Source of the DNA: Parasutterella secunda
Lineage (GTDB): Bacteria; Pseudomonadota; Gammaproteobacteria; Burkholderiales; Burkholderiaceae_F
Reading direction: 5' to 3'
Assembly (NCBI RefSeq): GCF_016901835.1
Contig: NZ_JACJKX010000013.1
Location: 1 to 64,000 of the forward strand
Length of the DNA stretch: 64,000 nucleotides
The position numbers and the translations under genes were made by a program. Numbering within the stretch: the first letter of the stretch is position 1; each line of letters opens with the position of its first letter. A model generated the notes under the pieces. That model saw only the letters and a program-made list of their open reading frames with translations, was not told where the DNA came from and did not search any database. Below, in pieces: positions 1 to 64,000 of this stretch.

Positions 1-89
1 ATTCAAGCTTTCTGAGTATCGTTTGAGACTCAGAGTCACTGACTCGAATAGGAAGTTCAATAATAAACGTCGGACCGGGCATGGAAGCT

Positions 90-222
90 CATTTTACTTC
101 AACGACTCACGTCGTTGCACGGATTCCTCCCTCTGTTAAAACAGAGGGCTTCCTCCGTGATTATTCTGCGAGAGAAGACTTCCTGTGCATGAAGCAAAGC
201 TCCGGCTTGCCAAGGCCGTGTG
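90..222 (-). ncRNA. Orphan omega-RNA-like 3' end of an IS200/IS605 (TnpB-type) element, relic
   Basis: On the minus strand this stretch begins right after the stop codon of the AEC gene and folds into a chain of hairpins. An outer stem (118-123 with 154-159) encloses a perfect 9-bp inner stem (129-137 with 140-148), and a 7-bp stem with a GTGA tetraloop follows (100-106 with 111-117). The pattern of GGAAGCCC, a hairpin, GGGAGGAATCC and then a short hairpin before GTTGAAG is what I know from the right ends of IS605/IS1341-type tnpB elements, where it is the omega RNA. No tnpB gene is present; the adjoining 60 bases could encode a TnpB tail but carry no recognisable domain. It may be a dead relic or a still-transcribed guide RNA scaffold. 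Recognition is by pattern memory only. Confidence 0.45.
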
Positions 223-1170
223 CTAAAGGCGAACGCCTAGCAAAGTCAATGTGATCGGGATCAAAACCGCCGAGAGTATGGTTGAGACAAAAATTGCATT
301 GCTCGCAGCTCCTTCTTCGCTACGAAATTCCGTTGCCATCAGATAAACATTGATGGCAACCGGAAGAGCAGCTGTCAGAACGCAGGCGTTTGTGGTGATT
401 TCATCCAGGCCGATCAATCGGGCAATGATGTAAACCAAAATCGGGTGGATGACGATCTTTAAAGTTGAAATGGTGAAACCCTTAGGAAGTGCGGCGGAGA
501 AGCTATGCCTGGCAAGACCCATACCGACTACGATTAAGGCAATCGGAGTAGTGGCTGAGGTGACGTAATTTAGGGTGCCCGCGAGAAAACCCGGCAGCTC
601 CCATCCGGTCATGCCCCAGGCACTTCCCGTTAAGATGCCGAGAACAACCGGATTTTTGAAAACTTGCAGCATGGATCGTGCAATTTTTCTGAAGTCTTTA
701 TGATCGCTCTCTTTACCCAGTTCCACGCTGGCAATCGCTGTGGTCCATAAAAGCAGCACACTGAAAATGATTAACAGACTGATCGTCGGCATAGCCTCGT
801 TGCCCAGGCTGATCTGCAAAATCGGTACCCCAAGCTGCACGTTGTTGCCGAAAATAGCCGCCATGCCGAAAATAGTTTTGCCGGTATTGTCCAGTCCGAA
901 AAATCGACCCGCTGCACGTCCCAATAGGTAAACGATAATGCAAGAGCCGAAAAAGGCGATGAGTACTCGCCAATCCACAGGAGGCATTTCGGAGAGCCTG
1001 CTCATGAGCGAAAAAAGCAAAGCCGGCATCAGAAACCGAAAGGTGAAACCTGAGAGTGCCCGGACAATAGTTTGATCAAATAGCTTTCCCTTAATCAGAG
1101 CCCAACCGACAATAACCAATAGAAAAAGCGGTGAACAAACTTGAAGGTGGTAGATAAAAAGATCAAACAT
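223..1170 (-). CDS. AEC family transporter (auxin efflux carrier-like permease)
   Basis: A 315-residue integral membrane protein with about ten hydrophobic segments in the two-bundle arrangement of the Mem_trans/AEC family. Bacterial members export or exchange carboxylates such as malate or malonate; the substrate here cannot be told from sequence. The N-terminus (MFDLFIYHLQVCSPLFLLVI) is already hydrophobic, as usual for the family, and the length is typical. The start lies only 8 bases after the stop of the RluA-like gene, so the two are probably co-transcribed. The stop codon abuts a structured relic on the left. A second, clearly different AEC gene lies at 43143-44039. Confidence 0.85.
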   Translation of the reverse strand: MFDLFIYHLQVCSPLFLLVIVGWALIKGKLFDQTIVRALSGFTFRFLMPALLFSLMSRLSEMPPVDWRVLIAFFGSCIIVYLLGRAAGRFFGLDNTGKTIFGMAAIFGNNVQLGVPILQISLGNEAMPTISLLIIFSVLLLWTTAIASVELGKESDHKDFRKIARSMLQVFKNPVVLGILTGSAWGMTGWELPGFLAGTLNYVTSATTPIALIVVGMGLARHSFSAALPKGFTISTLKIVIHPILVYIIARLIGLDEITTNACVLTAALPVAINVYLMATEFRSEEGAASNAIFVSTILSAVLIPITLTLLGVRL

Positions 1171-1178
1171 GATCGTAT

Positions 1179-2693
1179 CTAAAATGGGCAGGGAACCTCT
1201 ATTGTCAGAAGCTCTCGTGTCGTCGGATGAATAAACCGAATGGCTTCGGCATGAAGGTACAGCCTGTCGGCCGCATGCCCATAAAGATCATCTCCTATGA
1301 TCGGGGCAGCCAGCCCTTCGGCGTGAGCAGCATGTAATCGCAGCTGGTGTGTTCGGTCTGTTTTGGGGTAAAAAGCCACGCGTGCTTGTCCGTTTTCATT
1401 GACATTGAGCACTTTATAGACTGTCTGAGCAGGCTTCCCATAGGTGTACTCGACCATTTGGCGAGGTCGTTCATAAGGATTAAGACAAAGGGGAAGATCA
1501 ATTTCTCCGCTTGTCTGCGCAGGCGCTCTTTCCAATAAAGCGATATAGCGTTTACGCACTGAACCGTGAGCAAATGCCATCTGTAAAGCACGGTGCGTTG
1601 ATTTATTTTTAGCGAAAAGTAAAACGCCGGAAGTAGCCATATCCAGTCTGTGTAAGAGCATGGGGCCTGTTGCTTCAGGATAAAGCGTCATCGCCACGGA
1701 ATAGAGATCATTAACCGGAAGTTTACCGGGAACCGAGAGCATTCCTGCCGGTTTATTAAAGGCGACGAGATCGTCATCTTCGTAAACAATTTCAGGTTTC
1801 CAGTCTTTGAAGGTTTGAAGCGATAACTGATTTTTCTCTAATTTTTCGCCCTCGAGCAGGAAGTTGAGCAATTTTTCATGTCGTTCACGAGCAAAACCGA
1901 AAAATGTTCCTTCTCCCCGAGCGTCATAGCTTGCCACCGGGCCCCACCAAGACTGCCCCATTGCCACAGGCGCAACCTTTTCGGCATAGGCAACATTCAA
2001 TAATGCCGGTAACGCTGATCGTAAAATCGCTTTAAGCAGATCCTCTTGATTGAGATAGCCTGACAGAACGTCTAATAAAGTTGCTTTTCGACCGAGTTTA
2101 TTTTGAAGTTGAATGCTTCCGAGGCGTCTTTTCCATTCATTTTCAACCGCAATGTGAGTGCGATGCTGAAAGTCGGATCGCGCCGCCTCTTCAGCCTGAA
2201 GGGCCAGGATGTATTTCAGTTTTAATCGGTCAAGTTCACCGGAATCAAATTGACTGGATGCGATCAGGGCTTCAGGGTTAAAGACGCCGCTTGCTCTTTG
2301 ACGTTGTCGGTGTTCTTTACGTGCATGTGCAGCTTCTTTGAAATTGAGATATTTTTCCTGAGCAGCAATTTTTTCTTCAAAAGCTTTTTCAATTCGGTCG
2401 GTATTAAGCGGTTTTAATTCCTCGCTCGGTAACTGTTGCCAGAAGGTTTTTTCAAAATAGGAATCCGTACAGTCAAATTGATCACAAGCAGCGATAAACC
2501 CAAGGACACCATCAGGCATTCGACCGACCAAAACGGCCACCAGGCGTCCCGCTTGGCCGCAAGCGTGTTCATTTAAGTGTTGACGCACGAAGTTGGCCGC
2601 CTGAATAACAAGCGGGTGTGCTCTGTAGTGATAAGGATAGGTGAGCACGCCGGAATCGTCCGTGCACTCAGCGTGCTCCAGTTCTTTAAACAT
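1179..2693 (-). CDS. RluA-family RNA pseudouridine synthase with long N-terminal extension
   Basis: The catalytic half (about residues 300-504) carries the RluA signature HRLDMATSGVLLFAKN, with the nucleophilic aspartate at about residue 351, and the later motif TDRTHQLRLH. It should convert specific uridines in rRNA or tRNA to pseudouridine. The first 300 residues are not part of the usual RluA fold: a cysteine-containing N-terminal stretch is followed by a charged, probably coiled-coil region (about 100-190). At 504 residues it is more than twice the length of E. coli RluA; similarly long RluA-type proteins occur in other proteobacteria. The RNA target cannot be assigned. It is the first gene of a two-gene unit with the AEC permease. 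Confidence 0.85.
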   Translation of the reverse strand: MFKELEHAECTDDSGVLTYPYHYRAHPLVIQAANFVRQHLNEHACGQAGRLVAVLVGRMPDGVLGFIAACDQFDCTDSYFEKTFWQQLPSEELKPLNTDRIEKAFEEKIAAQEKYLNFKEAAHARKEHRQRQRASGVFNPEALIASSQFDSGELDRLKLKYILALQAEEAARSDFQHRTHIAVENEWKRRLGSIQLQNKLGRKATLLDVLSGYLNQEDLLKAILRSALPALLNVAYAEKVAPVAMGQSWWGPVASYDARGEGTFFGFARERHEKLLNFLLEGEKLEKNQLSLQTFKDWKPEIVYEDDDLVAFNKPAGMLSVPGKLPVNDLYSVAMTLYPEATGPMLLHRLDMATSGVLLFAKNKSTHRALQMAFAHGSVRKRYIALLERAPAQTSGEIDLPLCLNPYERPRQMVEYTYGKPAQTVYKVLNVNENGQARVAFYPKTDRTHQLRLHAAHAEGLAAPIIGDDLYGHAADRLYLHAEAIRFIHPTTRELLTIEVPCPF

Positions 2694-2756
2694 GTCTTAA
2701 CTGAAAAATTTTCTATTCCGAAAGTCTAGCAAATACAAATGTCGAAAGAGGCATAG

Positions 2757-2791
2757 GAAAAATCGGCCTCATCATTATTTGATGAGGCCGA
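2757..2791 (-). terminator. Rho-independent terminator of fhs
   Basis: A perfect 12-bp stem (2763-2774 with 2780-2791) with a 5-base loop. On the minus strand it is followed by a run of T. It lies 20 bases beyond the fhs stop codon. Confidence 0.85.
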
Positions 2792-2810
2792 GAAACATAA
2801 CCGAACTCGA

Positions 2811-4457
2811 TTATGAAAGGCCTACGATTTTGCCGTTGACTACATCAATATGCAAAGCGGCAGGCTGCTTGGGCAGACCCGGCATGCGCATGATAGCTCC
2901 GGTCGTAGCCACCACAAAACCGGCACCTGCATTCAAAATCAGGCGTTGCACCGGAAGGGTAAAGCCCTTGGGAGCTCCTAACCAAGTGGGCTCATGAGAG
3001 AGCGAGTAAGGTGTTTTAGCGACACACACCGGTAAGCGATCAAAGCCCAATTCCTGAATTTGCTTGAGGTCTTTTTTGGCGGCAGCGGACAATTCAATAT
3101 CCTTGGCGCCATAGACATTGGTGGCAAGCTTTTCAATCTTCGTGACCACGTCGTCATCGGTCTCATAAGAGAAGTTCAGAGGCTTGGGTTCGCCGGCCGC
3201 GGCTTCCATCACTGCGCGTGCCAATTCAATGGCGCCTTCGCCGCCCTTGATAAAGCCGTCGCAGACCGCAAAGCGCACGCCCTTTTCGGCGCAGCGCTGA
3301 CGGATGATTTCAATTTCTTCATCCGTGTCCGTGGCGAAGTGGTTTAAGCTCACCACGATTTCAGGACCGAAGTGCTTGAGGTTGTCGATATGCGCATCGA
3401 GGTTGCACAAGCCCTTCTTCAAAGCTTCAACATTGGGTTTGCCGATATCGGGCAGCGGCACAAGACCATGCCACTTGAGCGCCTTGGTGGAAGTGACAAG
3501 CACAACGGCCGAAGGCGTGAGGCCGGCGGCGCGGCACTTGATGTTGATGAATTTTTCTGCGCCCAAATCACTGCCGAAGCCGGCCTCCGTGATGGCCCAA
3601 TCACCCAAGGTCATGGCAGCCTTCGTGGCAACGACAGAGTTGCAGCCGTGAGCGATGTTGGCAAAGGGGCCGCCGTGAACAAAGGCAAGATTGCCTTCGA
3701 GCGTTTGCACGAGGTTGGGCTTCATGGCTTCAAGAAGCAGCGCCATGAGAGCGCCCGTAGCGCCCAATTCTTTGCAGGTGAAAGCGGAGCCGTCGCGCTT
3801 GATGCCGACCACCAAACGATCGATGCGGGCGCGCAGATCGTCAAGGTCGGTTGCCAAGCAGAGCACTGCCATCAATTCACTGGCTACCGTGATGTCAAAA
3901 CCGGTTTCCGTCGGAATGCCGTTTGCCGGGCCGCCGAGACCGGTGACAATGTTGCGAAGCATGCGGTCATTGACGTCGAGCACGCGGCGCCAAATGACGG
4001 TCTTCAAATTGACTTGGCCTTGATGGCGGGCGTTGTCGATCATGGCGGCCAACAAGTTGTTGGCGGCTGTGATGGCGTGGAAGTCACCGGTGAAGTGCAG
4101 GTTGATGGATTCCATCGGGAGCACTTGAGAGTAACCGCCGCCGGCGGCACCGCCCTTCATGCCGAAGCACGGTCCCAGAGACGGTTCGCGAAGCGCGACC
4201 ACAGCCTTTTCGCCTAAGCGCTTAAGACCTTGCGTGAGCGCGATGGAAGTGGTCGTTTTGCCGGAGCCGGCCGGCATGCCGGAGGTAGCGGTGACCAGAA
4301 TCAGTTTTCCATGGGGTTTACGATCCTTGTGCAAAGCAACCTTGGCTTTGTCACGTCCATAGGGTTCAAATTCATCATCAGACAGACCGGCACTATGGGC
4401 TAAATCGTCAATACGGATCAATTTTGCCTCTTGGGCGATCTCGATATCAGACTTCAT
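2811..4457 (-). CDS. fhs: Formate--tetrahydrofolate ligase
   Basis: Makes 10-formyl-tetrahydrofolate from formate, THF and ATP in the cytoplasm, supplying one-carbon units for purines and Met-tRNA formylation. The protein is 548 residues, close to the family's 550-560. It has the P-loop MPAGSGKTTT, the motif REPSLGPCFGMKGGAAGGG and the block INLHFTGDFHAI. The start is set at 4457 (MKSDIEIAQEAK) because GGAG stands a good distance upstream; an in-frame extension to 4535 has no family similarity. The P-loop reads SGK where most family members I know read EGK. It has its own terminator and faces the amidohydrolase gene across a 300-base divergent region. Confidence 0.96.
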   Translation of the reverse strand: MKSDIEIAQEAKLIRIDDLAHSAGLSDDEFEPYGRDKAKVALHKDRKPHGKLILVTATSGMPAGSGKTTTSIALTQGLKRLGEKAVVALREPSLGPCFGMKGGAAGGGYSQVLPMESINLHFTGDFHAITAANNLLAAMIDNARHQGQVNLKTVIWRRVLDVNDRMLRNIVTGLGGPANGIPTETGFDITVASELMAVLCLATDLDDLRARIDRLVVGIKRDGSAFTCKELGATGALMALLLEAMKPNLVQTLEGNLAFVHGGPFANIAHGCNSVVATKAAMTLGDWAITEAGFGSDLGAEKFINIKCRAAGLTPSAVVLVTSTKALKWHGLVPLPDIGKPNVEALKKGLCNLDAHIDNLKHFGPEIVVSLNHFATDTDEEIEIIRQRCAEKGVRFAVCDGFIKGGEGAIELARAVMEAAAGEPKPLNFSYETDDDVVTKIEKLATNVYGAKDIELSAAAKKDLKQIQELGFDRLPVCVAKTPYSLSHEPTWLGAPKGFTLPVQRLILNAGAGFVVATTGAIMRMPGLPKQPAALHIDVVNGKIVGLS

Positions 4458-4761
4458 AGAAAAAACTCCAAAAATAAAAAACAAAAACAAAAACCTAACC
4501 TTCGGCATTGAACAACAATCACTGCCGACAGACAAGCATCCGACAAAAGTTTCTGAAGTTGCCGGCCTGCTTTTAAACCATGGGAAAAGTATGCCTGAAA
4601 AAACGTATTCGGCGGAAAAACAAAAGAATATTTTTTCTTTAGATTAAACGATTTTTGCTGATCAGTTGATTTTTTCCAGATAGTGTTTATTTCGATCGGG
4701 TTACACTTAAAAAGTACGGCAGAAGTTTCTGCCTTCCCCTATGACTGAAAAGGAGAGTTTT
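4458..4761. promoter_or_regulatory. Divergent intergenic region fhs / amidohydrolase
   Basis: About 300 bases between two divergent starts, AT-rich in the middle (4600-4680). It must hold both promoters, but I see no convincing -35/-10 pair, palindrome or riboswitch. The only clear elements are the two Shine-Dalgarno sites, GGAG for fhs and AAGGAG for the amidohydrolase. Confidence 0.4.
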
Positions 4762-6171
4762 ATGTGGGATCTGTTAATCAAAGGCGCCACGGTTGTGGAT
4801 CCGCTCAATCGAATTGAAGCCGTTCGTGATGTAGCGATTGAAAACGGTCAAATCGCTGAGGTCGGAGTGGATTTGCCGGGAGGTTGTGCCCGTGTGGTTG
4901 AAGACTACACCGGTAAGGTGTTGCAGCCGGGAATTGTGGACAGCCACGTGCATTTGGGGGAAATGTGGGGTTCGCCCTTCGGTTTTAAGATGTTGGCGAT
5001 GGCAGGCGTGACGACCTGTCTGGATATGGCAGGCCCCCTTGATAATGTTCTGAAGAACATTCCGACTTACGGCTCCGGCATTAACTGCGCCATCTTGCAA
5101 TTTGCTTCTCCTCCCTTTACCTTCAAGACCAATGAACCGTCCAAAGAAGAAATGGATGCATTAATTGATCAGTCTATGAAGGAAGGTGCTTTGGGTGTGA
5201 AGCTTTTGGGCGGACACTATCCGCTCAAACCCGCGGTCTCTTCTTTACTTATTAAGACGGCCCTTGAACATGGCGCCTATATTGCTTGGCATGCCGGTAC
5301 CAGTGAACACGGATCCAATATTGAAGGGATGCGTGAAGCAGTGGAATTGAGCCAAGGTAATTTCCTGCATTTGGCTCACATTAATGCCTACTGCCGCGGT
5401 GCCATTCGTCCTGAATTGGAGGAAACGAAAGAAGCCATTGAGTTACTTTTGGCGAACGATCACATCCATTGCGAAAGCTACATTTCACCCAGAAACGGTA
5501 CGCGTCTGACTTGCTTTGAAAACGGCAAGATTCAATCGAAGGTGACCGGAAACTGTCTGAAGCGATTCGGTTTTACCGATGACCGAGACGGTGTTGAGGC
5601 AGCATTTAAGGCCAATAAAGTTTGGGCCGTGTATGACGCGGGCGGCTATTCCGATCTGGTAACCGGAGAAGCGGGTCTGAAACTTTGGAAAGAACACAAC
5701 ACCGATGTGGGCGGCTCCTTTAACGTGAATCCGCCGCTTCCTCGTGTGTGGTTGGCAGAGGCCAAACGCCCGGACGGCAGTTTTGTGGTCGATGCAATCT
5801 CTACCGACGGGGGCTGCATCCCGCGTAATGTGATTCTGGAGCAGGGACTGTCGCTTGTGAAATTGGGCATCCTCACTTTGTCTGAATTTGCGGCGAAAAC
5901 TTCTTTGAATCCGGCTCGTATGTTGCGTTTGGATACGAAGGGACACCTGTCAGTCGGCGCCGATGCGGACATTACGATTTACGATCTGGATACGCAAAAA
6001 CCGGTTGCTACGTTTGTTAAGGGTAAGACGATTTTCAAAAACGGAAAAGTCTACGGCTCAAACGGTACGGTAATTTGCACGAAATATGGTGAAGAATTCG
6101 TAAAAGGCTTGGGAATCAATACGCTTGTGGTTGATCCCGGTAAACCCGTTGCCGATCGTTTCGTTGCCTAA
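4762..6171 (+). CDS. Amidohydrolase-superfamily metal-dependent hydrolase
   Basis: A 469-residue cytoplasmic protein with the layout of hydantoinase/dihydroorotase-type amidohydrolases. It shows a small N-terminal beta domain (GATVVDPLNRIEAV), the first metal motif VDSHVHLGE, a probable carboxylated lysine in LGVKLLGGHYP, later metal histidines in AWHAGTSEHGS and HLAHINAYCRG, and a catalytic aspartate in STDGGCIPR. It ends with the beta-sandwich return segment (GADADITIYDL). The substrate is unknown; a cyclic amide or N-acyl amino acid is likely for the superfamily. ATG 4762 is chosen because AAGGAGAG precedes it and would lie inside the gene if the ATG at 4741 were used. It is monocistronic. 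Confidence 0.75.
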   Translation: MWDLLIKGATVVDPLNRIEAVRDVAIENGQIAEVGVDLPGGCARVVEDYTGKVLQPGIVDSHVHLGEMWGSPFGFKMLAMAGVTTCLDMAGPLDNVLKNIPTYGSGINCAILQFASPPFTFKTNEPSKEEMDALIDQSMKEGALGVKLLGGHYPLKPAVSSLLIKTALEHGAYIAWHAGTSEHGSNIEGMREAVELSQGNFLHLAHINAYCRGAIRPELEETKEAIELLLANDHIHCESYISPRNGTRLTCFENGKIQSKVTGNCLKRFGFTDDRDGVEAAFKANKVWAVYDAGGYSDLVTGEAGLKLWKEHNTDVGGSFNVNPPLPRVWLAEAKRPDGSFVVDAISTDGGCIPRNVILEQGLSLVKLGILTLSEFAAKTSLNPARMLRLDTKGHLSVGADADITIYDLDTQKPVATFVKGKTIFKNGKVYGSNGTVICTKYGEEFVKGLGINTLVVDPGKPVADRFVA

Positions 6172-6190
6172 AGTCATCTACTGTTAAGAT

Positions 6191-6216
6191 TGAGGGCGCA
6201 CTGAAGTGCGTCCTCA
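6191..6216. terminator. Hairpin between converging genes
   Basis: An 11-bp stem with one G-T wobble (6191-6201 with 6206-6216) and a TGAA loop. It lies between the amidohydrolase stop and the aldo/keto reductase stop. The T-tract is weak on both strands. Confidence 0.55.
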
Positions 6217-6222
6217 TCGGAA

Positions 6223-7227
6223 CTATTTCTTTTCGTCCAACAACATGACCCCTTCGGGAGGATTAGCGTTAATAGCGCCGACAACCGGGTGAGGGACGTA
6301 GCATTGTTCTAAATAATTCATTTCCTCTTCACCGAGCTTAATGTCCATAGCTCTGACAGCATCATCGATGTATTGAGTTTTTGTCGCGCCGATAATAGGC
6401 GACGCTACACCTTTGGCCCATAGCCAGGCGAGAGCAATCTGGGATGCTTTGCAGCCTTTTTGCTCAGCCAACTGACAGACTCTTTCAACGATTTTGATAT
6501 CGGCTTCCTGCATACGATCGTATTTGCCATGTACAACACGATCGGTTTGGCCGCGAAGCGTTGAGCTTTCCCAGGTTGAACGTGCCAGATGACCGCCGGC
6601 TAACGGGCTGTATGGCATGAGCGTAACCCCCATTTGTTTGCAAATAGGAATGAGTTCCCGTTCGTCTTCTCGATACAGAAGGTTGTAGTGGTTTTCCATG
6701 GCAGAAAATGGAGTCCACCCATGGTCTCTCGCAGCAATCTGCATATTGTGGAACTGATAACCGTACATAGCTGAGGCGCCGAGTGCGCGAACTTTCCCGG
6801 CTTGTACCAACTCATGCAGTGTTTGCATGGTCTCTTCGATAGGCGTGTTGTAATCAAAACGATGAATGATGTAGAGATCTAAATAATCGGTTCCGAGACG
6901 CTTGAGACTGCCGTCGATTTCTCGAAGAATGGCTTCTCGCGACAATCTTCCGGGATTGAAATACACCTTAGAGGCAATGATCACTTTGTCGCGCTGTACG
7001 TTACGTTTCAGAATACGGCCTAAAAATTCTTCGCTAGTCCCTGCCGAATACCCGTTTGCCGTATCGAAAAAATTAATACCTGAATCGAGTGCATGCCGAA
7101 TAATTTTTTCGCTTTCTGTTTCATCAAGTGTCCAATCGTGCATTAATCCGCGTACACCGAAACTCATGCAACCGAGGCAGATTTTCGAAACCGAGATATC
7201 GGTTTGACCTAATTTTGTGTATAGCAT
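6223..7227 (-). CDS. Aldo/keto reductase
   Basis: A 334-residue NADPH-dependent oxidoreductase of the AKR TIM-barrel family. With the start at 7227 (MLYTKLGQTDISVSK) the catalytic tetrad falls at about D55, Y60, K87 and H122, in FFDTANGYS, IIASKVYF and YIIHRFD. The C-terminal coenzyme-binding block SPIIGATKTQYIDDA is present. AAGAGAG precedes the chosen start; the longer reading from 7257 adds ten residues unlike the family. The physiological carbonyl substrate is not predictable. It is probably transcribed alone. Confidence 0.9.
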   Translation of the reverse strand: MLYTKLGQTDISVSKICLGCMSFGVRGLMHDWTLDETESEKIIRHALDSGINFFDTANGYSAGTSEEFLGRILKRNVQRDKVIIASKVYFNPGRLSREAILREIDGSLKRLGTDYLDLYIIHRFDYNTPIEETMQTLHELVQAGKVRALGASAMYGYQFHNMQIAARDHGWTPFSAMENHYNLLYREDERELIPICKQMGVTLMPYSPLAGGHLARSTWESSTLRGQTDRVVHGKYDRMQEADIKIVERVCQLAEQKGCKASQIALAWLWAKGVASPIIGATKTQYIDDAVRAMDIKLGEEEMNYLEQCYVPHPVVGAINANPPEGVMLLDEKK

Positions 7228-7339
7228 TTCTACTCTCTTGGATAAGGATTGACACAAGTCATCTTATCGCCAAAGGACAGAAAAAAGGGTTAGAAATTTT
7301 TCAAAAATTTGACTGATCCTCTACGTTTTTTTAATAGAG

Positions 7340-7364
7340 AAAAAATGGCAGCTCTGAGGCTGCC
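7340..7364 (-). terminator. Rho-independent terminator of the SGNH hydrolase gene
   Basis: A 6-bp GC-rich stem (7347-7352 with 7359-7364). On the minus strand it is followed by ATTTTTTCTC. It stands downstream of the two-gene esterase unit. Confidence 0.75.
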
Positions 7365-7405
7365 GGATAAGAAAGTTATTTTTCTCTTAGTACTTTTAGA
7401 TTGTC

Positions 7406-8242
7406 CTACTTCCATCCATAAAAATCTTTGACGGTTTTCCAAGCAATGCTTTGTAGGAATTGAGCATCTTTTTGTGCCAACGGTTTTTCACAGCCTCCTA
7501 AGAAGTTTGCACCTTCCGGAGAAGAATGGGTGAGCGCAGCATAGATCACAGCTCCTTCCAGATAGGAGCCTGCCGCTGTCGGGTGACGGTTATCCGCAAC
7601 TGTCATTTTCAGATCAGGACGATCCTTAAGAGCATTCGCAAAAGCAAGTCCAACAGGGATGACCATTGCTTTGTTATCGTTGGCTACTTTAATTGTGGCA
7701 TCGGCCAGCTGCTTGGTCATTTCCGGACGATCAGCATAAGCCCATGTCATCAGAAACACGGGCTCGGCACCTGTTGCACGGATGTCCTTACTGTGAATAG
7801 CAGCATATTTTTCAAAGAACTTTTTCAATTCCGGGTGAATCGGGCCCTGACTGTTGTCCTGAAGAACAACGGCATCGAATACTTTTCCTCCCGGATAATT
7901 GTTGAAAATCAGCTTATTGCTACCGTCATTGAGCGTGGAATAACTCAATAGACCATTGGGGCGAAGATAACTCTTGACATCGTGCCAATCCAGACCGGCT
8001 CCCCCGATCGTTGCCATAGCCGTGGTGAGCTTGGTCTTTTTATCCTTGGCAATTCCGCTGATGTAGCCACCGACGCCGCAGTTGTAGTACATGAAGGAGT
8101 TGCCGACCAAGAGAACTCGATCCGGTTTGCTTTTCAGCCCCTTCACCAGAGGTTCTATTGAATAATTTTCTGCAGCATAAGTCGCAGAGGCAAAGCCAAG
8201 AGCCAGTAGGGCGCTGGTTAAAACGGTGAATTTTCTCATCAT
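7406..8242 (-). CDS. Exported SGNH/GDSL-type hydrolase
   Basis: A 278-residue protein with a clear Sec signal peptide (about residues 1-23, ending ATYAAE), so periplasmic or secreted. Block I is VLLVGNSFMYYN, with the nucleophile serine in GNSF, and block V is DNRHPTAAGSY, with the Asp-x-x-His pair; together these mark the SGNH ester hydrolase fold. VVLQDNS near residue 125 may supply block III. It is probably an esterase acting on acylated glycans or other esters. It lies 31 bases downstream of the alpha/beta hydrolase gene, almost certainly in one transcript. AAGGAA serves either of the two adjacent ATG codons. Confidence 0.75.
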   Translation of the reverse strand: MMRKFTVLTSALLALGFASATYAAENYSIEPLVKGLKSKPDRVLLVGNSFMYYNCGVGGYISGIAKDKKTKLTTAMATIGGAGLDWHDVKSYLRPNGLLSYSTLNDGSNKLIFNNYPGGKVFDAVVLQDNSQGPIHPELKKFFEKYAAIHSKDIRATGAEPVFLMTWAYADRPEMTKQLADATIKVANDNKAMVIPVGLAFANALKDRPDLKMTVADNRHPTAAGSYLEGAVIYAALTHSSPEGANFLGGCEKPLAQKDAQFLQSIAWKTVKDFYGWK

Positions 8243-8273
8243 GAATTTTCCTTTCGCAAACAGAAGTCAGTGG

Positions 8274-9143
8274 CTATTTCACAGTACGAAGCCACATTTT
8301 CAAGTCTTCGGTGAAATGATCACCATCAGGGAATGCTTCGGTTTTTTCAGCTCTCCAACCGTGATTGCCAGAGGGGTATACGTGTAGAGACACAGGCCTG
8401 TTGTTTTCAACCATGGCTCGCGTGTACAGCATAGAGCCTAGGCTTCCGGCAAATTGGTCTTGAGCGGAAACTGCAATAAAGGCCGGAGGCGTAGTCAAGC
8501 CAACGTGTTTGTAGGCTGAATACGTTGTGTCATATTGGACCGAGCGGTCAGGACCGATCAGATTGTTTCTGCAAGAGCTCTTCGGTTGAGTTTCTTCCTG
8601 CATCATCGAAATATTGGGATAAATCAAAATTGAGAAATCCGGGCAGGACTTGTCTTTACACGATACGCTTGACATGGCTGCAAGATGTCCGCCGGCACTC
8701 GCTCCCATTACACCCACCGTGTGCAGCTTGTATTTTGAAAAGAGTCCTCGGACTGTTTCGACTGCTTTATTGGCATCGGAAAGAGGAACGATCGGATTAC
8801 CTTTAGGCAGGCGATACTTCAAAACGAAGGTCGTAAAACCCTCGGAGCGGAAAAGAGGAGCGAAGCTTTGCTCAATGCTACCCATGGAAAGGTTACTGTA
8901 ACCTCCGCCCGGCATCAGAATAATCGCTTTACCATTGGGCTTTTCCGGCACTTCGACTTCCAGACGGGCACGTGTGACATTGAAAATATTGCCGTTGGCA
9001 TCGGTTTTCTCTGCCTCAGTAATCGTGCTCTTGTTCGGGGCGCCATTAGGCCACAATTCAATAATCTCAGCTGCCGATAGTGCAGCCGAAGTACTCATTC
9101 CAAAAACGGCGATGAGGGGTAATAAAAAAACTTTGACTCGCAT
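8274..9143 (-). CDS. Exported alpha/beta hydrolase (acetyl-esterase/BD-FAE type)
   Basis: A 289-residue protein with a Sec signal peptide (about 1-24, ending ALSAAE). It has the oxyanion-hole motif LMPGGGYSNLS, the nucleophile elbow GASAGGH, an aspartate in SAQDQFAGS and a terminal histidine in GNHGW, the order expected for alpha/beta-fold carbohydrate esterases of the xylan-acetylesterase/BD-FAE kind. It probably removes acyl groups from an extracytoplasmic substrate. CAGGAG precedes the start. It leads the pair with the SGNH hydrolase and is divergent from a LysR gene across an intergenic region with two palindromes, so LysR-type control is likely. Confidence 0.8.
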   Translation of the reverse strand: MRVKVFLLPLIAVFGMSTSAALSAAEIIELWPNGAPNKSTITEAEKTDANGNIFNVTRARLEVEVPEKPNGKAIILMPGGGYSNLSMGSIEQSFAPLFRSEGFTTFVLKYRLPKGNPIVPLSDANKAVETVRGLFSKYKLHTVGVMGASAGGHLAAMSSVSCKDKSCPDFSILIYPNISMMQEETQPKSSCRNNLIGPDRSVQYDTTYSAYKHVGLTTPPAFIAVSAQDQFAGSLGSMLYTRAMVENNRPVSLHVYPSGNHGWRAEKTEAFPDGDHFTEDLKMWLRTVK

Positions 9144-9187
9144 TATTAAGCTCCTGTCAGGTTGGGACCGTTTTGAAGTTTATTTAC

Positions 9188-9212
9188 TTAATTATTACAA
9201 TACAATAATTAA
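9188..9212. promoter_or_regulatory. Candidate LysR-type operator, 9-bp arms with 7-base spacer
   Basis: Perfect inverted repeat TTAATTATT (9188-9196) and AATAATTAA (9204-9212) separated by seven bases. It lies midway between the divergent esterase and LysR genes, a usual site for the LysR protein to bind both promoters. Confidence 0.6.
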
Positions 9213-9216
9213 ATAC

Positions 9217-9235
9217 TTTTGATTGATAATCAAAA
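9217..9235. promoter_or_regulatory. Second palindrome upstream of the LysR gene
   Basis: Perfect 8-bp arms, TTTTGATT (9217-9224) and AATCAAAA (9228-9235), with a 3-base centre. It covers the TTG that could otherwise start the LysR ORF, which supports the later ATG at 9246. It may be a second regulator half-site or an RNA hairpin in the leader. Confidence 0.5.
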
Positions 9236-9245
9236 ACTAATTTAT

Positions 9246-10187
9246 ATGGGATTCAGCGCTTTAGAAATTTTGACTGCCATTGAAGATGAAGGAAGCTTCA
9301 GAGGTGCAGCGGAGGCTTTAGGAGTCACGCAACCCTATCTGTCTCAGTTTGTGCAACGATTGGAAAATGAATGTCAGGGAACGATTGTCGATAGAACGAA
9401 TCGCCCGTTGAGACTGACAGAGCTGGGACAATTTTATTTGGAAAGCCGACGACGAATTGCAATGATTGAGACAGAAACGTCTCGATTTTGTGCGGACTAT
9501 GCCCATCTTCAAATCGGACATATTCGTATTGCAAGCAATGGCGAGAGAACCAATGCGATGTTGGTGCCGGGGGTATCGGAATTTGTCAGGCGTTATCCGG
9601 GTATTCATGTGGAATTAACCTTGGAAAATCATCTGGAAGAAATACCGGATATTCTTCTGGCAGGCAAAGCGGAAATCGGAGTTCTGTTTGAAGGTTTGAT
9701 GAAAAAAGGTTTGAATGCCTATCCGCTTTACCGTGAGCGTTATTTATTTGCCGTGCCGGATACGGAATTTTTCGCCGATGTCGGATGTCGATATAACGAA
9801 GAAAGACAATACCCGAAGTTTTTGGACGCAGATTCTAAAAAATTAACAACCCTACCCTTGTTGCAGACTGTTTTGCACCACGAGCGAACGCTTTTGCTCA
9901 GTCGTGCGGTGGGACGAGAATTTACGAATCTGAATATGGATGTTCGACAGTTGGGAACCCGACTGGAATTTGTTGCAAGCGGCATATGTTCAGCGATTTG
10001 TCAGGAAAGTTTAATAGGGCCTTATGCAGCAAGAACCAATTGTCGTTTTCTCAGTATGGAAGACGTTTTACCTATACAAACCGTGGTGATTGCTTGGAAT
10101 GAACATGTTTATCAAAGTCGTGCTTCGAAAATTCTCTGCGAAATGATTAAGGAAGGATTAAAAGGACAAAAACAGTACAAAATCTGA
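9246..10187 (+). CDS. LysR-family transcriptional regulator (adjacent to esterases)
   Basis: About 313 residues. The N-terminal winged helix shows SFRGAAEALGVTQPYLSQFV followed by RLENE, as in LysR DNA-binding domains. The rest is the co-inducer-binding domain, with LRIASNG-like and GICSAICQESLIG segments. It is divergent from the two exported esterases, the classical arrangement for a LysR activator and its targets. ATG 9246 is preferred over the upstream TTG 9219, which sits inside a palindrome. There is no strong Shine-Dalgarno at either start. The effector is unknown. Confidence 0.85.
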   Translation: MGFSALEILTAIEDEGSFRGAAEALGVTQPYLSQFVQRLENECQGTIVDRTNRPLRLTELGQFYLESRRRIAMIETETSRFCADYAHLQIGHIRIASNGERTNAMLVPGVSEFVRRYPGIHVELTLENHLEEIPDILLAGKAEIGVLFEGLMKKGLNAYPLYRERYLFAVPDTEFFADVGCRYNEERQYPKFLDADSKKLTTLPLLQTVLHHERTLLLSRAVGREFTNLNMDVRQLGTRLEFVASGICSAICQESLIGPYAARTNCRFLSMEDVLPIQTVVIAWNEHVYQSRASKILCEMIKEGLKGQKQYKI

Positions 10188-10248
10188 GCAATATCAACCG
10201 AATAGTCGAAGAGGTGAGCATCCTATGCAAAAAAGTTAAGCTCAGGGC

Positions 10249-10277
10249 TTGCATTTTTTTTGGATGATCTATAAAAT
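10249..10277 (+). promoter_or_regulatory. Promoter of the tRNA-Ala/tRNA-Glu unit
   Basis: TTGCAT (10249-10254) and TAAAAT (10272-10277) are spaced by 17 bases and end 14 bases before the first tRNA. Confidence 0.6.
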
Positions 10278-10291
10278 GCGTCATCTCTTAC

Positions 10292-10367
10292 GGGGGTATA
10301 GCTCAGTTGGTAGAGCACTTGCATGGCATGCAAGGGGTCAGCGGTTCGAATCCGCTTACCTCCACCA
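10292..10367 (+). tRNA. tRNA-Ala (anticodon GGC)
   Basis: A 76-base cloverleaf. The acceptor stem GGGGGTA pairs with TACCTCC with one wobble, the D-arm is GCTCAGTTGGTAGAGC, and the anticodon stem CTTGC/GCAAG frames the loop ATGGCAT with anticodon GGC. The T-arm is GCGGTTCGAATCCGC. Discriminator A and an encoded CCA end are present. Confidence 0.97.
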
Positions 10368-10379
10368 CAATTGGATCGC

Positions 10380-10455
10380 GTCTCCATCGTCTAGAGGCCT
10401 AGGACACGACCCTTTCACGGTCGGTACCGGGGTTCGAATCCCCGTGGGGACGCCA
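10380..10455 (+). tRNA. tRNA-Glu (anticodon TTC)
   Basis: A 76-base cloverleaf. The acceptor GTCTCCA pairs with TGGGGAC, the anticodon stem is CGACC/GGTCG with loop CTTTCAC (anticodon TTC), the T-arm is CGGGGTTCGAATCCCCG, the discriminator is G and CCA is encoded. It follows the tRNA-Ala by 12 bases and shares its promoter and terminator. Confidence 0.97.
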
Positions 10456-10467
10456 ATATTTCTTCCG

Positions 10468-10496
10468 GCAATCCATTAGGATTGCTTTTTTATTTT
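10468..10496 (+). terminator. Terminator of the tRNA pair
   Basis: 7-bp stem GCAATCC/GGATTGC (10468-10474 with 10479-10485) followed by TTTTTTATTTT. It overlaps the 3' end of the oppositely oriented LysR gene. Confidence 0.85.
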
Positions 10497-11462
10497 CCGA
10501 TTTATGTAGTTCATTTTTTCTGTGAACTTTCTCCAGGGGCTTGTTAAATCGGATTTCCCATTTTTCACAATAATCTTCAGAACTTCCTGATACAGAGGGC
10601 TGTTTTTATTTTCCGAACGACAGTAAACATGTGCTTTGGCAACAGGACGATGCCATTGTGGCATCACGGCGGTAACTGAACCGTCATTAATTTGAGCGCG
10701 TACCATGCCAAGGTTAAGATCGATAGCAATGCCGGCTCCGGCTAAAAGCATCTCTTTACAAGTCGTTGCATCTCCGTAATTAATCTTCTCACATTGCCTC
10801 AGTTTAAATTGATCAACGCCGTTTTCTATGAAATCAGCATAGTAAGGGCTGCTTGGATAACGAAGTAAAATCGGGCTTTTTATGAGTTCTTCAATTTTTT
10901 CGGGCGCTTGGTGCTGATTTAAAAAATTTTGACTGACTAAGAGAAATGTATAGAAATCGTCGACAAAAGTTTCATGCAATCCGGGTTGATTCGATGAATA
11001 GAAGCAGAAAGACAGATCGGTTTGTTTATTGAGTAAGGCCTGGAGGCCTCGGTCAGCAGAAATTTCGAAATGAATCTCAGGATGCATAGACTCATACTCG
11101 AGTAGAGCAGAAAGAATAGGCGTTCGATCCATATTTACAGGCAGCGATATCCGAAGTGTTCGACGCATCCTGAGATCTTGCTCCTTTCGGATACTCTGCA
11201 CTGAAGATAAAAGTGCCTCGTGATCTTGTACGAGCCGTTTAATATGAGGAATAAGTTCTTGGGCCTGTGCTGTCAAAGTGGCCGGACGTGTGCGTCGATC
11301 AAGAAGAAAAATTTCTAATTCATCTTCAAGACACGCCAACATACGAGAGGCGATCGGAGGGTCAAGCCAAAGTTTCTCAGCTGCCTGCTTTAGTGAACCT
11401 AAATTGTCAATGCTCAGTAAAACTTTCCAAGCTAAAAGATTGTCAATCTTTTTCATTTTCAT
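10476..11462 (-). CDS. LysR-family transcriptional regulator (adjacent to aminotransferase)
   Basis: 328 residues. The N-terminal winged helix NLGSLKQAAEKLWLDPPIAS is followed by a divergent effector domain. It is divergent from a PLP aminotransferase, an M20 hydrolase lying beyond it, so it probably controls that amino-acid module. A palindrome with 7-base spacer lies immediately upstream of the start. Its last bases run into the tRNA terminator. The recognition helix reads DPPIASRMLACLEDEL, where canonical members have a Q-P-A-(V/L)-S-type pattern. Effector unknown. Confidence 0.8.
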   Translation of the reverse strand: MKMKKIDNLLAWKVLLSIDNLGSLKQAAEKLWLDPPIASRMLACLEDELEIFLLDRRTRPATLTAQAQELIPHIKRLVQDHEALLSSVQSIRKEQDLRMRRTLRISLPVNMDRTPILSALLEYESMHPEIHFEISADRGLQALLNKQTDLSFCFYSSNQPGLHETFVDDFYTFLLVSQNFLNQHQAPEKIEELIKSPILLRYPSSPYYADFIENGVDQFKLRQCEKINYGDATTCKEMLLAGAGIAIDLNLGMVRAQINDGSVTAVMPQWHRPVAKAHVYCRSENKNSPLYQEVLKIIVKNGKSDLTSPWRKFTEKMNYINRKIKKQS

Positions 11463-11464
11463 AT

Positions 11465-11485
11465 TAATTGTTTTTTTGACAATTA
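11465..11485. promoter_or_regulatory. Candidate LysR-type operator
   Basis: Perfect inverted repeat TAATTGT (11465-11471) and ACAATTA (11479-11485) with a 7-base spacer, immediately upstream of the LysR start. The arm geometry matches the operator candidate at 9188-9212. TTGACA (11476-11481) inside it could also be a -35 for the aminotransferase. Confidence 0.55.
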
Positions 11486-11560
11486 TAGGTTAAAGATCTG
11501 TCATTCTCTTTTGGAGTATATCTTCCTACAATTACTAAAACGAAATTCTCTAGGAGAAAT

Positions 11561-12838
11561 ATGATGGAAGAGTACGGCAGTACAGATTTTTCGATGGTCC
11601 GATATGTTCCATACATGGGGGTGATTTGGACAGTTAACGAAGCCTCGAAACTTGGCTTTTATAACGGTCATCCAGATTGGTGCAATGTGGGGCAAGGTCA
11701 GCCCGAAGTGGGAACGATTGAAGGGGCTCCCGATCGCATTGAAAACCTCAAGCTTGAACCCAGTGATGCTGCCTATGGTCCTGTCGGCGGGACTCTTGAA
11801 GTCAGAGAAGCCATCGCTGATTGGGTTAATCGCACCTATCGAAAAGGCATGAGCCAATACACTGCAGAAAACGTCAGTTTTGCCTGCGGCGGCCGACTGG
11901 CTCTGACACGCTTATACAGCATCTTTAAAGACGGTACGCGCATTGCTTACAAGAATCCTGATTACACAGCCTACGAAGATTATCTTTATCCCCTTCGTCA
12001 CAATTGTGAATTGATTGAATTACGTGCTGAAGAAAGGGATGGCTTTACGATTCCCGTGGATCGTTTTGAAGACTTTATGCACGATGTGCGGCCGAATGCT
12101 TTTGTCTTTTCCAATCCCTGTAACCCGACCGGACAGGTGATCAAAGACGAAGCGATGGATCGCTATATTGATGCAGCCAGAAAAGAAAATTGCTTGCTGG
12201 GTGCCGACGAATTCTATGCAACCTTCTCGTATAACGAAGATGGTACACCGGCAGAAAACGCTGTCTCTGCCTTACCGTATGTGAAGGATATTAACCGGGA
12301 TCCGGTCATTGTTTTTGACGGTATGACAAAGGGGTTCCGTTACCCGGGGTGGCGCGCCGGTTGGGCAATCGGCCCGAAATACCTCATTGAAATGATTAAT
12401 TGTGCGGCCAGTGCCGTTGACGGTGGCCCGTCCACCATGGTTCAGCGCGCAGTCATTGAAGAGCTCGCGCCGGGGCATGCAGAAGCAGAATTGCTTGCCA
12501 CACGCAAAGAATTTGCCGTTAAGCGCAAGATGATGATGGATGGCCTAGCGCAGTTGGGTATTCATACACCTGCCAACCAGCCCTTGGGAACTTTTTATCT
12601 TTGGGCCAGTATTGAAAACTTGCCCGGCAAGCTTTCCGATGCCGACAACTTCTTCTATGCCTGCCTGCAAAAGAAGGTGATTACGGTTCCGGGGCACTTC
12701 TTCGATGTGCGTCCTTTCCGCGTCCGTCCGACAAAAGAACCGTATCGTCATTGGGTACGCTTCTCTTATGGTCCGAACCGTCAAACGATTAAGACGGCCC
12801 TTGAACGGATCGAACAAGTAATTAAGGAATACAAGTAA
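11561..12838 (+). CDS. Pyridoxal-phosphate aminotransferase, class I/II
   Basis: A 425-residue fold-type I aminotransferase. Visible are the phosphate/substrate turn SNPCNPTGQ, the PLP-anchoring aspartate region GADEFYATFSY and the Schiff-base lysine in GMTKGFRYPGWRAGW. A C-terminal arginine lies in HWVRFSYG. It should transfer the amino group of an amino acid to a 2-oxo acid; the substrate is not evident. Two ATGs in a row follow AGGAG, and the second (11564) has the better spacing. A strong terminator follows it, yet the M20 hydrolase gene begins only 40 bases later, suggesting related function with partly separate expression. Confidence 0.88.
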   Translation: MMEEYGSTDFSMVRYVPYMGVIWTVNEASKLGFYNGHPDWCNVGQGQPEVGTIEGAPDRIENLKLEPSDAAYGPVGGTLEVREAIADWVNRTYRKGMSQYTAENVSFACGGRLALTRLYSIFKDGTRIAYKNPDYTAYEDYLYPLRHNCELIELRAEERDGFTIPVDRFEDFMHDVRPNAFVFSNPCNPTGQVIKDEAMDRYIDAARKENCLLGADEFYATFSYNEDGTPAENAVSALPYVKDINRDPVIVFDGMTKGFRYPGWRAGWAIGPKYLIEMINCAASAVDGGPSTMVQRAVIEELAPGHAEAELLATRKEFAVKRKMMMDGLAQLGIHTPANQPLGTFYLWASIENLPGKLSDADNFFYACLQKKVITVPGHFFDVRPFRVRPTKEPYRHWVRFSYGPNRQTIKTALERIEQVIKEYK

Positions 12839-12844
12839 TACAAC

Positions 12845-12874
12845 AATAACGGGCTTTGATGCCCGTTATTTTTT
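12845..12874 (+). terminator. Terminator after the aminotransferase
   Basis: 10-bp stem (12845-12854 with 12861-12870), 6-base loop, then TTTT. It stands just upstream of the AbgA-like gene, so it may be read through or may separate two transcripts. Confidence 0.85.
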
Positions 12875-12879
12875 AATGG

Positions 12880-14175
12880 ATGGGTGAGTCTATGTCAGAG
12901 TCTTTCCACGAACAGCTCGTCGAACAGAGAAGATATTTGCACCAATTTCCCGAAGTGGGATGGACCGAGTTTGAAACCACTTGGTACATTGTTCAGAAGT
13001 TGCAAAGTTGGGGATTCAATGTGCATATCGGACGCGAGGTGATTGACGAAAAATCTATACGCGGACGCAATCTTGAATTGGTCAATGAGGCTCGGTCACG
13101 GGCTGCCGCCCATGGCGTGCCCGAAGCATTCCTGCAAAAGACCGAAGGTTTGACAGGCTGCCTTGCCGAGATGGACTTTGAAAAAAAGGGCCCTGTTTTA
13201 GTCTTTCGATTCGATATTGATGCTTTACCTGTTCAGGAAACAGATTCCGTTGACCATCTTCCCAATCGGGAGGGTTTCCGCTCTAAAAGAGAAGGCATCA
13301 TGCATGCCTGCGGACATGATTGCCACACTTCAATCGGACTGACAGTGGCTCGCTGGATAGCTGAACACAAAGACGAGTTGAGCGGAAAAATCAAAATTAT
13401 TTTTCAGCCGGCAGAAGAAGGTTCTCGCGGAGCAAGGACAGTCGCCGCTTCCGGCATCATCGATGATGCGGACTTCTTTTTTGCAAGCCACATCGGTATG
13501 CAGGCTAAATACGGAGAGGTGATCATCGATCCTTATGGATTCCTCTGCGGCTCGAAATATGACGTCACTTTCATCGGACGCTCTGCTCACTTGGGAGCCG
13601 ACCCTCATAAAGGTCGAAACGCTATGGCAGCAGCTTGCTCAGCTACATTGCAGCTTTTGGGCATTGCCAGACACGGCGATGGGATGACCCGAGTCAATGT
13701 CGGAACTTTTCATGCCGGCCGAGCCCGCAATGCTATTCCAGATCGTGCCACCATTGAGGTGGATATCCGCGGAGAAACGATGGCAATCAATGACTATATG
13801 TGCGAAGAGGCTCAAAATATTTTCGCCGGTTGCGCCAAAAGCTACTCTGTCGGTTTGGAAGTCATCGATCAGGGAACCGTGTGTGATTTGGTCAATGATC
13901 GGGAATCAGTTGATGTATTGAGACGCTGTGCTCAAAAAATACCGGCAATCAAAACGATCATTGAAAAATCGGATTTCGGGGGCTCAGAGGATGCGGCGAT
14001 TTTAGCTCGCCATGTACAGTCCAAGGGTGGATTAGCGGCTTTCTTTGTGGTGGGCGCAGATCATTTGGTTGGACATCATCAGCCGGAATTCGATGTCAAC
14101 GAAGAGGCACTTGATGTCGGCTTTGAGATGTACGTCAACCTTGTCAAGGAGATTTGCGCAACCTCTTTAGCCTGA
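12880..14175 (+). CDS. M20 metallohydrolase, AbgA-like (p-aminobenzoyl-glutamate hydrolase subunit A type)
   Basis: 431 residues, cytoplasmic di-zinc aminoacylase/carboxypeptidase of family M20D. The metal motif MHACGHDCHT, the catalytic glutamate motif FQPAEEGSRGAR, and FTAVHIG-like FFASHIGMQAKYG are present, with a C-terminal histidine in HHQPEFD. Length and the block order match E. coli AbgA as I remember it. AbgA normally works with AbgB; no abgB is in the window, so the substrate may be another N-acyl or aryl-acyl amino acid. The start could be 12880 or ATG 12892, which has GGTGAG just upstream. The end overlaps the convergent EamA gene by nine bases. Confidence 0.8.
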   Translation: MGESMSESFHEQLVEQRRYLHQFPEVGWTEFETTWYIVQKLQSWGFNVHIGREVIDEKSIRGRNLELVNEARSRAAAHGVPEAFLQKTEGLTGCLAEMDFEKKGPVLVFRFDIDALPVQETDSVDHLPNREGFRSKREGIMHACGHDCHTSIGLTVARWIAEHKDELSGKIKIIFQPAEEGSRGARTVAASGIIDDADFFFASHIGMQAKYGEVIIDPYGFLCGSKYDVTFIGRSAHLGADPHKGRNAMAAACSATLQLLGIARHGDGMTRVNVGTFHAGRARNAIPDRATIEVDIRGETMAINDYMCEEAQNIFAGCAKSYSVGLEVIDQGTVCDLVNDRESVDVLRRCAQKIPAIKTIIEKSDFGGSEDAAILARHVQSKGGLAAFFVVGADHLVGHHQPEFDVNEEALDVGFEMYVNLVKEICATSLA

Positions 14176-15057
14176 TTTTGAACGCGCCAACAAAAATACT
14201 GTTGCCAAAATACAAAGTGCTCCGATGGCCTCGGTCAAACCAAAAGTGGCTCCCAATAAAAGCACAGAGAGCACAACCGCAGAGAGCGGTTCAAAGCAGG
14301 TGAGCATTGAGGCGATCGGAGGCGCGATGAATTCCATACTTTTTAAAAAGCAGCAAAAGGAGACGATGGTGCCGCAAAGCACAATGTGAAGGTAGCAAAT
14401 GATGCCCATCGTATTCCAGATGACGTTGGTTTCAAAGGGATTGTTGTAGAGACAGGCCGCTGCACCGCTGAAAGTCATTGCCCAGCCGATAACAGGAAAA
14501 ACAGTCAGTTTTCTGACGACGCGCCCGGGTTGGATCGTACCGACTGCTCCCAACATGGCAGAAGCCAAACCCCAGGCAACACCGGCCATAGAAAATTTCA
14601 TTGTGTCCCAGTTGCCTTTTGTGATGATGAGAAGAACACCGACCATGGCCAAAACCAAGCAGATCATTTCTAGTACCTTGATGCGTCTGTGATGCGCAAT
14701 AGCGAGGTAAGCAATGATGAAAAGAGGAGAGGTGAGTACCATGATTGTCGCGGTGGCTGCATTTGAACTCGAAATCGACAGGAAAAAAGTTGATTGAGAA
14801 CAAAGCAGAGCAAAACCGTAGATCAGAATATCTTTGAAATTCTCTATCTGAAAAACAGCCTTAATGTGTTTGGTACGGTTCCAAAAGAAATCAAGCAAAA
14901 TCAAAACCAGGCCGGCCCCCAGCAGTCGAATGGACGTTAAATCCAAAACGGTGAATTGGCACTGTGCCATCAAATACTGCGCGGCCACTCCCATTGAGCC
15001 CCAGCAGATGCCGGCAATGGAAGCAAGAGTGACACCTTTGAGAGTTTTAATTTCCAT
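14167..15057 (-). CDS. EamA/DMT-family exporter
   Basis: 296 residues with ten hydrophobic segments arranged as two EamA repeats, the second including SMLTCFEPLSAVVLSVLLLG with the family's proline. Members export amino acids or related metabolites across the inner membrane. It overlaps the 3' end of the AbgA-like gene tail to tail, so the pair could share a physiological role. Substrate not predictable. Confidence 0.85.
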   Translation of the reverse strand: MEIKTLKGVTLASIAGICWGSMGVAAQYLMAQCQFTVLDLTSIRLLGAGLVLILLDFFWNRTKHIKAVFQIENFKDILIYGFALLCSQSTFFLSISSSNAATATIMVLTSPLFIIAYLAIAHHRRIKVLEMICLVLAMVGVLLIITKGNWDTMKFSMAGVAWGLASAMLGAVGTIQPGRVVRKLTVFPVIGWAMTFSGAAACLYNNPFETNVIWNTMGIICYLHIVLCGTIVSFCCFLKSMEFIAPPIASMLTCFEPLSAVVLSVLLLGATFGLTEAIGALCILATVFLLARSKSG

Positions 15058-15200
15058 GAAAGTTAAATGGTACGGTTTTGTTGTTGCTTGATTGTATGCC
15101 TGTCTGTGGGATCTTAGACAAAATAATTATCGGCGTTTTTCAAAGAACAGGTACATTGTTTAGAATCGAGAAAGTTAATTGCTCGAAAATAATTTTGAAT

Positions 15201-16940
15201 ATGCGTGTCAAGCGACTGGCAGTGTGGTTTACGTTACTGGGTGCGTTGCCCCAAGCAGTCTCGGCCTTTGAAGTTCAGGTTCAGGGAGTGAGTGGGGACG
15301 TACGCGCTAATGTCGAAGCGCTTTTGGGGCCCGTGAGGGAAAATAGCATCACTGAAATCAGACAAACTTATCGTGCTCAAGTTGATCGGGCCATTACTAG
15401 AGCATTGCAGGCACTCGGCTACTACCAAAGCATTGTTCATTATTCATGGCGGGAAGCAAAAGGAAAAGATCCGGCCACTCTGATTGCCAAAATTCATCTG
15501 GGTGAGCCCGTCCGAATAGACGGGGCATCTTTGACAGTCAGAGGAGAGGCTGCCGAAGAAGAAGCTTTTGAGAAGCTGAAAAAAAATCTGCCTGAAAAAG
15601 GGCGGCAGCTCAATCATGGAGAATACGAGAGTTTTAAATCGTCAATAGAACGGGCGGCTGTGCAAAACGGCTATTTTGACGGAGAGTTTTTAGTGAGCGA
15701 ACTGGGCGTCAATGCCGTTGAAAATAAGGCCTACTGGAGACTCGATTACGATGCGAAAACCCGATATCGTTTCGGAGATATTCATTTTCGTGGCAGCCAA
15801 ATCAGAGAACCTGTTTTGGTTAATCTCTTACCTTTTAAAAAGGGAGAACCCTACACTTCAGACGATATTTCAGAGCTTAACAGACGACTTTCAGCAACAG
15901 GTTGGTTTAATTCCGTAGTTGTTTCTCCCGATATATTTTTAGGTCGCTCGAGTACCGATAAATCTTTACCGGTATATGCCAACGTCACACCGAAAAAAGA
16001 AAATGCCGTCGAAACAGGGCTAGGTTTTTCAACTGACGTGGGTCCCAGAGGATCGGTGACATGGCGCAAACCATGGCTTAATGATTCCGGTCATAGTCTT
16101 GAGACTTCAACTGAACTATCTTCAAAAGAGCAGTTACTTGACGTAAGCTACAAAATTCCGCTGGAAAAAAGTGCACTGGAGCACTACTGGATTGTCCAGG
16201 GCGGTATTAAAAATGAAGATTTAAACGATACGAAATCAAACTCTGCCTCAGTGATGGTCTCTCGGCATTGGGCGCCTTACGAAGGTTGGCAAAGAGATGT
16301 ACATCTGCGCTGGTCGCTCGATAAGTTCGATCAAGGTGAAATCAGTGATCACACGATGCTGATTTATCCCGGGGTCAGTTTTTCAAAAACAGCTGCCGTC
16401 GGGGGACTCATGCCTTCCTGGGGCTTGTCTCAGCGATACACAGTGGATTGGTCCAATGCGATTTGGGGCTCTGACATTGACTTTGTAGTATTGGAAGCAC
16501 AGCACGCCTTAATAAAAACTTTTGCCCACCGACATCGCGTGGTTTTGCGCGCTCACGTAGGCTGGATTCAGACGGACGACTTCGATCAGGTGCCTCCTGA
16601 TTTGCGCTTCTTCGCCGGTGGCGACAGAAGCGTTCGGGGCTACAAATATGAGTCTATTTCCCCTGAGGACGAGAACGGGGACTTGACCGGTGCAGAAAAA
16701 TTGGTGACTGCCAGTGTGGAATACCAATACAAGGTAAAAGGCAATTGGTGGGGAGCGGTATTTTTTGATATCGGTCAGGCAGTCAATAATTTCAACGATC
16801 AGGATTGGAAAAAAGGCGTGGGTGTGGGTGTTCGTTGGCAATCGCCCTTAGGGCCCATCAAACTGGATATTGCCAAACCTGTGGGAGACCCTGATAAGCA
16901 TGCTGTGCAGTTTTATATCGGATTGGGGCCTGAGCTATGA
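15201..16940 (+). CDS. tamA: TamA, outer-membrane translocation and assembly module subunit
   Basis: About 579 residues. A Sec signal peptide (MRVKRLAVWFTLLGALPQAV to SA|F) is followed by POTRA-type domains (about 25-260) and a C-terminal BamA/TamA-type 16-stranded barrel (surface-antigen domain) with FFAGGDRSVRGYKY, the conserved RGY-type loop motif, and a C-terminus ending in an aromatic-rich strand (FYIGLGPEL). TamA works with TamB to insert a subset of outer-membrane proteins and in lipid transport. ATG 15201 is chosen because the signal peptide starts there; the ORF is open back to 15078. It overlaps tamB by four bases. Confidence 0.92.
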   Translation: MRVKRLAVWFTLLGALPQAVSAFEVQVQGVSGDVRANVEALLGPVRENSITEIRQTYRAQVDRAITRALQALGYYQSIVHYSWREAKGKDPATLIAKIHLGEPVRIDGASLTVRGEAAEEEAFEKLKKNLPEKGRQLNHGEYESFKSSIERAAVQNGYFDGEFLVSELGVNAVENKAYWRLDYDAKTRYRFGDIHFRGSQIREPVLVNLLPFKKGEPYTSDDISELNRRLSATGWFNSVVVSPDIFLGRSSTDKSLPVYANVTPKKENAVETGLGFSTDVGPRGSVTWRKPWLNDSGHSLETSTELSSKEQLLDVSYKIPLEKSALEHYWIVQGGIKNEDLNDTKSNSASVMVSRHWAPYEGWQRDVHLRWSLDKFDQGEISDHTMLIYPGVSFSKTAAVGGLMPSWGLSQRYTVDWSNAIWGSDIDFVVLEAQHALIKTFAHRHRVVLRAHVGWIQTDDFDQVPPDLRFFAGGDRSVRGYKYESISPEDENGDLTGAEKLVTASVEYQYKVKGNWWGAVFFDIGQAVNNFNDQDWKKGVGVGVRWQSPLGPIKLDIAKPVGDPDKHAVQFYIGLGPEL

Positions 16941-19813
16941 GAGCGGTTAAGATTTTTTCACTGGTCTTTGTGAGCGTCATGGCCCTACTTTGTGCGGCAG
17001 TCGCATTTTTGCTCACTACTGCTCCCGGTCTCCATTTTCTGATCGGTCAGGCAAAGGGTTATTTCCCGCAGCTCACGCAAGGGACTTTTAACGGCAGTGT
17101 TTTAAGTTTGGATGCGAAGGAAGTCGTCTGGGAACAATCCGGATTGCGTTTTACCGGAGACTTCGGTTGGCACATGGATTTCAATAGCCTGCTCGCAGGC
17201 GAAGTTGCCTTTAACGATTTCTATGTTCAAAATGTCCGAAGTACAGTCAAGACAGGCGAACTGGCTTCGGGACAATCCTCAAATGTTAACAGTGGGAGCT
17301 CTGCCGAATTCTCTTCTCAGACTGATTTGCAGGCACCGCTGCCGGTACACGTTCACAAGATTACCTTTAAAAACATCTCGATTGATATTGATGCAGAGGT
17401 ATTAAATCTTCAAGAACTTCAATCTGCTTTTCATTGGACAGGTGACGGGATTGATATCCCTAGCATTGATCTGAATGGTTCTTGGAAAGAATTTCCGCTT
17501 ACTCTCAAAGGAGCTTTCAGCACAAAACAAGGCGGCAAACTCCTGCATTTGTCTGATGTTGCCATGCATTTTGGCAATAACCGACTGGAAGTTAAGGGAG
17601 ATGTTCGCTTCCATGCAACGGTGCCGAACCTTGATTTGGCAATGAATATTGATGCAGCAGATTTTTCAGAAATACTAAACGATATCAGAGGGCGTGCCAA
17701 AGGCAGACTGCAGGTAAGAGGCCCGGTTTTGATGCCTTTGATTAATGCCGATATGACGGTTCGTGATTTGTTCGCTCAAGGCGTCTCTGTCGGCTCTCTT
17801 CGCTTGACGGGAGCAATGAGTGCTGAAGAAAATGTTTCGGGCGGTGCCCGTTTAGCAGTAAAGGGCATTGAATTGCCCGGACTTCGTGTCGATAGCTTTG
17901 ACGCTGACCTTTCCGGCTCGCAAACGGCTCATGAATTAAAAATTGCCGCTGACTCACGGCTATTTCGGTTAAATGCCGGTTTTAACGGTGCTTTAAATGC
18001 GGCGATGGACGCATGGAAAGGGACGTTGAGTCACTTTGAGGTGAAAACCGATTACGGTCCCGTCGCCCTTCGGGATCAGATGCCATTGTCGTTTGATACC
18101 AAGGGTTTGCTTTTGGATGTCGGTCAGTTCTGTTTGATTCACCCGCATGCTCTGATCTGCCTGCAAAACGATTTACAGCTTGATTTGCTCAATAAAAAAG
18201 CCTTTGATCTTCATGTTGCACTGCAAAAGTTTGATCTTAGCTTTTTCAAGCGCTTCATCCCCGGACAATTTGAGGCGACTGGTGTTGTAAAAGCCGATGC
18301 CATGCTCAGGGTGCCTCAAGGGTTTAGCGGTTTGCCGACGGGATCGGTTACCCTAGACGGTCAAGCGCTCTCGACTCGTTATAAGCTCGAACAAAGCGAC
18401 TTTATGATGGACTTTGACTCAATCCGATTGGGTTTTGCCAATGACGGAGAAAAAATCAATTCGAAGTGGACAGTGAAGTTAGCGCAAAACGGTGAACTTT
18501 CGGGTGATGTGGACATTATTGATCCGATGAAAGAGAGACGTTTGGCAGGCAATGTGCAAATTGAAAATCTTTCTGCTTCTGTCTTTAATTCACTACTGTC
18601 TCCGGGAGAAACGGCCGAGGGGACTTTGTACGGTGATTTGAGACTGGCAGGCACCTTATCTGAACCTCAGGTTTTCGGTCAGGCCGGTATCCGTCAAATG
18701 AGGGTTGACAGTACGAAGTTGCCTTTTGAAATGTTACCCAGTTCATTTGAGTTGGCTTTTAATGGCAATAAAAGCACACTTTCGGGAGAGTTGAAAACAC
18801 CTAAAGGCGGGTTGACGTTGCAAGGTGATGCCGACTGGAAAACACTGGCTCAAGGCAGCACGAGAATTGCCGCAAAAGGTGTCAAGATGCGCGTAACAAT
18901 GCCGCCTGCTGTTGAATTTGACCTGACAACTGATGTGCACTGCGAGGCCAGTGCTGAAAAAATTTCTTTAAACGGCTTAATTGATTTACCTTGGGCACGG
19001 GTTCAGATTTACGATTTGCCCGCCAGTGCGACGGATGTGAGTGCCGATACGGTTCGCCTGGATCGTCCAAGACTGAAATCAGACGACAATTCCGAGGCCA
19101 TTCCCATTGAAAGCAATCTTTTTATCAATATCGGCGAGGATGTACGGGTAGATGCCATGGGACTGAAAGCCCGTATGACCGGAAAATTGCATGTTGTTCA
19201 GAATAACGGCAAATTAGGTTTGACGGGACAAATAAATGTTCCTCGGGGGCAGTTCAAGGCTTATGGTCAGGACTTGATTGTCAGACGCGGTGAATTCATG
19301 TTTGCAGGAGCTGCAGATAATCCTCTTATCAATTTAGAGGCTATCCGAAACCCCGATAAAACGGCCGACGATGTGATTGCGGGGATTCGGGTAACCGGTC
19401 AGGCTGATATGCCAGAGGTGACGATTTTTACAGAACCGGAAAAAAGTCAGACTGAATCGTTAAGTTATCTTATGCGAGGTGAAGGACTTGATCCGGCCGG
19501 CGAAGATGACAACAGCATGATTACGTCTGCCCTCATTAATTTGGGATTGAGTCAGGGCAGTCGGGCAATTGAAAGCTTAGGCAATGCTGTCGGCATCAGT
19601 GGTCTTGGAGTGGATACTGAAGGTGTCGGGGAAGGTTCTAAAGTGGCCGTAAGCGGTTATGTTTTGCCGGGATTGAAGGTGAAATATGCTGTGGGGCTTT
19701 TTGACTCGCTCGCTACGCTTACACTGCGCTACCGAGTAATTCCGCGGCTTTATATTGAAGCGGCCTCCGGTGTCGATCAGGCACTTGATGTTTTGTATTC
19801 TTTTGAGTTTTAG
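16937..19813 (+). CDS. tamB: TamB, inner-membrane-anchored AsmA-like partner of TamA
   Basis: A 958-residue protein with a single N-terminal membrane anchor (about 5-28) and a long periplasmic beta-taco body typical of AsmA-like proteins. The C-terminal DUF490/TamB domain includes GQINVPRGQFKAYGQDL and ends with a strand resembling an outer-membrane insertion signal (DQALDVLYSFEF). Shorter than E. coli TamB (about 1260). ATGA overlap with tamA indicates translational coupling. Together they link inner and outer membranes for barrel-protein assembly or phospholipid passage. Confidence 0.92.
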   Translation: MRAVKIFSLVFVSVMALLCAAVAFLLTTAPGLHFLIGQAKGYFPQLTQGTFNGSVLSLDAKEVVWEQSGLRFTGDFGWHMDFNSLLAGEVAFNDFYVQNVRSTVKTGELASGQSSNVNSGSSAEFSSQTDLQAPLPVHVHKITFKNISIDIDAEVLNLQELQSAFHWTGDGIDIPSIDLNGSWKEFPLTLKGAFSTKQGGKLLHLSDVAMHFGNNRLEVKGDVRFHATVPNLDLAMNIDAADFSEILNDIRGRAKGRLQVRGPVLMPLINADMTVRDLFAQGVSVGSLRLTGAMSAEENVSGGARLAVKGIELPGLRVDSFDADLSGSQTAHELKIAADSRLFRLNAGFNGALNAAMDAWKGTLSHFEVKTDYGPVALRDQMPLSFDTKGLLLDVGQFCLIHPHALICLQNDLQLDLLNKKAFDLHVALQKFDLSFFKRFIPGQFEATGVVKADAMLRVPQGFSGLPTGSVTLDGQALSTRYKLEQSDFMMDFDSIRLGFANDGEKINSKWTVKLAQNGELSGDVDIIDPMKERRLAGNVQIENLSASVFNSLLSPGETAEGTLYGDLRLAGTLSEPQVFGQAGIRQMRVDSTKLPFEMLPSSFELAFNGNKSTLSGELKTPKGGLTLQGDADWKTLAQGSTRIAAKGVKMRVTMPPAVEFDLTTDVHCEASAEKISLNGLIDLPWARVQIYDLPASATDVSADTVRLDRPRLKSDDNSEAIPIESNLFINIGEDVRVDAMGLKARMTGKLHVVQNNGKLGLTGQINVPRGQFKAYGQDLIVRRGEFMFAGAADNPLINLEAIRNPDKTADDVIAGIRVTGQADMPEVTIFTEPEKSQTESLSYLMRGEGLDPAGEDDNSMITSALINLGLSQGSRAIESLGNAVGISGLGVDTEGVGEGSKVAVSGYVLPGLKVKYAVGLFDSLATLTLRYRVIPRLYIEAASGVDQALDVLYSFEF

Positions 19814-19893
19814 TGGGCAAAAAATAGGTAGGAAAAAAGAGGTTTTTGCTTTTTAGGATCGTTAAACTGAAAACAGTTTTAAGGAGAGAAAAT

Positions 19894-20487
19894 ATGCGTC
19901 CTTTTATGGCAGAAGTGGATTTAAATAAGGCCTATCGCCTTTTAAATGTCGGCGGTACAACGCTTGTTTCAGCAGCTTATAACGGAGTCTCCGACATTAT
20001 GCCTGCAACGTGGGCCTGTGCATTGGATCTGGCACCGACAAAGGCTACTGTCGTGGTCGACAGTTCTCACTTTACGCGTCCTTTAATGGAAAAAAGCGGT
20101 TATTTTTCTTTGCAGCTTCCGACTGCCGCGATTGTGAAAGAAACCATGCGTTTGGGAGCCGTAAGCAAATTCGATATGCCCGATAAGGTTGAAAAAAGCG
20201 GAGCTAAACTCTTTACTATGCCCGGCTTTGACATGCCTTTGGTTGAGGGGTGCGCGGCCTGGATGATTTTTAAAATTTTATCCGAACCGCACAATCAGAA
20301 TCAGTATGACCTCTTTATCGGTGAATGCGTTGCCGCTTGGTCCGATACCCGAGTTTTCTCAAACGGACACTGGCATTTTGAAAAGGCTCCCGCTGATCTG
20401 CGAACCCTGCACTATGTGGCGGGCGGCCATTTCTATACCATTGGCGAGCCGCTCGTCATTGAAGGCATTCTCCCCGAAGAGGATTAA
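19894..20487 (+). CDS. Flavin reductase-like FMN-binding protein
   Basis: About 197 residues. The segment around VSAAYNGVSDIMPATWAC and the later VVVDSSHFTRPLMEKSGYFS fit the flavin reductase-like domain, which binds FMN in a split barrel. The reaction could be NAD(P)H:flavin reduction or another FMN-dependent step. ATG 19894 is chosen because AAGGAGAG precedes it. It overlaps the next gene by one base (TAATG), so the two are co-translated. Confidence 0.8.
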   Translation: MRPFMAEVDLNKAYRLLNVGGTTLVSAAYNGVSDIMPATWACALDLAPTKATVVVDSSHFTRPLMEKSGYFSLQLPTAAIVKETMRLGAVSKFDMPDKVEKSGAKLFTMPGFDMPLVEGCAAWMIFKILSEPHNQNQYDLFIGECVAAWSDTRVFSNGHWHFEKAPADLRTLHYVAGGHFYTIGEPLVIEGILPEED

Positions 20488-20900
20488 TGCCGGAGCTGAC
20501 ATTGTATGAGGCATTGGCCGGACTTTTTACTTCGGCCTTTGTCTCTGCCACACTTTTTCCGGGGGCAAGTGAGGCGGTATTGCTCACGCTTGTTTCTCGC
20601 TGGCCGGAATCGATTTGGACGGCTGTTGCCGTAGCCGCCGTTGCCAACACCTTAGGCTCCATGACAAGCTATGTCATCGGACGATTTTTCCCGAAAAAGG
20701 TTTCTAGCCGTGCTTTGGACTGGCTAGCAAAGTGGGGTGGATGGGCGCTGCTTTTTGCTTGGTTGCCGGTGGTGGGTGACACTTTACCGCTTGCGGCCGG
20801 TTGGCTCAGAATTTCCTGGTTTAAAAGTTTGATTTTCATTTTTATCGGGAAAGCAGCCAGATACAGTGCCTTAGCCTTTGGATTTGCTCAACTTTTCTAA
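20487..20900 (+). CDS. YqaA-family (SNARE-associated/VTT) inner membrane protein
   Basis: 137 residues with about four hydrophobic segments. FVSATLFPGASEAVLLTL near the N-terminus and WLPVVGDTLPLAAGWLR match the DedA/YqaA VTT-domain pattern. Such proteins are linked to membrane lipid handling; the exact role is unknown. The start overlaps the flavin reductase stop and GAGGA precedes it. Confidence 0.8.
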   Translation: MPELTLYEALAGLFTSAFVSATLFPGASEAVLLTLVSRWPESIWTAVAVAAVANTLGSMTSYVIGRFFPKKVSSRALDWLAKWGGWALLFAWLPVVGDTLPLAAGWLRISWFKSLIFIFIGKAARYSALAFGFAQLF

Positions 20901-20952
20901 CAAAATTGCTTCACATTGCTCCCGCTGATGCGATAAGATTCAGTGAGTTATA

Positions 20953-20989
20953 ACGGCCGATAAAAATGGTGAATCAACGGCCGTATCGG
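20953..20989 (+). promoter_or_regulatory. Two mutually exclusive hairpins in the surE leader
   Basis: ACGGCCG (20953-20959) can pair with CGGCCGT (20978-20984), while CCGATA (20957-20962) can instead pair with TATCGG (20984-20989). The second arrangement ends at the ribosome-binding region AGGGA, so the choice might affect translation of surE. This is a structural observation only. Confidence 0.3.
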
Positions 20990-21000
20990 TAGGGATATTC

Positions 21001-21759
21001 ATGAGAATTTTGATTTCCAATGACGACGGGTATTCAGCACCCGGGATCCGGGCGCTTGCCAAAGCGATGAGACGTTTCGGTTATGTGACCGTTGTAGCTC
21101 CCGAATTTAATCAAAGCGGTACCAGTAACGCTTTAACACTGACTCGTCCTTTGCAGGTCCAGGAAGTTGAACCCGGCGTATTTGCTGTAAATGGAACACC
21201 GAGTGACAGCGTGCATCTGGCGCTCACAGGGCTTTTGGATGAAAAACCTGATTTGGTTCTCTCCGGTATTAATTGCGGACAAAACATGGGCGAAGATACC
21301 ATGTACTCGGGAACTGTTGCAGCTGCCATAGAGGGTTATCTGTTTGGGATTGATTCGATTGCCTTTTCACAGATTGAGCGCGGTTGGGGGCATCTAGAGG
21401 ATGCCGCTACAATGGCACAGGCCATTGTCGAGCGCTTTCTTGAGCGTAAAAAGGACGGAGAGCCGCAACTGCTCAATGTCAATATTCCCAACTTGCCCTT
21501 GTCTCAATTGCAGGGGATTGTGGCAACACGGCTGGGACGCAGACACCATGCCGAAAGTGTCATCAAAGAAGTTAGTCCTCGAGGTTTTCCGATTTATTGG
21601 GTCGGTGCGGCCGGCAAACCCAAAGATCGTGCCGAAGGAACAGACTTTTGGGCAGTCGAACATAATGCTGTTTCTGTGACTCCGCTTCAAGTGGATTTAA
21701 CCAATTACTCCGCTGTTCGTTCAGTTGGGCAATGGTTGCATTCAGACAGCAAGCAATAA
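21001..21759 (+). CDS. surE: 5'/3'-nucleotidase SurE
   Basis: 252 residues. The N-terminal metal-binding motif ILISNDDGYSAPG, the motif VVAPEFNQSGTSNALTL, VNGTPSDSVHLAL and the glycine-rich DLVLSGINCGQNMGEDTMYS are diagnostic of SurE. It dephosphorylates nucleoside 5'- and 3'-monophosphates in the cytoplasm, with a role in stationary-phase survival in other bacteria. nlpD follows after 37 bases; the pcm gene often found between them is absent. Confidence 0.97.
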   Translation: MRILISNDDGYSAPGIRALAKAMRRFGYVTVVAPEFNQSGTSNALTLTRPLQVQEVEPGVFAVNGTPSDSVHLALTGLLDEKPDLVLSGINCGQNMGEDTMYSGTVAAAIEGYLFGIDSIAFSQIERGWGHLEDAATMAQAIVERFLERKKDGEPQLLNVNIPNLPLSQLQGIVATRLGRRHHAESVIKEVSPRGFPIYWVGAAGKPKDRAEGTDFWAVEHNAVSVTPLQVDLTNYSAVRSVGQWLHSDSKQ

Positions 21760-21796
21760 CTGTATGCATAATGTGTAATGAATTGAGGTTTTGGAT

Positions 21797-22612
21797 ATGA
21801 AATTAAGAGTTTTAGCTGTTGCTGTGATGGCCGGCGGTTTGTTAGCCGGTTGTGCACTGCAGGAAGTGGGTGCTCCCATTTACAACCGAACCGGTTCGAC
21901 AGGTGTCGGCACCTCGGGAATGGTCTCTGTGACGGGTGATACCTATACGGTTCAACCCGGCGATACGCTCTACAGCATCGCTACTCGCAACGGTTGCAAT
22001 CCGACCGAATTGGCTCAAGCCAACGGTATTACGGATCCGACTCTTTTATCTCCGGGCACTGTTTTGCGTTTAACCTCTGCCCGCACGCAGCCGGTTACTT
22101 CGGTGGCTGTTGATGTTCCGCCGCCTGTTTCGACAGAAGTGACGATCGGTACGGACGTGACGACAGCTACGACGCCCTCAACAACCGATACGGTGACGTT
22201 GACGGGAAATACAACAACCGTTACAACTACGCAAAAGATGCTCGGCAACACCCAGCTTTCCTGGCCTGTGGCCCGCGGTCAGATTTTGCGTCAGTTCACC
22301 GATGAAAACAGTAAAGGTATTGAAATTGCGGGTAACTTAGGTGATGACGTTCGTGCGGCAGCGGCTGGTCGAGTGCTCTATACCGGTGAAAACGTCAGCG
22401 GATACGGTAAACTCATCATTATCACTCACGGTCCCGGCGCTGTAACGGTTTACGGTCACAACAGTGAATTGCTTGTCAAACGTGGTGACAATGTGACCAA
22501 CGGACAGGTCATTGCCAAGATGGGCAATAGCGATAGCGATTCGGTCAACTTGCTTTTTGAAGTGCGACACAATGATCGACCGGTTAACCCGATAGAATAC
22601 CTGCCGCAATAA
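21797..22612 (+). CDS. nlpD: NlpD-like murein hydrolase activator lipoprotein
   Basis: 271 residues. A lipoprotein signal with lipobox LLAGC places the acylated cysteine at residue 19. A LysM domain follows (YTVQPGDTLYSIATRNGCNP, about 50-95), then a Thr/Ser-rich linker and a C-terminal LytM/M23-type domain. The M23 zinc ligands are missing (GIEIAGNLGDD; LLFEVRHN), as in NlpD, which activates amidase AmiC for daughter-cell separation instead of cutting peptidoglycan itself. ATG 21797 is used rather than the TTG at 21791. Confidence 0.9.
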   Translation: MKLRVLAVAVMAGGLLAGCALQEVGAPIYNRTGSTGVGTSGMVSVTGDTYTVQPGDTLYSIATRNGCNPTELAQANGITDPTLLSPGTVLRLTSARTQPVTSVAVDVPPPVSTEVTIGTDVTTATTPSTTDTVTLTGNTTTVTTTQKMLGNTQLSWPVARGQILRQFTDENSKGIEIAGNLGDDVRAAAAGRVLYTGENVSGYGKLIIITHGPGAVTVYGHNSELLVKRGDNVTNGQVIAKMGNSDSDSVNLLFEVRHNDRPVNPIEYLPQ

Positions 22613-22729
22613 AGTTTTTGTATAAATTCGGTCGGCACAAACCGACCATGACGCAGCGTCCGCTTTGACTACTTGAATGTGTTTCCTTTCGGTCTTTGTC
22701 GGGCGCTTCTTTTTTGAGGGAAATTTCCA
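22613..22729 (+). other. nlpD-rlmD intergenic stretch with a GGTCGG/CCGACC hairpin
   Basis: The 117 bases where rpoS commonly lies in relatives hold no coding remnant I can see. A 6-bp stem (22630-22635 with 22642-22647) lacks a T-tract, so it is at best a weak terminator or processing site. Confidence 0.4.
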
Positions 22730-24154
22730 ATGGCAAGAGCCCCTAAAGTTTTAGAAAAATTTACCGTTGATATCGAATCGTTGGATCAGGACGGACGAGG
22801 AGTCGCGCACCGAGAAGGCAAAGTTGTCTTTGTTGAGGGAGCTCTCCCCGGCGAGACTGTAACGTATGAGCGTTTCCGCAACAAAAACAGTTATGAGTGC
22901 GGTCGTGCCGTTTCTATTGAAAAAGAGTCTTCCCTTCGTGTGAAACCCGCCTGTAAGCATTTCGGACTTGAACCCGGTTGTTGCGGGGGCTGTGCGATGC
23001 AGCACTTGGATCCTAACGCTCAGGTAGCCATCAAGCAGCGTGTGCTTTTAGACGCTTTGTGGCACATCGGTAAAGTTAAACCTGAAATGATTTTGCCTCC
23101 GATTTTCGGACCTTTCTGGGGGTATCGTCATCGGGCTCGTCTGACGGTGCGTGATGTCGAAAAGAAGGGCGGAGTGTTGGTGGGTTTCCACGAACGATCC
23201 TCAAGCTACGTGGCCGATATGACAGAGTGCAAGATTTTGCCTCGAGCTGTCAGCGATTTACTCATCCCGCTTCGCCGTTTGGTCGAAAGTCTTTCTATTC
23301 GTCAGCGCTTACCGCAAATTGAAGTGGCCATGGGTGGAAACGGAGCCATTGCGTTGGTTTTCCGTGTGCTCGAAGAACCGACTGAAGCGGATATGAATGC
23401 CTTCGAGGCGTTTTCCCTTGAGCATGGCGTCAGCGTCTGGTTGCAGCCCAAGGGACCGGACTCCTGCTATCCGATGCACCCGAGTGATCTCACGGCGCTC
23501 AAACTTGAATTGCCGGAATTCGGTGTACACATTTCTTTTAAACCCACGGATTTCACGCAAGTCAACCATCGCTTAAATGAAACGATGGTCTCCCGCGCCA
23601 TTAATCTGTTGGACGTCAAGCCTGAGCACCGAGTCGCAGACTTTTTCTGCGGTTTAGGCAATTTCACGTTGCCGTTGGCTGTACGAGCCAAGACTGTGGT
23701 GGGAATTGAAGGTAGCGAACAGTTGGTCGAACGCGCTCGAGCCGGTGCAGCCGACAACGGTTTGGCTCAAAAAACGCAATTTGTGGCCCGCAATCTCTTT
23801 ACGTGGTCTACAACAGATTGGGATGCACTTTGGGAACAATTGGGTGGTATTGACCGCGTGTTGATTGATCCGCCCAGAGAAGGCGCACTGGAATTGGCCC
23901 GTACGCTTGCGGCGACCGATAAACGACCGCCCCGGATTGTTTACGTTTCCTGTAATCCGGCAACGCTTGCCAGGGACTGCGCTATTTTGCACCACGAGGG
24001 TGGATGGCACATTCGAGCCGCCGGTGTGATGAACATGTTCCCGCACACGGCACACGTCGAGAGTATGGCAGTGCTCGAGCCCGGTCCGAAACCTGAAAGA
24101 GTGCCCGAACCCGAACAACCGGATGAGGCAATCGCTCAAGTGAGCGAGCCGTAA
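22730..24154 (+). CDS. rlmD: 23S rRNA (uracil(1939)-C5)-methyltransferase RlmD
   Basis: 474 residues. An N-terminal TRAM domain (about 10-65) precedes the iron-sulfur cysteines C75, C84/C85 and C88 and a later cysteine in MTECKILP. The SAM-binding FCGLGNFTLPLA, DPPREGALEL and the nucleophile/base block YVSCNPATLARD follow. It methylates U1939 of 23S rRNA. The last 25 residues form a proline/glutamate-rich tail beyond the usual end. A hairpin follows the stop. Confidence 0.95.
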   Translation: MARAPKVLEKFTVDIESLDQDGRGVAHREGKVVFVEGALPGETVTYERFRNKNSYECGRAVSIEKESSLRVKPACKHFGLEPGCCGGCAMQHLDPNAQVAIKQRVLLDALWHIGKVKPEMILPPIFGPFWGYRHRARLTVRDVEKKGGVLVGFHERSSSYVADMTECKILPRAVSDLLIPLRRLVESLSIRQRLPQIEVAMGGNGAIALVFRVLEEPTEADMNAFEAFSLEHGVSVWLQPKGPDSCYPMHPSDLTALKLELPEFGVHISFKPTDFTQVNHRLNETMVSRAINLLDVKPEHRVADFFCGLGNFTLPLAVRAKTVVGIEGSEQLVERARAGAADNGLAQKTQFVARNLFTWSTTDWDALWEQLGGIDRVLIDPPREGALELARTLAATDKRPPRIVYVSCNPATLARDCAILHHEGGWHIRAAGVMNMFPHTAHVESMAVLEPGPKPERVPEPEQPDEAIAQVSEP

Positions 24155-24167
24155 AAAGTATCCATCA

Positions 24168-24193
24168 GAAAGACCGACGGGCTTCGGTCTTTC
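24168..24193 (+). terminator. Hairpin after rlmD
   Basis: 10-bp perfect stem (24168-24177 with 24184-24193), 6-base loop. The following T-tract is weak. Confidence 0.6.
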
Positions 24194-24238
24194 AATGGAA
24201 TTTCTTACAACGATGTAATTTTTCTTTGAGCGATACTC

Positions 24239-25492
24239 ATGGATTGGGATCTTCATCTTAGCCATTACAAACAGCGGCCTCTGAAAGACGTCATTAAGGA
24301 GCTCGCGGAATTTGTTTGGGTGCGAATCCAAGAGACTCAACTCAATCAGGTGGCATCGTCTCTGACATTAACGACCGTTTTATCACTTGTGCCTCTGGTG
24401 GCGGTTATTTTGGTCAGTTTTGCGGTGTTTCCCGCCTTTGAAGCACGTCGCGCGGAAATGGAAGCGCTGCTTTTTTCCAGCCTTTTGCCCGAGGTCTACA
24501 GCCAGCAGATTATCAGGTATGTTCGGGCTTTTGCCGAGCACGCTCAAGGGTTGACTATTTTCGGTTTGGCCGGTTTAACCATTACGGCTCTCATGTTGAT
24601 TAACACGGTTGACGGGGCGCTTAACCGCATTTTCCATGTGCGGCAAATGCGACCGATCACGCAGCGGGTGTTGATCTATTGGGCGCTTTTAACCTTAGGC
24701 CCTATAGCAATCGGTTTCAGCCTTGTCCTGACTAATGTGCTGACTCAGATTGAAGTCGGCGTTCAGGGGTTGCTGCCGAGTTGGTCTCTTGTGGCGCTTC
24801 AGCTTTTGGTGCAGTCCCTTATGTATGCCGCACTTTACGTTTATGTGCCCAACTGTAAAGTGAAGTGGCTCGATGCTTTTATCGGCGGCTTTTTGGTGAC
24901 AATTGTCGGTGTGGCGATTAAGTGGGGCTTCAGTTATTACTTGAGTACGGGTCCCCTGACCACGATTTACGGCTCATTTGTGTTGATTCCCGTGGTGCTT
25001 TTGTGGATATATATTTCCTGGCTTTTGGCACTGTCGGGCGCAGCGATTGCGGCAACAGTGCCGATGCTTACCACCGGTCGGTACAGCGACATGAATAAAA
25101 CGGGCAACGATTTCATCACCGGGGTGGCTCTTTTGCATGAACTCATGATTGCTCAGGAAAAAGGAGAACCTTCGGTTTCCATTCATGTGCTGTGTAAGGC
25201 CGTGGACTCGTACCCGGAGGCTGCCGGTGCCATCCTGGAGCGATTGGCTGAGGTGGGGTATGTGGGTAAACTCAAGGATGACCGCAAGTACGATGAGCAC
25301 TGGAGTTTATTGGTTTCTCCCCAAACGACTACACTGAGCGCGGCTTTTGATGCACTGGTTGTGGATCCGAGTAACAGCCTCATCTGTCGGGAAAATTCAC
25401 CGCTTTATGATTGGTACTGTCTGGTAACGGACGCAGAATGGAAAAAGCGGCCGATGGTGGAAACGTTGCGTTTCATCCATCCGATTAACTGA
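24239..25492 (+). CDS. YihY/BrkB-family inner membrane protein with cytoplasmic C-terminal domain
   Basis: 417 residues. Six hydrophobic segments fill about residues 30-285, with the family pattern QVASSLTLTTVLSLVPLVAV near the first. The remaining 130 residues are soluble and resemble a winged-helix-like cytoplasmic extension (about 290-365) seen in betaproteobacterial members. Once annotated as ribonuclease BN by mistake in E. coli; the actual role is unknown. Confidence 0.85.
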   Translation: MDWDLHLSHYKQRPLKDVIKELAEFVWVRIQETQLNQVASSLTLTTVLSLVPLVAVILVSFAVFPAFEARRAEMEALLFSSLLPEVYSQQIIRYVRAFAEHAQGLTIFGLAGLTITALMLINTVDGALNRIFHVRQMRPITQRVLIYWALLTLGPIAIGFSLVLTNVLTQIEVGVQGLLPSWSLVALQLLVQSLMYAALYVYVPNCKVKWLDAFIGGFLVTIVGVAIKWGFSYYLSTGPLTTIYGSFVLIPVVLLWIYISWLLALSGAAIAATVPMLTTGRYSDMNKTGNDFITGVALLHELMIAQEKGEPSVSIHVLCKAVDSYPEAAGAILERLAEVGYVGKLKDDRKYDEHWSLLVSPQTTTLSAAFDALVVDPSNSLICRENSPLYDWYCLVTDAEWKKRPMVETLRFIHPIN

Positions 25493-25510
25493 GAAAAATT
25501 GAAAAAACAA

Positions 25511-25545
25511 AAAAGGCGTTGGGACTGAGTCGTCAACGCCTTTTT
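25511..25545. terminator. Bidirectional terminator between yihY-like gene and adk
   Basis: 11-bp stem (25511-25521 with 25534-25544), flanked by A-run and T-run, so it works in both directions for the two converging genes. Confidence 0.9.
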
Positions 25546-25562
25546 CTGTAATAGAGTCCCGA

Positions 25563-26279
<717 letters not shown>

Positions 26280-26323
26280 TTAGACATCTTGCCGGGCGTT
26301 CGCTCTGCCCGAAAAGATATATT

Positions 26324-27094
26324 TCAGATTTTGCCTTGAGCGTATACCTCACGTACCCGATCGAGATCTTCCTGGGTGTCTACACCTGCAGGGAGCGCTC
26401 CGGGTAAGACCGCAACAGCGATTTTTACTCCGTAATACAAGGCACGAAGCTGCTCGAGGCTTTCCCATTTTTCGATCGGTGCCTGTTGCCAGTGCGGGTA
26501 ACGCTTTAAAAATTTCACACGATAGGCATAAAGACCGATATGACGAAGGGGATTGAGACCATCAGGCAGTTTGGTCTTGTCCTCGCGGAAGGCGTCGCGC
26601 GGCCAGGGAATCGGGGCGCGGCTGAAAGTGATGGCATTACCTTGTGCATCACGGACGACCTTGACCACATTGGGGTTCATGAATTCTTCAATATCCTCAA
26701 TGGGGTGGCCTGCAGTAGCCATTTCACATTCGGGGTGGGCCGCCAAAAGCTCAGCCACTTCACGCACGACAGCGGTAGGAATCAAAGGTTCATCGCCTTG
26801 AACATTGACAACAATGGCTTCATCGTCAAGTCCTAGCTTGGTGACTGTCTCGGCTAAGCGATCCGTACCGGTGGGGTGGTTTTCGGAAGTGAGAACGACT
26901 TTGACGCCGTAGGTTTCGCAAGCTTTGACAATATCGGGGTGATCGGTAGCTACGATAACGTCAGTAGCGCCAGACGCCAGAGCCCGTTCAGCGACACGCA
27001 CGACCATAGGACGACCCGCGATGTCTTTGAGCGGTTTCTCAGGCAAGCGGGTTGACTTCATACGTGAAGGAATAATGGCATAAAAAGCAGTCAT
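26324..27094 (-). CDS. kdsB: 3-deoxy-manno-octulosonate cytidylyltransferase
   Basis: 256 residues. AIIPSRMKSTRLPEKPL is the nucleotide-binding N-terminus; NVQGDEPLI and the LRHIGLYAYR segment are typical. It activates KDO as CMP-KDO for the lipopolysaccharide inner core. The start is 27094 (MTAFYAII); the ORF is open further upstream over the trm112 gene. Its start overlaps the end of the Trm112 gene, indicating coupling. Confidence 0.97.
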   Translation of the reverse strand: MTAFYAIIPSRMKSTRLPEKPLKDIAGRPMVVRVAERALASGATDVIVATDHPDIVKACETYGVKVVLTSENHPTGTDRLAETVTKLGLDDEAIVVNVQGDEPLIPTAVVREVAELLAAHPECEMATAGHPIEDIEEFMNPNVVKVVRDAQGNAITFSRAPIPWPRDAFREDKTKLPDGLNPLRHIGLYAYRVKFLKRYPHWQQAPIEKWESLEQLRALYYGVKIAVAVLPGALPAGVDTQEDLDRVREVYAQGKI

Positions 27095-27095
27095 A

Positions 27096-27317
27096 TCATG
27101 CCCCTCGTACCATGGATAAACGTTTGGCGTATTCTCGGGCTTGTTCATCCGAGAGCGGCTTAGCCTCTTCGGCAATCATATTGGGAATATTATCTTTGAC
27201 TTCAAAAGCCAGTTTGCAGCGCGGGCAGACCAACACGGAATTGTCCGCATCCCATACGATTGCTCCTTTGCAGAGCGGGCAAACCAATGTGGCGGTTAAT
27301 CGAGGATCAAGAGCCAT
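27096..27317 (-). CDS. Trm112 family protein (YcaR-like)
   Basis: 73 residues with two CxxC pairs, CPLC and CPRC, forming a small zinc-ribbon-like fold. It sits between lpxK and kdsB exactly as ycaR does in E. coli. In eukaryotes Trm112 activates methyltransferases; the bacterial role is unclear. The start at 27317 (MALDPRLTATL) overlaps the last bases of lpxK's reading frame, showing tight coupling. Confidence 0.92.
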   Translation of the reverse strand: MALDPRLTATLVCPLCKGAIVWDADNSVLVCPRCKLAFEVKDNIPNMIAEEAKPLSDEQAREYAKRLSMVRGA

Positions 27318-27318
27318 T

Positions 27319-28329
27319 TTATTTTTGAACCTTTTGCTGAAGTTTGTGTTCAATCAGATCCACAAGATAGGGATCAATATCAACGATGTATTCGACGGTA
27401 TAAATTCTAGGGTCAGCGGCGATATCAGGGCGCTGACGACACTTGACGGCATCCTTACCCGTGATGAGAATGTATTCTTCTTTCACGTTTTTGAACGGAT
27501 TGTCATCAAACGCGTAGTGATCGCCCAGTTCCATCTCCGGCCCTTCAATGTCGTGGGCTCGGAGCATGGCAAAAAAGCGTCCCGGAGCAGCGATACCGGC
27601 TGCTGCCAATACGGGCTTACCCTTTTGGGCAATTTCTTCAAGCGTCAATGATCGGGTACCGTCCAAAGATTTCGCCAGTCCCAGTGTGGCGGTCGCTGCA
27701 AAGCGCGGAGTGCGGCTGTCAAACGTATCTTCCGTTGCATTTAAGACAATCGCATCCACTTCATCGAGCCGTGAAGGCGGCTCGCGCAGGGGGCCGGCAG
27801 GTAAAACCCAGCCGTTACCCAAACCGCGGGCACCGACCACGGCAAGCTCAACGTCACGAGCCAGTGCGTAGTGCTGCAGACCGTCATCCGAAATAATAAT
27901 GTCGCACTCAGGGTGCTTATCCAAAAGTAAGAGCGCGGCAGCAACCCGATCACGTGCAACAGCAACGGGTACTCGTGTTTGGCGAGCGATCAGAAGCGGT
28001 TCATCGCCGACACTTTGAGCCGGGCTGTCGGGTAAAACCATGAGCGGTTTGTCATGTTTGCGTCCGAAGCCTCGAGAAACAACACCGGGATGGTGACCTC
28101 GTTTGATGAGTTCTTTTACGAGTGCAATAGTGACCGGTGTTTTACCCGTGCCGCCGACATAGATATTGCCGACTACAACCACCGGAACCGGCAATTTGTG
28201 CGGTTGAGTTTTTAAACGGCGGTTGCGAGCCACGCATAAGAAAATCAGTGAAAGTGGAGATAAGGCCCAGGCAAGCAGACCGCGTTTGGTCCACTGACGA
28301 TGCAGCCACGACTCAAATGTGGCTCGCAT
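27319..28329 (-). CDS. lpxK: Tetraacyldisaccharide 4'-kinase
   Basis: 336 residues, inner-membrane-associated kinase adding the 4'-phosphate to make lipid IVA in lipid A synthesis. An N-terminal hydrophobic anchor (about 18-35) precedes the P-loop VVGNIYVGGTGKTPVT; ISDDGLQHYALARD is the conserved DDGxQH block. CGGAGAC precedes the start. First gene of the lpxK-trm112-kdsB-adk unit. Confidence 0.97.
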   Translation of the reverse strand: MRATFESWLHRQWTKRGLLAWALSPLSLIFLCVARNRRLKTQPHKLPVPVVVVGNIYVGGTGKTPVTIALVKELIKRGHHPGVVSRGFGRKHDKPLMVLPDSPAQSVGDEPLLIARQTRVPVAVARDRVAAALLLLDKHPECDIIISDDGLQHYALARDVELAVVGARGLGNGWVLPAGPLREPPSRLDEVDAIVLNATEDTFDSRTPRFAATATLGLAKSLDGTRSLTLEEIAQKGKPVLAAAGIAAPGRFFAMLRAHDIEGPEMELGDHYAFDDNPFKNVKEEYILITGKDAVKCRQRPDIAADPRIYTVEYIVDIDPYLVDLIEHKLQQKVQK

Positions 28330-28527
28330 GGTTGTCTCCGATTAAATGAAAAAATGACTCTCGACCCTCAGGGCCGGAACTGTCAGAAAGCATATGTTTT
28401 TACTCTACCTGCTTGAAAAAGCTAATTTTCTAATGTTAGCAAATCTGAAAGCGAACGACACAGACGCACAAACCGATCGGCGTTGAACGTTGTCGTTTTC
28501 AGACCAATCGGTTCAGTTAATCAAAAT
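28330..28527. other. Intergenic region lpxK / thioredoxin-fold gene
   Basis: About 200 bases between two minus-strand genes. It should carry the lpxK promoter. No strong -10 hexamer or terminator was recognised; only a 7-bp inverted repeat with a long loop around 28470-28516. Confidence 0.35.
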
Positions 28528-29115
28528 TTAGAGCTCAAAAACTTTTCGAAGTTCTTCAACGGTCAAGCGTTCATCAAAGGGAATAAATTCTCCTTTGGAA
28601 TTTTTAAACACTCCGTAAGGGACGGCTCGACATCCTGCACGGCGGTGCAGCTTCGTGTTGGTCCAGACTTTATCACGGACATCAACCGGCAAGTCTTCAA
28701 CTTTTCCATATCGGATGCCGCAAAACTCAATGTCGGTGAAATGCGCAAAATGCTCTTCAAGCTTAGCCAGAGGATCTTTGTCGATCAAGATGGTCGTGGC
28801 CTGCGGCTCCGAATGAATATTCATGAAGGCAATCGGGCAGAAAATAAATTCGATTTTGTCTAAAAACGGAACCAGTTTTCTGTGCAGTTGCCAACAGTCG
28901 CGACACTGAGTATCAAAGGCCACATAGGCTTTGGGGCGGCCCGTCGGTCCTTTTGAAGAGATACCGGTTGCCTCTTTTTCAAAAGACTCGAACATTTTCT
29001 TTCCGTCCCAAATAACAGGAACGTTAGCCGGTTCGGCATAAACGGTCGGTACGGCTGCGGAAGCCAAAGCAGCTAAGGCAGCCCCCAGAGCCTGTCGACG
29101 AGAAAAGTTTTGCAT
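28528..29115 (-). CDS. Periplasmic thioredoxin-fold oxidoreductase (DsbC/DsbG-like) with Tat-type signal
   Basis: 195 residues. The N-terminus FSRRQALGAALAALASA looks like a twin-arginine signal ending near VYAEP. The body is a single thioredoxin fold with active-site CRDC in AFDTQCRDCW and a cis-proline in AVPYGVF. Full-length DsbC/DsbG have an extra dimerisation domain that is absent here. It could be a disulfide reductase or isomerase; substrate unknown. TGGAGT precedes the start. The next gene lies 25 bases upstream on the same strand, so the two may share a transcript. Confidence 0.7.
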   Translation of the reverse strand: MQNFSRRQALGAALAALASAAVPTVYAEPANVPVIWDGKKMFESFEKEATGISSKGPTGRPKAYVAFDTQCRDCWQLHRKLVPFLDKIEFIFCPIAFMNIHSEPQATTILIDKDPLAKLEEHFAHFTDIEFCGIRYGKVEDLPVDVRDKVWTNTKLHRRAGCRAVPYGVFKNSKGEFIPFDERLTVEELRKVFEL

Positions 29116-29139
29116 GGTGACTCCAAAGAAGACTTGGGT

Positions 29140-30042
29140 TTATTGTAAGCGTATTTCGACGATTGCTTTTTTTAATTGTGTAACGGGATGCCAATCCTGT
29201 TTGGCTTTGCGCAGACCGGGTATCCCTAAATCTTCTTCTCGATTTAAAAATTCAATACAAAGGGGAAGACTTTGCGCAAAGGCCTGGGATAGAGCCGGGT
29301 AGGCACCGGGGACCTCTCGGGTGGCTTTTTCAATGTGTACGGAAAGGATGTCAGGGGCACTGCGTGCACCGTATGTCAGACCTAAAATGCGACCGTTTTC
29401 GTGCAGAATACCGCCGTAGACCGGAAGCTCTTCCCAGTGTGACAAAACAGATTCAATGGCAGCCCGTTCCTGCAACAGACTGTCATTCATTTCACGCTCT
29501 GCATACCAATTGTCCAAAAAGGCATGACAAGCTTCTCGTTTATCCGGCGTGTAAACATCAAAACGCGCCTGAGGACAAGCTTTAAAGAAACGTTTGATGA
29601 AGTTTCTTTTGCTGTGAAAATGAGAACCCGGCAGTTCAACAAAATCGGAACAGGCGTAGATATAGTCCCAACGGTCAGGATTGTTTTCAACAATTAATTG
29701 AGCACCGGGATAGGCTTGGGTAAGAGTTTGCTCAATAAGGTCAATTCGACCGAAAAATTTCAAAGCGAAATTTTCACTAAGGGCTTTTTGCTGCAAAAGT
29801 TCAAAAAGTTCCTTCGGTGTTTCTTGCTGACCGATCGGCATAAAAAAGACTGGATTGTTGGATTCATCCAGTGTGCGTTCAAGTACCAGAAAAGAATGGT
29901 CGTATTCAAAAAATCGGATATGCGAATTCACCCCCCGGCTCAGTAAAGAGATCAAACTTAAGTCACAGTCGCCGTTGCCGAATTGAGGGAGATATTTTTT
30001 CAAAAGCGGCAGATCGCTAAAAGTTAATTCAGAGAAAGTCAT
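29140..30042 (-). CDS. DUF2156 domain protein (phosphatidylglycerol lysyltransferase C-terminal-like)
   Basis: 300 residues, no membrane segment. The C-terminal stretch NREEDLGIPGLRKAK followed by WHP is the hallmark of DUF2156, a GNAT-like fold shared with the soluble domain of MprF. MprF-type enzymes pass an aminoacyl group from tRNA to a lipid; free-standing DUF2156 proteins have no settled function. Its start has no strong ribosome-binding site. It is divergent from xseA with about 100 bases between. Confidence 0.8.
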   Translation of the reverse strand: MTFSELTFSDLPLLKKYLPQFGNGDCDLSLISLLSRGVNSHIRFFEYDHSFLVLERTLDESNNPVFFMPIGQQETPKELFELLQQKALSENFALKFFGRIDLIEQTLTQAYPGAQLIVENNPDRWDYIYACSDFVELPGSHFHSKRNFIKRFFKACPQARFDVYTPDKREACHAFLDNWYAEREMNDSLLQERAAIESVLSHWEELPVYGGILHENGRILGLTYGARSAPDILSVHIEKATREVPGAYPALSQAFAQSLPLCIEFLNREEDLGIPGLRKAKQDWHPVTQLKKAIVEIRLQ

Positions 30043-30143
30043 AAAACGAAACCATAACCAAACCTCTGAACATTACGACAGCCGTTCTCAATTTGCAATG
30101 AACTTTTCGCTAGAATTTCTGAAAAACTATCAGGTTCATTGAT

Positions 30144-31505
30144 ATGTATAACCAATCGGATTTTCACAACCCTGAAAACGTGGTGTGGACTGTCTCGGAA
30201 CTTAATGATCGGGTATCGCAAACCTTATTTACGCATTTTCCTCCGTTATGGGTGGCAGGAGAAGTCAGAGGTTTTACTCGAGCCGCCTCCGGTCACTGGT
30301 ACTTCACCCTCAAGGATGCGACCGGAGAGCTCGCCTGTGCAATGTTTGCCGGTCATAACCGCAAAGTCGGTTTTCTTCCTAAAACGGGAGACCATCTGGA
30401 GGTACACGGTCAGGTCAGTATTTACCGCGCCAGAGGTTCGTACCAAATGGTTGTGGATTCGGTTCGGCAGGCAGGACTGGGTCAACTGTACGAGCAGTTC
30501 TTAAAACTGAAAGAAAAACTGCAGGCTGAGGGTCTTTTTGACAGCTCCCGTAAAAAACCGCTCAAACGAATCTACACAAAAATCGCAGTTGTCACGAGTC
30601 TGCAGGCTGCCGCTCTCAGAGATGTACTGACGACGTTAGGGCGCCGCGCTCCCTATGCGAAGGTGATGGTATTTGAAACGGCTGTCCAGGGTGAGGAGGC
30701 GCCGGAGGAAATCATTCGGGCCCTGCAAAAGGCTGAGGGTAGTACCGATGTGGAAGTGATTCTGCTTGTCAGAGGAGGGGGATCACTTCAGGACTTATGG
30801 GCTTTTAATGATGAACGGGTGGCACGAGCGGTAGCGGCATTGACTAAACCGGTGATTGTGGGAGTAGGCCACGAGAGTGATGTGACGATTGTCGACTGGG
30901 TGGCGGATTTACGAGCGGCGACACCGACGGCTGCAGCTGAACATGCAACCGAGAGTGTGGATGTTTTGCGCTCAGAAGTGCTGCAGGCACAAGACAATGT
31001 GCGTTTTGTTTTTAACCGCTATTGGTCAGAACTTTCCCAACGGATCGATTCTTTCATGAGAGAAATCCCCGATCCGCGACAAACAGTCAAACAAGCTCAA
31101 GAGCGACTGCAAGATACCGATCAACAACTCCGATCATTGATCAAACTCAGTTGGCAGATGCGCAGCCAAAGGCTTCAGCATTGCTCCGAAGCACTCGTTC
31201 ATCCCGCTATGCGACTTGAAGCAGAAAAAACGACGTTTGTCCGATTAAATCAGGAGCTGTCGCATTCGTTTTCGTCTAAATGGCGTAATTGTCAGCGCGA
31301 TTGTGTTTCACTGACAGAGCTGTTGACAGAGTTAAGTCCTCAAGCCATATTGCGGAAAGGTTACAGTTATGTAACTGATTCAGAGGGGCGTTTTATAAAG
31401 TCAAACAGTGCGGTTAATGTCGGAGAAAATTTAACCGTTCATTGGCAGGATGGACAGTCGCATGTCTCTGTCATAGATAAAACTAATGACGATCCTGCCC
31501 ATTAG
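30144..31505 (+). CDS. xseA: Exodeoxyribonuclease VII large subunit
   Basis: 453 residues. An N-terminal OB-fold (WTVSELNDRVSQTL, about 12-110) is followed by the catalytic region with RGGGSLQDLWAFNDE, VGHESDVTIVDWVADLRAATPTAAAEH split in two motifs, a long helical coiled-coil segment (about 270-370) and the C-terminal LRKGYSYV element. With XseB it degrades single-stranded DNA. xseB is not in the window. sodB follows, as in other Burkholderiales. Confidence 0.97.
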   Translation: MYNQSDFHNPENVVWTVSELNDRVSQTLFTHFPPLWVAGEVRGFTRAASGHWYFTLKDATGELACAMFAGHNRKVGFLPKTGDHLEVHGQVSIYRARGSYQMVVDSVRQAGLGQLYEQFLKLKEKLQAEGLFDSSRKKPLKRIYTKIAVVTSLQAAALRDVLTTLGRRAPYAKVMVFETAVQGEEAPEEIIRALQKAEGSTDVEVILLVRGGGSLQDLWAFNDERVARAVAALTKPVIVGVGHESDVTIVDWVADLRAATPTAAAEHATESVDVLRSEVLQAQDNVRFVFNRYWSELSQRIDSFMREIPDPRQTVKQAQERLQDTDQQLRSLIKLSWQMRSQRLQHCSEALVHPAMRLEAEKTTFVRLNQELSHSFSSKWRNCQRDCVSLTELLTELSPQAILRKGYSYVTDSEGRFIKSNSAVNVGENLTVHWQDGQSHVSVIDKTNDDPAH

Positions 31506-31570
31506 CTATCGAGTCATCTTTTAACAAAATTTTTCTATAGAATCGATCCGAATACATAGGAGAGAAAGAA

Positions 31571-32170
31571 ATGGCATTTCAATTACCCACTTTAGCCTTC
31601 CCGATGAATGCGTTGGCTCCGGCCATGTCTGAAGAGACTTTGCAATACCACTACGGTAAACATCATCAGACGTATCTCACCAATTTGAATACGGCTATTC
31701 AAGGCACGCCCTTTGAACGCATGTCCTTGGAAGAAATCGTATTGGCGAGCGACGGTATCAATCAAGGTGTTTTCAACAACGCTGCTCAGGCCTGGAACCA
31801 TGCCTTTTTCTGGATGTGTCTGTCCCCGAAGGGTGGAAAAAAGCCCCAGGGTGAGCTCTTAGGTAAGATCGAAGAGCGTTGGGGTTCTTTTGAAGAATTC
31901 AGAAAACAATTCACCGCTGCAGCAGCCGGTAATTTCGGCTCCGGTTGGACGTGGTTGGTTCTCACTCCCCAAAAGACGTTGGAAATCGTCAATACCTCTA
32001 ATGCAGGCTCACAATTGGCAAGCGATAACACGCCCTTGATGGTGGTGGATGTGTGGGAACATGCCTACTACATTGATTATCGTAATTCTCGTCCCAACTA
32101 CCTCAATGCGCTTTTCGATCATTTGATCGATTGGGAATTTGTGGCTAAGAACTACTACAACGCCAAATAA
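31571..32170 (+). CDS. sodB: Superoxide dismutase [Fe]
   Basis: 199 residues. Metal ligands are H27 (in HYGKHH), H77 (in AWNHAFF), D160 and H164 (in VDVWEHAYY). The segment AAAGNFGSGWTWL and the length point to the iron form, although Fe/Mn choice cannot be proven by eye. Cytoplasmic detoxification of superoxide. AGGAG lies upstream, and a strong terminator follows. Confidence 0.96.
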   Translation: MAFQLPTLAFPMNALAPAMSEETLQYHYGKHHQTYLTNLNTAIQGTPFERMSLEEIVLASDGINQGVFNNAAQAWNHAFFWMCLSPKGGKKPQGELLGKIEERWGSFEEFRKQFTAAAAGNFGSGWTWLVLTPQKTLEIVNTSNAGSQLASDNTPLMVVDVWEHAYYIDYRNSRPNYLNALFDHLIDWEFVAKNYYNAK

Positions 32171-32175
32171 TTCTG

Positions 32176-32213
32176 AAAAGGCTTCGAAGAATTTTTTTTT
32201 CGAAGCCTTTTTA
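32176..32213. terminator. Bidirectional terminator sodB / DUF192 gene
   Basis: 13-bp stem (32176-32188 with 32199-32211), flanked by an A-run and a T-run, between two converging genes. Confidence 0.9.
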
Positions 32214-32672
32214 ATAACGAAGTTGCGCACCTTCACGGAGTTTTCTTTTTTCATACCAGCCGCCCGGCATCTCCAGGGCCCATTTGATTTCCTGCGGTGA
32301 GCAGTGGGTGTTTCGTGTTTGAGCCTTCATTTGACGAACGGCGATCAGTCGACCGCTTTCATCAAAAAATCCCACATCTAAATCGATTGGCACATCTTTC
32401 ATCCACATGCAGACTTTTTGTTTTTGAATGAAGATAAAAAGCATGCCTTCGTTTTCTCCCAGCGCCTGAACGCCTTGAAGGCCTTTGTGTTGTTCTTCCG
32501 GGGTAATCGCTACCCTAGCCTCGACTCGGTATTGGTCAATAAACAGAGTTTCAGCCAGAACGGGTTGGCAAAAAAGCATCAAACAGACAACAGAAAAACT
32601 GCGCGTGTAACGCAAAGTTACTGACCGCGCAGTTTTGAGCTGAGAATAAACAGAGCTCATGGACACAGACAA
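32211..32672 (-). CDS. DUF192 family exported protein
   Basis: 153 residues. The Sec signal peptide ends near PVLAET. The body carries the DUF192 pattern: ITPEEQHKGLQGV, a block EGMLFIFIQKQKVCMWMKDV and DESGRLIAV. The function of the family is unknown; members are small periplasmic or secreted proteins. It begins only five bases beyond the csp stop, so it may be transcribed with the cold-shock gene. ATG 32660 (MSSVYSQL) is an equally good start. Confidence 0.85.
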   Translation of the reverse strand: MSVSMSSVYSQLKTARSVTLRYTRSFSVVCLMLFCQPVLAETLFIDQYRVEARVAITPEEQHKGLQGVQALGENEGMLFIFIQKQKVCMWMKDVPIDLDVGFFDESGRLIAVRQMKAQTRNTHCSPQEIKWALEMPGGWYEKRKLREGAQLRY

Positions 32673-32676
32673 TCCT

Positions 32677-32907
32677 CTAGCTTGCAGCGTCTTCGGTCTT
32701 CATGGGCGAAGGAATCACGCGTGTGGCGTGCAGTCCGCGTTCGGATTGTTCGAATTCAAATTCAACCCGTTGATTGGTCTGCAAAGTCTTGCGACCGGGC
32801 ATTTCAATGGAACGGAAATGTACAAACACTTCGCGATCTTGACCGTCGGGAATGATGAACCCGTAACCTTTGGCATCCGAGAACCATTTCACAGTACCGG
32901 AATTCAT
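32677..32907 (-). CDS. Cold-shock domain protein
   Basis: 76 residues, single cold-shock domain with RNP1 KGYGFI and RNP2 VFVHF, followed by a short tail (PSPMKTEDAAS). It binds single-stranded nucleic acid as an RNA chaperone. AAGGA precedes the start. It is probably expressed from its own promoter in the AT-rich stretch 32908-33019. Confidence 0.95.
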   Translation of the reverse strand: MNSGTVKWFSDAKGYGFIIPDGQDREVFVHFRSIEMPGRKTLQTNQRVEFEFEQSERGLHATRVIPSPMKTEDAAS

Positions 32908-33019
32908 AAAAAGTCCTTAAAAAGAAAGCATAGGCAATCTAGAGAGAGTTCTAATTTGTCTGCCTTCCATTTCATCATAGGCCTATTTCTATATTTTGAG
33001 TGAAGTTTTTTGAAATATT

Positions 33020-33466
33020 TTAAGATTTACCGGTGGAACCGAAGCCACCCGCTCCGCGATCACTGGCTTGAAAGTCTTCGACAATATTCATTTGCATCTG
33101 AACAACGGGCACAATGACAAGCTGGGCAATTCTTTCCATCGGCTCAATGGTGAAAGAATCCTTGCCTCGGTTCCAAGTGGAAACCATCAGTTCACCCTGA
33201 TAATCCGAGTCAATCAGACCGACCAGGTTACCCAAAACAATACCGTGTTTATGACCTAATCCTGAGCGGGGAAGGATTAAAGCGGCGTAACCGGGATCGG
33301 CCAAATGAATAGCCAATCCGGTTTTAATCAATTTTGTTTCCCCGGGCGCAAGGGTGAGCGGCTCATCGAGCATAGCCCGCAGATCAAGCCCCGCGGAACC
33401 TGCCGTTGCATAGGCGGGCATTTTTTCTTTGACTCGAGGATCCAGAATTTTGACATCGACTTGCAT
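33020..33466 (-). CDS. dut: dUTP diphosphatase
   Basis: 148 residues. The five trimeric dUTPase motifs are visible, including [36 protein letters not shown] and the C-terminal [10 protein letters not shown]. It hydrolyses dUTP to dUMP, preventing uracil incorporation and feeding dTMP synthesis. AGGAGA precedes the start. Last gene of the ribF-ileS-lspA-coaBC block. Confidence 0.98.
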
Positions 33467-33472
33467 GGGAAA

Positions 33473-33940
33473 CTATCTCCTGCGTTTATGACGAACAATG
33501 TTCGAAAAAATGGTGATAAAAACGATGAATATGGCTGTGAAGATGAGTTCTTCATCGCCGGTCATCCCACCGTAGGCAAATAATGCGAAGGCCGAGAAAA
33601 TCAGCATCATTGAAGAAATATTACCGGCCCGGGTAGCGACATTGGTTCGTTTGGTCGGGTTCGGGTCCGGAGAGTCCACTTTAAAAGCATCTTCAGGCTG
33701 CGCAATGACCGTATCTCGGTGAGTCGGTACCGGATCAAGCTGATTTTTGGGGCCGGGATTGCCGGTCCATACGCCGGAAGCTGCGCCGTTGAGCTCACTG
33801 TTGATCTGTTCGCGCATTAATTCATCATTGACTTGCAACGCTTTTAATTCGCGAACGCTTTTCTCATTGAGCTTTTCAACAAAAGCGGCGAAATCACCGT
33901 TTTTCGGTTCCAGCTCGGAAGGATCAAAGCGCTTTCGCAT
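33473..33940 (-). CDS. Hypothetical protein with C-terminal two-helix membrane hairpin
   Basis: 155 residues of unknown function. The first 105 residues are charged and probably cytoplasmic, with a helical segment at about 15-50. Two hydrophobic segments follow (about 108-122 and 130-148), and the protein ends in a basic tail HKRRR. Its ATG shares one base with the coaBC stop (TGATG) and GGAGG lies in the coaBC end, so it is translationally coupled. It ends seven bases before dut. I do not recognise a family. Confidence 0.7.
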   Translation of the reverse strand: MRKRFDPSELEPKNGDFAAFVEKLNEKSVRELKALQVNDELMREQINSELNGAASGVWTGNPGPKNQLDPVPTHRDTVIAQPEDAFKVDSPDPNPTKRTNVATRAGNISSMMLIFSAFALFAYGGMTGDEELIFTAIFIVFITIFSNIVRHKRRR

Positions 33941-35118
33941 CAGTTAACCTCCTGGGCGATTTTGGCGATAAGAGCCTGAGCGATATGCTCCTTGGTTGCT
34001 TTGGCAAGAGGCGTGGCCGCATCGCGCTCGACAAACACCACGGCATTGGTGTCTTGATTCATGGCGTCGCTGACAAGATTGGCCACAATGAGCGGAACGT
34101 TTTTACGGAATAATTTGGCCCGAGCATTATCAATCAGATTGTCAGTCTCGGCGGCAAAGCCCACGCAGTAGGGAGCGTTTTCAAGCGCAGCAACGCTAGC
34201 CAGAATATCCGGGTTTTCTTCAAAAATGAGATCGGGCGTGCCGGCGTATTCTTTTTTAATTTTATGATCGCTTGCGTTGGCTACACGCCAATCGGCCACT
34301 GCTGCCACACTGATAAAGATTTCGTGTTGTGATACTTCGTGCATGACCGCATCGTACATTTCGCGAGCAGTCGTTACATCAATTCGTTTAACACCGGCCG
34401 GAGTTTTCAGATCTGTTCGGCCTGCTACGAGCGTCACCTCAGCGCCAGCTAAAACCGCCGCTTTAGCAATGGCAAAACCCTGTTTGCCGGACGATAAATT
34501 GGTGATACCGCGCACGGGATCAATGGGCTCGTACGTGGGGCCGGCGGTGATTAAAACACGGCACCGATCCAAAAGTCTCGGTGAGAACGCACCTTGTAAG
34601 AGCTCAATAATCTCATCGGGCTCCAACATGCGGCCGCTTCCGCTGTCTCCGCAGGCTTGTTCACCACTGGCAGGGCCCAGGAAAATGGCACCGTCTTGGG
34701 TGAGCTGAGTGACATTGCGCTGTGTGGCTTGGTTGTGCCACATGAAGGTGTTCATAGCCGGGGCGTAAGCAACCGGACAGCGGGCAGCCAAAATGGCGGC
34801 ACTCAGTAAATCATCGGCAATTCCCTGAGCAGCCTTGGCCAGAATGTTGGCTGTAGCCGGCGCGACCAGAAGCAGAGAAGCGTTTCGAGTGGCTTCAATA
34901 TGGGGGATGGCACTTGAGGTTTGATTCCAATCGGCTGTGTAAACCTGGCTTGCCCCCAGGGCTTGAAACGTAAGGGGAGTCACAAACCGTTGAGCAGCTT
35001 CAGTCATAATGACCGATACCTGTGCTCCACGTTTGATGAGCAGTCTGAGCAATTCACAGCTTTTGTAGGCGGCAATTGATCCGGTGACTGCCAAGACAAT
35101 TTTTTGTCCGCTGAGCAT
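33940..35118 (-). CDS. coaBC: Bifunctional phosphopantothenoylcysteine decarboxylase / phosphopantothenate--cysteine ligase
   Basis: 392 residues. The N-terminal CoaC half binds FMN (VTGSIAAYK; PHIEATRNAS with the active-site His; APAMNTFMW; catalytic cysteine in ACGDSGSGRM). The C-terminal CoaB half shows GPTYEPIDPVRGITN and the lysine region KIKKEYAGTPDLI. It carries out two steps of coenzyme A synthesis. AAGGA precedes the start. It lies 11 bases after lspA. Confidence 0.97.
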   Translation of the reverse strand: MLSGQKIVLAVTGSIAAYKSCELLRLLIKRGAQVSVIMTEAAQRFVTPLTFQALGASQVYTADWNQTSSAIPHIEATRNASLLLVAPATANILAKAAQGIADDLLSAAILAARCPVAYAPAMNTFMWHNQATQRNVTQLTQDGAIFLGPASGEQACGDSGSGRMLEPDEIIELLQGAFSPRLLDRCRVLITAGPTYEPIDPVRGITNLSSGKQGFAIAKAAVLAGAEVTLVAGRTDLKTPAGVKRIDVTTAREMYDAVMHEVSQHEIFISVAAVADWRVANASDHKIKKEYAGTPDLIFEENPDILASVAALENAPYCVGFAAETDNLIDNARAKLFRKNVPLIVANLVSDAMNQDTNAVVFVERDAATPLAKATKEHIAQALIAKIAQEVN

Positions 35119-35129
35119 GACGCTATCCT

Positions 35130-35621
35130 TTATTCGTTTCGAGTGAAAAAGCTGTCAATGATTAACAGTGCGGCTCCGCCAACAATAGCCATATCCGCGA
35201 CATTGAAAGCGGGCCAATGCCAGTATTGATAATAAAAATCCAGAAAATCAATTACATAACCATAGATTATACGGTCAAACAGGTTGCCCGAGGCTCCCCC
35301 CATGATGAGTGCAAGAGCGAGGCAAAAAAGATTCTCTTTTGAATGACGGATGATTAATCGGGTACAAATCACAATGGCAGCCACGGCAATCAGCGCAAAA
35401 AAGTACATTTGCCAACCGTCGTGATCGGCCAGGAATGAAAATGCTGCTCCGGTGTTATGAGCCAACACCAGGTTAAAAAAAGACGTGATCGGCCGCGTTT
35501 CACCCAGAAAGAAATTGCTCTCAAAATAAAATTTGGTTGCAATATCAATCAGGAAAACAACGGCCGCAATACCCGCCCAGGGCGCTACGGCTCGGGCGGG
35601 ATGAGGCTGGACATTGACCAT
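35130..35621 (-). CDS. lspA: Signal peptidase II (lipoprotein)
   Basis: 163 residues, four membrane segments. The two catalytic aspartates are in GGASGNLFDRI and FNVADMAI. It removes the signal peptide from prolipoproteins, for example the NlpD-like lipoprotein encoded at 21797. AAAGGG precedes the start. It follows ileS by 13 bases, the common ileS-lspA order. Confidence 0.97.
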   Translation of the reverse strand: MVNVQPHPARAVAPWAGIAAVVFLIDIATKFYFESNFFLGETRPITSFFNLVLAHNTGAAFSFLADHDGWQMYFFALIAVAAIVICTRLIIRHSKENLFCLALALIMGGASGNLFDRIIYGYVIDFLDFYYQYWHWPAFNVADMAIVGGAALLIIDSFFTRNE

Positions 35622-35634
35622 GTCAACCCTTTAT

Positions 35635-38484
35635 TTAGGCAAAGCGACGGGTTTCACCGGCACCGAAAAGATTTTCGGCACAACGGGCACACAGCGTCGG
35701 GTGCTCGGCAACCGTGCCGACAGAGCTGACATAGTGCCAGCAGCGGGCACACTTCGGAGCCTGAGACTGATGTACGCGGATAGCCGCTTCGCCCTTATGC
35801 AGATCGGCGCGGCTAGTGATCATCACAAAGCGTAATTCATCGCCGAGGCTGGCAAGAGCTTCGTACGTTTCGCCATCGGCGGTGATGTCAAGTTCGGCCT
35901 GCAGACTCGAACCCACTTTACCTTCGGTGCGCAGATTTTCAATTTCCTTTTGAACATCGGTGCGAACCGAGCGGATCTTTTCCCACTTCGTCAACAGTTC
36001 TTGAGCATGAGCGATTTCGGGAAGTTCAAAGAATTCTTCCGTAAAGATGCTCACTGACTTATTAGGCTCAAAGATCGCGTAGGCTTCTTCGGCTGTAAAG
36101 GAAAGAATCGGAGCCATCAGACGCAGATAGGCAGCCGTGATGTACCACAAGGCTGTTTGAGCCGAGCGGCGTGCAAAACCGGTTGTTGCCGTTGTGTAGA
36201 GACGGTCTTTGAGGATGTCAAGGTAGAAGCTACCCAAATCGTCACTGGCAAAAGATTGCAACTTCGCCACGATCGGATGGAAGTCGTTGTTGTCGTAGAG
36301 TTCAACCACTTCTTTTTGTAATTGAGCCACTCGTGCGATTGCCCAACGGTCGAGTTCAATCATGTCTTCAAACTTGACGGCATCCTTGGTGATATCAAAG
36401 TCACTTGTGTTGGCCAAGAGGAAGCGCAACGTGTTGCGGATGCGGCGATAAGAGTCGGTGACGTGTTTGACGATGGTCTTACCGAAACTTAATTCGCCGG
36501 AGTAATCGGTTGAAGCAACCCACAGACGCAGGATTTCCGCACCATAGGTCTTGGTAGCATCCATCAATTGCACGGTGTTGCCCAAGCTCTTACTCATCTT
36601 GCGGCCTTGCTCATCCACGGTAAAACCGTGGGTCAGAAGCGCATCATACGGGGCGCGGCCATCGAGCATGACGCCGATCAGAAGCGAGGAGTGGAACCAA
36701 CCGCGGTGTTGGTCGCTACCTTCAAGGTAGAGATCGATTGGGAAGTCGAGCTTATCTTTATGTGAGCCGCGAACCACCGTGGCGTGCGTCGAGCCCGAGT
36801 CAAACCAAACGTCAAGAATATCAGTGGTCTTGACGTAGTCTTTGGCTTCTTCGGCACTCATGAAGTCTTCGGCCTTCGATTGCGTCCAGGTTTCGATGCC
36901 GCCTTTTTCAACGCGTTTGGCGACTTCTTCCATGATTTCAAGCGTACGAGGATGAAGTTTGCCCGTTACCTTGTGGGTAAAGAAAGGAAGCGGCACACCC
37001 CAATTGCGCTGACGGGAAATACACCAGTCAGGACGGTTGGCGATCATGGCATGCAGGCGGTTGTAGCCCCAACTCGGGTAGAACTTCGTGGCATCAACTG
37101 CTTCAAGAGCTGCTTCACGAAGGCTCTTGGGCTGCTCGGTGCCGATAGCCGGACGTGTGTCTTCCGTGCTCTTATCCATACGGATGAACCATTGGCTCGT
37201 GGCACGATAGATCAGCGGAGTCTTGTGGCGCCAGCAGTGCATGTAGCTGTGCACTTGAGTGCCGTAATGCAGGAGATTGCCCGATTCTTTGAGTTTTTCA
37301 ACGATGACCGGTTGGGCCTTCCAGATGTGCAAGCCACCAAAGAGGGGAAGATCATCGGAGTAGACTCCGTTGCCTTGCACAGGGTTGAGGATCTCGTCAT
37401 TATGCATGCCGTACTTTTTGCAGGTATAGAAGTCATCTACACCATAAGCAGGTGCAGAGTGAACGATACCGGTACCGGCTGTGGAGTCTACATACTCAGC
37501 CAATTCAACGGGGCTGAAGCGTTTATAGCCGGGATGCATTTCAGAAAGCGGATGCATAAAGCGCACCAGGTCAAAAGCCTGACCTTTAGCGCTAGCAACA
37601 ACTTTTCCTTCTTTTTCGTAGCGCTTCAAGCAGTCTTCCACGAGCTTATCGCACAAAATGAGATAGCGATCGCCGCAATCGACCAAGGCGTAATCGAGTT
37701 CGGGGTGCATGTTGAGCGCTTGGTTGGACGGAATGGTCCAGGGTGTTGTCGTCCAAATAACGGTGTAGACCGGTTTATCAAGCGTATGGTTGAAAATCTT
37801 TTCAACGCGTTCTTTATCTTCACCGGCCAAGGGGAAGGCCACGTCAATGATCGGGCCTTTGATGTCCTTATATTCAACTTCAGCTTCAGCCAAAGCAGAT
37901 TGACAGTCAAAGCACCAGTTCACAGGCTTCAGACCACGATAGACGTAGCCCTTTTCCATCAACTTGGCAAGCACTCGAATTTGAGCAGCTTCCGTGTCAT
38001 AACGAAGGGTCAGGTACGGATCGTCCCAGTCGCCTAAAACCCCCATGCGTTGAAAGCCCGCTTTTTGGCGTGCCACTTGTTCATGAGCATATTGACGGGC
38101 CTTGGCTTGAAGTTCAACGATCGGAAGGTTCTTGCCGTAGAGCTTTTCGATTTGAATTTCAATCGGCATGCCGTGGCAGTCCCAACCCGGAACGTACGGA
38201 GCGTCATAGCCCATGAGTGTACGGGACTTCAAAATAATGTCTTTTAAAACCTTGTTGACACCATGGCCTAAATGCAGGTCGCCGTTGGCGTACGGAGGAC
38301 CATCATGCAAAATGAAATGCTTACGGCCTTTTTTTGCTTTGCGAATAGCGCCGTAAATATCTTTTTCCTGCCATTCTTTGATCCAATTGGGTTCACGGGC
38401 GGGCAAGTTGCCGCGCATCGGAAAAGGTGTGTCAGGCAGATTAAGCGGGTATTTTTGAGCCTGATCTTCAGTCGTTTTTGTCAT
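35635..38484 (-). CDS. ileS: Isoleucyl-tRNA synthetase
   Basis: 949 residues, class I synthetase. HLGHG in [15 protein letters not shown] is the HIGH motif, and KMSKS occurs in [12 protein letters not shown]. An editing domain lies between them, and the C-terminal zinc motif is CARCWHY with a second cysteine pair in CARCAENL. It charges tRNA-Ile. AAGGAGAC precedes the start. No T-box is expected or seen in this proteobacterial setting. Confidence 0.98.
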
Positions 38485-38558
38485 GATGTCTCCTTGGTCC
38501 CCTCGGACTCTTCAAGGTTTGTTAAACACAAAATGCGTGTGAATTTTTAGGCTTCACA

Positions 38559-39542
38559 CTAACCGTATTGTTCGGTAAGTTGTACGTCCGAACTTGCCAT
38601 GCCGACCAACGCACGAGCCTTTTGGGCATCAGCGTTAATAGCGGCTTTTAATTCTTCAAGGTTGGCGAACTTTTTGTCGTCACGAAGCTTATCTAAAAAT
38701 TCCACCCGGACGATTTTGCCGTAGCAGTCCTGGTGGTAATCAAAAATGTGCGTTTCAAGCAGGTACTTTTTGGGCTGTCCTTCGGTAACAGTGGGGCGGC
38801 ATGTGATGGTTGCTACGCCTCCCAACGGATAAGGAGCAAGTCCGTGTACAAATACGGCGTATACCCCTTTGACGGCAGGCTCTCCGTTTTTGTCAACAGG
38901 AATGCAGTCCATATTGATTGTCGGAAAGCCCAGGGTACGGCCTAATTCCTGACCGTGGACGACGCGGCCCGTAATATGGTAATGGTGGCCCAGAAGTTGA
39001 TTCACTTCAAATAAGTCATTGTCAAGCAATGCTTTTCTTAAGCGCGTACTGGAAATGCGGCTTGTACCGTGAAAGAGTGTAGGAGAAACCCACACTTCAA
39101 AACCCAGTTCTTTGCCGAGCGCCTTGAGATCCTCAACTGTTCCAAGACCCTTGTAGCCGAAATGAAAGTCTTCTCCGACAGTCACCCAACGGGCGTGCAG
39201 TCCTTCAACCAATATTTCTTCGGCAAACTGACGAGGTGTCATTCGGGCCAGGCGCTCATTGAAATTCAGGAAAATCACGCGTTGTATACCGCAGGCACCG
39301 ATATCGAGCACTTTGTCGCGGATATTGTTGACTCGTGCCAGCACCTGATGGCCATGTGGGTACACTTCTTTGGGGTGAGGCTCAAAAGTGACTGCACAAG
39401 GAATCAGTCCACGAAGATCGGCTGCTTGTACAACTTCGGCAAGCAGAGCCTGATGACCGCGATGAACGCCGTCAAAATTGCCGATCGCAATCGCACAGTC
39501 CATCCTTTTGAGATACTGGGGAACGCCTCTGAATACTTTCAT
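38559..39542 (-). CDS. ribF: Bifunctional riboflavin kinase / FAD synthetase
   Basis: 327 residues. The N-terminal FAD synthetase domain has AIGNFDGVHRGHQALL and SSTRLRKALLDNDL; the C-terminal flavokinase domain has GRTLGFPTINMD. It makes FMN and FAD. ATG 39542 (MKVFRGVPQ) is chosen over 39569 because the family begins there. It precedes ileS by 74 bases in the usual ribF-ileS order. Confidence 0.96.
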   Translation of the reverse strand: MKVFRGVPQYLKRMDCAIAIGNFDGVHRGHQALLAEVVQAADLRGLIPCAVTFEPHPKEVYPHGHQVLARVNNIRDKVLDIGACGIQRVIFLNFNERLARMTPRQFAEEILVEGLHARWVTVGEDFHFGYKGLGTVEDLKALGKELGFEVWVSPTLFHGTSRISSTRLRKALLDNDLFEVNQLLGHHYHITGRVVHGQELGRTLGFPTINMDCIPVDKNGEPAVKGVYAVFVHGLAPYPLGGVATITCRPTVTEGQPKKYLLETHIFDYHQDCYGKIVRVEFLDKLRDDKKFANLEELKAAINADAQKARALVGMASSDVQLTEQYG

Positions 39543-39755
39543 GTCTACAAAACCAAATATAAACGCCAAATTCTAACAAATATATAAAGCTAGGATTTGA
39601 GCGTTTTGTACTAGTCCGATCTAAAAAAAGTTCATTTGAATGATTCGCTACCGTCAGTCGTTAAAGAGCGGAGTCAAAAATAATTCAACGTACTTCAATA
39701 TCGGAGAAGTCGAAACGGTACAATTTGAGAATACGATTACTTACTCTTTGGAAAA
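39543..39755. promoter_or_regulatory. Divergent intergenic region ribF / purN
   Basis: 213 bases, AT-rich, carrying the promoters of two divergent units. A possible -10 TACAAT lies at 39719-39724 upstream of purN. No purine-responsive operator (PurR box) or riboswitch was recognised. Confidence 0.35.
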
Positions 39756-40409
39756 ATGAAAAAAATAGTCGTTTTAATTTCCGGCCGTGGCAGCAATTTT
39801 GTGGCTATTCAGGAGTGTGCACTGCGTGAAGACTGGGAACACACAATTGAAGCTAAGATTGTTGCGGTGATCTCTAATCGTCCCGACGCAAAGGGATTGG
39901 GATTGGCTCAAGGTTACGGTATTGATGCGTTGTGTGTGGATCACAAAGCATTTGAAAGCCGAGAAGCGTTTGAAGAGAAATTATTTGAGGTGATTTCCCG
40001 TTATGAGCCGGATCTCATTGTATTGGCCGGATTCATGCGTATTTTGACGGCAACCTTCGTGAATCGCTTCGAAGGGAAGATTCTTAACATTCACCCGGCG
40101 CTGCTGCCTTCCTTTAAAGGACTCGATACTCATCAAAGAGCAATTGACGCGGGCGTTCGTATGGCAGGTACGACGGTGCATTATGTCTCGGCAGCATTGG
40201 ATGGCGGAGCCATTATTGCTCAGGCAGCAGTACCGGTATTGCCATCAGACGATGCCCATACCCTGGCCGATCGCGTACTTGTTTTTGAGCATCAAATTTA
40301 TGCCAAGGCCGTTAAGGCGTGTGTGACCGGTCGGGTTCGTTATGAAAATGAGCGGGCCGTCATGGATGATGAAACTGCCTTGGAACTCACCTTATTCGGA
40401 AAGAACTAA
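39756..40409 (+). CDS. purN: Phosphoribosylglycinamide formyltransferase
   Basis: 217 residues. LISGRGSNFVAIQE binds the substrate phosphate; NIHPALLPSFKG holds the catalytic Asn and His, and HYVSAALDGG the aspartate. It formylates GAR using 10-formyl-THF in purine synthesis, the product of the fhs-encoded enzyme at 2811-4457. Followed after three bases by rsmB, a conserved Burkholderiales pair. Confidence 0.97.
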   Translation: MKKIVVLISGRGSNFVAIQECALREDWEHTIEAKIVAVISNRPDAKGLGLAQGYGIDALCVDHKAFESREAFEEKLFEVISRYEPDLIVLAGFMRILTATFVNRFEGKILNIHPALLPSFKGLDTHQRAIDAGVRMAGTTVHYVSAALDGGAIIAQAAVPVLPSDDAHTLADRVLVFEHQIYAKAVKACVTGRVRYENERAVMDDETALELTLFGKN

Positions 40410-40412
40410 ATC

Positions 40413-41879
40413 ATGCAGGAAAAGAAAAGATCTTCGCGTCGTCCCGCAGGAACACAACGTCAGTTGACCGAAAGACAAAGGGCAGCCCGTACGCGTCAGA
40501 TTCTTGAAAGTCGCTCCATGAGTAAAGAGGAGCGGCGAAAAAAGGCGGGCGCCCATCACAGTGTCGCCGAGCGTCAATCTCGTTCGGGCGGTCCGCGAGT
40601 GACCGGCTTGATCGTTGATGAGTTGGGTAAAGCGCTCGCAACGGTTTTAAAGCTTGACGGTCCGGCCGATGTGTTGATGAGCCGCTTCTTCAGACTTAAC
40701 CACAAGCTGGGTTCTCGTGACAGGAGCATTATCGCTGAGGCTATTTTCTTTACACTTCGGCACCTGTCGACAATTGCCTGGCAGATGAAACCCATCGTTC
40801 CGGCTCGCGCCCCGAGGTTGACGGCAATGGTGGCGTTGGCCCGTATTTACGGTCGTGACGCTTTGGATGAACGGACGGTCGGCAATGATGCCGGACCTCT
40901 GGATAACATTTTGCGAAGCAAACCCGAAAATGCCACGCCTTTTGTGCAGTCGGAATTGCCCTACTGGCTCTATGAGCGATTAAATGAGCAGTTCGGTGAT
41001 GAGGCTCCCGCTCTTTTTGAATCCATGAAAGAAGGGGCTCCGCTTGATTTGCGTGTTAATCTGCTTAAGGCTAAACGCGAAGAAGTGATTGCGGAACTTA
41101 CTGAACATGGCGTACAGGCATTGCCGACTCCTATGTCTCCCGATGGTATCCGCTTGCTCACAAAACCCGGCTTGACCAGTTGGCCGATTTATCGGGAAGG
41201 CAAAATCGATGTTCAGGATGAAGGCAGTCAATTGATTGCTCGCTTGGTTCAGCCCAAACGGGGTGAGATGGTCTGTGATTTTTGCGCCGGTGCCGGCGGA
41301 AAAACATTGGCATTGGGTGCATTGATGCGCTCGACAGGCCGTCTTTATGCTTTTGATGTCAATGAAAAACGCCTGTCCGGTTTAACGCCTCGTATGCGCC
41401 GCGCCGGATTAAGTAATGTCCACCCGATTGCGATCAAAACGGAGCGTGATACACGTGTCAAGCGTTTGACCGGTAAATTTGATCGAGTGTTGGTTGATGC
41501 CCCCTGTTCAGGAACGGGAACCTTGCGCAGAAATCCTGATCTACGCTGGCGCATGAACGAAGAGGAACTGGCCCGTATTAATTCGATTCAAGCCAATGTG
41601 TTGGAATCTGCTTCGAGACTCGTCAAATCAGGCGGACGCTTGGTTTATGCCACATGTTCGTTGCTTGAAGTGGAAAATCAAAGGGTGGTGGAAGCATTTT
41701 TGTCCAAACACCCCGAGTACGAAATTATGGACGCTACCGATGTGTTGGCTAAACAGGGAGTGAATCTTCCCGAGTGTGCCAAGGCCCATGCGCCTTACTT
41801 TGTGATGGCCCCGCACCAAAGCGGTACCGATGGTTTCTTCGGTGCAGTGTTGGTGAAAAAGGAAATGCGCCAATCTTAA
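40413..41879 (+). CDS. 16S rRNA m5C methyltransferase, RsmB/NOP2 family
   Basis: 488 residues. A strongly basic N-terminal tail (about 1-60) precedes the fold. The SAM motif CDFCAGAGGKTLALG, the catalytic cysteine motif VDAPCSGTGTLRRNPD and the second cysteine in YATCSLLEVENQ define the Sun/RsmB family. It probably methylates C967 of 16S rRNA. The basic tail is longer than in E. coli RsmB and the NusB-like N-terminal domain is reduced or divergent, so the exact target is less certain. Confidence 0.88.
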   Translation: MQEKKRSSRRPAGTQRQLTERQRAARTRQILESRSMSKEERRKKAGAHHSVAERQSRSGGPRVTGLIVDELGKALATVLKLDGPADVLMSRFFRLNHKLGSRDRSIIAEAIFFTLRHLSTIAWQMKPIVPARAPRLTAMVALARIYGRDALDERTVGNDAGPLDNILRSKPENATPFVQSELPYWLYERLNEQFGDEAPALFESMKEGAPLDLRVNLLKAKREEVIAELTEHGVQALPTPMSPDGIRLLTKPGLTSWPIYREGKIDVQDEGSQLIARLVQPKRGEMVCDFCAGAGGKTLALGALMRSTGRLYAFDVNEKRLSGLTPRMRRAGLSNVHPIAIKTERDTRVKRLTGKFDRVLVDAPCSGTGTLRRNPDLRWRMNEEELARINSIQANVLESASRLVKSGGRLVYATCSLLEVENQRVVEAFLSKHPEYEIMDATDVLAKQGVNLPECAKAHAPYFVMAPHQSGTDGFFGAVLVKKEMRQS

Positions 41880-41885
41880 CTTTGT

Positions 41886-41921
41886 GAAAAAACGCTCATC
41901 TTGACAGGTGGGCGTTTTTTC
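41886..41921 (+). terminator. Terminator after the RsmB-family gene
   Basis: 10-bp stem (41886-41895 with 41912-41921), extended inward by further pairs; it contains its own A- and T-run. Confidence 0.8.
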
Positions 41922-41936
41922 CGAGATTTTCTTTTC

Positions 41937-43157
41937 ATGCTTTTTTCCGTTCCTAAATCTTTGGCTTTTCTGTTAGCGATGTGTTCCATGGTGGGACCGC
42001 TCTCAGCCAATACCTATATGCCCGGTTTGGGCATGATTGCCGAGGAGTACGGAGTCGGTGAAGTTGCTGCCTATCAGACATTATCCAGTTATCTGATTTG
42101 TTTTGCCCTTTCTTCATTATTCGTAGGAGCTATTTCCGACAGTTTAGGCAGGCGCTCCGTTATGATGGGTGGGCTGCTGAGTTATGCGTTGTCATGCATG
42201 ATCTGTGCGTTCAGCCCTAACTACGAGTCTTTTCTTGTCGGAAGAATTCTGATGGGCCTTTTTGCCAGTACCGGAACGGTGCTGGCCATGGCGGTTACGC
42301 GTGACCTTTTCAGTGGCAGACAGGCTCAGGAATTGACAAGTTTGATTGCCGTTATTTTTGCTTTGGCTCCGGCATTTGCCCCCATTATCGGCGGGTGGCT
42401 CGTTGTGCTTTTCGGTTGGAGAAGCGTGTTTTTCTTCTTAGCGGGTTTTGCTTTTCTAATGGCTCTTGCCACCTTCTTTTTACTGAAGGAAACCCATCCC
42501 GAAGACAAAAGAACGGCTTTTCATTTCGTACCGCTTGTGACGACTTATGCTCATTCCTTTAAGAATGTTGCGTTTACCGCGGGCGTTTTCTGTAACGGTT
42601 TTGTTTTTATGGGTTCCATTCTGTTTTCTGCCGGCGCACCTGACTATGTTGAAAATGTCATGGGCATGGGTGTAACAGATTTCGGTTATCTCATGCTGCC
42701 ATTGATCGGTTTTTCAGTTACGGGCTCTATTTTCTGCACAAAAATTGCCGCCAGATTGGGCGAAGTCAAAGCCATGTGGCTTCAAATTGCTTTGATGTAC
42801 ATTGCAGGCATTGCCGGCGTGGTGATGAATTACATCTGGCACGTGCCTTATCCGCTCTGCCTTTTTGCCGTGATTGTCTATAGCACGGCAATGAGCGTCA
42901 TTCGTCCGATCATGACGGTCTATAACCTGGACTATTTCCCGCAAAACAGAGGAATGGCAGCAAGCATTCAGCAATTTTTCCAAACATCGGCTTTTGCCAT
43001 TTGCGCCGCTTTATGGGTTCCTGTTGTCATGGGGCAGGCATGGAAGTACGATGCTGTGCTTTTGTTCTGCGGCGTAATGGTCAGTGTTACGTGGATTATT
43101 GTCCTGAAAACCCGTCCGCGCTGCTTGCCTAAAGGCTTTCAATCAGAGAACTGTTAA
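41937..43157 (+). CDS. MFS transporter, Bcr/CflA-type drug exporter
   Basis: 406 residues with twelve hydrophobic segments. SANTYMPGLGMIAEEY and the loop DSLGRRSVMMGGL after the second helix are typical of the Bcr/CflA drug:proton antiporter group. ATG 41937 is chosen; the upstream TTG would start inside the preceding terminator. It overlaps the convergent AEC gene by 15 bases. Substrate unknown. Confidence 0.88.
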   Translation: MLFSVPKSLAFLLAMCSMVGPLSANTYMPGLGMIAEEYGVGEVAAYQTLSSYLICFALSSLFVGAISDSLGRRSVMMGGLLSYALSCMICAFSPNYESFLVGRILMGLFASTGTVLAMAVTRDLFSGRQAQELTSLIAVIFALAPAFAPIIGGWLVVLFGWRSVFFFLAGFAFLMALATFFLLKETHPEDKRTAFHFVPLVTTYAHSFKNVAFTAGVFCNGFVFMGSILFSAGAPDYVENVMGMGVTDFGYLMLPLIGFSVTGSIFCTKIAARLGEVKAMWLQIALMYIAGIAGVVMNYIWHVPYPLCLFAVIVYSTAMSVIRPIMTVYNLDYFPQNRGMAASIQQFFQTSAFAICAALWVPVVMGQAWKYDAVLLFCGVMVSVTWIIVLKTRPRCLPKGFQSENC

Positions 43158-44039
43158 AAGGGTTGACACAATCACAACACTGCAGGCGACCGACAGGGAG
43201 TTAAGGTTGGCAGCCATCGAAGGATTGCACTTGGCTTTAATACAAAAGATTAAACCCACCACCGGAATCGGAGCCCAAGCAATCAGTGCGAGAATTTTTC
43301 GGATTTCTTCGGGAAACGGTAAGAGATAGTACATCGCAAGCGACATCACCAGCGAGCCTAACAGGCGAATGCCAAGCAGGCGAAAAAGTTCCTTTAATTG
43401 TTCGGCAGGCATTGCAAATCGTATACTTTGCCCCAGGAGAATCATAGCTAAGAAGGCATTGGCATTGGCGCCGATTTGAGCCCAATCTACGATTGTTTTC
43501 GGAAAAGCGAACCCTAAAACGGAAAGCGCCAACATAACAAAATACGAGCAAATCGGGCCGGAGCTGAACATTCGTTTAAGGATCGTTTTCACAAGCGCTA
43601 AACCCGTACCGGTTCCCGAGCCCAGTGCATAAGTCGTGCCGGTACACATGATGGAGTTGCCGATATCGAATAAGCAGATAGACAAAAAGCCCATTGGTGT
43701 GACAAAAGACTGCAGAAACGGCATCACAAATGTACCGATGTTAAACCCGGACAGGTTCAGCATGTCAAAGAGTCTCTTTTGCGGCTGTTTCCGACTGATC
43801 AGACAGGCAATACCGATCATGAAAAAGTTCGTCAAAAGTCCCAACCCGATTAACCAGAGATAACTCCACTCGAGATGCAGGCCGTTGAGGCAGACCAGGA
43901 TCAGGCACGGTAAGGTTACATAAAGCAAAAGACCGGACAATGCGTGGACGGTATCTTCTTTGAGAACATGGACGCGCTTGAGAAAGTAACCGATGCCGAT
44001 AAAGAGTACAAAACCTAAAACTTTAATGAGACCATCCAC
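43143..44039 (-). CDS. AEC family transporter (second copy)
   Basis: 298 residues from a GTG start at 44039, giving MDGLIKVLGFVLFIGIGYFL, the typical AEC N-terminus. AAGGAAC lies upstream; the longer reading from ATG 44165 adds 42 hydrophobic residues unlike the family. The ten-segment Mem_trans layout is visible. It is only distantly similar to the AEC gene at 223-1170. Likely a carboxylate or amino-acid-like exporter. Confidence 0.85.
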   Translation of the reverse strand: MDGLIKVLGFVLFIGIGYFLKRVHVLKEDTVHALSGLLLYVTLPCLILVCLNGLHLEWSYLWLIGLGLLTNFFMIGIACLISRKQPQKRLFDMLNLSGFNIGTFVMPFLQSFVTPMGFLSICLFDIGNSIMCTGTTYALGSGTGTGLALVKTILKRMFSSGPICSYFVMLALSVLGFAFPKTIVDWAQIGANANAFLAMILLGQSIRFAMPAEQLKELFRLLGIRLLGSLVMSLAMYYLLPFPEEIRKILALIAWAPIPVVGLIFCIKAKCNPSMAANLNSLSVACSVVIVSTLLTVL

Positions 44040-44223
44040 GTTAGTGTTCCTTGTTTGCAGACTGAGATAGGCATTGTACGCTGACCGATACAGAAGGATG
44101 TTAAGCACAAAAATGTGAGAAATTGAGACCAGAAAGATAATTTGGCAAAAAGAGATGAAAAACAATCAATATTGTGAAAAGGATTTTTCCTAAAATTAGA
44201 AAGACACATGTTAGGGGTTTTGA

Positions 44224-45360
44224 ATGATTAATTCCGGAAGACGGTTTTATTTAAAAGCGGCCGCAGCGACGGCACTTTATTTGAATTGGCCTTCTTTTGC
44301 TTTGGCTCAAACGGGTTCTTTTGGATTGACTGATCTTGTCGGTCGTTCAATTGTTTTGACTCAAAAACCGCAACGTTTTGTTGTGGCCAACTACATTGCC
44401 AATTTTCTTTTTGTCGGCGGAGCAGAATCAGTCAATCACATTGTCGGCATAACGGCTGACGGTTGGCAAAGCACGCGCTACGCCGAATATGTTCGTTTAA
44501 CACAAGCCTTTCCTCAATTAAAAAATATTCCCAGTATCGGGGGCTACCATGATGACATTCTTAATACGGAGAAGATTCTTGCGTTAAAACCCGACGTGGT
44601 GATACTGGGACAAACACAGTATGTTCAGAATGCACGAAGATTAAGCTTATTGGAAAAGGCCGGTATTGCAGTGGTGGTGCTCGATTATCACGCGATGAAA
44701 TTGGAAAATCACGTAAAAAGCACCCAATTGCTCGGAAAGTTACTTGATCGTGAAAGTGTCGCCAAGGAACAGATCAGCCGTTACAGTGAGATTATTCAAA
44801 CGATACAAACACGCATTGTGAGGGCTGATGCCGTGGCGAAACAGGTACCAGTTTATGTCGAGTGCGGAAATTTAGGCATCGGTGCCTATGGAAATTCCTA
44901 CAATAAATCGGTCCTGTGGGGAGGTATTCTCGATCGGCTACAGGCAAATAATATTGCCGCAGATATGCAGGCGCCTTATGCCTCATTGTCCAGAGAGTTT
45001 GTCTTAGCGAAAAATCCGGGGATTATTTTTATAGCGGGTAGTATTTGGCAAAATGCTGCAGAAAATGATCAAATGCGGATGGGCTTGATGGTTTCAAAAT
45101 CAGAAGCTCTACAGAGATTGTCCGAGTTTATCAAACGTCCTTTATGGGACAGACTTCAGGCGGTGAAAAATAACCGTGTGTACGGTGTTGACCACGGAAG
45201 CCTGCGTTCAATGCTCGATTACTCCTTCTCACTTTTTATGGCCAAAGTGATTTATCCGGGGCTGTTTGATGATTTTGATCCGGAAGCGGAAATTCAGGCG
45301 TTTTATAAACGTTATTTACCTGAAGTGGATTCTTCAGGCACGTTTACTTTGAAACCTTAA
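44224..45360 (+). CDS. Periplasmic iron-siderophore-type ABC binding protein, Tat-type signal
   Basis: 378 residues. The N-terminus SGRRFYLKAAAATAL fits the twin-arginine pattern RR-x-x-L-K and ends near SFALAQ. The body is a class III periplasmic binding protein (FecB/FhuD/BtuF-like) with the long linker helix around residues 170-200. It would deliver a ferric siderophore, heme or cobalamin to the permease encoded next. AGGGG precedes the start. Longer than most family members at the C-terminus. Confidence 0.85.
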   Translation: MINSGRRFYLKAAAATALYLNWPSFALAQTGSFGLTDLVGRSIVLTQKPQRFVVANYIANFLFVGGAESVNHIVGITADGWQSTRYAEYVRLTQAFPQLKNIPSIGGYHDDILNTEKILALKPDVVILGQTQYVQNARRLSLLEKAGIAVVVLDYHAMKLENHVKSTQLLGKLLDRESVAKEQISRYSEIIQTIQTRIVRADAVAKQVPVYVECGNLGIGAYGNSYNKSVLWGGILDRLQANNIAADMQAPYASLSREFVLAKNPGIIFIAGSIWQNAAENDQMRMGLMVSKSEALQRLSEFIKRPLWDRLQAVKNNRVYGVDHGSLRSMLDYSFSLFMAKVIYPGLFDDFDPEAEIQAFYKRYLPEVDSSGTFTLKP

Positions 45361-45365
45361 AACTC

Positions 45366-46403
45366 ATGAGTTGTCATTTACATTACCGTCAAACCAATCA
45401 CAAACGCACGATGATTCTGTGCGCAGCAGCGTTGCTGCTGCTCATTGCTGTGGGTTTGGATTTGGCTGTCGGTTCATCGGCCATGCCGCCGTCTACTCTT
45501 TTGAGTGCGCTTTTTTCCGGTCCCGAGGCCTCTGATATCAATGCCACTATTGTTTGGTCCCTGCGACTTCCGATGACGCTCACTGCGCTTTTTGTCGGGA
45601 CGTCATTAGCGATGGCGGGTCTTCAAATTCAAAATATCACGCAAAATGCCTTGGCAAGTCCTTCAACGCTGGGTATTACCTCTGCGGCCAGCTTCGGCGC
45701 AGCGCTTGCTATCAGTTTAGGTCTGAGCGTTTTCGGACAATTCTGGTTTGCAACGGCAACGAGTGCGCTCCTTTTTGCTCTGTTGGTGTCTTTTGCCATT
45801 TATTTTTTAAGTGCTCGTCGCGGGATGACTCCGGAAACCGTGATACTAGCGGGTATTGTTGTCAACTTTTTCTTCCTGGCTTTGCAGCAGGTACTGATTT
45901 ACCGTTCCAGTCCGGAAGTGGCCCAAATTATCAATGGGTGGACTTTCGGCAATTTGGAAAGAGCATCGTGGTTGGCCGTCGGTATCAATGCTTTGCTGAC
46001 GTTTTTAATCGCTGTTTTTTTACTTAAACGTAGCTGGGCCATTACCGCTTTAACCTTAGGTGAAGAAAGAGCGAAGAGTTTAGGGATCGCCGTCAAACCT
46101 CTTCGAATTGAAACCTTTTTCCTTTCGGCATTGCTCATTGCCGGCGCTGTCGCTTTTATCGGTACGGTCAGTTTTGTAGGACTTGTTGCACCCCATATCG
46201 CAAAGCTGCTTTTGGGAGAAGATCAGCGCTTCTTGTTGCCCGGCACACTTTTATCCGGCGCACTGCTGATGGTTTTAAGTTCCTTGTTTGCCAAACTGAT
46301 ATCGGCCGGCGCCATCATTCCGGTGGGAATTATTACCTCTTTGGTCGGGGTACCTTTCCTCTTGGTGTTGCTTGTTCGTTATAGCAGCAGGAGGTTTCAA
46401 TGA
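45366..46403 (+). CDS. FecCD-family ABC transporter permease
   Basis: 345 residues, about ten membrane segments. The family markers GLQIQNITQNALASPSTLG and FVGLVAPHIAKLLLGEDQR are visible. It forms the membrane channel of the siderophore-type importer. Six bases after the binding-protein gene, and overlapping the ATPase gene by four bases. Confidence 0.95.
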   Translation: MSCHLHYRQTNHKRTMILCAAALLLLIAVGLDLAVGSSAMPPSTLLSALFSGPEASDINATIVWSLRLPMTLTALFVGTSLAMAGLQIQNITQNALASPSTLGITSAASFGAALAISLGLSVFGQFWFATATSALLFALLVSFAIYFLSARRGMTPETVILAGIVVNFFFLALQQVLIYRSSPEVAQIINGWTFGNLERASWLAVGINALLTFLIAVFLLKRSWAITALTLGEERAKSLGIAVKPLRIETFFLSALLIAGAVAFIGTVSFVGLVAPHIAKLLLGEDQRFLLPGTLLSGALLMVLSSLFAKLISAGAIIPVGIITSLVGVPFLLVLLVRYSSRRFQ

Positions 46404-47155
46404 TTGAGCTGACATTGGATAAATTGGGCGTGAGTTATGGGCAAAATCCTGTCCTTTACGATATATGTGCCAATGTGACAGGGGCTCAGCTCATCAGTGT
46501 GATCGGTCACAACGGCAGCGGCAAGACGACACTTTTAAAGGCTATTGCCGGTTTGGTTCATCATCAAGGAGAGGTCTCTGTCAAACAGGACGGACAAGAT
46601 GTTCCTGTTTCTGCCATTCGATATGTGCCTCAGTTATCGAACATAGCGTCGGCTTTAAGTGTTTTTGAAATGGTTTTGTTGGGGCTTGTTAAAACACTGT
46701 CTTGGCGAGTGACTCAGGACATATTTGATAAGGTTGATGCAACGCTTCATGCGTTGGAAATCGATAAACTGGCTCACGTACCTGTCAACAGGCTCTCGGG
46801 CGGGCAGCGTCAGCTGGTGTTCTTGGCTCAGGCCTTTGTCTCTGAACCCAAAGTGCTGCTTCTTGATGAACCGACAAGTGCGCTGGATCTTCGTCATCAA
46901 TTAATTGTGATGAATGCCGTGCGTGAATATACGCAAAAAAATGAAGCTATCACACTGGTGATCATGCATGATTTGTTAACGGCGGCAAGATTTAGTCAGC
47001 AGATTTTGCTTTTGGAAAGAGGAACGCTATCCATATTGGATGAGCCGGAATTGGTTTTGCAGGCTCAGCGATTGGAACGAATTTATAACGTGAGCGTGAG
47101 TATTGAAAAAACAGCTTCAGACTTTTTGAATGTGGTTCCGATTAAACCGCTCTAA
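46400..47155 (+). CDS. Siderophore-type ABC transporter ATP-binding protein
   Basis: 251 residues. Walker A GHNGSGKTTLL, signature LSGGQRQLVFLAQA, Walker B VLLLDEPTSALD and the His switch in VIMHD are all present. It energises uptake by the neighbouring permease. ATGA overlap with the permease gene shows coupling. A strong terminator follows. Confidence 0.95.
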   Translation: MIELTLDKLGVSYGQNPVLYDICANVTGAQLISVIGHNGSGKTTLLKAIAGLVHHQGEVSVKQDGQDVPVSAIRYVPQLSNIASALSVFEMVLLGLVKTLSWRVTQDIFDKVDATLHALEIDKLAHVPVNRLSGGQRQLVFLAQAFVSEPKVLLLDEPTSALDLRHQLIVMNAVREYTQKNEAITLVIMHDLLTAARFSQQILLLERGTLSILDEPELVLQAQRLERIYNVSVSIEKTASDFLNVVPIKPL

Positions 47156-47200
47156 AGCACAGGATCATTCAAAATCGTCGTTTTTTGGGAAAAAGGCAAT

Positions 47201-47231
47201 AAAAAAGCTCGGAACTTAGCCGAGCTTTTTT
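47201..47231. terminator. Bidirectional terminator ABC ATPase / rpmG
   Basis: 12-bp stem (47201-47212 with 47220-47231), 7-base loop, A-run and T-run on the two sides, between converging genes. Confidence 0.93.
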
Positions 47232-47251
47232 CTGGTCGGTACGATACTCAA

Positions 47252-47419
47252 TTACTTGAGCTTCGTTTCCTTATAAACCACATGCTTGCGAGCTACCGGG
47301 TCGTACTTGGAAATTTCCATCTTGCCCGTGCTCGTACGCTTGTTTTTGGTCGTCGTATAGAAGTGACCCGTACCAGCGGTCGATTCTAACTTGATCTTTT
47401 CACGGTTACCCTTTGCCAT
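47252..47419 (-). CDS. rpmG: 50S ribosomal protein L33
   Basis: 55 residues, read directly from the minus strand: begins [20 protein letters not shown] and ends VVYKETKLK. Basic, with the family pattern FYTTTKNKR and [14 protein letters not shown]. It lacks the zinc cysteines, so it is the zinc-independent form. It follows rpmB by 12 bases, the standard rpmB-rpmG operon. Confidence 0.97.
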
Positions 47420-47431
47420 GGTGAACTCCTA

Positions 47432-47665
47432 TTAGATTTCGCCGCGGGCGCGGAGGTCCGCTAAGACCGCATCAATACCGAGCTTATCGACCGTACGAAG
47501 ACCTGCCGCCGTCAGACGCAAACGAACCCAACGGTTTTCGCTTTCAACCCAGAAACGACGATATTGAAGATTGGGCATGAAGCGACGCTTGGTTTTGTTG
47601 TTTGCGTGAGAGACGCGGTGGCCGACCATCGGCGCTTTGCCGGTGACTTGACACACTCGTGCCAT
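47432..47665 (-). CDS. rpmB: 50S ribosomal protein L28
   Basis: 77 residues, basic, beginning [20 protein letters not shown] and containing [12 protein letters not shown]. Length and sequence are typical of L28. First gene of the rpmB-rpmG operon, with a clear promoter upstream around 47750. Confidence 0.98.
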
Positions 47666-47739
47666 CGCTAACTCCAGTCAAAAAATTAAAACAAAAACAA
47701 CCCGCCCGAAGTAATACATCTCACCTCGGTGGGGTCAAC

Positions 47740-47766
47740 GGTGAGGTGCATTATACGCACCTCACC
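47740..47766 (-). promoter_or_regulatory. rpmB promoter -10 inside a perfect palindrome
   Basis: Perfect 10-bp inverted repeat (47740-47749 with 47757-47766) around a 7-base centre. On the minus strand the centre reads GTATAAT, so the perfect -10 hexamer TATAAT sits in the loop. A weak -35 (TTGCTT) stands 17 bases upstream of it. Transcription would start inside the downstream arm. Confidence 0.55.
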
Positions 47767-47819
47767 CGACATAAGCAAATGATGTTTAGGGCGAGCTCGA
47801 AACATGAACAGCAGAAGTT

Positions 47820-48005
47820 TATGTGAACTGACGGAGTGATTTAATTTTTCTTAATTGTGTTATCAATCGGAGTCGTTTCAATACAATGACCCCACCAGAA
47901 ATATCAATTTGTCATTTTCCTTTCCGAATTGGTCTTTGACCGATAATGGAGTTTCTACACTGCAAAAGCAGTGCCTCGCCCACTTCGGTGGGCTTTTTCT
48001 TTAGT
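47820..48005 (+). ncRNA. Candidate small RNA ending in two hairpins and a T-tract
   Basis: On the plus strand CACTGC-AAAA-GCAGTG (47958-47973) is followed by GCCCAC-TTCG-GTGGGC (47978-47993) and TTTTTCTTT, a textbook terminator. The only plus-strand gene upstream ends at 47155 and has its own terminator, so this one has no known client. TACAAT at 47882-47887 could be a -10. The 5' end is a guess, and a very short ORF inside seems insignificant. Confidence 0.35.
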
Positions 48006-48039
48006 TTTAATGGTATTCAAATTAAGAAATACTAAATCT

Positions 48040-48051
48040 TTAACGCGTTAA
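48040..48051. promoter_or_regulatory. Palindrome TTAACGCGTTAA upstream of a LysR gene
   Basis: A perfect 12-bp palindrome 77 bases upstream of the LysR start, in an AT-rich stretch. Possible autoregulatory operator. Nothing else is recognised between 48006 and 48127. Confidence 0.3.
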
Positions 48052-48127
48052 CTTAACTTTATCTAAAATTGGACGAGTCACTGAAATGAGTAACGACTGC
48101 TTTTTACAGTTTTGAGGGATATAAACC

Positions 48128-49084
48128 ATGGTCGATGCAAGCTTGGATATTAAACAGTTGAAAATGTTTTGTTTGGCCGCCCGGTTGCAAAGCATCAAAT
48201 TAGCAGCCAACCGACTGTCAGTCACCTCTTCGGCCGTTTCTCAAGCGATTGCCAATTTGGAAAAATCACTGGATTCAAAACTTTTCTCAAGAAATGTCCG
48301 ACCTTTGCAATTGACGGTAAAAGGTCGAACATTACTTTGGGAGGCAGAAAAGTTAATCAAACAAGAGGAGCTACTCAGAGCCAAACTCACCGAACCCAGT
48401 GCTTCGTTGGTCACTCTCCGATTGGGTATTTCTGAGGCAGTCAGTTCAAGTATCGGCCCTTGGTTGTTGGATCATTTATATAAAACAGTCAACAATCTGA
48501 CCGTCTATTCACATCTTTCCAATGAATTGCTGAAAAAACTTTCCCGAAATCAGTTGGACGTAGCCTTGTGTTCGGGTTTTCAACCGGAGGGTGACAATTG
48601 GTATCAAAAGGAAGTATGGCGGGAGGAATTTTTGATTGTAAGCTCAAGATCATTGGGCAAATTTGATGCCAAATTGTTAAAGACACTTGCCGGTCAAATT
48701 CCTTTTATTTGTTACAACAGTGACTATCAGGATCAGTATCGTGCCGAACGCCTTCTTAGTGCAATGAATATTGATCCGGTTCATCGAATCGCGGTTTCCT
48801 CCAGTTATGAGTTAATGGGTTTGATTTCTCTGAGAGATGGTTTTGCCATTGTTCCTCCGACAAACATATGGTGCGGACGAGAATTTTTTAAATCGGTTTA
48901 CGTCAGCCGTTTACCGATCAATCTGCGCACTTATCGAGGAATGTGGGCAGTAGGAAGTGCATTGGATCGATCCGAAGCTACGGAGTTGGTTTACTGGGAA
49001 GCAAGGAGCCGGATGCAGCATTTTATGTCTGAATTTTTGGCCGGTTCCTGCCCAGGGCTTGAGCAATATATTCAGTTTGAGTAG
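48128..49084 (+). CDS. LysR-family transcriptional regulator
   Basis: 318 residues. The winged helix includes SIKLAANRLSVTSSAVSQAI, then the effector domain. GAGGGAT precedes the start. The next gene downstream on the same strand is the frameshifted yddG-like exporter (84 bases away), a possible target. Effector unknown. Confidence 0.85.
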   Translation: MVDASLDIKQLKMFCLAARLQSIKLAANRLSVTSSAVSQAIANLEKSLDSKLFSRNVRPLQLTVKGRTLLWEAEKLIKQEELLRAKLTEPSASLVTLRLGISEAVSSSIGPWLLDHLYKTVNNLTVYSHLSNELLKKLSRNQLDVALCSGFQPEGDNWYQKEVWREEFLIVSSRSLGKFDAKLLKTLAGQIPFICYNSDYQDQYRAERLLSAMNIDPVHRIAVSSSYELMGLISLRDGFAIVPPTNIWCGREFFKSVYVSRLPINLRTYRGMWAVGSALDRSEATELVYWEARSRMQHFMSEFLAGSCPGLEQYIQFE

Positions 49085-49167
49085 CTTTCGAAATTTTTAA
49101 AACGGTATGCCAAGACGGGATTCGGCAAAGCGAGGCAAGTGGACAAGAAAAGGGGAGGACTTGGGAA

Positions 49168-50090
49168 ATGTTAAGAAAAATTCGAGCCTTAAAACATAGC
49201 CCGGTCGCGGCAACCCTGATCGGATTGGTGGCTCCGGTTGCATGGGCCATGAATGTTCCGATTATGAGAGCCATTGTTGAAGGTTTCGGAATGGCTCCCG
49301 GGGAGTGTTTGCTCTATGCAATGGCAACGGTCATTGTGGCCCTTTCTCTAAGAATTCCCGATGTGAAAGCTGCCGATAAACGGTATTCGGCATCGGCAGT
49401 GCAGTTGCTTGTACGATCTGTCTGGTGTTTGCGGTCTACTTTTCAGTCGGTGGTGCACAAACGCTTGAAGTCGGGATGGTGAATTATTTATGGCCGGCTC
49501 TGACAATTGTGTTTTCTGTGCTTTTGACCGGTGTCAAGGCTAATTTTTGGTTAATCCCCGGACTGCTAATTTGTATATCGTCTGTTTTCTGGATCGTCTC
49601 CAACGGAGAGTTTTCACTCTTACGATTTATTGCACACGTAACTGAAAATCCTTTGAGTTATTTATTGGCTCTGGGGGCAGCTCTATTTTTGACTCTTTAC
49701 TCTATCTTTACGAAATTGTGGGGAAGGGGACAAAATTTCAGTACGATCATTTTGGCCTTGGATTCGATTTTCTTTGCATTCTTATGGATCGCGGGTTTCG
49801 GAGACGATACCGTGGTGACCGTCAAAGGTGTGGTGAGTCTTTTAGTCGGCGGTTTTGCGATAGGACTCGCTTACGGTTGTTGGACCCATGGAGTTCTGCA
49901 CGGGAACATCACCGTTTTATCAATGGCATCGTACTTTACTCCGGTAATGTCTTGTGTGTTCGGAGCGATTTGGTTGGGAGCACAATTGAGTACAAGTTTT
50001 TGGATCGGCAGTCTATTTTTGGTGTTTGGTTCAATTGTTTGTTGGTTCTCAACCAAAGAGGCTAGTGCAGGTAATCAAAAACCAAAATAA
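49168..50090 (+). pseudogene. YddG-like aromatic amino acid exporter, frameshifted
   Basis: Two overlapping frames together make one EamA/DMT exporter. The first frame (49168-49482) begins after GGAGG and gives two membrane segments; the second continues with the block TLEVGMVNYLWPALTI and runs to 50090. That block, GLAYGCWTHGVLHGN and SYFTPVMS resemble E. coli YddG, an exporter of aromatic amino acids, as I recall it. The switch must occur near 49383-49425 and needs a one-base loss (or two-base gain). In the first frame the protein leaves the family pattern after about residue 78. It could be a real pseudogene, phase variation or an assembly error; there is no long homopolymer at the break. 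Confidence 0.8.
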
Positions 50091-50094
50091 AGCG

Positions 50095-51483
50095 TTAATC
50101 TTTATTGATGACAAGCGCAGGCTGCCCATCGTAACCGTAACGGCGGCGATTGGCAGCAATCAACACAACACTCAGAATAAAAGTCAGAGCCTCAGCAACC
50201 GGTACGGCTAACCACAGACCGATTTCACCGATTAAATTCGGCAGGCATTCGATAGCCAAAACAGTGAAAAGAAATGTACGACAGAATGAAACCAGAGCGG
50301 CGCGTTTACCGTCTCCCATTGCCGTGAAAAGGTAGGCGGCAAACATATTGGGGCAAAGTAAGAGCAGAGACAGGGCAAACAAACCGAAATTGGCAAGAAC
50401 CAAATCAAAAACAGGCGAAGTCTCGGGCGTGAAAAAAGCTAAAACCGGTTTGGCAAAAATAATGGATAAGCCGTATGCCCCCAAGGAAAAAACGGTCATG
50501 ATGACGAGGCTGTTTTTAAAAACGTGGGCCAATTCCTTCCAATTTTGTTCCCCGTATTTGTAACCCAAAATGGGGCCTGTTGCTTCACAAAAACCGTAAA
50601 AAATGGAATTGAAAACGTACGTTGAGTACGAGGCAATGGTCAGAGCTGCCACACCATCGACTCCTAACCAAAGCATAAAAGCCGCATTAAAAAGGTACAG
50701 CGTGACAGAAGACGAGAGGCTGCCTACCATCTCTGAAAAACCGCTGCGGCAGGCGCCTTTGAGCGCTGCCCAGTCCGGAGCGGTCACAATAATTCTGATG
50801 GGAGCATTTTTTCTGCAAAAAAACAAAGCACCGGCCGCAGCCGCTACGATCCATGAAATCACGGTAGCCAGTGCCGCACCCCACATTCCCCAGCCTAACG
50901 GGCCCATAAAAACAATATCTAAAACAACGTTGGTGAGTCCAGAGGCAATGGAAACCGCCAGCCCCAGTTTAGGGAATCCGGCTACGGTGAAAAAGGTCTG
51001 AGATAAAACACTCAGTAAAAAGAAAGGCATGAATAAGAGCCAAACAAACTGGTAGTCATAAGCGAATGCGTACTGTTCTTCGTTAACATGCAAAAAGCCG
51101 AGCAACGGATCCAAAAGCAGAATCCCGATAATCCCCACAACCAGACCGAAAACGAATTCGGCATAAACTAAAGAGCTGAGCGCCCGATCGGCGCCGTGAG
51201 AATCTCCGGCTCCCAAACGTCGTGAGACAACCGAGCCGCCGCCGGCAGAAAGCATGATGCCGACCGCTCCCAGGAAAATGGCGAGCGGAAAAATCATGTT
51301 TAAAGAGGCCAGGGCCACGGTTCCCATGTAACGGCTGATCAATACACCGTCTGCCACCATATAGCTCATGATGAAAAGAGACATCAACATACGGGGGAAG
51401 GTAAAACGCAGCTGCCCCGCAATGCTGAAGTGTTGTCCGAGAATGGTGTTGGTGGCTCTCATTCGAAAAGAAAATAAAAACAA
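50095..51483 (-). CDS. MATE family efflux transporter
   Basis: 462 residues with twelve hydrophobic segments in two halves of the MatE type (about 20-225 and 245-440). Such proteins export drugs or metabolites with Na+ or H+. The first half shows DGVLISRYMGTVALASLNMIF-like motif split after the second segment. ATG 51462 is an alternative start; neither has a good ribosome-binding site. Convergent with the yddG-like pseudogene. Confidence 0.9.
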   Translation of the reverse strand: MFLFSFRMRATNTILGQHFSIAGQLRFTFPRMLMSLFIMSYMVADGVLISRYMGTVALASLNMIFPLAIFLGAVGIMLSAGGGSVVSRRLGAGDSHGADRALSSLVYAEFVFGLVVGIIGILLLDPLLGFLHVNEEQYAFAYDYQFVWLLFMPFFLLSVLSQTFFTVAGFPKLGLAVSIASGLTNVVLDIVFMGPLGWGMWGAALATVISWIVAAAAGALFFCRKNAPIRIIVTAPDWAALKGACRSGFSEMVGSLSSSVTLYLFNAAFMLWLGVDGVAALTIASYSTYVFNSIFYGFCEATGPILGYKYGEQNWKELAHVFKNSLVIMTVFSLGAYGLSIIFAKPVLAFFTPETSPVFDLVLANFGLFALSLLLLCPNMFAAYLFTAMGDGKRAALVSFCRTFLFTVLAIECLPNLIGEIGLWLAVPVAEALTFILSVVLIAANRRRYGYDGQPALVINKD

Positions 51484-51619
51484 TTATCGCAATACTAGAG
51501 CAAGATACGTATCCGTGTTTGCTCAAATACAGCGAAAAATTCTCCAATATTTGACAGTTGTACTCGAAAGAAACCGTTTGAAACGGTAGACTTCTGAAAA
51601 TACATCTTAAGGAATCGTT

Positions 51620-52537
51620 ATGCAGGTTTTATTAGCTCAGCCTCGGGGGTTTTGCGCGGGGGTCAATCGTGCAATTGCTATCGTAGAAAAAGCACTTGCG
51701 GTCTACGGACGTCCTATTTACGTTCGCCACGAAATAGTCCACAACAAGACAGTTGTTAATGAATTGAAAGCAAAAGGGGCAATTTTTGTAGACCATTTAA
51801 GTGAAGTGCCCGATGGCGCAACAGCCATTTTGTCGGCTCACGGCGTACCTCAAAAGGTAAAGGATTATGCTGCGACGCGCGACATTCGTATTTTTGATGC
51901 CACCTGCCCACTGGTCATGAAGGTTCATCGGGAAGTCATCAAGATGCACAACGACGGCCTGAGTGTGATTGTGATCGGGCACAAAGGACACGCGGAAGTG
52001 GAAGGTACAATGGGTCAGGTCAAAGACAATATTTACCGGGTTTGTTCAGATGAGGAAGTGGACGCACTTCAGTTGCCCAATCCCGACAAAGTCGGCTATG
52101 TGACGCAGACCACGCTTTCAACGGATGAAACAAAAGAAGTGATTGCACGGTTGAAATCGAAGTTTCCCAGCATCCGTTCATTATCGAGCGCAGACATCTG
52201 TTATGCCACGCAAAGCAGGCAGGAGGCGGTCAAGAAACTGGCCGCAGAAGTGGATTTGGTGTTGGTGATCGGTTCAAGTACCAGTTCAAACTCTCGTCGC
52301 CTGCGTGATAAAGCCCAAAGAGAAGGCGTGAGGGCATTTTTAATTGACAGCGTGGAGGATATTGAACCTTCTTGGTTTGAGGGGGTTCAAAGGGTCGGGT
52401 TGACTGCCGGCGCTTCTGCGCCTGAACATTTGGTTCAGGGGGTGGTTGAATACCTCAAAGCAAACGGTGCCACATCGGTTGAGACCATGCCCGGAGTGCC
52501 TGATCGCATTGCATTTCCGTTGCCCGCAGGACTCTAA
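51620..52537 (+). CDS. ispH: 4-hydroxy-3-methylbut-2-enyl diphosphate reductase
   Basis: 305 residues. The three cluster cysteines are C12 (QPRGFCAGVNRAI), C96 (FDATCPLVMK) and C194 (ADICYATQSRQ). It makes IPP and DMAPP in the last step of the MEP isoprenoid pathway. AAGGAA precedes the start. A YbaK-type deacylase follows after 30 bases. Confidence 0.98.
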   Translation: MQVLLAQPRGFCAGVNRAIAIVEKALAVYGRPIYVRHEIVHNKTVVNELKAKGAIFVDHLSEVPDGATAILSAHGVPQKVKDYAATRDIRIFDATCPLVMKVHREVIKMHNDGLSVIVIGHKGHAEVEGTMGQVKDNIYRVCSDEEVDALQLPNPDKVGYVTQTTLSTDETKEVIARLKSKFPSIRSLSSADICYATQSRQEAVKKLAAEVDLVLVIGSSTSSNSRRLRDKAQREGVRAFLIDSVEDIEPSWFEGVQRVGLTAGASAPEHLVQGVVEYLKANGATSVETMPGVPDRIAFPLPAGL

Positions 52538-52567
52538 TAAATTTCTCGAATTTAAGAAAGGATTGAG

Positions 52568-53062
52568 ATGGCTAAAGAAAAACACCAAAGTGCAACGCCT
52601 GCAACCGATTGGTTAAAACAGCATAAAGTCACGTTTGAGCCGCTTTCTTACGAGTACGTTGACCATGGCGGAACGGCAGTGGTGGCTGCAGCCTTCGGAC
52701 TGGATCATCACACTGTAGTCAAAACTCTGATTATGGAAGATGAACACGCTAAACCGCTTGTTATTTTGATGCACGGCGATTGCGAAGTCAGTACCAAGAA
52801 TCTGGCTCGCCAAATCGGGGTTAAACATATTGCGCCCTGTAAGCCTGAACAAGCACAAAGAAACAGCGGCTATCAAGTCGGCGGCACCTCACCTTTCGGA
52901 ACCCGAAAGCGCATGCCGATTTATGTTCAAAAAACAATTTTGGATTTACCCGAGATTTACATCAACGGTGGTCGACGCGGATTTATCGTAAAAATTAATC
53001 CCGCAGTCTTAGTCAATGAGTTGGGGGCAAAACCTGTTGATTGTGCAAACGCGGATGAATAG
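52568..53062 (+). CDS. ybaK: YbaK/EbsC-family aminoacyl-tRNA deacylase (Cys-tRNA(Pro) type)
   Basis: 164 residues. The active-site lysine region TVVKTLIM, GYQVGGTSPFGTRKRMPIYV and INGGRRGFIV match E. coli YbaK segment by segment. It would hydrolyse Cys-tRNA(Pro) formed by prolyl-tRNA synthetase. AAGGAT precedes the start. Probably co-transcribed with ispH. Confidence 0.9.
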   Translation: MAKEKHQSATPATDWLKQHKVTFEPLSYEYVDHGGTAVVAAAFGLDHHTVVKTLIMEDEHAKPLVILMHGDCEVSTKNLARQIGVKHIAPCKPEQAQRNSGYQVGGTSPFGTRKRMPIYVQKTILDLPEIYINGGRRGFIVKINPAVLVNELGAKPVDCANADE

Positions 53063-53092
53063 TGATTGACTCAACAATCCGGAGTCGTTAAA

Positions 53093-53130
53093 TTTTGCGA
53101 AGAAAGTTGAGAAAGCTTTCTTCGCAAAAA
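53093..53130. terminator. Bidirectional terminator ybaK / tsaD
   Basis: 14-bp perfect stem (53093-53106 with 53116-53129), 9-base loop, T and A runs on the two flanks, between converging genes. Confidence 0.9.
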
Positions 53131-53131
53131 T

Positions 53132-54181
53132 TCAGCCCACAATGTCTGCTGCCGCTTCTTTTAAGCGCCAGCGGGGTTTGACGCCGAATTTCAGGTTTTT
53201 GAAGTGCCGGTTAATGTCTTCGTCAGACATATGTTTGATGCGTTCCAGTCCCGCCGTGGCAATCATGGCGCCGTTGTCCGTGCACAGTTTGATGGGCGGG
53301 AAGAACACCTGCATGCCTCTTTTTCTCATTTCGTAAACCAAGCGGTTTCTGAGTTGTTTATTGGCACTGACGCCACCGGCCACAACAAGCGTTTTCATCT
53401 TTTCCTGTTTCATGGCTTTGACCACTTTGGCCGCTAAAACATCCACAACAGCATCAACAAAAGCACGGGCCAGATTGGCTCGGAATGTCTCATCGTCAGG
53501 ATTTTCAGCATTTTTTACAGCGGTGAGTACAGCGGTTTTTAATCCCGAAAAACTCATGTCCAAATTAGGAGAGTGAATCATTGGTCGGGGTAAATCGATT
53601 GCACCCGAAGTACCTTTTTCAGCCAATGCGCTGACGGCAGGACCGCCCGGATAGCACATACCGAGTAACTGTGCGGTCTTATCAAAAGCTTCGCCGACAG
53701 CATCATCGAGCGTATCGCCTAAAAGCTCATAGTCACCGAAACAGTTCACTTTCATAATTTGAGTGTGACCGCCTGAAACCAAAAGCGCAATGAAGGGGAA
53801 TGTCGGGGCGGGGTCAGCCAGAAGGTTGGCTAAGAGGTGACCTTCCATATGGTGGATGCCGATAACCGGAATGTCCAAAGCAAAAGCCAGCGCATGAGCT
53901 ACGCTTACACCGACCAAAAGCGCACCGGCCAGTCCCGGGCCTTGCGTGACAGCAATGGCGTCTAAATCTTCTTTCTTTTTTCCGGCCTCCTCCAGTACCT
54001 GCTCGATGAGGGGAATCACGCGACGAATGTGATCGCGACTGGCTAACTCCGGTACAACGCCCCCGTACAGGCGGTGCATATCAATTTGAGTGTGCACGGC
54101 ATGCGCAAGCAAACCTTTTTCGTTGTCAATCAGGGCAACGCCCGTTTCGTCGCAAGAGGACTCCAAACCGAGAATAAGCAT
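53132..54181 (-). CDS. tsaD: tRNA N6-adenosine threonylcarbamoyltransferase TsaD
   Basis: 349 residues. [14 protein letters not shown] at the start, HHMEGH for metal binding, and [11 protein letters not shown] and LLVSGGHT of the ASKHA fold are visible. It transfers threonylcarbamoyl to A37 of ANN-decoding tRNAs. ATG 54181 is used because it begins at the conserved LILGLESS; the ATG at 54190 is possible. Divergent from rpsU, as in many proteobacteria. Confidence 0.97.
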
Positions 54182-54260
54182 AAATATCAAAAGAATCAGT
54201 CAGTTAGACTGATTTTTCCAGAAAAATGAGAAAAAAATTAAAGGATTATTTCCTTTTAGG

Positions 54261-54366
54261 CGTATTTTATGCGAAAATACGGAACTTTCGGAGGTCGTGT
54301 ATACGTTTCGAAAGAGGATCGTATGCTCTGATCAGATCGGTAAAACATTACCGTAACCTTTTTTAT
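54261..54366 (+). promoter_or_regulatory. Structured rpsU leader with two hairpins
   Basis: An 8-bp hairpin (54261-54268 with 54274-54281) and, closer to rpsU, CGGTAA-AACA-TTACCG (54338-54353) followed a few bases on by TTTTTT (54359-54364). The latter looks like a weak attenuator, 20 bases ahead of the rpsU start. Confidence 0.35.
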
Positions 54367-54384
54367 TGACAGGTAAGGTGCCTG

Positions 54385-54597
54385 ATGCCCACTATTCGTG
54401 TTAAAGAAAACGAACCGTTTGAAACCGCTCTTCGCCGTTTCAAGCGTACCATTGAAAAGAGCGGTCTTTTGACCGAATTGCGTGCTCGTGAGTTCTATGA
54501 AAAGCCCACGGCCGAACGTAAGCGTAAGAAGGCTGCTGCCATCAAGCGTCACTACAAGCGCTTGCGCAGCCAAATGTTGCCGAAGAAGCTCTACTAA
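54385..54597 (+). CDS. rpsU: 30S ribosomal protein S21
   Basis: 70 residues, highly basic, beginning [20 protein letters not shown]. Length and sequence are typical of S21, which helps mRNA start-site selection. AAGGTG precedes the start. First gene of the macromolecular synthesis block rpsU-yqeY-dnaG-rpoD; a terminator separates it from yqeY. Confidence 0.98.
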
Positions 54598-54677
54598 TTC
54601 TCGGACCGCATTGAGTAGACGGTCCGATAACGCGAAGGGGCCGTCCGGGCTTGAGCTTTGTGCTTAAAGCCGAGATC

Positions 54678-54725
54678 ACGCGTGCAAAGCTCTGGTTTGA
54701 AGGAGTGGTTGCACGCGTTTTTTTT
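54678..54725 (+). terminator. Terminator after rpsU
   Basis: 10-bp stem (54678-54687 with 54709-54718), 21-base loop, then eight T. It lies directly upstream of the yqeY ribosome-binding site, so it probably limits read-through from rpsU. Confidence 0.88.
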
Positions 54726-54738
54726 GAAGGATAGGGAA

Positions 54739-55185
54739 ATGACGATTAAAGAACAGATCATGGCCGATATGAAGGCCGCAATGAAGGCTCATGATGCCTC
54801 GCGTTTGGGTGCCATTCGTTTATTGATGGCTGCCATCAAGCAAAAAGAAGTTGACGAACGGATTCAGTGCGGTGATGCAGAGATCATTTCAATCATCGCC
54901 AAGCTCGTCAAGCAACGTCATGACTCGATCGAGCAATACACCGCCGCTAATCGTCAGGATCTGGCCGATAAGGAACAAGCTGAAATTGATGTGTTGTCCA
55001 CCTATTTGCCTAAGCCTTTAACAGAAGAAGAAATTCAAGCCATCATTGATGAAGCGATTGCCACGCTCGGTGCAAGCGGTATGGCTGCAATGGGTAAGGT
55101 GATGGGTGCCGTCAAGCCGAAATTGACCGGTCGTGCAGACATGGGGAAAGTTTCCGCTTTGATTAAGCAAAAACTGACCGCTTAA
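54739..55185 (+). CDS. GatB/YqeY domain protein
   Basis: 148 residues. Helical YqeY-type fold with LGAIRLLMAAIKQKEVDER, YLPKPLTEEEI and a C-terminal MGAVKPKLTGRADMGKVS. It resembles the tRNA-binding tail of GatB; the role of the free-standing form is unknown. ATG 54739 is chosen: GAAGGATAGGG precedes it and it begins at the conserved MTIKEQI. dnaG begins 12 bases after its stop. Confidence 0.93.
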   Translation: MTIKEQIMADMKAAMKAHDASRLGAIRLLMAAIKQKEVDERIQCGDAEIISIIAKLVKQRHDSIEQYTAANRQDLADKEQAEIDVLSTYLPKPLTEEEIQAIIDEAIATLGASGMAAMGKVMGAVKPKLTGRADMGKVSALIKQKLTA

Positions 55186-55197
55186 TTTTTCCGCCGC

Positions 55198-57102
55198 ATG
55201 ATTCCCGAGAGCTTTATTGAAGAGGTTTTGTCCCGTACCGATATCGTTCAGGTGATCGGTCGGTATGTGAAGTTGCAACATAAGGGAAGCAACTGGATGG
55301 CCTGTTGTCCTTTCCACAAGGAAAAGACACCGTCTTTTGCCGTGAATCCGAGCAAACAGTTTTTTAAGTGTTTCGGCTGCGGTGAGCACGGCACGGCCAT
55401 CACCTTTTTAATGAAGTTCAAGGGATTGAGTTTTCCAGAGGCCATTAAAGAATTGGCAGACGATCTCGGCATGGAAGTGCCTGAAGATCGACAGGCTAAA
55501 GTTCGGCAAGCAAGGGCCAAAACTTTAACAGACTATCTGGCTCAGGCAGCCGATTTTTATCACCAAAACCTCTTTCACGACCTTCATGCGATTGAGTATT
55601 TGAAGGGGCGCGGTATTACCGAAGAAACCGTCAATAAATTTCAGCTCGGTCTGTCTCCGGACGGATGGCAGGGACTGCAGGAAATTTTTAAAGACAAAGC
55701 CTACGATGATCCGAAGTTGGAAGAATCCGGTCTGGTGATCGCCAAGGACGGACATCGGTACGATCGCTTCAGAAGCCGGGTGATGTACCCTATTCGTAAT
55801 CCGCGGGGACAAGTGATCGGTTTCGGTGCCAGAACCATGGTTGCAGGCGAAGAGCCGAAGTATCTCAACTCTCCTGAAACGCCTGTTTACCATAAGAGTC
55901 AGGAACTCTACGGCTTGTTTGAAGCGCGAGAGGCCATTCACAAAAAAGGACGGGCGATTGTCTGCGAAGGGTACATGGATGTCATCCAAATGTCCCAGGC
56001 AGGTTTTTTGGAGACCGTTGCTGCCCTCGGAACCTCCATTACTCCGGAACATGTCAAAAAACTGTTCCAGCTCTCCGATCACGTTTATTTCTCTTTTGAC
56101 GGTGATGCGGCCGGTTTTAAAGCCGCTCGGCGTGCAATGGAATCGACGTTATCGATCATCACCGATACGCAGACGGCTCACTTTGTTCTCTTACCTCAGG
56201 ACGAAGATCCGGATAGCCTGATTAAATCTCAGGGACCAGAAGCATTTGAAGCCCAACTTCGGGGGGCGTATCCGCTCTCAAAATTTTTCGTGATGGACAT
56301 CGTTCGGGAAGTCTCTCAAGGCAGAGGACTTCGTACTGCAGAAGATCGGGCTCGAGCCATCGCCGTAGCCAAGCCGCTTTTGCAACGCATGAGTGCTCAG
56401 GCACTGCGACAGCTCTTGGTGCAGGAATTGTCTTCTGCCGTACGAATGGATCCGGGAGAGCTCGCCGCTTTGTGTGGCGTGACGTTATTGGAAGTGCCGC
56501 AAACGGCCAAACCCGCCCAGTCCCAGGGCTACGGACGAGACACCAGACAAGGTGAACGCTACAGACGTCCTGTTCGTCCCGTGACGACCGGCCCGCTCTT
56601 TACAAATATTAAAAGGCGCTTGCTTCAGTGTTTTGTCACTCATCCGGCATGGCTTTTGAAGTATTCCGATCAGATTGAGTATGAAATGCTCGATACTGTT
56701 GATGAATGGGAGGAAGCCATCGTACGGTTGTGGCATCTGGCTCAGGATCATTCCAAAGGGGAAGGGTTTGAGCAGTCGCAGTTAACCACGGGGTACCTTT
56801 TGTCATTCATGCAGGGAGATCCGCTGTATGAGCGCGTGGCTGAATTGGTCTCCCAGGAGGAGGTGCTTCAGACACCGCCTGAGGTGGCAGAGTACGAAAT
56901 TAAGTGTGCATTCCTGAAGTTGGAAAAAGCTCAGTTGGATGCCAAGATTTCGGAAATTCTGGCTCTTGAAGAGCAAGGTGAGATGGTTGAAACAGGTTAT
57001 TTAGAGAGACTTTTTAGGCGTCGTCAGGATATTCATCGCTCTTTGGTTGATGAAAGTACACAAGCCGTTGATTTCGTTTTGAGTAATCGTTTAAACAGTT
57101 AA
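55198..57102 (+). CDS. dnaG: DNA primase
   Basis: 634 residues. The N-terminal CHC2 zinc finger uses C37, H40, C58 and C61. The catalytic core includes the RNA-polymerase-like basic region and the Toprim acidic motifs in VCEGYMDVIQM and SFDGDAAGFKAARR. A C-terminal helicase-binding domain occupies about 480-634, after a linker rich in Gln/Arg. It makes RNA primers at the replication fork. Confidence 0.97.
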   Translation: MIPESFIEEVLSRTDIVQVIGRYVKLQHKGSNWMACCPFHKEKTPSFAVNPSKQFFKCFGCGEHGTAITFLMKFKGLSFPEAIKELADDLGMEVPEDRQAKVRQARAKTLTDYLAQAADFYHQNLFHDLHAIEYLKGRGITEETVNKFQLGLSPDGWQGLQEIFKDKAYDDPKLEESGLVIAKDGHRYDRFRSRVMYPIRNPRGQVIGFGARTMVAGEEPKYLNSPETPVYHKSQELYGLFEAREAIHKKGRAIVCEGYMDVIQMSQAGFLETVAALGTSITPEHVKKLFQLSDHVYFSFDGDAAGFKAARRAMESTLSIITDTQTAHFVLLPQDEDPDSLIKSQGPEAFEAQLRGAYPLSKFFVMDIVREVSQGRGLRTAEDRARAIAVAKPLLQRMSAQALRQLLVQELSSAVRMDPGELAALCGVTLLEVPQTAKPAQSQGYGRDTRQGERYRRPVRPVTTGPLFTNIKRRLLQCFVTHPAWLLKYSDQIEYEMLDTVDEWEEAIVRLWHLAQDHSKGEGFEQSQLTTGYLLSFMQGDPLYERVAELVSQEEVLQTPPEVAEYEIKCAFLKLEKAQLDAKISEILALEEQGEMVETGYLERLFRRRQDIHRSLVDESTQAVDFVLSNRLNS

Positions 57103-57154
57103 CATTTAGGCTAAACCCCTAGGTTTAACCCCCGCATTCGATTCTTAAACGCCG

Positions 57155-57160
57155 TATAAT
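57155..57160 (+). promoter_or_regulatory. Possible -10 of a promoter for the first sigma-70 gene
   Basis: Perfect TATAAT about 145 bases upstream of the rpoD start. No good -35 at 16-18 bases. A 7-bp hairpin (57264-57270 with 57279-57285) lies closer to the start codon. Confidence 0.4.
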
Positions 57161-57303
57161 CGCAAAACCGTTCTAAAAATAAAGATTGTTGTATTGACGA
57201 ACTTTGAGAACGTGATTTGCGGAAAAAAATCGCAAAACCCCAGATTCTCCCTAAGCTTTTTCCCGTCCGAGTTTTATTTCGGACGAAGCAATAGAGTGTG
57301 TGT

Positions 57304-59352
57304 ATGGCTACTCGAAAGAAAAAGTCGTCCAAAAGCGAACCGCTCACAGTGTCTTCGGCCCCTTCAGCTGAAGCCACGATCAATATTCTTTTTGATCAAC
57401 CGATTCAGATTCAATCCCCAGACCTTAAAACTTTACCCAAGGTCAGTACAGCCAACCGCAAAAAACAGCGTTTGAAAAAGACTCTTGAGCAGGTCTATCA
57501 AAATGGGGCGAGCGAGATGCGATTGCAAAAGCTTCGCAGTCTCATTGTCCAAGCCAAGCAAAAGGGATTCGTGACCTATGCTCAGTTGTCCGAAGTGGTT
57601 CCTGAGCAAATTGAGGACGAAGAAGAGGCGATCACCAAGCTTGAGCATGCTTTCAGCTTTTTAGGCATCCAAATTCTCGAAGAGCCGCCTGCCGAAGACG
57701 AAATTTTGCTCAATGACTCTCCATTGTCTTTAGTCCAGGAAGAAGACGAAGATGATGAGGATGTTTTATCTTTGGTTGAAAGCGATGTCGCCAGAACCTC
57801 CGATCCCATGACCATGTATACGCGGGAGATGGGTGCAGTGGCACTTTTGACCCGAGAAGAAGAAATATCCATTGCTCGTCGCGTGGAAAACGGATTCCAG
57901 GCGATGATGGAAGCGATCGCCGACAGTCCCTCAGCATTGAAAGCATTGATTGACATGGCAGACACATTGAGAGCCGACGAGGTGAATGTGGAAGCCATTG
58001 TCGACGGTGTGACTGATTCCGATCCGGTAGAGCAGCCGATCAGCGAAGAAGAAATGCCTGAGTACGATGAGGAAGACGACGATGATGTCCAGGAAATCGC
58101 CATCGGTGCCTCGGCAATGAGCAGTGAGCAGCTTAAGGTACTGAAAGACACCACACTCGATATTTTGGAAACGTGCAAAGGTTATTATGACTGCATGCAG
58201 ACGCTCGATGTCAACAGTGACGAGTATCGACAGCTGGAATTTGCAGTTAAAGAGCAGTTGATGAAGGTGCGGTTTACCTCGGCAACTGTCCGTACGCTCT
58301 CTGACCTCCTTCACGATGAAGCAGAAACCGTTAAACGCATAGAACAAGACGCACGTCGTCTCTTGGTCGATGTTGTCGGTATGCCAAGAGCCGAATTCGG
58401 TCATCTCTTCAAAGATGAAGGCTTTACGGCTGAGGCCATTAAAACTCGAGTAGGAACGGATGTGCCCTATGCTCTGGCGCTTGAGAAAAATCTGGACTCG
58501 ATATTGCTGGTTCAGCAAAAGTACAAGGAATTTTCTGCCAAAGTTCGTTTGCCGGCCACGCGTATGCGCACGCTTTATACGCAAATGTGCCAAGCCGAAC
58601 AGATGGTTCATGAAGCCAAGCAAGAGATGGTTAATGCAAACTTGCGCTTGGTGATATCCATTGCTAAACATTATTTGAATCGAGGTCTTCAGTTCTTGGA
58701 TTTAATCCAGGAAGGTAACCTGGGTTTAATGAAGGCAGTCGATAAATTCGAATATCGTCGTGGTTATAAATTCTCTACATACGCCACTTGGTGGATTCGT
58801 CAATCCATCACCCGTGCATTAGCGGATCAGGGACGAACGATCCGGATTCCGGTGCACATGGTTGAAACGCTCAATAAAATTACACGCCTGTCGCGTCAGT
58901 ATCAGCAGGAATATGGGCGTGAGCCTACTTATGCGTATTTGGCTGATCAAGTCGGATTGAGTGAACAGCGGGTGCGAACGATTATGCGTGCCCGGCGCGA
59001 GCCGGTTTCGATTGACTCTCCGGTTGGAGACGAGGAAGATTCACACTTAGTCGACTTTATAGAAGATAAAAGTACGCAAAGTCCGCTTGAAAAGGCTGAA
59101 AGTGATGATCTCAAGCAGGTTGTTCACGAAGTATTGGCTTCACTGTCACCTCGGGAAGCCAAAGTTCTGATGTTGCGTTATGGTATTGATACCAATACGG
59201 AACACACGCTCGAAGAGTTGGGACGCCAATTTGTGGTCACTCGTGAACGTATTCGTCAGATTGAGGCCAAGGCGTTGAGAAAACTTCGACACCCGAGTCG
59301 GGCCAATAAATTACGTGGATTCTTAGACCAAGATTCGACCAAAAAGTTTTGA
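57304..59352 (+). CDS. rpoD: RNA polymerase primary sigma factor RpoD (canonical copy)
   Basis: 682 residues. Regions in order: 1.1 (about 70-120), 1.2 ([20 protein letters not shown]), a long acidic non-conserved insert (about 200-430), region 2 from about 442 with [20 protein letters not shown] and [11 protein letters not shown], region 3 with [16 protein letters not shown], and region 4 with [20 protein letters not shown]. The Q and T of RQSIT, which read the -10, and the H and E of PVHMVE, which read the extended -10, are kept. It directs housekeeping transcription and lies in its classic place after dnaG. ATG 57304 is chosen over the GTG at 57298. Confidence 0.95.
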
Positions 59353-59797
59353 TATAAATCAAATAAACGAAAAAGCCTGTGTAAGTTTTTACACAGGCTT
59401 AACTGTTCTAGTGTATCTTAATAAGTTCGCAGCGGTTTGGTGGCCCTTCGTCTATGACGAATCTGGTCTTTTCTTATTTTATTCTAGCCCCGAAGCCGAC
59501 TGCCATTTGTAAATTCGGGTCTAATTGTATGCCTATAGCCGATAATTTTCACGACTGTTGCAACAATTAGATAATCAACGTGAGTGTGAGCTGTGTGCAT
59601 CACACCGGTTGGAGAAAAAGTTCTTGCGTGGGGCAAAGGCTAGGAGCGCGAAATTTCTGAAATGAATGTTTGATAGGTGTGTGTTGATGACATACCTCGG
59701 GGACTATTGTTCCGAAAAGAGAATTTCGTGATTTCCTTTTTGACTTATGCGGTTAATTTTTCTGACCGATGACATTGACTGAGTATTTTGCAAGATT
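59353..59797 (+). other. 445-bp intergenic region between the two sigma-70 genes
   Basis: It opens with a 12-bp terminator hairpin (59373-59400). A 6-bp hairpin TTCGTC-TAT-GACGAA (59447-59461) stands just before a T-rich stretch, and CCCGAA/TTCGGG (59489-59494 with 59514-59519) follows. Near 59670-59700 a further imperfect 8-bp stem exists. A promoter-like TTCACG and GATAAT pair (16-base spacing) lies around 59549-59576. No ORF is credible. It probably holds a separate promoter and long leader for the second sigma gene, and may include a small RNA. Confidence 0.4.
59373..59400. terminator. Hairpin terminator after the first sigma-70 gene
   Basis: 12-bp perfect stem (59373-59384 with 59389-59400) and 4-base loop. 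The A-run before it gives a T-run on the minus strand; the plus-strand T-tract is short. Confidence 0.7.
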
Positions 59798-61957
59798 ATG
59801 AAGAAAGCGACTGTCGAAAAAGCAACCACTTCTAAAAAATCCGTGAAGGCGGCTGAAGTTGCCGAGGATTTTGAAAAAGATTCTTCCGCAGATGAAGATC
59901 TGAATCAATGGTTGCATTCACATGACAAGTTGAAGATTAGTCTCAAGGGCGATCTGCCTCTCGATGATGATGAATATGCTCAAGAAGAGCTCGATGAAGA
60001 GGAGCTCGAGGAAGAGATCGAAGAGGCAGAGGAACTCTCTGACGATGATTTTGGGGATGAGTTTATTGAAAAAGAGCCCAAGATCGAAAAGCGAAAAGGC
60101 GGTCGGAAAAAGAGCGATCCTTTGGCTGATCTGATGCCCGCTCCGGCTGAACAGGAAGAAGGTGCTGAAAACGGTTACCGTCAGTTGGTTCGATTCGGTC
60201 GTTCTCGCGGTTGGGTGACGATTGCGGAAATCAATGACTTGTTGCCTGAAAGCGCACTGCGTTCAGAGGATGCCTTAACCGAAATTACGCTCGGTTTGGG
60301 ACGCTTCGGTGTGCAGGTGTTTGATCACACGCCCGATGAAGACACGGTGGCGATGTTGGCCGAACAGCAGGCGACGGTCGATGATGATATCGATGAAGAA
60401 GACGCCGCAACCATTCTGACGCCTGAAGAAAGCGCCGGTCTTTCCAAGGATCCCTTGCGAGCTTATTTGCGAGGAGTGGGCAGCCATAAATTATTGACCC
60501 GTGAGGGTGAGATTGAAGTGGCCAAGAGCATCGAACAACACCGTGCCCGATTGGTGCAGGTGGTGTTGATGTCTCCGCTCTCCATTCAAGAATTGCTCAA
60601 TTTGGCTGAAAAAGTTCGTGAAAACACGGAAACCATTGACAATGTGATTGACGGTTTCACGGATGTTGCCGGCGAGGAAATTCAGGACGACAGCGGCGAT
60701 CTGAATACCGACATCGGTGCTGCAGCTATGACGGTTGAGCAGCTCGAAGAAATGAAAGAACGTGCTCTGGAAATGTTCGATCGTCTCAAGGGATACCTTG
60801 AAAAGATGCGTGAGAGCTTCGGTGATCCCGCAAAGAGCAAGGACTTTGAGCGAGCTCGCCAGAACATTGCCGATGAATTGTCTATCGTTCGTTTCTCGGT
60901 GAAGACTGTCAGTCATTTGGCTGATATTCTCGCTGAACACATGTCCAAGGTTACCGACACGATGTATGCCATGCGCGATGTGATGGTTAATAAAGCCCAC
61001 ATGTCGCAAGAACACTTCGTGAAGGGATTTACCGAACGTTGCTGCGACCGTCAGTGGTTTGACGATGAAGTGGCCGCCGGGCAGCCCTGGTCTGTGGCAC
61101 TGGCCAATCACCGTGGTGTGTTTGAAGAGTTGCAGGCTCGTTTGTTGGGGTTGCAGGAAGAGGCAAGTTTGCCGATTGCCGAACAGCGTGATCTGCACCG
61201 TAGCATGACAGTTGCACAGGCCAGCCTTTCAAAGGCAAAAGCCAAGATGATTGAGGCAAACCTTCGTTTGGTGATTTCTATTGCCAAGGGCTATGTCAAT
61301 CGCGGTTTGGCCATGCCTGACCTGATTCAAGAGGGTAACCTCGGTTTGATGAAGGCGGTGGATAAATTTGAATATCGTCGCGGCTACAAGTTCTCCACCT
61401 ACGCAACCTGGTGGGTGCGCCAGGCTGTGACGCGTGCTGTTGCCGATTACGGTAATACCATTCGTATTCCGGTGCACATGACGGAGTCCTACAACAAGAT
61501 TCGTCGCATCAAGCAGAAGTATCTGCAAGAACATGGTAAGCAACCTTCGGATAACGAGTTGGCTGAGTTGTCCGGCGTGCCGTTGCCTAAGGTGCAATTG
61601 CTGATTCAGGCTATGCGTGGTGTGGAATCGATTGATGCTCCGATCGGTGACGATGAAGATGCAACGAAACTTGACTTTGTTCGTGGTGACGAGGAACAGG
61701 ATCCGCAACGCCGCTTCATGGTGACAGCCATGGAAGAAGAGATCAAAAAGTCTCTCGATCGTTTGACTGATCGCGAAGCCACGGTTTTGCGCTTGCGTTA
61801 CGGTATCGGCACGAGCCACGATCACACGCTCGAAGAAGTGGGTCGCTCCATGGGACTGACACGTGAACGTGTGCGTCAGATTGAAAGTGCTGCTATCCGT
61901 AAGTTGCGCAGCCCTGACTTTGCTGAACGACTTCGTGACTATGTTCAGACTCATTAA
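59798..61957 (+). CDS. Second primary-type sigma-70 factor (RpoD paralogue)
   Basis: 719 residues. An acidic N-terminal extension (about 40-110, many Glu/Asp) precedes a region 1.1-like segment, region 1.2 ([20 protein letters not shown]), a long insert, region 2 from about 485 ([30 protein letters not shown]), region 3 and region 4 ([20 protein letters not shown]). The -10-reading Q and T and the extended -10 H and E (PVHMTE) are kept, so it should read RpoD-like promoters. It differs in the sigma finger ([16 protein letters not shown]) and after TWWVRQ ([10 protein letters not shown]). Codon choice looks strongly biased, suggesting high expression. It does not look like RpoS (too long, with 1.1 and the insert). 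Confidence 0.9.
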
Positions 61958-61977
61958 CCGCTAATCCGTTTATCTTC

Positions 61978-62013
61978 AGGCCACTCATATCGGAAGGTAC
62001 GAGTGGCCTTTTT
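61978..62013 (+). terminator. Terminator after the second sigma-70 gene
   Basis: 9-bp stem AGGCCACTC/GAGTGGCCT (61978-61986 with 62001-62009) followed by TTTTC. It overlaps the open frame upstream of dusA, so dusA must start later. Confidence 0.9.
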
Positions 62014-62020
62014 CGAAAAT

Positions 62021-63043
62021 ATGACAACCGAAATGAATCCGTGGCGCTTTTGTGTGGCGCCGATGCTTGACTGGACCGACAGACATTGTCGGTACTTCCA
62101 TCGTCAATTATCCAAACATGCACGACTGTATACCGAAATGGTGACTACGGGCGCCATTATTTATGGTGATAAGGCAAGACACCTGAACTTCAACGAGGAA
62201 GAACATCCGGTAGCCCTGCAATTGGGAGGAAGTGACTGCGCCGATTTGGCCAAGTGTGCAAAGATCGCTCAGGATTGGGGTTATGACGAAATCAATCTCA
62301 ATTGCGGCTGCCCCAGCGAACGTGTTCAGAGGGGATCGTTCGGTGCGTGCCTGATGGCCGAGCCTAAACTTGTCGCCGATTGTTGCAAAGCAATGATGGA
62401 TGCCGTGGATATTGACGTGACGGTGAAGCATCGGATCGGAATTGACAAAATCGAAGATTACGCTTTTGTGCGTGATTTCGTGGGTAGGCTTTATGAGGCC
62501 GGCGTTCGAACGTTCATTGTGCATACCCGCAATGCTTGGCTCAAAGGTTTGAGTCCGAAAGAAAATCGTGAAGTACCGCCTCTGAAGCGCGAAGTGGCCT
62601 TTGCTCTGAAGAAAGATTTCCCATCGGCTTCCATTGTGATTAATGGGCAGGTCGATACATTGGAATTGGCCGAAGAGTTGCTGGAAAAAGTCGATGGTGT
62701 AATGATGGGCCGTGCGGCCTATAAGACGCCTTGGGTGCTCAGTGATGTGGATGCTCGATTGTTTGCTGATATGCATCCGGTGCCTACACGTGAGGAGTTG
62801 ATTGAAATTATGACTGAGTACTTACGAAGAGAAACGCCCAAGGACAGTCATGTACCGCGTGCCACGGCTAAGGCAATGATCGGTTTGCTTCAGGGGTTGG
62901 CTGGAGCTCGTTTCTACCGCCGCACTCTTTCAGATCCAGCAGCTTTCGCAGAAAGTGGAACAGAAATTTTGAAAACGGCATTTGCCAGTGCGGGTTGGGG
63001 TGAACGGTTGACAGATGATCGTCGGGATGATGACGAATTCTGA
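62021..63043 (+). CDS. dusA: tRNA-dihydrouridine(20/20a) synthase DusA
   Basis: 340 residues, FMN-dependent TIM-barrel enzyme reducing U20/U20a in the tRNA D-loop. CVAPMLDWTDRHCRYFHR, YTEMVTTGAIIYGD, HPVALQLGGSD and the catalytic cysteine in NLNCGCPSERVQRGSFGACLM match E. coli DusA closely. ATG 62021 or ATG 62033 (MNPWRFCVAP) may be used; the frame upstream lies in a terminator. The C-terminal helical RNA-binding part is present. Confidence 0.96.
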   Translation: MTTEMNPWRFCVAPMLDWTDRHCRYFHRQLSKHARLYTEMVTTGAIIYGDKARHLNFNEEEHPVALQLGGSDCADLAKCAKIAQDWGYDEINLNCGCPSERVQRGSFGACLMAEPKLVADCCKAMMDAVDIDVTVKHRIGIDKIEDYAFVRDFVGRLYEAGVRTFIVHTRNAWLKGLSPKENREVPPLKREVAFALKKDFPSASIVINGQVDTLELAEELLEKVDGVMMGRAAYKTPWVLSDVDARLFADMHPVPTREELIEIMTEYLRRETPKDSHVPRATAKAMIGLLQGLAGARFYRRTLSDPAAFAESGTEILKTAFASAGWGERLTDDRRDDDEF

Positions 63044-63055
63044 AGTTTTGCCCGA

Positions 63056-63061
63056 TATAAT
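63056..63061 (+). promoter_or_regulatory. Possible -10 of the etfBA promoter
   Basis: Perfect TATAAT 45 bases upstream of etfB, in the dusA-etfB gap. A matching -35 is not obvious. Confidence 0.4.
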
Positions 63062-63105
63062 GAGCGGAATCTGAAAATTTTTAATTAAGCTTGATCAGGT
63101 GTGAT

Positions 63106-63855
63106 ATGAAAGTATTGGTTGCTGTAAAGCGGGTTGTTGATTACAACGTAAAGGTTCGTCTGAATGAAGCCGGTGAACCGGATACCGCCTCAGTGAAAAT
63201 GTCGATTAATCCTTTTGATGAAATCGCTACCGAATGTGCGGTGCAATTAAAAGAAAAAGGCATCGCCTCTGAAGTGGTCGCTGTGACAATCGGAGCTCAA
63301 AAAAGCCTGGATACACTGCGTGTAGCGATGGCAATGGGAGCCGATAGAGGTATTCATGTTGTCAGTGAGGCATTGATTCAGCCTTTGCAGGTGGCAAAAA
63401 TTTTGCAAAAGATTGTCGAAAAAGAAAATCCTGATTTGGTGATCGTCGGTAAACAGGCAATTGACAACGATGCCAACCAAGTGGGGCAGATGTTGGCAAC
63501 CTATTGCAATATCCCTCAGGCAAGTTTTGCATCCAAATTGGAGATCACCGACAGCAGTGAAGCGCTTGTGACACGAGAAGTGGACGGAGGTGTGCAAACC
63601 GTTGCGGTGAAATTGCCGGCTGTCGTGACTGCTGACTTGCGATTGGCAGAACCGCGTTATGTCACTTTGCCTAACATGATGAAAGCGAAGAAAAAACCGG
63701 TGGAAACAATTGATGTGTCGAGCTTGGGAATTGACACGGCCCATCGACTCAAACCGGTGAGCTACAGTATGCCGAAGAAAGAAAAAAACGGTCAGATTTT
63801 AGGATCTGTTGCCGAACTGATTAATAAACTTCAAACCGAAGCCAAAGTACTCTAA
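63106..63855 (+). CDS. etfB: Electron transfer flavoprotein beta subunit
   Basis: 249 residues. MKVLVAVKRVVDYN, NPFDEIATECAVQLKEKG and the AMP-binding stretch GKQAIDNDANQVGQMLA define EtfB. With EtfA it carries electrons from acyl-CoA and other dehydrogenases to the quinone pool. ATG 63106 is preferred over the TTG at 63091. etfA follows after 11 bases. Confidence 0.97.
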   Translation: MKVLVAVKRVVDYNVKVRLNEAGEPDTASVKMSINPFDEIATECAVQLKEKGIASEVVAVTIGAQKSLDTLRVAMAMGADRGIHVVSEALIQPLQVAKILQKIVEKENPDLVIVGKQAIDNDANQVGQMLATYCNIPQASFASKLEITDSSEALVTREVDGGVQTVAVKLPAVVTADLRLAEPRYVTLPNMMKAKKKPVETIDVSSLGIDTAHRLKPVSYSMPKKEKNGQILGSVAELINKLQTEAKVL

Positions 63856-63866
63856 GGGAGAAAGTC

Positions 63867-64000
63867 ATGCGAGCTTTAGTAATTGGTGAAGTTAATGCCA
63901 GTGGTATGAAGCCGACGTCGGCTTCTTTAGTCAGTGCAGCTTTAAAGGCGGCCGGTTCGGTGGATCTTCTTCTTTTGGGACAGGCTCCGAAGGCTCAGGA
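63867..64000 (+). CDS. etfA: Electron transfer flavoprotein alpha subunit, 5' part (cut by window end)
   Basis: Only the first 44 or so codons are in the window (MRALVIGEVNASGMKPTSAS onward). The start has AAGGGAG upstream. Position right after etfB and the N-terminal beta strand fit EtfA. The FAD-binding domain lies beyond the window. Confidence 0.9.
   Translation, partial: MRALVIGEVNASGMKPTSASLVSAALKAAGSVDLLLLGQAPKAQ

What the first reader, a model, noticed from the sequence alone, without database searches (positions are those of the whole stretch)
1..222. Orphan omega-RNA-like end of a TnpB-type element without tnpB
Seen: on the minus strand a double stem (118-123/154-159 around 129-137/140-148) and a GNRA-type tetraloop hairpin (100-106/111-117), starting right after the AEC stop codon. 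Known: right ends of IS605/IS1341 elements carry such hairpins, which form the omega RNA guide scaffold of TnpB. Inferred: either a relic of an excised or eroded element or a scaffold kept for a TnpB encoded elsewhere. A solitary guide-like RNA fused to a transporter's 3' end could act on that transporter's mRNA or on a genomic target.
Basis: partly seen in the sequence, partly recalled or inferred. Interest (0 to 1): 0.58.

Follow-up and report, generated by a model that had tools for sequence, protein, structure and literature searches.

The report
Left end of a tnpB transposon
The hairpins are the start of an ordinary TnpB-carrying jumping gene whose tnpB begins right beside them and runs off the end of the assembled piece, so this is not a solitary guide RNA.

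Summary
The hairpins are real, but they are not an orphan omega RNA. On the minus strand, window 167 to 1 is the left end of a TnpB-only IS200/IS605 element. A tnpB start codon (82-80) lies just past the second hairpin, and its first 27 codons run off the contig end (93% identical to an intact relative). The body and right end lie on contig C12. The genome has three left ends and three right ends; all three left ends run into tnpB. Joining the flanks of another copy restores an uninterrupted hydrolase gene, so insertion is precise, 3' of TTCAC, without target duplication. The window hairpin matches the IS608-type palindrome IP_L: it covaries, and its 5' loop bases GAAG fit the cleavage site TCAC by the IS608 pairing code. 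Sister elements with GAAA sit at TCAT (29 and 15 of 52 places, no crossovers; 8 have other letters). The omega-RNA-like scaffold is at the opposite end, after tnpB. No Y1 TnpA was found in the genome, so movement in trans is inferred. Verdict: ordinary insertion sequence cut by a contig edge.

The parts
1..167 (-). Left part of a TnpB-only IS200/IS605 element (left end plus start of tnpB), cut by the contig end at base 1; the rest is on contig C12
168..171 (-). Cleavage/target site C_L in the flank: TCGC here, TCAC in most other copies
149..152 (-). Guide tetranucleotide G_L = GAAG, in the 5' arm of the internal loop
   Evidence: function inferred from IS608
118..159 (-). Left-end palindrome IP_L: outer stem 118-123/154-159, inner stem 129-136/141-148
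100..117 (-). Second hairpin 100-106/111-117, at element positions +51 to +68; IS608 has a second hairpin at +46 to +60
1..82 (-). First 27 codons of tnpB (ATG at 82-80), running off the contig
223..1170 (-). AEC-type transporter gene upstream of the insertion (context; Pfam PF03547)

Best explanation
The feature is the left end of a TnpB-only (IS1341-type) IS200/IS605 insertion sequence that landed 3' of the AEC gene; the contig ends 82 bases into its tnpB. The two-part hairpin is the single-stranded-DNA palindrome IP_L, with the guide tetranucleotide GAAG in its 5' arm. A Y1 transposase (TnpA) supplied by another element would grip this hairpin while GAAG pairs with the cleavage/target site TCAC, so that the element is peeled out and pasted 3' of TCAC. 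The RNA that guides TnpB would come from the other end, after tnpB. Shown here: element boundaries, precise insertion, tnpB beside the hairpin, covariation of both ends, guide/target match. Inferred: binding by TnpA, its supply in trans, and activity of TnpB.
For: tnpB frame beside the hairpin; three left and three right ends in the genome; precise junction restoring a gene; left-hairpin covariation; GAAG with TCAC at 29 and GAAA with TCAT at 15 of 52 places, none crossed; IS608 guide/site code and second hairpin; hairpins of the same architecture just upstream of Y1 tnpA in G004, G005 and G023; omega-RNA-like right end.
Against: The genome has no Y1 TnpA, so the mobiliser is absent or lost. 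No Y1 gene was seen behind a GAAG/TCAC left end among the loci read. The window copy has TCGC, not TCAC, in its flank. Three more of the 52 places fit the code poorly or unclearly (L112, L050, L101). The TnpB scores below the NCBIfam cut-off. Assignment of C12 to C5 rather than C23 rests on synteny.
Confidence: 0.94

Rival explanations
1. A solitary omega-RNA (guide scaffold) left by an eroded element, kept for a TnpB encoded elsewhere or acting on the AEC mRNA.
For: A stable hairpin lies 3' of the AEC gene.
Against: tnpB starts at 82; all three copies in the genome run into tnpB; the omega-RNA-like fold is at the other end.
Confidence: 0.02
2. The hairpins are a 5' guide RNA upstream of the nuclease gene, as in IscB/HEARO elements.
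For: IscB's RNA lies upstream of its gene, and sister elements in G023 with this left-end architecture carry a HEARO RNA.
Against: There HEARO is at the far end from the left hairpin (L119 1371-1610 against 194-246), and here the omega-RNA-like fold is at the 3' end of tnpB.
Confidence: 0.02
3. The hairpin serves mainly as an RNA: terminator of AEC read-through and 5' leader controlling tnpB translation. This may coexist with the transposon-end role.
For: It lies between AEC and the tnpB start codon and folds well as RNA. IS200 precedent is recalled, not looked up.
Against: No run of T follows it, and the terminator scan lists no terminator there. The guide/site match is not explained by an RNA role.
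Confidence: 0.1

Closest known systems
IS608 (ISHp608) left end, IS200/IS605 family
   Same: Subterminal palindrome, guide tetranucleotide 5' of it that fits the flanking site, second hairpin downstream, insertion 3' of a tetranucleotide without duplication
   Different: Site TCAC instead of TTAC; no tnpA in the element or the genome
IS1341-type (TnpB-only) elements
   Same: Only a tnpB-like gene between left and right ends
   Different: TnpB lacks the zinc-ribbon cysteine pattern and falls under the family cut-offs
ISDra2 TnpB and its reRNA (omega RNA)
   Same: Structured RNA-like right end spanning the 3' end of tnpB and ending at the host flank; candidate TAM equal to the insertion site
   Different: RNA binding and cleavage not tested here; site TCAC, not TTGAT
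PATEs (palindrome-associated elements) of Haloquadratum
   Same: Solo palindromic IS605-type ends without genes occur in relatives G001 and G023 (L050, L083)
   Different: The copy in the window is not gene-less

Membership tests
IS200/IS605 family, TnpB-only group | Subterminal palindromes at both ends | tested here: met
IS200/IS605 family, TnpB-only group | Precise insertion 3' of a short fixed site, no target duplication | tested here: met
   (one insertion restored); flanks of 52 places
IS200/IS605 family, TnpB-only group | Guide tetranucleotide matching the cleavage site at each end | tested here: met
   the window copy has TCGC, off at the third base only
IS200/IS605 family, TnpB-only group | tnpB gene between the ends | tested here: met
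   C12 copy frameshifted
IS200/IS605 family, TnpB-only group | Mobilised by a Y1 TnpA | tested here: inconclusive
   no PF01797 match in the genome; present in 46 of 67 family genomes
TnpB RNA-guided nuclease | RuvC Asp/Glu/Asp | tested here: met
   D232, E338, D419 (first-sequence numbering) invariant in nine aligned proteins; assignment to RuvC motifs is by eye
TnpB RNA-guided nuclease | Zinc ribbon (TNB domain) | tested here: not met
   no four-cysteine pattern in the aligned proteins; Pfam TNB 13.6 bits, cut-off 26.3; no Pfam match for two relatives
TnpB RNA-guided nuclease | NCBIfam guided_TnpB over cut-off | tested here: not met
   56-75 bits against 100
Omega RNA, for the window hairpin | Lies at the 3' end of tnpB and runs into the host flank | tested here: not met
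   hairpin is 5' of the start codon
PATE / solo end, for the window copy | No gene between the ends | tested here: not met
   tnpB attached

The most novel reading that the evidence does not exclude
TnpB-only elements in Sutterellaceae use the same kind of left hairpin as Y1-bearing and HEARO-bearing sisters but have switched target from TCAT to TCAC by one guide base (GAAA to GAAG): a natural retargeting of a shared transposase, with the TnpB target motif presumably shifted to match.
Probability: 0.3. Interest if true: 0.5.

Novelty: new member of a known kind. Interest (0 to 1): 0.2.

Why it matters
It removes a false 'orphan guide RNA' and shows how a contig edge inside a repeated insertion sequence can imitate one. 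It also gives a natural series of matched guide and target letters in sister elements, which could test whether non-autonomous TnpB elements retarget a shared transposase.

Tried and rejected
Rfam on the window start (none), on the C12 right end (only sub-threshold noise) and on five relatives (HEARO in L119, otherwise sub-threshold). Exact-pattern scans: one viral-contig hit with no TnpB relation looked into further, no genome-contig hit. No TnpB relative in viral contigs. The PDB profile search gave only chance matches. Plasmid tblastn found distant TnpB-family proteins, all under 60% identity, in 24 records, not used further. No structure prediction was run. An empty-site comparison at the AEC locus was not possible because the relatives' intergenic regions differ. 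Rejected: orphan omega RNA, solo PATE, IscB-like upstream guide RNA. The purine internal loop GGAAG/AGGAA could form tandem G.A pairs; not tested. Papers: PMC5934647, PMC8612924, PMC8266576 and PMC3119063 were seen as passages only; the others only in search listings.

Full report
What is there. The window starts at base 1 of contig C5 of a 1.98-Mb, 98% complete genome in 73 contigs. Its genus includes G004, whose element-bearing contig has the length of a Candidatus Aphodousia faecigallinarum contig that encodes the same protein (Sutterellaceae, Burkholderiales). What it could not see is that the minus strand beyond them, 82 to 2, is the start of a protein: 27 residues matching the first 27 residues of an intact TnpB-like protein of a relative at 92.6%. 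Window bases 1-88 are also the last 88 bases of contig C12, where the frame continues into a tnpB of about 490 codons that is frameshifted by one extra A in an A-run (7 A on C12, 6 in G006).

Copies. A DNA search of the own genome found the left end on C5, C23 (97%) and C17 (91%), and a 29-base overlap on C12. A covariance model of the left hairpin found three places in the own genome, and a right-end pattern three, on C8, C12 and C13. Five of the six are within about 300 bases of a contig edge and the sixth, on C12, is 1.5 kb from one, as a collapsed repeat gives. A second, diverged TnpB-like gene of 496 codons is intact on C4 (41% identity).

Boundaries and insertion. On C8 the right end truncates an alpha/beta-hydrolase gene; on C17 the left flank encodes the missing C-terminus. 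Joined directly they restore one open frame (..AVLLIHGEKAYSSYFSED..) like the genes of five relatives (relatives). So the element begins AGAATAATCACGG, ends GTTGTTTAG, lies 3' of TTCAC and makes no duplication. In the window it begins at base 167. In two relatives (L053, L054) the AEC gene is followed directly by msbA on the other strand; C12 carries msbA, pepP and then the right end, so C5 and C12 probably flank one copy. C23 shares the same overlap, so this pairing is inferred.

Left hairpin. In 12 distinct sequences 95.8% of cells pair, 10 of 14 pairs change on both sides, and the covariation score is 0.637 against 0.170 for shuffles; slid versions reach at most 0.214. The sequences were chosen for this motif and the structure was read from them, so the pairing percentage is favoured; the compensatory changes are the telling part. 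The GNRA loop of the second hairpin is not conserved.

The code. In IS608 the cleavage site is not read directly by the transposase but pairs with a tetranucleotide 5' of the hairpin: C_L TTAC with G_L AAAG, C_R TCAA with G_R GAAT, with A+16:T-3 and A+17:T-4 (passages of PMC5934647; that the fourth bases pair is recalled). Here the four bases before the inner stem are GAAG and the flank is TCAC. The model was searched in 67 family genomes and 26 have matches. I read 52 distinct places for which loci were held, not all that one search found: GAAG with TCAC 29, GAAA with TCAT 15, none crossed. The other eight: the window copy (GAAG, TCGC: off at the third base only, which the code does not pair), L112 (GCAC), L050 (a solo palindrome, TCAA), L095 (GGAG with CCAC, which fits), and L098, L099, L101 and L102 (variant or unclear). 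Copies within G023 are near-identical, so these are not 52 independent events. Six distinct end types, read by eye, fit at 18 of 18 pairs, reached by 1 of 720 reassignments. In subfamily 2, L011, L023 and L028 show CAAA with TGAT, whereas L024 and L025 have nearly perfect palindromes that do not show it, and L044 fits 2 of 3 (sequences printed, read by eye).

Who moves it. The own genome has no match to the Y1 transposase family, nor do G002, G003, G006 and G008 of the genus; 46 of 67 family genomes have one. Y1 genes of G004, G005 and G023 lie just downstream of left hairpins of the same architecture, of the GAAA/TCAT kind. Movement of the tnpB-only elements in trans is therefore plausible but not shown.

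The guide RNA end. The last 122 bases of the element fold at -48.7 kcal/mol, z -6.3. In 11 aligned right ends, two helices of this fold pair in 93.9% of cells, with 12 of 21 pairs changed on both sides and a score of 0.497 against 0.252 for shuffles. In ISDra2 the RNA bound by TnpB comes from this end plus about 16 bases of flank, and the TAM equals the insertion site (passages of PMC8612924). By analogy TnpB here would use the right-end RNA and a TCAC TAM. Activity was not tested.

Protein. Best family is NF040570 guided_TnpB, 75 bits for the C12 part and 56-74 for three relatives, under the cut-off of 100. Pfam gives only a sub-threshold TNB-domain match for the C12 part and nothing for two relatives. 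The presumed RuvC Asp, Glu and Asp are invariant in nine aligned proteins, and no zinc-ribbon cysteine pattern is seen.

Verdict. The finding is the left end of an ordinary, multi-copy TnpB-only insertion sequence, misread because the contig stops 82 bases into tnpB.

Noticed in passing
L014 (C8) 176-1174 and the end of L007 (C17): A copy of the element splits an alpha/beta-hydrolase gene whose two halves lie on different contigs.
   Followed up: yes
L006 (C12) 4984-4987: The stop codon of pepP lies inside the element's right end, so the insertion may have trimmed the gene's 3' end.
   Followed up: no
L050 1500-1551 (G001) and L083 1501-1553 (G023): Solo palindromic left-end hairpins with extended symmetric arms and no TnpB or TnpA match in the fetched locus (tblastn with three TnpBs and one TnpA); PATE-like.
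   Followed up: partly
L118-L122 (G023): Repeated elements with the GAAA/TCAT left end; in L119 an HNH-containing, IscB-like frame (read by eye) runs towards the left end and a HEARO RNA lies at the far end.
   Followed up: partly
L006 (C12), tnpB A-run near codon 107: One extra A breaks the tnpB frame (7 A against 6 in G006); decay, assembly error or programmed frameshift cannot be told apart.
   Followed up: no
L018, L011, L041 TnpB proteins: TnpB-like proteins with the presumed catalytic residues but no zinc-ribbon cysteines, yet with a covarying omega-RNA-like right end in the L018/L041 group.
   Followed up: partly
window 168-171: The window copy has TCGC instead of TCAC in its left flank, the third base that the guide does not pair.
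   Followed up: no
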